Positions 1 through 24,923 of a stretch of DNA of 24,923 nt are shown here, one piece after another. A program made the translations under genes and the position numbers. The stretch comes from a virus. The notes below the pieces were generated by a model. The model was given only the letters and a program-made list of their open reading frames with translations. It did no database searches and was not told where the DNA came from. The stretch is taken from positions 1-24,923 of IMG/VR virus record IMGVR_UViG_3300034198_003717, one strand, 5' to 3'. Position 1 is the stretch's first letter; every line of letters begins with the position of its first letter.

Positions 1-1057
<1,057 letters not shown>

Positions 1058-1060
1058 CCT

Positions 1061-2035
1061 ATGGCACAAGAACTTTCAAAGATAGGGCCTGACTTACTTA
1101 AAGCAACAGGAGTTACTCCTGGGACTTATGGGTCAACAGCACAGATCCCTTCACTGACAGTGAATGAAGCAGGCCAAATTACCGCTGCTTCGTTGATCAC
1201 GATGCCATCTGTAGACATTCAGGTGTTCAATACAGCGGGAACTGCAACGTGGACAAAGCCAGCAGGAGCAAAGTTGGTTGTGTTTGATGTTGTTGCAGGT
1301 GGAGGGGGAGGTGGATCTGGAGGGAAAGCAGCAGCAGGAACTGCAATTTATGGTGGCGGCGGGGGAGGGGGAGGTGGCTATACCTCTATTTCCTATGCCG
1401 CCTCAGATTTAGCAGATGCAAGCTACACAATTTCAGTAGCCGCAGGCGGAACTGGTGGCATCTTCGGGGGAACAGCCGCAAGTTCTGGTGGTATTTCAAC
1501 GGTGACAGGCGCAACGCATGGTGTAATTGCTAGAGCATCTGGCGGGGGAGCAGGGTCTGCGGGAATAACAACATCAGGCAACGCAGGCGCAGCCGGAACT
1601 TATTTATCAAACGCCGGAGCAGCATCAAACATAACAACAACAGCAGGCGGCGGGTCAGGTGGTTCGCGTGGGCCTGCATCAGGCGCAGCCGGAGGAGGAT
1701 GCTCAACAGCAAATCCGTTCGGCGGGGGCATTGGCGGATCTAACGTTCCGTTTAGCCTCGCTGGCGGGACCGGGGGAAGCATATCCACCACAGGAAACGG
1801 GGGCAATGGCACCAACGGAAATTTAAAAACAGGATTAGCTTCTGCGATTTTTACAGGGTCCGGAGGAGGAGGTGGTGGAGCAACAACATTTGCAACTGGA
1901 AGCGGAGGCAATGGAGGTAATGGCACTGGTCATGGATGTGGCGGTGGCGGAGGTGGAGCAACCCAAGGCAGCGGCAACGGCGGCAACGGCGGCAATGGGG
2001 CAGGTGGAATTATTGTCATCACAACCTACTTTTAA
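1061..2035 (+). CDS. Glycine-rich tail fibre protein (probable receptor-binding distal part)
   Basis: 324 residues. The N-terminal 50 residues (GVTPGTYGS, then a VNEAGQITA segment) match the short repeat common in phage tail fibres. From about residue 60 there is a TWTKPAGAK-type strand followed by VVAGGGGGG. This is the signature of the glycine-rich domain found at fibre tips, and the rest is dominated by Gly-rich runs (about residues 78-310) separated by Ser/Thr/Asn-rich segments. Such polyglycine-sheet domains form adhesin tips, for example T-even gp38. It begins one codon after the collagen-like gene's stop, in the same frame, and ends IIVITTYF. I infer that it is the host-recognition part. 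The exact receptor cannot be read from sequence. Confidence 0.8.
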   Translation: MAQELSKIGPDLLKATGVTPGTYGSTAQIPSLTVNEAGQITAASLITMPSVDIQVFNTAGTATWTKPAGAKLVVFDVVAGGGGGGSGGKAAAGTAIYGGGGGGGGGYTSISYAASDLADASYTISVAAGGTGGIFGGTAASSGGISTVTGATHGVIARASGGGAGSAGITTSGNAGAAGTYLSNAGAASNITTTAGGGSGGSRGPASGAAGGGCSTANPFGGGIGGSNVPFSLAGGTGGSISTTGNGGNGTNGNLKTGLASAIFTGSGGGGGGATTFATGSGGNGGNGTGHGCGGGGGGATQGSGNGGNGGNGAGGIIVITTYF

Positions 2036-2077
2036 AAATATTGACAGGCATTGTAAACTAAACAAAGGTCAAACATT

Positions 2078-2881
2078 ATGGCAGCATTAATCCCAAAAGT
2101 AAACGCAACGGCAGGATCTGCAACTGCACCTGGGGCGGGTGCGCTTGTAACGGGTGAACTTGCCGAAAATAAATTCACCGGCAGGTTGTACTGCAAAACA
2201 GAATCTGGAGCAGTCGTTGATCCAGGCCGTGTAATTCTCTCGGGTGATGTGACCGGATCTACGGCTACGGCCACTACAGAGGGCCAAGCCGGTACTATCG
2301 CAACCACACTCGCAACCGTTGGCGTAGGCAAGGGAGGCACCGGCCTGACGGCTACGCCAACTTCTGGTCAATTACCGATTGGTAATGGTACAGGGTTTAC
2401 GCTGGCAACTTTATTGGCGGGTTCCGGTGTGACGATCACTAATGGCGCAGGGTCAATTACGATTGCTGTGAGTTCAGGGGCAAGTGCTGTACCGACAGGT
2501 ACTATAATTGATTTTGCCGGAACCAGTGCGCCAACTGGATATTTACTCTGCCCTACATCCACGACTAATGTGTCTCGCACCACTTATGCCACACTATTTG
2601 CGGTCATAGGCACCACCTATGGTGTTGGTGATGGCAGCACGACTTTCGGATTGCCCACTTTCACGGCTGATTTTGCAAAAATTCAAGCAAATAGCAATGT
2701 GGGATCAGCCACTACAGGGTCTGTGATTGCCCATAGCCATGATTATACGTCTAGTGGGTCTAATCCTAGTGGTCAGACCGGATGCGGTGGGTATGGTCCG
2801 GCTTCGGCAAGTACAAGCTCAACTGGTGGAACAAATAACATTGCAGCGGGCCGGAGAATGCTATTCTGCATCAAATTTTAA
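2078..2881 (+). CDS. Tail fibre protein with phage tail-collar domain
   Basis: 267 residues. The N-terminal half has low-complexity beta-rich fibre repeats (VILSGDVTG, GKGGTG, QLPIGNGTGF, AGSGVTITNGAGSITI) typical of phage side-fibre proteins. From about residue 138, VPTGTIIDFAG then APTGYLLC match the tail-collar domain, including the TYGVGDGSTTFGLP core, a HSHDY segment and the C-terminal AAGRRMLFCIKF. An AAAGGT ribosome-binding site lies 8 bases before the ATG, one of the few recognisable ones in this window. It probably forms part of the distal receptor-binding complex with its neighbours. Confidence 0.85.
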   Translation: MAALIPKVNATAGSATAPGAGALVTGELAENKFTGRLYCKTESGAVVDPGRVILSGDVTGSTATATTEGQAGTIATTLATVGVGKGGTGLTATPTSGQLPIGNGTGFTLATLLAGSGVTITNGAGSITIAVSSGASAVPTGTIIDFAGTSAPTGYLLCPTSTTNVSRTTYATLFAVIGTTYGVGDGSTTFGLPTFTADFAKIQANSNVGSATTGSVIAHSHDYTSSGSNPSGQTGCGGYGPASASTSSTGGTNNIAAGRRMLFCIKF

Positions 2882-2892
2882 CAACTAAATAT

Positions 2893-3162
2893 ATGACAAA
2901 AAGAGTTTACATTTTTGACGGGCCTAATGATTCATTTACTGGGTTTTGGGATTGCCAAGAATCACCATTAGAACCTGGTGTGTTTATTCAGCCAGTGGCA
3001 TCAACTGAAATCGAGCCTCCTACTTTTAGCGGAGAAACTCACACATGTTGCTGGGATGGTTCTAAATGGGTTGTTAACGAAATTCCAACCCCTGCACCTG
3101 CTCCAACCCCTGCACCTGCTCCAGCACCACAGCAAGATACAACTACGCCGACGGTAGTATGA
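2893..3162 (+). CDS. Small tail fibre-associated protein with Pro-Ala-rich tail
   Basis: 89 residues. The N-terminal 65 residues hold WDC, ETHTCCWDGSKWVVNE and other aromatic-rich segments resembling the short domains of tail fibre assembly or accessory proteins. The remainder is a Pro-Ala-Thr low-complexity tail (PAPAPTPAPAPAP), probably a flexible linker. It is in a fibre gene cluster and overlaps the next gene by ATGA. The family was not recognised with certainty; a fibre chaperone or minor fibre protein is the most likely role, from position only. Confidence 0.55.
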   Translation: MTKRVYIFDGPNDSFTGFWDCQESPLEPGVFIQPVASTEIEPPTFSGETHTCCWDGSKWVVNEIPTPAPAPTPAPAPAPQQDTTTPTVV

Positions 3163-3425
3163 TTGTAATTCCTCGCTCACACAGGTTTGGGAAGTTACAG
3201 ATAGCGATTTACGACTTTCCAAACGTGGGCGACATTTTGCCGCGTCACACCCATACGGTGGACAATGCTCACATAACGATTGTGGCAAAGGGCAAGATTC
3301 GTGTTACGGCTGGAGACTGGACACAGGATGTTGAGTGTGGTAAGGTGCTGGATCTACCGGCTAATCAGGAACACGAGTTCATAGCGATAGAGAACGATAG
3401 CAGAATAGTTAATATAGTAAAATGA
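3159..3425 (+). CDS. Small cupin-domain protein
   Basis: 88 residues forming a single small cupin barrel. Metal-ligand candidates are His30 and His32 in PRHTHT, His38, and a later histidine in the NQEHEF segment near residue 72. The strand AHITIVAKGKIRV is the usual GxI/V cupin core. A similar cupin core (HTNILVKGKIKF) is the N-terminal domain of the cupin-SET protein at 7163-8029, so the phage carries two related cupins. It overlaps both neighbours by ATGA and precedes the glycosyltransferase gene, which is consistent with a role in sugar or small-molecule modification. The substrate is unknown. Confidence 0.75.
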   Translation: MIVIPRSHRFGKLQIAIYDFPNVGDILPRHTHTVDNAHITIVAKGKIRVTAGDWTQDVECGKVLDLPANQEHEFIAIENDSRIVNIVK

Positions 3426-5158
3426 TCTACATCCATTGTTTAGCCGTGCCACACACGGCCACAAACGCAGAATATATGGCTTGTGCCTTCACCCAGAAGG
3501 TACGTAAATTCTTGACGATGTTCAAGGATTCTAAAAAGTATCGAACCATACACTATGGCCATCCGGATTCGGTGACGGACGCACACGAGCATGTGGACGT
3601 CATAACGACTGAAATCCAAGAACAGGCTTATGGCAAGCAAGATGACAAGACCAAATTCTTTCAATATGGCTACGATGATGTGTGTGTTAACACGTTTAAC
3701 CGGAACGCAGCCGCCGAAATTCTGAAACGCAAACGCTATGGTGACATTGTGCTCGCGTTCTGGGGGACGGCCAAAGCGGCATGCGATGCAGCGAATAAAG
3801 ATAATGATTTAATCGTCGTCGAGCCCGGGATCGGGTGCGGATATGCATTCGCTCCATTTAGATGTTATGAAAGCCATCCGTTAAAGGCGGCATTTATTGG
3901 GACTGACAAAGTCAGCAGATGTGCACCGGAATGGTATTGGAGAGTGGTGCCGAATTATTTTGATGTTAGAGATTTTAAACTCGGACACCAACGGAAGCCC
4001 TACGCCATAGCTCTCGGGCGCATCGGAACTAACAAGGGTATTCACATAGCGGTTGATGCGTGTAAACGGGCGGGAATACGCCTCGTGATTGCAGGACAGG
4101 GCAGCCCCGCTGACGTAGGTTACTCCGAATGGCCAGATCACGTAGATTATATCGGCTACGCGGACACCGAGCTCCGTAAGAAGTTATTATCCGAAGCATC
4201 GTTTGGATTCCTGCTGTCCACATATTGGGAACCGTTCGGCGGCACGGTCATTGAAATGATGTTGTCAGGGTGCGTTCCAATCGTGTCCGACGTCGGGGCC
4301 ATGACCGAATATGTCGTAGATGGTGTTAACGGATTTCGTTGCAACTCAATGGGAGACATCCTGAGGGCCATACGGTTGGTGAACTCGATTAACCGCGATC
4401 GAATGGCTAAGTTCGCCGAAGCCAACTTCTCCTTGGATGCCGTCCGTCCGAAATTTGAGCGAGCATTCGACGATTTTAGCGACGTGTTCACTGCGGGCGG
4501 ATGGTATGAGGATCATAACAGACCGATGTTGACCGGTGTCGGGCTTGATTATAGAGCGTTGTATGTGGATACAGCCAAGAAGACGCCGAATGACTTCGAG
4601 AAATCGTTTTGGGGCAATTGCACCAACACCGTTAACGAAGAGATCAAGCAATATGAATATGCCAGGTGGATGGGGCTCGGTGACAACTTTTTGGAGGGTG
4701 ATGGCAAAAAGATCCTAGACATCGGGGGTGGTCCAGTATCGATGCTGCTTAAAGTAAATAAACCGATTTCTGGTTCCACTGTGGTCGACCCATTGGGGTA
4801 TCCGGAATGGGTGTTGGCCAGATATGCATCCGAGGGTATTAAATATATCCAGGCTAAAGGTGAGGATGAAGATTGGGTACGGGATAATATCTATGATGAG
4901 GTGTGGATATATAATTGTCTGCAGCATGTGGATGATCCGGCGGCCATCATCAGAAATGCATTCAGATGTGCTCCGATATTGAGGATATTTGAATGGATCA
5001 ATTTTCCAGCATATGAGGGACATCCTCAAGCGTTGACTCAAGAAAAGATGGAAAAATGGATTGGGCACGCTGGGAACGTCGTTACTTACAACCAGAATGG
5101 TTGCCATGGGGATGCCTTTTATGGTATTTTTGACCGTGCATTATGCAAATCCCAATAA
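3422..5158 (+). CDS. Fusion of GT4-type glycosyltransferase and SAM-dependent methyltransferase
   Basis: 578 residues with two domains. Residues about 1-360 are a GT-B glycosyltransferase. The donor-binding half has the ALGRIGTNKGIH strand, the FLLSTYWEPFGGTVIEM segment with the E-x7-E pair (Glu270, Glu278) and GCVPIVSDVGAM, typical of family GT4. Residues about 400-575 are a class I methyltransferase with motif I KILDIGGGPVSML (Asp433) and later YNCLQHVDDP, in the place of the usual post-I and motif IV region. The gene lies between the fibre genes and the gp10-like gene and overlaps the next start by 16 bases. Likely roles are glycosylation plus methylation of virion or fibre proteins, host surface sugar or DNA; the sequence does not decide which. 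No membrane segment is seen. Confidence 0.85.
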   Translation: MIYIHCLAVPHTATNAEYMACAFTQKVRKFLTMFKDSKKYRTIHYGHPDSVTDAHEHVDVITTEIQEQAYGKQDDKTKFFQYGYDDVCVNTFNRNAAAEILKRKRYGDIVLAFWGTAKAACDAANKDNDLIVVEPGIGCGYAFAPFRCYESHPLKAAFIGTDKVSRCAPEWYWRVVPNYFDVRDFKLGHQRKPYAIALGRIGTNKGIHIAVDACKRAGIRLVIAGQGSPADVGYSEWPDHVDYIGYADTELRKKLLSEASFGFLLSTYWEPFGGTVIEMMLSGCVPIVSDVGAMTEYVVDGVNGFRCNSMGDILRAIRLVNSINRDRMAKFAEANFSLDAVRPKFERAFDDFSDVFTAGGWYEDHNRPMLTGVGLDYRALYVDTAKKTPNDFEKSFWGNCTNTVNEEIKQYEYARWMGLGDNFLEGDGKKILDIGGGPVSMLLKVNKPISGSTVVDPLGYPEWVLARYASEGIKYIQAKGEDEDWVRDNIYDEVWIYNCLQHVDDPAAIIRNAFRCAPILRIFEWINFPAYEGHPQALTQEKMEKWIGHAGNVVTYNQNGCHGDAFYGIFDRALCKSQ

Positions 5159-6546
5159 TCAGCGGCATTTATTCTAATTCGTCGTCAGATTTTCGCACAG
5201 CATATCCGATCAATTTTGTGCCGGTTCCTAAGGAACAAGGCATATCGAAGGGTTATCTAAGACCGGCAGAAGGGATCGACCCGGTGCTAACAGGCCCAGG
5301 AATAGATAGGGGCGGCATATGGTGGAATGATGCGTTGTACCGGGTAATGGGAACGAAATTCATCAAAGTCACATATGATCCTTATAATGTTCTGATTATG
5401 GGAGATATTCCTGGAACCGGTCCAGTTAAACTTGATTATTCTTTCGATTATCTCGGAATCGGGGCGGACAATAAATTATGGCTGTTTAATGGCACACAGC
5501 TTCAGCAAATTACAGATCCTGATTTAGGCAACGTAGTAGATTTTATTTGGGTAGATGGTTACTTCATGACCACTGACGGCGAATTCTTGGTGGTCACAGA
5601 ATTGAACGATCCTTTCTCCGTGGATCCTCTTAAATACGGTTCGTCCGAAGTAGATCCGGATCCAATTAAAGCGATCGTGAAGATCCGCAACGAGGTTTAC
5701 GCACTTAACCGGCATACGGTAGAAGTGTTTCAAAACATTGGTGGACCGAACTTTCCCTTCGCAAGAATTCCCGGAGCTCAGGTAATGAGAGGTACGTTGG
5801 GTACCAGAACATGCTGCACATACCTTGAGAGCATAGCATTCCTAGGGGGTGGCAGGAACGAATCTTTGGCCATATGGATACTAGGCAATTCAGTTGCAAG
5901 TAAGATCTCGACTCGCGAGATCGACCAGATCTTGTCCGAGTATGATGAAGCGACTTTGTCAAACGCTTTCATGGAGTCTAGGGTAGATCAAGGGTTCAGG
6001 CAACTATATTTGCATTTGCCAGACAAGACTCTGGTTTATGAGGGGGCGGCTACTGCTACTGTCGAAGAGCCGGTTTGGTTCATACTTAGCTCAGGACTAA
6101 CTGAGGTGTCTCAGTACAGAGGTAAATATTTAACATGGGCGTACAACAAATGGTTTGTAGGTGACACGCAGTCGGCAAACCTCGGGATACTTGATTTTAC
6201 AAACTCATCACACTGGGGGTCAGAAGTGGGGTGGGAATTTTTAACAGAAATTGTGTTTAACAACACTAGCGGGGCCATATTCCACGAACTTGAACTGGTT
6301 GCTCTGACGGGCAGGTCTGAGCCCGGGGTAGAGTCATCAGTGTTCACAAGCTATTCGACGGATGGGATGACATGGAGCCAAGAACAGGGGTGCAGGGTCG
6401 GATCATCCGGCAACAGGAACAAACGCATCACATGGATCAGACAGGGGATGATGGAAAGATGGCGTGTACAAAAGTTTAGAGGCACTAGCGCCAGCCATAC
6501 GTCATTTGCTCGGCTTGAAGCCAGAATCGAACCGCTAGCATTGTAA
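5143..6546 (+). CDS. P22 gp10-like packaged DNA stabilisation (head completion) protein
   Basis: 467 residues, close to the length of P22 gp10. Family signatures include the N-terminal RPAEGIDPV, RGGIWWNDALYRVMGTK, LDYSFDYLGIG, the VDFIWVDGYFMTTDGE segment, TELNDPFSVDPLKYGSSEVD, HTVEVFQNIGGPNFPF and ISTREIDQILSEYDEA. In P22-like phages this beta-rich protein sits below the portal-gp4 ring and closes the head after packaging, linking to the tail needle. It starts inside the end of the glycosyltransferase-methyltransferase gene (16-base overlap), suggesting translational coupling. This gene and the ejection proteins are the strongest evidence for a podovirus-type tail. Confidence 0.93.
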   Translation: MQIPIISGIYSNSSSDFRTAYPINFVPVPKEQGISKGYLRPAEGIDPVLTGPGIDRGGIWWNDALYRVMGTKFIKVTYDPYNVLIMGDIPGTGPVKLDYSFDYLGIGADNKLWLFNGTQLQQITDPDLGNVVDFIWVDGYFMTTDGEFLVVTELNDPFSVDPLKYGSSEVDPDPIKAIVKIRNEVYALNRHTVEVFQNIGGPNFPFARIPGAQVMRGTLGTRTCCTYLESIAFLGGGRNESLAIWILGNSVASKISTREIDQILSEYDEATLSNAFMESRVDQGFRQLYLHLPDKTLVYEGAATATVEEPVWFILSSGLTEVSQYRGKYLTWAYNKWFVGDTQSANLGILDFTNSSHWGSEVGWEFLTEIVFNNTSGAIFHELELVALTGRSEPGVESSVFTSYSTDGMTWSQEQGCRVGSSGNRNKRITWIRQGMMERWRVQKFRGTSASHTSFARLEARIEPLAL

Positions 6547-6576
6547 AAATATCTGAATTTGTGGTAAAAATAAAAT

Positions 6577-6837
6577 ATGGCATTGGCTGGTCTAACTCGG
6601 GCAGATCTAGTGACCTTTTTACCGAACCTCAGGACGGTTGTGGCATTTGAAAATTTGTTCGATGCTGGTAATGAGGCTGGGATAGCTCTAGCTGCAGCCA
6701 ATGCGGCCCAACTTTCCGCAAACGCGGCCCAGACCACGGCCAATGCGGCCCAACTTTCCGCAGACGCGGCCCAGACCACGGCTGACACCGCTTTATTTTT
6801 CTCTGAACTGCTGATCTTGGCCCCACCAGTGTTATGA
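6577..6837 (+). CDS. Small alanine-rich repeat protein of the tail/head completion module
   Basis: 86 residues. The middle is two copies of a 14-residue unit (NAAQLSANAAQTTA and NAAQLSADAAQTTA) predicted to form an alanine-rich helix or coiled coil. The N-terminus (LAGLTRADLVTFLPNL) and the C-terminus are hydrophobic. It lies between the gp10-like gene and a small beta-rich protein and overlaps the latter by ATGA. In P22 the gene after gp10 is the trimeric coiled-coil tail needle gp26, so a short needle or plug role is conceivable. That rests on position and helix propensity only, as no sequence family was recognised. Confidence 0.6.
   Translation: MALAGLTRADLVTFLPNLRTVVAFENLFDAGNEAGIALAAANAAQLSANAAQTTANAAQLSADAAQTTADTALFFSELLILAPPVL
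6700..6783 (+). repeat. Two tandem 42-bp repeats
   Basis: Units 6700-6741 and 6742-6783 differ at only two positions (AAC to GAC near the middle and GCC to GCT at the end) and encode the 14-residue repeat of the small alanine-rich protein. Such near identity indicates a recent duplication or ongoing homogenisation. Confidence 0.9.
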
Positions 6838-7166
6838 CGGTCACGATTCAAAACCTAATACCGGCTAAGCAGGCTGAAAACACGGGTACTACTCAGTATA
6901 CGTCTTCAGGAAAAACCATAATTGACAAGTTTACTGCTACTAATACCAGCGCTGGCGCGGCTACACTTACCGTTTACCTAGTATCCTCCGGAGGAACTGC
7001 GGGAGCAAGCAACACGGTGCTATCCAGCCGATCAATTAGCGCCGGTGCGACATACACCTGCCCTGAAATTGTCGGCCAAGTATTGGAAAACGCCGGATTC
7101 ATTGCTACTTTGGCCGACACGGCTGCAGCCATCACCATCCGAGCTTCTGGGAGGATCATAACATGA
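6834..7166 (+). CDS. Small beta-rich virion-associated protein, unknown function
   Basis: 110 residues, rich in Thr, Ala, Ser and Ile, with alternating strands (KTIIDKFTATNTSAG, ATLTVYLVS, AAAITIRASGRI) that suggest a single beta-sandwich domain. Similar small proteins occur next to head-tail joining genes in many phages, where they are usually annotated as hypothetical or decoration-like. It overlaps both neighbours by ATGA, so it is probably co-translated with the upstream small protein and the downstream cupin-SET protein. No catalytic motif is visible. A structural role is inferred from context and composition. Confidence 0.65.
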   Translation: MTVTIQNLIPAKQAENTGTTQYTSSGKTIIDKFTATNTSAGAATLTVYLVSSGGTAGASNTVLSSRSISAGATYTCPEIVGQVLENAGFIATLADTAAAITIRASGRIIT

Positions 7167-8029
7167 GCGACAACCTTTCAGTAAACGCGGGCATATCGAG
7201 CATTTCAACGTCCGGGTTAGATGACCTTGACAGCTTAATCAACGAATATCCGCAGGCCGAATGCCCAGTACGCCATCATTTCGGGCCCGGCATCTACATC
7301 AGAGAGGTGTTAATCCCGGCAGGTACTCTGATCCTAGGCCATAAACATAAAAACCCCCACACTAATATTTTGGTGAAGGGTAAAATCAAATTCTTGAACG
7401 ATGATGGTAACGTGATCGAACTAACGGGCCCATCCGTCATAATAAGCGCGTCAGGTCGAAAACTCGCTTTTGCGATGGAAGATACGATCTGGCAAAACGT
7501 TTATGCCACTGAAGAGCGAGATGTTACGAAATTAGAGGAAATGCTCTTGGATAAGAGTGCCACATGGCTTGAATGTAAAGCCAGGATGTTTCAGCTGGAG
7601 TCTCACCTACATGAGGAGGACCGGGTAGACTTTTTAAAAGCCATCGCCGAGTATGGGTTGGATGCCGACTACGTACACGAGATGTCGGTCAATGAATCGG
7701 ACATGTGCCCATTACCAGATGAGATTACGCCCAAAGCTCTTTTAAGACCGTCCCCGATTCATGGCGTCGGGATGTTTGCCCCCTCTTTCATCCCCAAAGG
7801 CACCATCATCGGACCTGCCAGAATCAATGGCAAAAGGACATTATTTGGTCGCTATCTAAACCATTCAAAGAGCCCGAACTCATGCTTCGTCTATGATGAA
7901 GAACAGAAAATTATCCAGGTGCTTGCAATTCGCGACATCCATGGATGCCATGGTGGTGATGATGGCGAAGAGGTTACCGTATGCTACCGTCAGGCTTTGA
8001 ACTTAACCTTAAATATTGACAAATCATGA
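7163..8029 (+). CDS. Cupin-SET domain fusion protein
   Basis: 288 residues with two recognisable domains. Residues about 30-115 form a cupin-like barrel with His60, His62 and His66 in GHKHKNPHTNI and the strand LVKGKIKF, close to the small cupin at 3159-3425. Residues about 190-280 form a compact SET domain: RPSPIHGVGMFAPSFIPKG (the usual S.IHG.G.FA start), the signature GRYLNHSKSPN (Asn233-His234) and a C-terminal EVTVCYR corresponding to the usual EeltydY. SET enzymes methylate protein lysines using SAM. The middle (120-180) is a helical linker. It lies between ATGA overlaps in the structural module, so a virion or host protein is a plausible substrate. The last Tyr of the SET motif is shifted or changed (VCYR), so activity is uncertain. 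Confidence 0.82.
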   Translation: MSDNLSVNAGISSISTSGLDDLDSLINEYPQAECPVRHHFGPGIYIREVLIPAGTLILGHKHKNPHTNILVKGKIKFLNDDGNVIELTGPSVIISASGRKLAFAMEDTIWQNVYATEERDVTKLEEMLLDKSATWLECKARMFQLESHLHEEDRVDFLKAIAEYGLDADYVHEMSVNESDMCPLPDEITPKALLRPSPIHGVGMFAPSFIPKGTIIGPARINGKRTLFGRYLNHSKSPNSCFVYDEEQKIIQVLAIRDIHGCHGGDDGEEVTVCYRQALNLTLNIDKS

Positions 8030-8715
8030 GTGCAACGGCTTTAGCAATTGGGATGGGAGTGGCCGGGGTAGTGTCAGCTGGTGCGGCTATCTACTCGGGC
8101 AACAAACAAGCTTCTGCAGCTAGGGCGGCAGCGTCCGCTCAAGAACGTGCTGCAATGGCCGGAATCGCCAGCACCGAGGCCTCGTTTGACAAAGTGGTTA
8201 ACCTGATGGCTCCTTACAGAGAGGCAGGTTACCAATCACTGAAATCACAACAAGGAATGCTCGGCCTGCTCGGTCCGGAAGCCCAGCAAGCTGAGTTGAT
8301 GACGGGAGTAATACCGAGGTTTGAAATGCTCACTGACGTAGGCGAAAATGCCATCAGGCAAAACGCGGCGGCGACCGGAGGGTTACGCGGTGGGAACATT
8401 CAAGCCGCTCTTGCCAGATTCAGACCGGAACTGCTAAATAGCCTAATCGAGCAACAATATGGAAACCTGGGTCAGATTACCGCACAAGGGCAAGCCGCTG
8501 CGGCTAACCAAGCACAGGCTTCCCAAGCTTTAGGCTCTCAAGTCGCCTCGCTCTATGGTAACGTCGGTGCAGCTCAAGCCGGGGGATACATTGGGGCGGC
8601 TCAAGGGTATTCAAACGCAGCTATGGGTGCGGCGGGCGCTATTTCTGGTTCAGTTAACCAAATCGCCGGGTTGCAATCTACGCTTGGAATCGGAAGGTTA
8701 GCTAAAATTTGGTAA
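8026..8715 (+). CDS. DNA ejection protein (P22 gp7-like internal virion protein)
   Basis: 229 residues. An N-terminal small-residue hydrophobic stretch (about 3-24) is followed by an Ala-rich helix, then the family core: YREAGYQSL, a PEAQQAELMTGVIPRF segment, NAAATGGLRGGNIQAALARFRPELL, LIEQQYGNLGQI and an Ala/Gln-rich C-terminus ending GIGRLAKIW. This pattern is characteristic of podovirus DNA transfer/injection proteins, which are packaged in the head and ejected to help form the DNA conduit across the host envelope. It overlaps the cupin-SET gene by ATGA and is followed by two further candidate ejection proteins, as in the P22 gp7-gp20-gp16 order. Confidence 0.88.
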   Translation: MSATALAIGMGVAGVVSAGAAIYSGNKQASAARAAASAQERAAMAGIASTEASFDKVVNLMAPYREAGYQSLKSQQGMLGLLGPEAQQAELMTGVIPRFEMLTDVGENAIRQNAAATGGLRGGNIQAALARFRPELLNSLIEQQYGNLGQITAQGQAAAANQAQASQALGSQVASLYGNVGAAQAGGYIGAAQGYSNAAMGAAGAISGSVNQIAGLQSTLGIGRLAKIW

Positions 8716-8718
8716 CAT

Positions 8719-10203
8719 ATGCCGCCACAAATCCCCAACTACACGGTCGACTTCAGGATGCCTGCCCAGCAGCCATTCAACGCTTCAGACGCACTCCGAA
8801 ATGTAATGGGGATTGCTCAGTTTAAACAGGATGCGGAGCTGATGCCATTACGCAAGCAACAGATGGAGCAATCTGTAGAAGCGGGCCGCCGCGAAGCCGA
8901 GCTGATGCCATTACGCAAACAACAGATGGAGCAATCTGTAGAAGCGGGCCGCCGCGAAGCCGGGCTGGCACCATTAAGAGCTGAAATTCTTGGATTGCAA
9001 AGGGATATTCAGACAACGAATTTAGAAGTAGCTAAGACAGACCTTGCTTTAGCCCCAGAAAAAAAACTGGAACTGCAACTGATGAACCAGTTTAAGGCGA
9101 AGCAGTTGGAAGAAGCTGAGCGTAAACTCAACCTTGCCGAGCAACAACAGACTCGCTCGGCCATGTACACCCAGAAGTTGGGAGAGCTTGCCCGCAATCC
9201 GAACGCAACTGCCAGCGACTACGGTCAACTCGCTGCCCTCATGGAACCTGAAGCTGCCAACAGCGTCAGGGCTACATTTAAAATGATGGGCGAGGAGAAG
9301 GCTAAAAACACGGTTAATTTTACAGCCCAGTTATTCTCAGCTCTTAATTCAAATAGAGTCGATGTAGCTAAAAACTTGCTTAACACTCAGATTGAAGGAT
9401 TAAAGAATGCGGGTCAGGATAAAGAGGCTGAGGGTTGGTCGGTATGGTCTAAAATGATAGACGATCCGGGCACCGTTAACTTTGCTAAAGATCACTTTGG
9501 TATTTTGCTATCAACGATGCCGGAAGGTGAGAAAGCTATTAAAGCATCCATTGACCTGTCAAAAGCCAATAAAGTGGCGGCGATGCCTGAAGATGTTCGC
9601 AAGCTAGTTAATACTACCGTTGAACAGGCGGATAAACTGCGGGTTCAAGCGAGCTCTGCCGCCGATTTATCCACTAGATTTGAAGCCCAAGCCAAAAACC
9701 AATCAATGATAGGGGGTGCCGGGGCTATGGCAAACCTCGGCGAGTTTCTTAAATCTCAGGCGGGCATGCAAAACGGAGTCACGCAGTTACGTAAGGAATA
9801 TGTCTCATTTCGTAACTCCCAAGCTGCTCAACTGCTAAAAGATCTGCGACCCGCATCGGACACCGACGTAGCCATGGTTCTTAAAGGGTTCCTACCCGAA
9901 ACGGCCAACATGGACACGATTTCAAAATTCCTCAGAGGAATGGCGAAGGTGACTAAGATGCAGAGCGACATTGAGACGGGCAAGGCTGACTGGGTAGGAC
10001 AAGTCGGTACATTGGGCAAGGCTCAATCGGATCTCATCGTTAACGGAGTTACCGTCCCTGCAGGAACTTCATTCACGCAATTCTCTTCGATGGTGTCCCG
10101 GAACAGCTACATAGATGACATCAGAGCAGATTACCGGGCAGGGCGCATTTCCAAGGAGAGGGCTGAATTGCTAATCGAACAAGCTCAAAAACGTCAATTC
10201 TAA
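8719..10203 (+). CDS. Internal virion / DNA ejection protein with long coiled coil (P22 gp20-like position)
   Basis: 494 residues. Residues about 30-155 are highly charged and predicted to be coiled coil, including two near-identical 21-residue copies starting ELMPLRKQQMEQ and a third degenerate copy (GLAPLRAEI). The rest is helical with no enzyme motif (for example LRKEYVSFRNSQAAQLLKDLRP and a final YRAGRISKERAELLIEQAQ, a pattern often seen at the end of phage ejection proteins). It lies directly between the gp7-like protein and a 665-residue protein with hydrophobic segments. The assignment to the ejectosome is from position and architecture. Confidence 0.75.
   Translation: MPPQIPNYTVDFRMPAQQPFNASDALRNVMGIAQFKQDAELMPLRKQQMEQSVEAGRREAELMPLRKQQMEQSVEAGRREAGLAPLRAEILGLQRDIQTTNLEVAKTDLALAPEKKLELQLMNQFKAKQLEEAERKLNLAEQQQTRSAMYTQKLGELARNPNATASDYGQLAALMEPEAANSVRATFKMMGEEKAKNTVNFTAQLFSALNSNRVDVAKNLLNTQIEGLKNAGQDKEAEGWSVWSKMIDDPGTVNFAKDHFGILLSTMPEGEKAIKASIDLSKANKVAAMPEDVRKLVNTTVEQADKLRVQASSAADLSTRFEAQAKNQSMIGGAGAMANLGEFLKSQAGMQNGVTQLRKEYVSFRNSQAAQLLKDLRPASDTDVAMVLKGFLPETANMDTISKFLRGMAKVTKMQSDIETGKADWVGQVGTLGKAQSDLIVNGVTVPAGTSFTQFSSMVSRNSYIDDIRADYRAGRISKERAELLIEQAQKRQF
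8836..8961 (+). repeat. Two tandem 63-bp repeats in the ejection protein gene
   Basis: Units 8836-8898 and 8899-8961 differ by one base by eye (AAG to AAA, synonymous Lys) and encode a 21-residue coiled-coil segment. A third diverged copy follows at 8962 onwards. This looks like a very recent in-frame duplication. Confidence 0.92.
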
Positions 10204-10204
10204 T

Positions 10205-12198
10205 ATGGCTACGGCTGACGATTTAATGACGGGTAAGGTGAGTATAAGTGATTTCCTTGAGGCGGGGGGCAAGGAACGACCGGATTTGCGTATGTCGGGG
10301 CCAGTTACTCAAATTGAGACGAATGATATGCTGGCTGCCCCCGTGGAAGGTGGTCCGGATACAACTCTTTCTGGCCTAGCCGGTGCTGCCACTCGCGGAG
10401 CGGGCCCTACCGCAGGTTCCGCGTTGGTTGGAGCTGGACTAGCCCTCGCTACCGGGGGCTCAGTACTCCCCGCAGCTGCAATCATGTCCACAGCACCTGT
10501 CCTAGGTGACCTCGGCGTCGGACTAATAAACGGCATTTTTAAGACGAATTACGCCGGTCCTACTGAAGCGTTTCAACACTTATTTAACAGCGTCGGCGTA
10601 CCAAATGCCAGAAGCGCAGCTGAGAAGGTGGTTGAATCGGCAGTTCGCGCTGGGTCCGAATCTTTAGCAACCTCTGGAGCAGCCGCCGTTTTAGCTCCCA
10701 CGATGCAAGCCGGGACGACTGCTAGAAATGTAACACAGACGTTGTCTGAACTGCCCATGGAACAGGCAGTAGCGTCGACGACCGGAGGCGCTGCGGCTGA
10801 AATGGCTAACCAGGCCGGGCTCCCCGCTCCATTGCAATTTGCTGCTGGAGTGGGCGGAGCGTTGATTGGCGGAGGTATGACCGGACTTCAACGGGTGGGA
10901 CGCCAAGGACTAAGAGAGGCGGTGGCCAGCGCTGAAAAGCAAGGCATGACACCGATGACATCCGATGTCCTACCCCCAACTGGGATGTTTGGTAAGTTTA
11001 GACAACGGACGTTTGAATCCATCCCGCTTACGGGAACGGCAGGCAAACTCGCGGCTCAACAAGAGACTAAAGTTCAGGATGCCGTTAACATGTTGCGTGA
11101 GTTTGGTGCAAACATAGACGTTTCATCTCTTGACAATGTTACTAAAGACTTGCTGGCTAAAAGGTCAAAAGATTTAGAAAAGTTTAAGAGGCTTCAGACA
11201 GAAGCCATGGACAGCGCGGCAATGTCTGGGGCACCAACGGTGCCAACGCCTAAGACAGAGGCTGCCTTGAAAAATGCCCTCAAATTTCTAAGCACAGACT
11301 CAACGCTTGCTGAAGCAATACCCGAATTTCAGAAGATTCAAAAAGATTTAAAAGGCGTCGTTAACCTTGACAACGTAGAGATCGTCAGGCAAAACTTAAG
11401 TAGTAAATTTGAGGGGCCTGAGGCCGGGAAATATAGAGAGACAGCCCAAAAATTGATTGATGGCCTCTACGCTCCACTTAAAGCGGACATGGAGGCATTC
11501 ATTGCGAAACATGGTAAGCCTAACGACATAGTTAAATTTAGAGTAGCCAACAGGCGGCTTTACGCAATGTCACGAGAGCTTGAGCTTAAATCGCTCAAAA
11601 TGGCACTTCAAAATGGTAAGATTAAACCGGATGCCGCTGGAAAAATGCTTTTCAGCCAGTCTAGAAGCGACGTCCAAGCTCTCTATAACGGCCTGACTGC
11701 TGAAGGTCGCGCAGCCGCCCGGGCTACGATCATGGAACGCGCTTGGGAGAACATGACCAAGAACAACGCTAAGCCTAATCCCGATAGATTTGCGAAAGAG
11801 CTTAAGAAGATGGGCAACCAAGTCGGAGTGTTCTTTAAGGGGGAGGATCTAACCCGGGCTAAGGGGTTCATCGAAGCTATTGAATTACTTCAGAGATCGG
11901 GCCAATATGCGATCAGCCCTCCGACGGGCGTAGTGGGCCAAATCCCTATGGTCGGTGGATCTCTGGCAACCATATTTACCGCACTAACTCATGGTAAGGA
12001 GGGAGCACTCGGAGTGGCGTCGGCCATCCTCGGCACGGGCGCAATCGGACAGATTTATGAATCCAGAGCTGTCCGAGACTTGCTGCTGAAAATTCCGACA
12101 TATAAACAGGACAGTGCCAAAAAGCTCGACGCAGCCAAAAAGTTACTGGCCGCAATGCGTGCATACGGAGCCACTTCTGAATCCCAAGAGGAACCACA

Positions 12199-12202
<4 letters not shown>
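10205..12202 (+). CDS. Large internal virion / DNA ejection protein (P22 gp16-like position)
   Basis: 665 residues. After a short N-terminal segment ([15 protein letters not shown]) there are several small-residue hydrophobic stretches: about 58-100 ([15 protein letters not shown] and following), about 140-165, and 205-225 (a [10 protein letters not shown] segment). A helical charged region follows (about 290-560), then another hydrophobic stretch near 585-625 ([29 protein letters not shown]). This alternation of amphipathic and membrane-active segments fits an ejected protein that inserts into the host membrane. No lytic transglycosylase motif is seen. It is the third gene of the ejection block and overlaps the fibre gene by ATGA. 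Confidence 0.75.
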
Positions 12203-13218
<1,016 letters not shown>

Positions 13219-13221
13219 TTT

Positions 13222-13386
13222 ATGGAACAATTCTTTCACCGGATATTGGAACAAGTGGCAGGGCAAGGGTTATCCATGTCATTTACAATCCTCGCTGTTT
13301 ACTACCTCTACGGGAAGATTAAAGAGTGCGAGGCTGACAGAAAAGCGCTTTGGAATAAAATTTTTGAACACCTAGAAGACAAGTAA
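13222..13386 (+). CDS. Small single-pass membrane protein of the lysis cassette (holin-like)
   Basis: 54 residues. There is a short N-terminal helix (MEQFFHRILEQVAGQG), one hydrophobic segment at about 16-31 (LSMSFTILAVYYLYG), then a charged amphipathic tail (KIKECEADRKALWNKIFEHLEDK). This is the usual layout of small BhlA-like phage membrane proteins beside endolysin genes. It may be a holin or an accessory of the holin that follows. It starts one codon after the fibre stop and ends one base before the next ATG. Function is inferred from topology and position. Confidence 0.7.
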   Translation: MEQFFHRILEQVAGQGLSMSFTILAVYYLYGKIKECEADRKALWNKIFEHLEDK

Positions 13387-13387
13387 T

Positions 13388-13552
13388 ATGAACAACATCA
13401 AAGCTCGACTGAAACAACCTTCCACTTGGCTTGGAATCATCAAACTAGCCGCTGCCATCCTTGGCTTTAAAACAGGTCATGTTGACACCATCGGAGCAGC
13501 CATCCTGTCCGTCCTTGGCACTGCAGACGTCGTCCGTGACGAAAAAATTTGA
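13388..13552 (+). CDS. Probable holin
   Basis: 54 residues. A basic N-terminus (MNNIKARLKQPSTW) is followed by two short hydrophobic helices at about 15-28 (LGIIKLAAAILGF) and 33-48 (DTIGAAILSVLGTADVV), and a short charged end (RDEKI). This hairpin-like layout with an N-terminal KARLKxxxxW segment is common in small phage holins, which open the inner membrane to release or activate the muramidase encoded just downstream. It overlaps the following tiny ORF (TGATG). Confidence 0.7.
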   Translation: MNNIKARLKQPSTWLGIIKLAAAILGFKTGHVDTIGAAILSVLGTADVVRDEKI

Positions 13553-13620
13553 TGGCCAAAAAAAGCGTTTCGTTGGCCATTGACCGGGCTAAAGCCAACT
13601 TGAAACGGTGGAAATGCTGA
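13552..13620 (+). CDS. Tiny basic peptide, 22 residues, doubtful
   Basis: ATG overlaps the holin stop codon (TGATG), and the frame encodes MAKKSVSLAIDRAKANLKRWKC before TGA, three bases before the muramidase start. The product would be strongly basic with an amphipathic helix. Tight packing favours a real gene or a translational coupler for the muramidase. The length makes chance equally possible. No family recognised. Confidence 0.3.
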   Translation: MAKKSVSLAIDRAKANLKRWKC

Positions 13621-13623
13621 AGT

Positions 13624-14163
13624 ATGTCATTTGACCGAGCTATAGAATTCATAATTAAACATGAAACCGTGTACAAAAGAGGACATTACGGAGACTTCAA
13701 ATATGCCGTATCACAAAATGTTCCTGGGGATGACGGTGGTCTAACTAAGTTTGGCGTTGATCAACGTTCTCACCCAAAGGAAGATATTGAAAATCTCACG
13801 TACGAGAGAGCTGTAGAAATCTACAAGCAGGAGTACTGGGATAAATGTGGTGCTGAAAAGCTGCCTTGGCCACTAGATTTAGTACAAGTAGATGGTGCAG
13901 TCAACACCGGCATCGGCCAACAAAACAAATTCTTACAAAGAGCTGTCGGAGCCAAAGACGATGGGAAGTTCGGCCCTCAAACGTTGGGTAAAACCATGGA
14001 AACCGTCAGCAACGTAGGTGTTGTAAACGTATGTAAAAGCGTGATCTACATCCGCGAGCAGTTCTATAAAGATTTAGCCAGCAGGAGGCCTGACAAACAC
14101 AAGTTTCTTAAAGGTTGGCTAAACCGTCTCTCTAACCTCAGAGAAGTGGTGACGGCTATATAA
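13624..14163 (+). CDS. Endolysin: GH108-type N-acetylmuramidase with peptidoglycan-binding domain
   Basis: 179 residues, normal for the family. The N-terminus IEFIIKHETVY places the probable catalytic Glu14 in the KHE motif, followed by DDGGLTKFGVDQRS (the family's GG.T.yGI segment), LTYERAVEIYKQEYWDKCGAEKLPWPLDLVQVD and NTGIGQQNKFLQRAVG. The C-terminal third, with KFGPQTLG and REQFYKDLA, is the associated peptidoglycan-binding part. The typical E-G-G after the catalytic Glu is here E-T-V. No signal peptide is seen, so it needs a holin, consistent with the two upstream membrane genes. The gene converges on the - strand zinc-ribbon gene with only 3 bases between stops. Confidence 0.9.
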   Translation: MSFDRAIEFIIKHETVYKRGHYGDFKYAVSQNVPGDDGGLTKFGVDQRSHPKEDIENLTYERAVEIYKQEYWDKCGAEKLPWPLDLVQVDGAVNTGIGQQNKFLQRAVGAKDDGKFGPQTLGKTMETVSNVGVVNVCKSVIYIREQFYKDLASRRPDKHKFLKGWLNRLSNLREVVTAI

Positions 14164-14166
14164 GTA

Positions 14167-14388
14167 CTACTCCTCCGCTTCAGGGGGCTCCGTGGTACTG
14201 CCGCAGCTGCGGCTCGGGCATGTCCATGATCCACCGCACAGCCGTGCCCTCCCCGTATCCTCGTCAATGTCAACGTTGTCTTCCCACACCATGGCAGTGC
14301 CGCATGTCTCACACATCTCGTCTTCAGGATCATCCGCTGGGTTGCCGCTCTGTAGCCAGGCGTCGTAGTTTTTAAATGGGTCTTTCAT
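14167..14388 (-). CDS. Small zinc-ribbon protein, unknown function
   Basis: 73 residues, the only convincing gene on the - strand. The N-terminus MKDPFKNYDAWLQSGNPADD resembles a family of small phage proteins. Cys26-x2-Cys29 and Cys57-x4-Cys62, with an extra Cys51, could form a zinc ribbon, and the rest is acidic. A TAAGG-like ribosome site lies upstream of its ATG, and a TTGACC-N17-TAGAGT promoter is predicted at 14401-14429, so the transcript would be nearly leaderless. It is divergent from the replication operon across a repeat-rich region, the usual place for a regulator. That role is speculative. Confidence 0.7.
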   Translation of the reverse strand: MKDPFKNYDAWLQSGNPADDPEDEMCETCGTAMVWEDNVDIDEDTGRARLCGGSWTCPSRSCGSTTEPPEAEE

Positions 14389-14400
14389 AATCTATGCCTT

Positions 14401-14429
14401 ACTCTACTACGCGAGGCTGTTTGGGTCAA
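14401..14429 (-). promoter_or_regulatory. Predicted sigma70-type promoter for the - strand gene
   Basis: On the - strand, TTGACC (14429-14424), 17 bases, then TAGAGT (14406-14401): 5/6 and 4/6 consensus matches. Transcription would start near 14394, only about 6 bases before the ATG at 14388. Confidence 0.45.
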
Positions 14430-14430
14430 G

Positions 14431-14520
14431 TCTGTACGCCTGTTCGCTTGTTCGCCGCGTTACGAGAGGAGTTGGCAATAGTTTCCTCACGCGAGGCGAA
14501 CAAGCGAACAAGCGTACAGA
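14431..14520. repeat. Long inverted repeat built from 3+3 copies of an 8-bp unit
   Basis: The arm 14431-14456 and the reverse complement of 14495-14520 agree at 25 of 26 positions by eye. Each arm is three tandem 8-base units of the type TGTWCGCY. The 38-base spacer contains further short complementary segments (CGCGT 14456-14460 with ACGCG 14489-14493; GAGGA 14466-14470 with TCCTC 14484-14488), so a long cruciform or hairpin is possible. Confidence 0.9.
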
Positions 14521-14556
14521 ACATATCTCCGCCCCCGGGAAGCGCTGTTCGCTCGT

Positions 14557-14584
14557 TGTACGCTCGATATTGACTGAGCGTACA
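14557..14584. promoter_or_regulatory. Perfect palindromic half-sites overlapping a promoter -35 (candidate operator)
   Basis: TGTACGCTC (14557-14565), 10 bases, GAGCGTACA (14576-14584) is a perfect inverted repeat using the same motif. The predicted -35 hexamer TTGACT (14570-14575) lies in its spacer. A protein bound here would block or modulate the replication-operon promoter. Confidence 0.6.
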
Positions 14585-14598
14585 GGCCGTGGTGTACT
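14570..14598 (+). promoter_or_regulatory. Predicted sigma70-type promoter for the replication operon
   Basis: TTGACT (14570-14575), 17 bases, TGTACT (14593-14598): 5/6 and 4/6 matches. Transcription would start near 14605, about 15 bases before the primase ATG, so the GGAGGT at 14599-14604 may lie outside the transcript. Confidence 0.45.
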
Positions 14599-14619
14599 GG
14601 AGGTATAGCGGATAATGTC

Positions 14620-16185
14620 ATGAGTATTAAAAATAACGTAAAACGGTACAGCCAGCTGTTCAGAGGAAACCTTAGATCGTACGGCGAGTGGGATCCTAAA
14701 AAGACCTCTCAGTCGATGCGAACTATCAAAGAACCTGTTACCCACAGGCAATTTGAACAGCATATTAACGGGGTTATGGGTCTTGGTATGGTCCCCATTC
14801 GGGATGATGGGTTGTGTTGGTTCGGGGCTATAGACGTAGACAATCATGGCAAGGATGAGGATCTTGATCTGGTCTCAATAGAGGCCAAGGTTAAATCCGG
14901 AAACTTGCCCCTGACCGTGTGTAGGTCGAAGTCCGGGGGTGCACATCTTTACCTATTCGGTCGGGAGCCACTCCGGGCCGACATGGTTAAGACCATCCTG
15001 ACCAAATGGATGAGCGAGCTTAAACTGGAGGGGTCGGACTGTGTGTTCCCCAAGCAGACTAAGCTCGCGTTGGACTCGAAGGGGCAGCGTCCGCTGGGCA
15101 ACTGGATCAATCTGCCATACTTTGGCGGAGATAATACCGATAGGTATGCGCTGGACAATGGGGCTCGGTGTCCATTTGATCTGTTCTTGGATAACGCCGA
15201 AAATGGAGCCATCACCCAGGAGCAGCTGGAAGAGTTGTTCGGCAGCGAACATAGCGACGCTCCTCCCTGCATACGGAAGGCGTTGAAGGAGGGAATCCCT
15301 GAGGGTGGGCGCAATGACGCGTTGTTCCACCTGACCATATACAATAAGAAACGCCACCCGGACGGGGCTAGAGAGATGTCGCATGCGATGCAGGCAGAAA
15401 TATTCCCCTCGCCGCTGCCATTTCCTGAAGCGGACACGGTAATTAAATCCGCCCTTAAGAAGAGCTACGGGTACTCGTGCAAGAAGGAGCCTTGGGTTAG
15501 TTGGTGTGACCGGGAGGCATGTCGCAAGTGCAAGTATGGTATTACTGATGCCGACTACACAGCGTTAGCCAACGAGGCCAAGCTTCCCATGTTCACGGAT
15601 CTGGTTAAGTACCTGAATACCGAACCCGTAATGTGGGAGATGAAGATGAACGGGTCTTCCGTCACTATGACGACCGACGAATTGGTTGATTACCGGGCGG
15701 TCCGGATCAAGGCCATGGAAAAGATCAACGTCGTCCTGCCATCTACGATCAAACCCGCGCAATGGTCGGATGAGATTTTAGCCGAGCTCATGAAGAATGT
15801 GCGTATAGAGGAGGCCCCGGTGGAGTCGTCACCCGGGGGTGTCCTTGCGCTCAGGCTGGACGAGTTCCTGCGTAAGGCTGATCTGACGTCTGCCGGAGAC
15901 GATTCTTCTGACAAGGAAGGGTTGCTCAGAGGTATGCCGGTCGTGCAGATATATCAGGGGTTAAAGGTCATCATGTTCCGCAGCATTGATTACGAGGATT
16001 TTCTGAAGCGGACCCGTACTGAAGTTCCAAGGAATAAAAATTTGTGGCATAGGGCCAATAGGGACATGGGGGTGACGTTTGCACGGGTCCGGGTAAAGCA
16101 GCAAGTAATCCAAGTGTGGATGGTGCCGTTCACGAAGATCTGTGATGTTAAGTTCGATCAGGTTAACCTCGATTTAGAATATTAG
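14620..16185 (+). CDS. Archaeo-eukaryotic-type primase (PrimPol / TOTE-type) with cysteine cluster
   Basis: 521 residues. The N-terminal domain (about 30-190) has the AEP-type catalytic motifs: GAIDVDNHG with Asp72 and Asp74 for metal binding, SKSGGAHLYLF with His109, and GNWINLPYF, similar to primase domains seen in phages and TOTE-type systems. A GGRNDALFHL helix and a Cys287, Cys296, Cys301, Cys304 cluster (GYSC, SWC, EACRKC) form a probable zinc-binding module. The C-terminal 200 residues are not recognised. It is the first gene of the replication operon and would make primers for the downstream family A polymerase. It stops at TAG one base before the helicase start. A short ATG-TCA-TGA overlaps the start from 14615. 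Confidence 0.82.
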   Translation: MSIKNNVKRYSQLFRGNLRSYGEWDPKKTSQSMRTIKEPVTHRQFEQHINGVMGLGMVPIRDDGLCWFGAIDVDNHGKDEDLDLVSIEAKVKSGNLPLTVCRSKSGGAHLYLFGREPLRADMVKTILTKWMSELKLEGSDCVFPKQTKLALDSKGQRPLGNWINLPYFGGDNTDRYALDNGARCPFDLFLDNAENGAITQEQLEELFGSEHSDAPPCIRKALKEGIPEGGRNDALFHLTIYNKKRHPDGAREMSHAMQAEIFPSPLPFPEADTVIKSALKKSYGYSCKKEPWVSWCDREACRKCKYGITDADYTALANEAKLPMFTDLVKYLNTEPVMWEMKMNGSSVTMTTDELVDYRAVRIKAMEKINVVLPSTIKPAQWSDEILAELMKNVRIEEAPVESSPGGVLALRLDEFLRKADLTSAGDDSSDKEGLLRGMPVVQIYQGLKVIMFRSIDYEDFLKRTRTEVPRNKNLWHRANRDMGVTFARVRVKQQVIQVWMVPFTKICDVKFDQVNLDLEY

Positions 16186-16186
16186 T

Positions 16187-17449
16187 ATGATTACGATAGC
16201 GTTTGATGCAAAAAAGAATAGGTTCCATATCACCAGTCCGTACAACATGTCGGACACGATCCGGGATATCCCGAATCGCAGGTGGGACGGCAAGAACAGG
16301 TTGTGGTCGGTGCCAGCCATTAAGTCCAATGTGGAGTATATTCATAAGTACATGAATTTGGGGACAGGCTTCGTAGGTAATGCCAAAGAAGTATTGTGCG
16401 AAATGGTAGCGAAGTTTCAAGCAAAGAGGAACGGTGCCGTTGAAGCTAAGTTCCCATCCTGGTATCCGTTCAAGACCGAGCCCAGGCAGAAGCAGATGGA
16501 GGCCCTGCACAAAGTGTATGATATGGACTCAGTAGCGCTGTTTATGGACATGCGCACCGGTAAGACTAAAGTGATCATTGACTTGGCCTCAGCTAAGCGT
16601 ATGCAGGCTCACGTGGAGCGTGTCTTGATCGTTTGTCCGCTTTCAATTCGCAAAAACTGGATCCGGGAGATTGATACACACGCACCATTCCCTATCGATG
16701 CTTATCTTCTTGACACGTCCAAGCCTAAAGACTTTGCAAAGTGGATAAATACCAAGCACGATTTTAAATGGCTGCTCGTCGGGGTGGAGTCTCTGGCGGC
16801 GGGCTCGGCCATAAATTATGCAGAGGAGTTTGTCAACTCGTCCATGAAAACGATGTGCGTGGTAGACGAGTCTTCTAAAATCAAAGGCCATTCCGCCAAC
16901 CGAGCGAAGAATTGCGTAAAGCTTGGCCGCAGGTCTAGTCATAGGGTGATCATGACGGGTACTCCGATATCGCATGGACCTATGGATCTGTTCATGCAAT
17001 TCGAATTTCTCGACCCTGACATCATCGGGATCGGCGATTTCTACTCGTTTAAAAAGCGCTATGCCATCATGGGGGGCTACGAGGACAAGCAGATCGTGGG
17101 GTATCAGAACATCGACGAGCTCATGGAGATGCTCGAGCCATTCGTGTTTCAAGTACGCAAGGATGAAGTGTTTCCGGATGCGCCGAAGAAGGTATATTTG
17201 CGGCGTGAGACCCAGTTAACTGACAGGCAAAAAGCGTTATACAGGCAGGTTAAGCGAGAGGGGCTCGCTGAGCTGGGCGACCAAACGATGATAGTGCAGA
17301 ATGCGTTGGAGAAGATGCTGCGGCTTCAGGAAATCACGGGTGGCTCCATATCGTTTAAGACTGACTTGGAGACCGAGGCTCTCACCAAGAAAAAGTATGT
17401 CCGGCAGCGGATCGAGGGTGGTAATCCCAAGTTGTCGGAACTTCTCTAG
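16187..17449 (+). CDS. SNF2-family helicase, N-terminal part (HARP-like domain and RecA lobe 1); gene split by in-frame TAG
   Basis: 420 residues before TAG at 17447-17449. Residues about 1-55 resemble a HARP-type domain (IPNRRWDGKNRLWSVP). Then come the lobe 1 motifs: RQKQMEALHKVYDM, Walker A MDMRTGKTK (Lys126), LIVCPLSIRKNW, the DESSKIKG box (Asp227-Glu228, in place of DEAH), and VIMTGTPISHGPMDLF. Residues 300-415 are the SNF2 linker, ending NPKLSELL. The same frame continues after the TAG with lobe 2, so the two ORFs were or are one gene of about 573 codons. SNF2 enzymes are ATP-driven DNA translocases; branch migration or fork processing in replication is likely. Alone, this fragment would lack half of its ATPase site. 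Confidence 0.85.
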   Translation: MITIAFDAKKNRFHITSPYNMSDTIRDIPNRRWDGKNRLWSVPAIKSNVEYIHKYMNLGTGFVGNAKEVLCEMVAKFQAKRNGAVEAKFPSWYPFKTEPRQKQMEALHKVYDMDSVALFMDMRTGKTKVIIDLASAKRMQAHVERVLIVCPLSIRKNWIREIDTHAPFPIDAYLLDTSKPKDFAKWINTKHDFKWLLVGVESLAAGSAINYAEEFVNSSMKTMCVVDESSKIKGHSANRAKNCVKLGRRSSHRVIMTGTPISHGPMDLFMQFEFLDPDIIGIGDFYSFKKRYAIMGGYEDKQIVGYQNIDELMEMLEPFVFQVRKDEVFPDAPKKVYLRRETQLTDRQKALYRQVKREGLAELGDQTMIVQNALEKMLRLQEITGGSISFKTDLETEALTKKKYVRQRIEGGNPKLSELL

Positions 17450-17908
17450 GTGGTTGAGGAATACGTGGGATCGACTATCATCTGGTGTGCATTCCGCGAA
17501 GAGATCGCCATCGTGAGTGAGGCCCTGCGTAAGGAGTATGGTGAAGATCAAGTGGTCGAGTTGCACGGAGACGTGGACGAGGCCGCCCGAGATTACAATG
17601 TCAACACGGCCTTTCAAAGCGGGGCAGCCCGGTTTTTGGTCGGGAATACCGCTACGGGCGGCATGGGGCTGACGATGCACAAAGCGGAGAATGAGATCTA
17701 TTTTTCCAATTCGTTCAATTACACCGACCGTGAGCAGTCCGAGGAGCGGGCGTTCGGTCCGCATAAGAAAAATGGTACGGTGATCATCGATATCGTAGCC
17801 GAGAACACCGTTGATGAACATATCCTGGAGGCGTTAACTCAGAAAAAAGACGTCTCGGAATATGTGCGGTCGACTATTGACACGCTAAAAGTAAAACTCT
17901 ATGAATAA
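17450..17908 (+). CDS. SNF2-family helicase, C-terminal part (RecA lobe 2), downstream of the TAG
   Basis: 152 residues if initiated at the GTG immediately after TAG. No clear ribosome-binding site precedes it. Lobe 2 motifs are present: VGSTIIWCAFREE (motif IV region), VVELHGDVDEAARD, FLVGNTATGGMGLTMHKA (motif V) and NYTDREQSEERAFG (motif VI), then TVIIDIVAENTVDEHI. Motif VI is unusual. The family normally reads RAHRIGQ, here RAFGPHK, so the second (finger) arginine is missing. Either the product is a separately translated subunit, or it is joined to lobe 1 by TAG readthrough, or the gene is degraded, or the stop is a sequence error. The open frame and intact fold signature argue against old decay. 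Confidence 0.75.
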   Translation: MVEEYVGSTIIWCAFREEIAIVSEALRKEYGEDQVVELHGDVDEAARDYNVNTAFQSGAARFLVGNTATGGMGLTMHKAENEIYFSNSFNYTDREQSEERAFGPHKKNGTVIIDIVAENTVDEHILEALTQKKDVSEYVRSTIDTLKVKLYE

Positions 17909-18302
17909 GAATATTGACACGCGTATCGGGGCCATGTTTAATGGCGGTTCAATAAACAATAGCGCCATGACATCGAAGGTTTTCGTAACACAGGAGCAGG
18001 AAAAGCTCAATTACAGTCCTGCTGAGGAATACGGCGAGGTCGTGTTTATTACGCGCAACGAATTTAGCGTCATAAAGGCGAGTCTCCGCAACGAGGCTTT
18101 GATAGATGAAATCGCCTCCAAGCTTAAAAGTTTTGACCCCTTGGTTGACTACATCACAGTCTCCGGGAGCCCGGTGGTGGCAGCCACCGTGTTCTTGGTC
18201 CTGGGATTGCGGAAGATCAAGTCGGTCAATATGCTCCGCTGGAGCAACCGTGATTGCGTGTATCATCCGATCACGATTCAGTTAACACCAAACCAAATAT
18301 AG
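17901..18302 (+). CDS. Conserved-looking phage protein, unknown function
   Basis: 133 residues. After a polar N-terminus there are YGEVVFITRNEFSVIKASLR, then EIASKLKSFDPLVDYITVSGSPVVAATVFLVLGL and KIKSVNMLRWSNRDCVYHPITI. The last part alternates strand, helix and strand in a small alpha/beta fold. The hydrophobic PVVAATVFLVLG stretch is more likely a buried helix than a membrane segment. Its ATG overlaps the helicase end by 8 bases. It ends in TAG two bases before the next ATG. It sits in a replication operon, so a role there is likely, but no family function is known to me. Confidence 0.75.
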   Translation: MNKNIDTRIGAMFNGGSINNSAMTSKVFVTQEQEKLNYSPAEEYGEVVFITRNEFSVIKASLRNEALIDEIASKLKSFDPLVDYITVSGSPVVAATVFLVLGLRKIKSVNMLRWSNRDCVYHPITIQLTPNQI

Positions 18303-18304
18303 AC

Positions 18305-18751
18305 ATGAGCGAAGAAACACATCCGAACGATACATTTAAAGCGCATTATGATTCACTCGAAACGGTGGACGTCATCAAGGAGATGGACAAGTTGCGCAAG
18401 GCTAAAGAAGACGCAGAGGCTGAGCTGAAAACCATTAACGCCGAGTACGACTACGTCAGGCACATCTACATCCCCGAGCTTTTCGAGCGTGAGGGTATCG
18501 ATAATCTTAAGGTCACCGACGTGGGCCGGGTTTCGCTGACTGCCGACCTCCGGGTTAGCGTTCTCAGCGAGAACAAGGATCGGGTGTTTGAGTTCTTCGA
18601 CATGCTAGGCAAAGGTGACATCGTGACGAAGACAATCAACGCGAGCACGCTCAAAGCCGTCGTCAAGTCGATGATTTTGAATGGTGATGAGGTACCGGAG
18701 GATCTTATTAAAGTGACTCCGTTCACGCGGGCCTCCATCACCAAACGCTAA
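18305..18751 (+). CDS. Coiled-coil replication-module protein, unknown function
   Basis: 148 residues counted from ATG 18305 (MSEETHPNDTF). An upstream in-frame ATG at 18254 lies inside the previous gene and is less likely. Residues about 20-55 form a heptad-rich coiled coil (VIKEMDKLRKAKEDAEAEL), followed by IPELFEREGIDNLKVTDVGRVSL and a helical C-terminal half (DRVFEFFDMLGKGD, ASTLKAVVKSMIL). Proteins of this layout often lie directly before the SSB-like gene in phage replication operons, where function is not established. No catalytic residues are visible. Confidence 0.75.
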   Translation: MSEETHPNDTFKAHYDSLETVDVIKEMDKLRKAKEDAEAELKTINAEYDYVRHIYIPELFEREGIDNLKVTDVGRVSLTADLRVSVLSENKDRVFEFFDMLGKGDIVTKTINASTLKAVVKSMILNGDEVPEDLIKVTPFTRASITKR

Positions 18752-18795
18752 TTTCCCCAGAACAGAAACCAACAACAACAAGTAGAAACCAACAT
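18752..18795 (+). promoter_or_regulatory. G-poor, CA-rich leader without Shine-Dalgarno, with an 11-bp direct repeat
   Basis: The 44 bases before the SSB-like start are almost free of G and contain AGAAACCAACA twice (18764-18774 and 18784-18794), separated by CAACAAGT-type sequence. Such unstructured CA-rich leaders can drive efficient SD-independent initiation. That would suit an abundant DNA-binding protein. This is inference. Confidence 0.5.
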
Positions 18796-19539
18796 ATGAG
18801 CAAGTTAGTAAAAGCACCAAGCAACGAAATGTTTCAGGCCGATTGCCCGGATTTCCTTGCGAACAACAAGGGTAACCGTGGTACGGAAAACGTCGGAGCC
18901 GAGGATCTTCTGATTCCACGGCTGGAACTCGTGCAGGACTTGTCGCCTTGCCGCAAGAAGAACGACCAGGCCTACATTCCGGGAGCCGATGGTGGGATGT
19001 TGTACAACAACGTCACCCGTCAACTCTACGGGCCCGAGGTGTTACTCGTCCCGGTGTACTTCAAGAAGGAGTTCCTTATTTGGAAAGATCGTCAGAAGGG
19101 TGGCGGTTTCCGGGGCGTGCACACCAGCCTTGCCGATGCCGAAGATGCGTTGTCGCATCTGGAAGACGGGTCAGATTGCGAGATTATGGACACCGCTCAA
19201 CACTTCTGCCTGCTCGTCCAGCCAGAAACGGGTAAGGTCGAAGAGATCGTGATCTCGATGTCCAAATCCAAGGCCAAGGTGTCGAGGAAGTTTAACTCGC
19301 TTATCCGGATGGCCGGTGGTGACTCCTTCAGCCGGGTCTACCGCTTGTCCACCGTGAGTGAGAAGAACAACAAGAATCAGGACTTCTACAATCTGACCAT
19401 CGCTGCAGCGGGCTTTCCCACTAAGGCGTTGTACGATGCGGCGGTGAAGCTCTACGAGGGTATCTCCTCCGGGGCTGTCGCGATCGATCGGAAGACCGAT
19501 TCGTTTAGCTCTGAAGTCGAGTCTGACCGGGAATATTAA
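18796..19539 (+). CDS. Probable single-stranded DNA-binding protein
   Basis: 247 residues. The middle is beta-rich with aromatic residues suitable for nucleic acid stacking (QLYGPEVLLVPVYFKKEFLIW, DTAQHFCLLVQ, KAKVSRKFNSLIRMAGG, QDFYNLTIAAAGFP). The C-terminus is a short acidic tail (SSEVESDREY) like those of phage SSBs such as T7 gp2.5, which use the tail to contact polymerase and helicase. Position between primase/helicase genes and the UvrD-like helicase and polymerase supports this. It has no direct OB-fold signature I can name, so the call rests on context, composition and acidic tail. An unusual CA-rich leader precedes it. Confidence 0.6.
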   Translation: MSKLVKAPSNEMFQADCPDFLANNKGNRGTENVGAEDLLIPRLELVQDLSPCRKKNDQAYIPGADGGMLYNNVTRQLYGPEVLLVPVYFKKEFLIWKDRQKGGGFRGVHTSLADAEDALSHLEDGSDCEIMDTAQHFCLLVQPETGKVEEIVISMSKSKAKVSRKFNSLIRMAGGDSFSRVYRLSTVSEKNNKNQDFYNLTIAAAGFPTKALYDAAVKLYEGISSGAVAIDRKTDSFSSEVESDREY

Positions 19540-19544
19540 TCGCC

Positions 19545-20978
19545 GTGAGACGGTTTAAGAGTACTGTGATCTATGGCCCTCCGGGGTGCGGCAAGACGAC
19601 TAACCTCGTGCACAGGCTCTCAGAATCCGTCGAAATATGGGGTGGCTCTAAGGTCCTGTTCATCAGCTTCACGAAAGCAGCCGCCGCTGAAGCGGTGAGC
19701 AGGACCGGGGCCATTCCGATCGCCAAAAATGCCGTAGGTACGCTGCACAGTCTTATGTTCCGGTTGTGTAACCTTACGAGCGAGGCGGTGGTAGATAAGG
19801 AGAAGCTGGCTAAGTTTGGAGCCAAGACCGGGTTCCGATTCAAGGGCAACAGTAACGACGCCGGGGATGACATGGAGACGGGAGACCATTACCTTGCCGT
19901 GATTGCACGGGCAACCAACAAGGAGACGAAGCTTGCAGCCGAATATCACGACATGGGTCGTCCGGGCAACTGGGCGGAATTCGAATTTTTCACAAAGTCC
20001 TACGCCGACTGGAAGTACGCCAACGGTTACGTCGACTTCAACGATATGCTTGAGCGTTACGTGGCGGATCCGCAGCCGCACGGAGCCAACGCAATCTACA
20101 TCGATGAAGCCCAGGATCTCACCAACCTCCAATGGCGGGTAGTAAGTCATCTGGTATCACATGATACCGTCAGGCAGGTGGTCGTGGCCGGGGATGATGA
20201 TCAAGCGGTGTTTGAGTGGGCCGGGGCTAACCCGCAGGGGATGCTCAGGTTTGAAGAGGCATCGATGGCTGATCGAGTCGTGTTGAAGCAGTCTTGGCGG
20301 GTCCCGGTCAAGGCGCATAAGATGGCATTAGATTTGATTAGCCGGGTTAAGAATCGAGTGGTGAAGGAGTACCTGCCGATGCAGCATGATGGTGAAGTGC
20401 GGAGGTTGGGGTCTTTCAACCCGTCTACGATCGACAGGGGCGCAGATATCCTTATTTTATGCAGATCATTCCACACTAAAACTGCGATCGAGCAGGAACT
20501 GATCAGACATTTAATCCCTTACAAGAACGAGGGCAGCATGCCCGGGCTGTTTGATTCTCGGATTGCCAATGCTGTTCGGTCTTTCCTTAAGCTCTACGGT
20601 ACGGAGGATCTTTCAAAGGTAGATCTTAATCGGATATTGGCGGTGGCCGATGATCGTACGAAGGCTGATCTCAGGAGTGGAAATTTCGATGCGGTTCGCA
20701 AGCGCGGATACATCCGGTCGTTGAAGATCCCGGTTCATCAGATAGACTTCTTTAAGTCGGCAGATCTTTCAAGACCAGCGAACATTCGGCTGAGCACAAT
20801 CCATTCCGCTAAAGGCCGGGAGGCGGATCATGTAATTTTAAATACGGGCCTGACCATGAGAACCTTGAGGTCCATGGATTTAAACCCGGACGCAGAGGCG
20901 CGAGTGTGGTACGTGGGCCTGACCCGTACCAAAAACAAGTTAGACATATTAGAGGGCGACATGGCTTATAGAGTATGA
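19545..20978 (+). CDS. UvrD/Rep-like superfamily 1 DNA helicase
   Basis: 477 residues from a GTG start that places the Walker A close to the N-terminus. All SF1A motifs can be read: I GPPGCGKTT (Lys17), Ia LFISFTKAAAAEA, GTLHSL, II IYIDEAQDLT, III VVVAGDDDQAVFEWAGA, IV LKQSWRVP, V LSTIHSAKGREADHVIL, VI EARVWYVGLTRTK. It is shorter than UvrD (about 720 residues), lacking most of the 1B/2B insertions, as in compact phage SF1 helicases. It would unwind DNA 3'-5' at the fork or aid repair, and its stop overlaps the polymerase ATG (ATGA), implying coupled expression. Confidence 0.92.
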   Translation: MRRFKSTVIYGPPGCGKTTNLVHRLSESVEIWGGSKVLFISFTKAAAAEAVSRTGAIPIAKNAVGTLHSLMFRLCNLTSEAVVDKEKLAKFGAKTGFRFKGNSNDAGDDMETGDHYLAVIARATNKETKLAAEYHDMGRPGNWAEFEFFTKSYADWKYANGYVDFNDMLERYVADPQPHGANAIYIDEAQDLTNLQWRVVSHLVSHDTVRQVVVAGDDDQAVFEWAGANPQGMLRFEEASMADRVVLKQSWRVPVKAHKMALDLISRVKNRVVKEYLPMQHDGEVRRLGSFNPSTIDRGADILILCRSFHTKTAIEQELIRHLIPYKNEGSMPGLFDSRIANAVRSFLKLYGTEDLSKVDLNRILAVADDRTKADLRSGNFDAVRKRGYIRSLKIPVHQIDFFKSADLSRPANIRLSTIHSAKGREADHVILNTGLTMRTLRSMDLNPDAEARVWYVGLTRTKNKLDILEGDMAYRV

Positions 20979-22810
20979 AATATCCTAGACTTAGAGAATA
21001 TCCTTACATAGCGTTTGATTGTGAGACAACCGGACTGTTTTGGTGGAAAGACGAGATCTTTGGCATCAGCGTGTCTTGCCCGGACGGTATCGATCATTAC
21101 TGGGACGTCCGGTCTGAACCCGAAGCGTTGGCCTTCCTCAGGGAGGAAATTCCTCATTGTCGCCGGGTGGTATGTCACAACGCGAAGTTCGACTGGCATT
21201 TCGCTCGGGAGATGGGCGTTAATTTCCCGGAATCGAACGTGGATTGTACGCTTATCCGGGCGGCGCTGATAGATGAGCATCTTTTGAATTACAACCTCGA
21301 CTATCTAGGAACCAAGTATGTCGGAGTGGGGAAGGACGACATCATTCAGGAGTTGGCCGATATTTTCGGGGGCAAGGCCGAAAAGAAGGTGCAGATGGCC
21401 AATCTTCACCGGGCCCCGGTACGAATCGTCGGAAAGTATGCGATGCAGGATACCCGCACCACGCTTAAGCTCTGGGAGTGGCAGGAGCAGGAAATCGAGA
21501 GTCAGGATCTCCATAAAGTGTGTGATCTGGAGCGGTCGCTGCTACCTGTCCTAGTCGACCTTGAATTTGATGGTGTAAGGGTTAACGTATCGCAGGCTGA
21601 GGCTGTGGTCCCAGAGCTCGACCGAAAAGTGTCTGAGATTCAGATGGAGTTGGACGACATCGCCGGGTTTGAGGTCAACGTCAATTCCGGCCCGATGATG
21701 GCTAAATTATTTCAGCCGAGTCAGCGGGCGGATGGTGTCTGGACGCTGACGGATGGTACGCCAGCTGAGGCTACGCCCGGGGGCAAGGCTTCCATTGGGG
21801 CTGCGACGCTCAGACAGATGAAGCATCCCGCCGCCGCTCTGATTCTTCAACTCCGCAAGATCATTAAAACCCGGGATACGTTCATCAAAGGCCATATCCT
21901 AAACTATCATCACAACGGGGTCATTCATTGCAATTTCAATCAGACCAGATCTGACAATGACCTGGGTACGGGTACGGGTCGGCTGAGCGTAAATGCCCCG
22001 GCCCTGCAGCAGATCCACAAGCGTGACAAGGACATTGCGGGCATCGTTCGATCTTTGTTTTTGCCCGATTTTAAGACGCACGATTGGGTCTGCAACGACT
22101 GGGCTCAGATGGATTTCCGCGTGTTTGCACATTACGTCAACGATCCGCGTATTTTAGAAATCTACAGGCAGAATCCGGATGCGGATTTTCATCAGATGGC
22201 TGCCGATCTCACCGGGTTGCCCCGGTCGCCGAGGTTCGCGGGTGACGCTAATGCCAAGCAGATTAATCTCGGGCTTGTGTTCGGCATGGGCCAGGGTAAA
22301 CTTGCGGCTGAGATGAATCTGCCGTACACGGTTGAGAGAAATGAAAAGACGGGCAAGGACAGGCTGGTGCCGGGACCGGAGGCTATGTCGGTATTCGAGA
22401 AGTATCATAGCGCCATTCCCGGGGTCAAGGAGTTGCTCCAATCGGCCAGTGCCAAGGCGTCGTCCCGGGGGTTCATACGGACGATCATGGGCAGGCGAAT
22501 CCGGTTTCCTAAGGGGCAGGCTGTTCACAAGGCGGGCGGGTTAATTTTTCAGGGGTCGGCTGCCGACGCTCTTAAAGTGAAGCTGGTTGAGTTACATAAA
22601 TTCCTTAAAGGGACGCAGTCCGGAGCAAGGTTATTACTCAACGTTCACGATGAATTTGATATGTCGGTACCTCGCGGTGATGCGAAGACGCTCGCCGAGA
22701 TTAACCGCATTCTAACACATTTTGATGGGATACTCACCCCCATCAAATTCCGAGTACCCGTCCGGACGGACCAAGGTGTCGGACCCAACTGGTGGGAGGC
22801 TAGCAAATAA
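20975..22810 (+). CDS. dpoZ: Family A DNA polymerase with 3'-5' exonuclease, DpoZ-like
   Basis: 611 residues, with no 5'-3' exonuclease domain. Exonuclease motifs are complete: Asp15/Glu17 (FDCETTG), Asp73 (HNAKFD) and Tyr155/Asp159 (YAMQD). Polymerase motifs: A, Asp375 in NDWAQMDFRVFAHYV; B, Lys428 in ANAKQINLGLVFGMG; C, His558-Asp559-Glu560 in LNVHDEFD. Compared with E. coli Pol I, the steric-gate Glu710 position is Asp380, Arg754 aligns to Asp424, Phe762 to Leu432 and Tyr766 to Phe436. It lies directly upstream of purZ, the arrangement expected of DpoZ, the polymerase that favours 2-aminoadenine in Z-genome phages. Family A is certain. DpoZ identity follows from the gene neighbourhood. Confidence 0.9.
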   Translation: MKYPRLREYPYIAFDCETTGLFWWKDEIFGISVSCPDGIDHYWDVRSEPEALAFLREEIPHCRRVVCHNAKFDWHFAREMGVNFPESNVDCTLIRAALIDEHLLNYNLDYLGTKYVGVGKDDIIQELADIFGGKAEKKVQMANLHRAPVRIVGKYAMQDTRTTLKLWEWQEQEIESQDLHKVCDLERSLLPVLVDLEFDGVRVNVSQAEAVVPELDRKVSEIQMELDDIAGFEVNVNSGPMMAKLFQPSQRADGVWTLTDGTPAEATPGGKASIGAATLRQMKHPAAALILQLRKIIKTRDTFIKGHILNYHHNGVIHCNFNQTRSDNDLGTGTGRLSVNAPALQQIHKRDKDIAGIVRSLFLPDFKTHDWVCNDWAQMDFRVFAHYVNDPRILEIYRQNPDADFHQMAADLTGLPRSPRFAGDANAKQINLGLVFGMGQGKLAAEMNLPYTVERNEKTGKDRLVPGPEAMSVFEKYHSAIPGVKELLQSASAKASSRGFIRTIMGRRIRFPKGQAVHKAGGLIFQGSAADALKVKLVELHKFLKGTQSGARLLLNVHDEFDMSVPRGDAKTLAEINRILTHFDGILTPIKFRVPVRTDQGVGPNWWEASK

Positions 22811-22821
22811 CATAACGTATA

Positions 22822-23877
22822 ATGAAAAAAATAACAGCGATCATAGACTTGCAGTTTGGCAGCACCGGCAAAGGACTGCTGGCCGGGTATCTGGCACAGA
22901 ATAGACAACCGGATACCATTGTGACGGCGTGGGCGGCCAACGCGGGGCACACATTCATCGACGCCCATGGCAACAAGTTTGTTCATACCATGCTGGCTAA
23001 CGGCATCGTGTCACCCAATCTCAAGCGTATTCTTATCGGGCCCGGATCGATATTGGATCTCGACAACCTTTTTCGGGAGATCATGATCAACCAGGAGTAT
23101 TTGCAAAATGTACATATCTTCGTCCATGAAAATGCTGCGGTGATCACCGGCAAGCATAGGGTCGAGGAAGCAAATGGCATGACGGCCATAGGCTCCACCA
23201 AAAAGGGATGCGGAGCAGCTGCAATTCAGCGGATCAGGCGAAATCCGGATGATTTAAACACCGTCAAGGAACTCTTAAAACATCATGCGGTGGCCCGGCA
23301 CGTCAACGTCGTGGGGCCGATGGGATACGCTTGGATGCTGGATGAGGGAGAAAACATCATGATCGAAGGGGCTCAGGGCTATTCGCTGTCAATGTATCAT
23401 GGATTCTACCCTTACACGACGTCGAGGGATGTATCCACCGCTCAGCTGCTGGCAGATTGCGGTGTCCCGGTGTCACCGGATTATCCTGTGGAGGTCATCG
23501 GAACGGCACGCACTTACCCGATCCGGGTGGCGAACAGGTTTGACCACAATGGTAAGCAGGTCGGATGGTCCGGGCCCAATTACCTCGATCAGATTGAGAC
23601 CTCGTTTAAAGATATCGGGCAGGAGATCGAGCTTACTACCGTAACCAAGCTACCGCGACGGATCTTCACGTTCTCACTATCCCAGGTTAAACATGCCGTG
23701 CGTCAATGCGGGGTTAAAGAGATCTTTCTTAATTTTTGCAATTACATGCAGCCCGACGAATTGAAAGCGCTCATTAAATCCATCAACCGCAACACCGGGG
23801 CCAGGGTCCGATGGACCGGGCACGGGGCCACCGTAAACGACGTTGTGGACGTTGACGCTCATCCCGAGTTATTCTGA
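22822..23877 (+). CDS. purZ: PurZ, aminodeoxyadenylosuccinate synthase (2-aminoadenine pathway)
   Basis: 351 residues, shorter than bacterial PurA (about 430) and right for PurZ. The GTP/ATP loop reads IDLQFGSTGKG. Where PurA has GDEGKGK with the catalytic Asp13, here Ser14 and Thr15 take the Asp-Glu positions, the diagnostic change that lets PurZ use dGMP instead of IMP. Other conserved parts are NAGHTF (His43), the GSTKKGCGAA segment, EGAQGYSLS, YPYTTSRD, IGTARTYPIRV, ELTTVTKLPRR and LNFCNYM, matching characterised phage PurZ. It condenses aspartate with dGMP. Host PurB and kinases then give dZTP. It starts 11 bases after the polymerase and is followed at once by the MazZ-like gene. No Shine-Dalgarno is visible. 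Confidence 0.95.
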   Translation: MKKITAIIDLQFGSTGKGLLAGYLAQNRQPDTIVTAWAANAGHTFIDAHGNKFVHTMLANGIVSPNLKRILIGPGSILDLDNLFREIMINQEYLQNVHIFVHENAAVITGKHRVEEANGMTAIGSTKKGCGAAAIQRIRRNPDDLNTVKELLKHHAVARHVNVVGPMGYAWMLDEGENIMIEGAQGYSLSMYHGFYPYTTSRDVSTAQLLADCGVPVSPDYPVEVIGTARTYPIRVANRFDHNGKQVGWSGPNYLDQIETSFKDIGQEIELTTVTKLPRRIFTFSLSQVKHAVRQCGVKEIFLNFCNYMQPDELKALIKSINRNTGARVRWTGHGATVNDVVDVDAHPELF

Positions 23878-23878
23878 T

Positions 23879-24322
23879 ATGGAGATTAAAAAATTAACCA
23901 AAAGCATCGTGGAATGGGCGGATTCCGTCTTTCCGGACCGTAAACCCGAGGCAGCTCTGTTGAAGCTGTTTGAGGAAGTGGGGGAGCTTGTCAAGGATCC
24001 GCGTAGCCCGGGTGAGTACGCCGATATCTGCATCATGTTGTTCGATCTGGCCGATATGCACAAGATTGACTTGGCACAAGCGATCAAGGACAAAATGGAG
24101 GTAAACAGATCCAGACAATGGGTGGTCACCAAGACCGGCACCATGCAGCACGAGGACCATCCGTTGGAGGGTACCTGTACCATGCGGCAAGCATATCTCT
24201 ACGGTATGCGAGACGCCCGGGAGGGCAACAACAGGAACCCCGGAAACAATGTGCCGCCGAAATACGTTGAGTGGTACAATCGGGGGTATGACATGGCAGC
24301 CGGGGAATGTGATGCCGACTGA
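23879..24322 (+). CDS. mazZ: MazZ-like MazG-family dGTP/dATP pyrophosphohydrolase with extra C-terminal domain
   Basis: 147 residues counted from ATG 23879, one base after the purZ stop; the ATG at 23843 lies inside purZ and is unlikely. The all-alpha NTP-pyrophosphohydrolase motif is clear: LFEEVGELVKD with Glu33 and Glu36, then EYADICIMLFDLADM with Glu46 and Asp49, and the family ending MEVNRSRQW. In Z-genome phages MazZ turns dGTP into dGMP, the PurZ substrate, and can also lower dATP. The last 45 or so residues (MRQAYLYGMRDAREGNN to KYVEWYNRGYDMAAGE) look like an added small domain resembling ribosome modulation factor (AY..G..A...G, W..G...A). That extra domain is an inference. Confidence 0.88.
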   Translation: MEIKKLTKSIVEWADSVFPDRKPEAALLKLFEEVGELVKDPRSPGEYADICIMLFDLADMHKIDLAQAIKDKMEVNRSRQWVVTKTGTMQHEDHPLEGTCTMRQAYLYGMRDAREGNNRNPGNNVPPKYVEWYNRGYDMAAGECDAD

Positions 24323-24323
24323 T

Positions 24324-24599
24324 ATGGACCTTCAAAAATATCTTGAAGAGCATCACCCGGATGAACCCATCGCCACACCCGACGGGTTGGACGATGCATT
24401 CATCGGCGTGGCGAGGCAGGCAGGTGGTCTCACCGTAGCCGTGTATGATCGTGAGAAATGCGTCGAGATTCTTGCCCGGGACATGAGTGTGGAGGACGCG
24501 GAGGAATACTTCGCGTTTAATACCGAATGTGCTTACGTAGGAATCAACACGCCCATGTTCCTAAGCAGGCCGGAACCGGAGGAGCACGATGTTGTTTAA
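24324..24599 (+). CDS. Small conserved phage protein, unknown function
   Basis: 91 residues from ATG 24324 (MDLQKYLEEHHPDEP); the ATG at 24249 lies inside the MazZ-like gene. The core (DDAFIGVARQAGGLTVAVYDREKCVEIL, MSVEDAEEYFAFNTECAYVGINTPMF) resembles a widespread family of small phage and bacterial proteins of unknown function. It starts one base after the MazZ-like stop and overlaps the next gene by 11 bases, so it is part of the same operon. No catalytic motif is visible. Confidence 0.75.
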   Translation: MDLQKYLEEHHPDEPIATPDGLDDAFIGVARQAGGLTVAVYDREKCVEILARDMSVEDAEEYFAFNTECAYVGINTPMFLSRPEPEEHDVV

Positions 24600-24855
24600 A
24601 CAGGTTCCGACCGACAGGCAGGCTATCGCTCTGTGGCTGTATGCCACCGAGATGCAAACCGCAGAGATCGCAAAACACCTCGGAATGTCGAAGGGTGCGA
24701 CGGCAGAAATACTCAGATCCGCTCAGGAGCTGGCCCGGGCTCACAGGATCTGGTTCATCAGTACGAAGGGCAAAGAAGAAGTTCCTCCAAATACGGGGAG
24801 CGGAATGTCATATCTAAAACAATTAGCGTCGGATGCAGGATTAAAGACAAAATGA
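24589..24855 (+). CDS. Small helix-turn-helix protein
   Basis: 88 residues. Residues about 23-43 (QTAEIAKHLGMSKGATAEIL) form a textbook helix-turn-helix of the sigma-region-4/LuxR type, followed by a charged helix and a lysine-rich C-terminus. A strong GGAGGAG ribosome site lies 4 bases before ATG, in contrast to most genes nearby. It overlaps both neighbours. It probably binds DNA, as a regulator of the operon or a DNA-associated factor between mazZ and the HD gene. The target is unknown, and the TGTWCGC array at 14431-14584 is one candidate to test. Confidence 0.7.
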   Translation: MLFKQVPTDRQAIALWLYATEMQTAEIAKHLGMSKGATAEILRSAQELARAHRIWFISTKGKEEVPPNTGSGMSYLKQLASDAGLKTK

Positions 24856-24923
24856 ATATAACTGAATTAATGAGAACGGGGCACGTGAAACGATGGCACA
24901 TCGTACGCGTCGCCAGAGAGCAA
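24852..24923 (+). CDS. datZ: N-terminus of an HD-domain phosphohydrolase, probably DatZ (truncated by window end)
   Basis: Only 24 codons are inside the window (MNITELMRTGHVKRWHIVRV then AREQ). The pattern GHVKRWHIVR.AREQ is the opening of YfbR/DatZ-type HD phosphohydrolases, in which it precedes the first metal-binding His of the AEHS segment. In Z-genome phages DatZ is a dATP triphosphohydrolase that removes dATP so the polymerase uses dZTP. The start overlaps the previous stop (ATGA). The catalytic His-Asp residues are beyond the edge, so DatZ is inferred from these residues plus the adjacent dpoZ-purZ-mazZ genes. Confidence 0.65.
   Translation, partial: MNITELMRTGHVKRWHIVRVAREQ

What the first reader, a model, noticed from the sequence alone, without database searches (positions are those of the whole stretch)
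20975..24923. Near-complete 2-aminoadenine (Z-genome) cassette: DpoZ-like polymerase, PurZ, MazZ-like enzyme and probable DatZ
Seen: a family A polymerase with exonuclease, PurZ with Ser14 in the GSTGKG loop, a MazG-type enzyme with Glu33/Glu36/Glu46/Asp49, and the opening of an HD phosphohydrolase, all in one tightly packed operon. Known: these four functions make and select dZTP and remove dATP in Z-genome phages. Inference: this phage replaces adenine with 2-aminoadenine. The pathway is described. This genome would be a further podovirus-type member, with a TOTE-type primase, a SNF2 protein and two extra small genes inside the cassette.
Basis: partly seen in the sequence, partly recalled or inferred. 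Interest (0 to 1): 0.9.

Follow-up and report, generated by a model that had tools for sequence, protein, structure and literature searches.

The report
Phage cassette replacing adenine with 2-aminoadenine
This uncultured phage carries the known set of genes with which some phages swap the DNA letter A for 2-aminoadenine (Z); it is a well-supported further member of a described group, not a new kind of system.

Summary
Window 20975-24923 encodes, on one strand and closely packed, DpoZ (NCBIfam DpoZ_1, 812 bits against a cut-off of 500), PurZ (NCBIfam PurZ, 349 against 300), a MazZ-1/DUF550 enzyme whose best solved match is S-2L MazZ (7ody), two small ORFs, and the first 24 codons of DatZ, cut by the contig end. 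Signature residues fit: PurZ Ser14; MazZ Glu33/Glu36/Glu46/Asp49, Ile52, Asp56, Arg79; DpoZ Phe436 (phiVC8 F459), Leu432, Gly522 and the helix-O insertion. The one exception, S-2L PurZ Gln308, is Asn in every other phage aligned. PurZ falls in the PurZ clade, apart from PurA (100/100). Sixty-two IMG/VR contigs share PurZ and, where long enough, the order uvrD-dpoZ-purZ-mazZ-datZ; 58 continue into an HD-type DatZ matching the window's 24 residues. Acinetobacter phage SH-Ab 15497, which has Z-DNA, has the same gene order, including AEP primase and SNF2 helicase. Most likely the phage replaces adenine with 2-aminoadenine; sequence alone cannot show this. What is new is minor: a P22-like (podovirus) virion module not found in the other Z contigs or phages searched, a MazZ C-terminal extension, and two cargo ORFs. 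New member of a known kind.

The parts
20975..22810 (+). DpoZ: family A DNA polymerase with 3'-5' exonuclease, phiVC8-like clade
   Evidence: NCBIfam DpoZ_1 811.7 bits, cut-off 500; PDB 7pbk phiVC8 DpoZ E 2.8e-130; exo D15/E17/D73, R417, L432, F436, G522, helix-O insertion
22822..23877 (+). PurZ: N6-succino-2-amino-deoxyadenylate synthase
   Evidence: NCBIfam PurZ 349 bits, cut-off 300; PDB 7odx S-2L PurZ E 1.4e-88; Ser14; in the PurZ clade
23879..24322 (+). MazZ-1 (DUF550) (d)GTP pyrophosphohydrolase, with a ~55-aa C-terminal extension
   Evidence: PF04447 E 3.9e-10; PDB 7ody S-2L MazZ E 3.7e-16; metal ligands and guanine determinants conserved
24324..24599 (+). 91-aa ORF of phrog_13182, unknown function, cargo between mazZ and datZ
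   Evidence: phrog_13182 E 4.5e-21; relatives in 37 phage records and 23 IMG/VR contigs, none of the latter with a detected PurZ, DpoZ or DatZ nearby
24589..24855 (+). 88-aa helix-turn-helix ORF, weak match to HTH DNA-binding proteins
   Evidence: Pfam HTH hits below cut-off; phrog_7061 E 8.4e-6; no match in the 62 related PurZ loci
24852..24923 (+). First 24 codons of DatZ (dATP triphosphohydrolase), cut by the contig end
   Evidence: phrog_7076 E 1.1e-3; up to 16/24 identical to DatZ of relatives that carry the HD motif
19545..20978 (+). UvrD/PcrA-like helicase directly upstream of dpoZ, part of the same conserved replication block
   Evidence: PF00580 E 6e-23; same position in 46 of the related loci and in SH-Ab 15497
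17901..19539 (+). Three Pam3 gp32/gp33/gp34-like genes of the same block
   Evidence: PF23992, PF23984, PF23977; same order in related loci
16187..17908 (+). SNF2-type helicase, interrupted by an in-frame TAG at 17447-17449
   Evidence: phrog_62 in both halves; relatives read through with E, S or M at that place
14620..16185 (+). AEP (TOTE-type) primase with PriCT-1 domain
   Evidence: PF22548 E 1.1e-15, PF08708; homologues in 8 of 9 Z contigs tested, in SH-Ab 15497 and in PMBT28

Best explanation
The block is the DpoZ-type Z cassette of an uncultured tailed phage related in its replication module to Acinetobacter phage SH-Ab 15497. Inferred mechanism: MazZ cuts dGTP to dGMP; PurZ joins aspartate to dGMP using ATP (or dATP) to give dSMP; host PurB and kinases carry this through dZMP to dZTP; DatZ strips dATP of its triphosphate; DpoZ, primed by the AEP primase, prefers dZTP over dATP. 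The result is DNA with 2-aminoadenine in place of adenine, which resists many host nucleases. Shown here: family membership, signature residues, gene order, tree position. Inferred: enzyme activities, completeness of DatZ, and actual Z in virions.
For: NCBIfam DpoZ and PurZ above the curated cut-offs. Best solved matches are the characterised Z-phage enzymes 7odx, 6fko, 7ody, 7pbk. Signature residues conserved in all three proteins, apart from S-2L PurZ Q308, as listed in PMC8599892 and PMC8342488. PurZ tree: PurA split 100/100; window in a 22-row clade with SH-Ab 15497, 97/98. Conserved order in 62 IMG/VR contigs and in SH-Ab 15497. DatZ complete with HD motif in relatives, phrog_7076.
Against: DatZ is only 24 residues here, so a broken or absent dATPase is not excluded. 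MazZ substrate (dGTP only, or dGTP and dATP) cannot be told from sequence. The contig is a 24.9-kb fragment of unknown host; whether the host supplies PurB and dZMP kinase activity is unknown. No chemical measurement exists.
Confidence: 0.91

Rival explanations
1. A relic or partly inactive Z cassette: the proteins descend from Z-phage enzymes, but the phage now makes ordinary or mixed A/Z DNA, for instance because DatZ is broken beyond the contig end.
For: DatZ is seen for 24 codons only; the SNF2 gene of the same module has an in-frame stop.
Against: DpoZ, PurZ and MazZ are intact, full length and keep the catalytic residues examined. The visible DatZ start is as conserved as that of complete relatives.
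Confidence: 0.06
2. An adenylosuccinate synthetase of PurA type with an ordinary phage polymerase and a housekeeping MazG: nucleotide salvage, not base replacement.
For: PurZ belongs to the Pfam adenylosuccinate synthetase family; DpoZ-like residues such as L455 occur in some non-Z phage polymerases (PMC8599892).
Against: Ser14 in place of the PurA catalytic Asp, which all six PurA sequences in the tree carry as GDEGKG; PurA excluded at 100/100; polymerase over the DpoZ cut-off by 300 bits; conserved neighbourhood with DatZ.
Confidence: 0.02
3. The window is a chimeric assembly that joins a P22-like virion region to a Z-phage replication region.
For: No P22-type stabilisation protein (phrog_578) in any of the other Z contigs or isolate records searched.
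Against: All genes lie on one strand, and module swapping is normal in phages. It does not affect the cassette itself. Many of the searched contigs are fragments.
Confidence: 0.05

Closest known systems
Acinetobacter phage SH-Ab 15497 Z cassette (MG674163)
   Same: Gene order AEP primase, SF2/SNF2 helicase, UvrD/PcrA, DpoZ, PurZ, MazZ (DUF550), DatZ; DpoZ 47%, PurZ 50% identical
   Different: SH-Ab 15497 has an SSB gene between dpoZ and purZ and an N-terminal DUF5664 domain fused to MazZ; the window has neither, and has two small ORFs between mazZ and datZ and a different, P22-like virion module
Cyanophage S-2L Z-cluster (MW334946)
   Same: PurZ, MazZ-1, DatZ in that order; MazZ best solved match 7ody; PurZ best solved match 7odx
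   Different: S-2L replicates with PrimPol and lacks DpoZ (PMC8342488); the window has DpoZ plus an AEP primase. S-2L PurZ Q308 is Asn307 in the window
Vibrio phage phiVC8 cassette (NC_027118), a Z-podovirus
   Same: DpoZ of the same clade, PurZ, DatZ; short-tailed phage
   Different: phiVC8 uses MazZ-2 (PMC8342488) and another primase and gene order; PurZ 43% identical
Salmonella phage PMBT28
   Same: Same replication module with DpoZ, PurZ, MazZ, DatZ
   Different: N-terminal fusion on MazZ; different virion module
IMG/VR contigs 3300042468_001294, 3300033067_000389, 3300036770_004850
   Same: Nearest PurZ, 65-66% identical; the gene order from uvrD to datZ is conserved where the contig covers it
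   Different: No orf91 or HTH gene between mazZ and datZ; no phrog_578

Membership tests
PurZ | Serine replaces the PurA catalytic aspartate | tested here: met
   Ser14 in GSTGKG; all six PurA rows read GDEGKG
PurZ | Groups with PurZ, not PurA | tested here: met
   IQ-TREE, PurA split 100/100; window with SH-Ab 15497 in a 22-row clade 97/98
PurZ | S-2L PurZ-specific substrate contacts T273 and Q308 | tested here: inconclusive
   T273 is met (T272); Q308 is Asn307 in the window, as in all other rows but S-2L, so it does not discriminate
PurZ | Uses dGMP and ATP, makes dSMP | not testable with these tools
   needs an enzyme assay
DpoZ (phiVC8-like) | Profile above the curated cut-off | tested here: met
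   NF038380 811.7 bits, cut-off 500
DpoZ (phiVC8-like) | Phe in place of the steric-gate Tyr, L455, G548 and helix-O insertion | tested here: met
   F436, L432, G522, insertion 2 (criteria from PMC8599892)
DpoZ (phiVC8-like) | Prefers dZTP over dATP | not testable with these tools
   needs a primer-extension assay
MazZ-1 / DUF550 | Conserved metal ligands and guanine determinants (E35, E38, E50, D53, I56, D60, R83 of S-2L) | tested here: met
   E33, E36, E46, D49, I52, D56, R79 (criteria from PMC8342488)
DatZ | HD-domain motif AEH...HDxxE | not testable with these tools
   the contig ends after 24 codons; 64 of the 66 other loci compared carry both motifs
DatZ | N-terminal sequence and place downstream of mazZ | tested here: met
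   phrog_7076 hit; up to 16/24 identities; gene order
Z-genome phage | Virion DNA contains 2-aminoadenine instead of adenine | not testable with these tools
   needs LC-MS of nucleosides

The most novel reading that the evidence does not exclude
A P22-like podovirus has taken up an SH-Ab 15497-type Z replication module, a pairing not found in any other Z contig or phage searched here, and its MazZ carries an added C-terminal domain that may tune or localise dGTP hydrolysis.
Probability: 0.5. Interest if true: 0.35.

Novelty: new member of a known kind. Interest (0 to 1): 0.3.

Why it matters
It adds a further lineage to the phages that appear to replace adenine, and supports the view that the Z module moves between virion types. 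The set of 62 related contigs gives a wider natural sample of DpoZ, PurZ, MazZ and DatZ for enzyme work than the isolates do. It does not change the understanding of the pathway.

Tried and rejected
Phmmer of the 24-residue DatZ start against the PDB gave nothing: too short. Pfam on the MazZ C-terminal extension and on the 91-aa ORF gave nothing. The extension looks by eye like small ribosome-modulation-factor-type phage domains, and L003 has a similar one, but no profile supports this, so it is not claimed. The idea that the 91-aa and HTH genes belong to the Z pathway was rejected: neither occurs in the 62 related PurZ loci, and the mazZ-datZ gap in relatives ranges from -17 to 2196 bp with unrelated small ORFs. 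Recoding of TAG as a reason for the SNF2 stop is unlikely: other genes here end in TAG and no tRNA was found. A single-sequence AlphaFold model of the L048 protein in the mazZ position was too poor to use (mean pLDDT 57). The close pairing of S-2L PurZ with the window in the tree has weak support (93/61) and a long branch, and is not used.

Full report
What is there. The window is a complete IMG/VR record of 24923 bases, most likely a genome fragment. The long plausible genes lie on the + strand. The last 4 kb hold dpoZ (20975-22810), purZ (22822-23877), mazZ (23879-24322), a 91-aa ORF (24324-24599), an 88-aa HTH ORF (24589-24855) and the first 24 codons of datZ (24852-24923). Gaps and overlaps are a few bases.

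Family tests. The polymerase scores 811.7 bits against NCBIfam DpoZ_1 (cut-off 500), and the synthetase 349 bits against NCBIfam PurZ (cut-off 300). PHROGs names the synthetase family '2-aminooxy adenylosuccinate synthetase', E 3.8e-87. The best solved matches are the characterised Z-phage enzymes: 7odx, E 1e-88, and 6fko for PurZ; 7ody for MazZ, E 4e-16; 7pbk for DpoZ, E 3e-130, against 5e-38 for the next entry. That these chains come from S-2L and phiVC8 follows from the papers read and from the matching sequences in those phage records. The DatZ stub hits phrog_7076 'dATP triphosphohydrolase' at E 1e-3 with all 24 residues.

Residues. Published criteria were taken from PMC8599892 and PMC8342488 and mapped by alignment to phiVC8 and S-2L. 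DpoZ: exonuclease D15/E17/D73; R417; L432; [quoted passage not shown] G522; and the helix-O insertion. The phiVC8 S583 position is Glu here, as in SH-Ab 15497. MazZ: E33, E36, E46, D49 (metal), I52 and D56 (guanine), R79. PurZ: S14, which replaces the catalytic Asp of PurA, and T272; S-2L's substrate-contacting Q308 is N307 here, as in all other rows, so that position is particular to S-2L.

Tree. A PMSF tree of 45 sequences, with E. coli PurA and five PurA from metagenome-assembled genomes as outgroup, separates PurA from the rest with 100/100. The window sits in a starred clade of 7, and in one of 22 with SH-Ab 15497 and PMBT28 (97/98).

Neighbourhood. Sixty-two IMG/VR contigs hold a PurZ relative, the nearest 66% identical. 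Local tblastn finds MazZ in 61, the DatZ start in 58 and DpoZ in 55, in one order on one strand; many contigs are truncated, so these are lower bounds. All 58 DatZ frames contain an HD dyad; a stricter test for AEH plus HDxxE is met by 64 of the 66 other loci compared, isolates included. Five full-length DatZ from relatives hit phrog_7076 at E 1e-25 to 1e-34. Upstream, the UvrD-like helicase and the Pam3 gp32-34-like genes are also conserved. SH-Ab 15497, whose Z-DNA and pathway are reported in PMC12884076 and PMC8599892, has the same order, and the AEP primase is shared too.

Cargo. The 91-aa ORF belongs to a small-protein family scattered over unrelated phages; in the 23 contigs found, no PurZ, DpoZ or DatZ lies near it. 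The HTH ORF has no match in related Z loci. The mazZ-datZ gap varies from -17 to 2196 bp among relatives, so this is a place where small genes come and go.

Virion module. The left half encodes a phage stabilisation protein (PF11134), DNA-ejection (weakly P22-gp7-like) and DNA-transfer proteins, and collagen-like fibres. The nearest record, MW202867, has the P22 coat, portal and tail-accessory genes. This supports the podovirus reading, though terminase, portal and coat are not in the window. No phrog_578 member was found in the other Z contigs or isolate records searched, many of which are fragments.

Mechanism. Inferred from PMC8342488, PMC8599892 and PMC12884076: MazZ gives dGMP, PurZ gives dSMP, host enzymes give dZTP, DatZ removes dATP, DpoZ prefers dZTP. 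None of these activities was measured here.

Verdict. The pathway is known and well populated, so the finding is a new member of a known kind.

Noticed in passing
window 17447-17449: In-frame TAG splits the SNF2 helicase between its two lobes, with a GTG directly after it in the same frame; relatives carry E, S or M there (L114 E). Mutation, sequencing error or a true two-piece protein.
   Followed up: partly
window 24146-24319: MazZ has a C-terminal extension of about 55 aa without a Pfam match; L003 (and perhaps L006) has a similar one.
   Followed up: partly
L048 6131-6406: In this Z contig no MazZ match is found; a 91-aa, predicted all-helical ORF (phrog_2831) sits tightly between purZ and datZ. 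It may be a non-orthologous MazZ replacement; the structure model was too poor to tell.
   Followed up: partly
L004 6665-6973: A second, different MazG protein (PF03819, phrog_715) lies between mazZ and datZ in this relative.
   Followed up: no
window 7163-8029: Protein with a C-terminal SET-domain match (PF00856, E 2.5e-7) among the virion genes.
   Followed up: no
window 3422-5158: Fusion of a group 1 glycosyltransferase and a methyltransferase domain inside the virion module.
   Followed up: no
L077, L079, L080, L084, L085: PurZ-like proteins with GSTGKG in contigs of bacterial metagenome-assembled genomes, possibly binned phage contigs or prophages.
   Followed up: no
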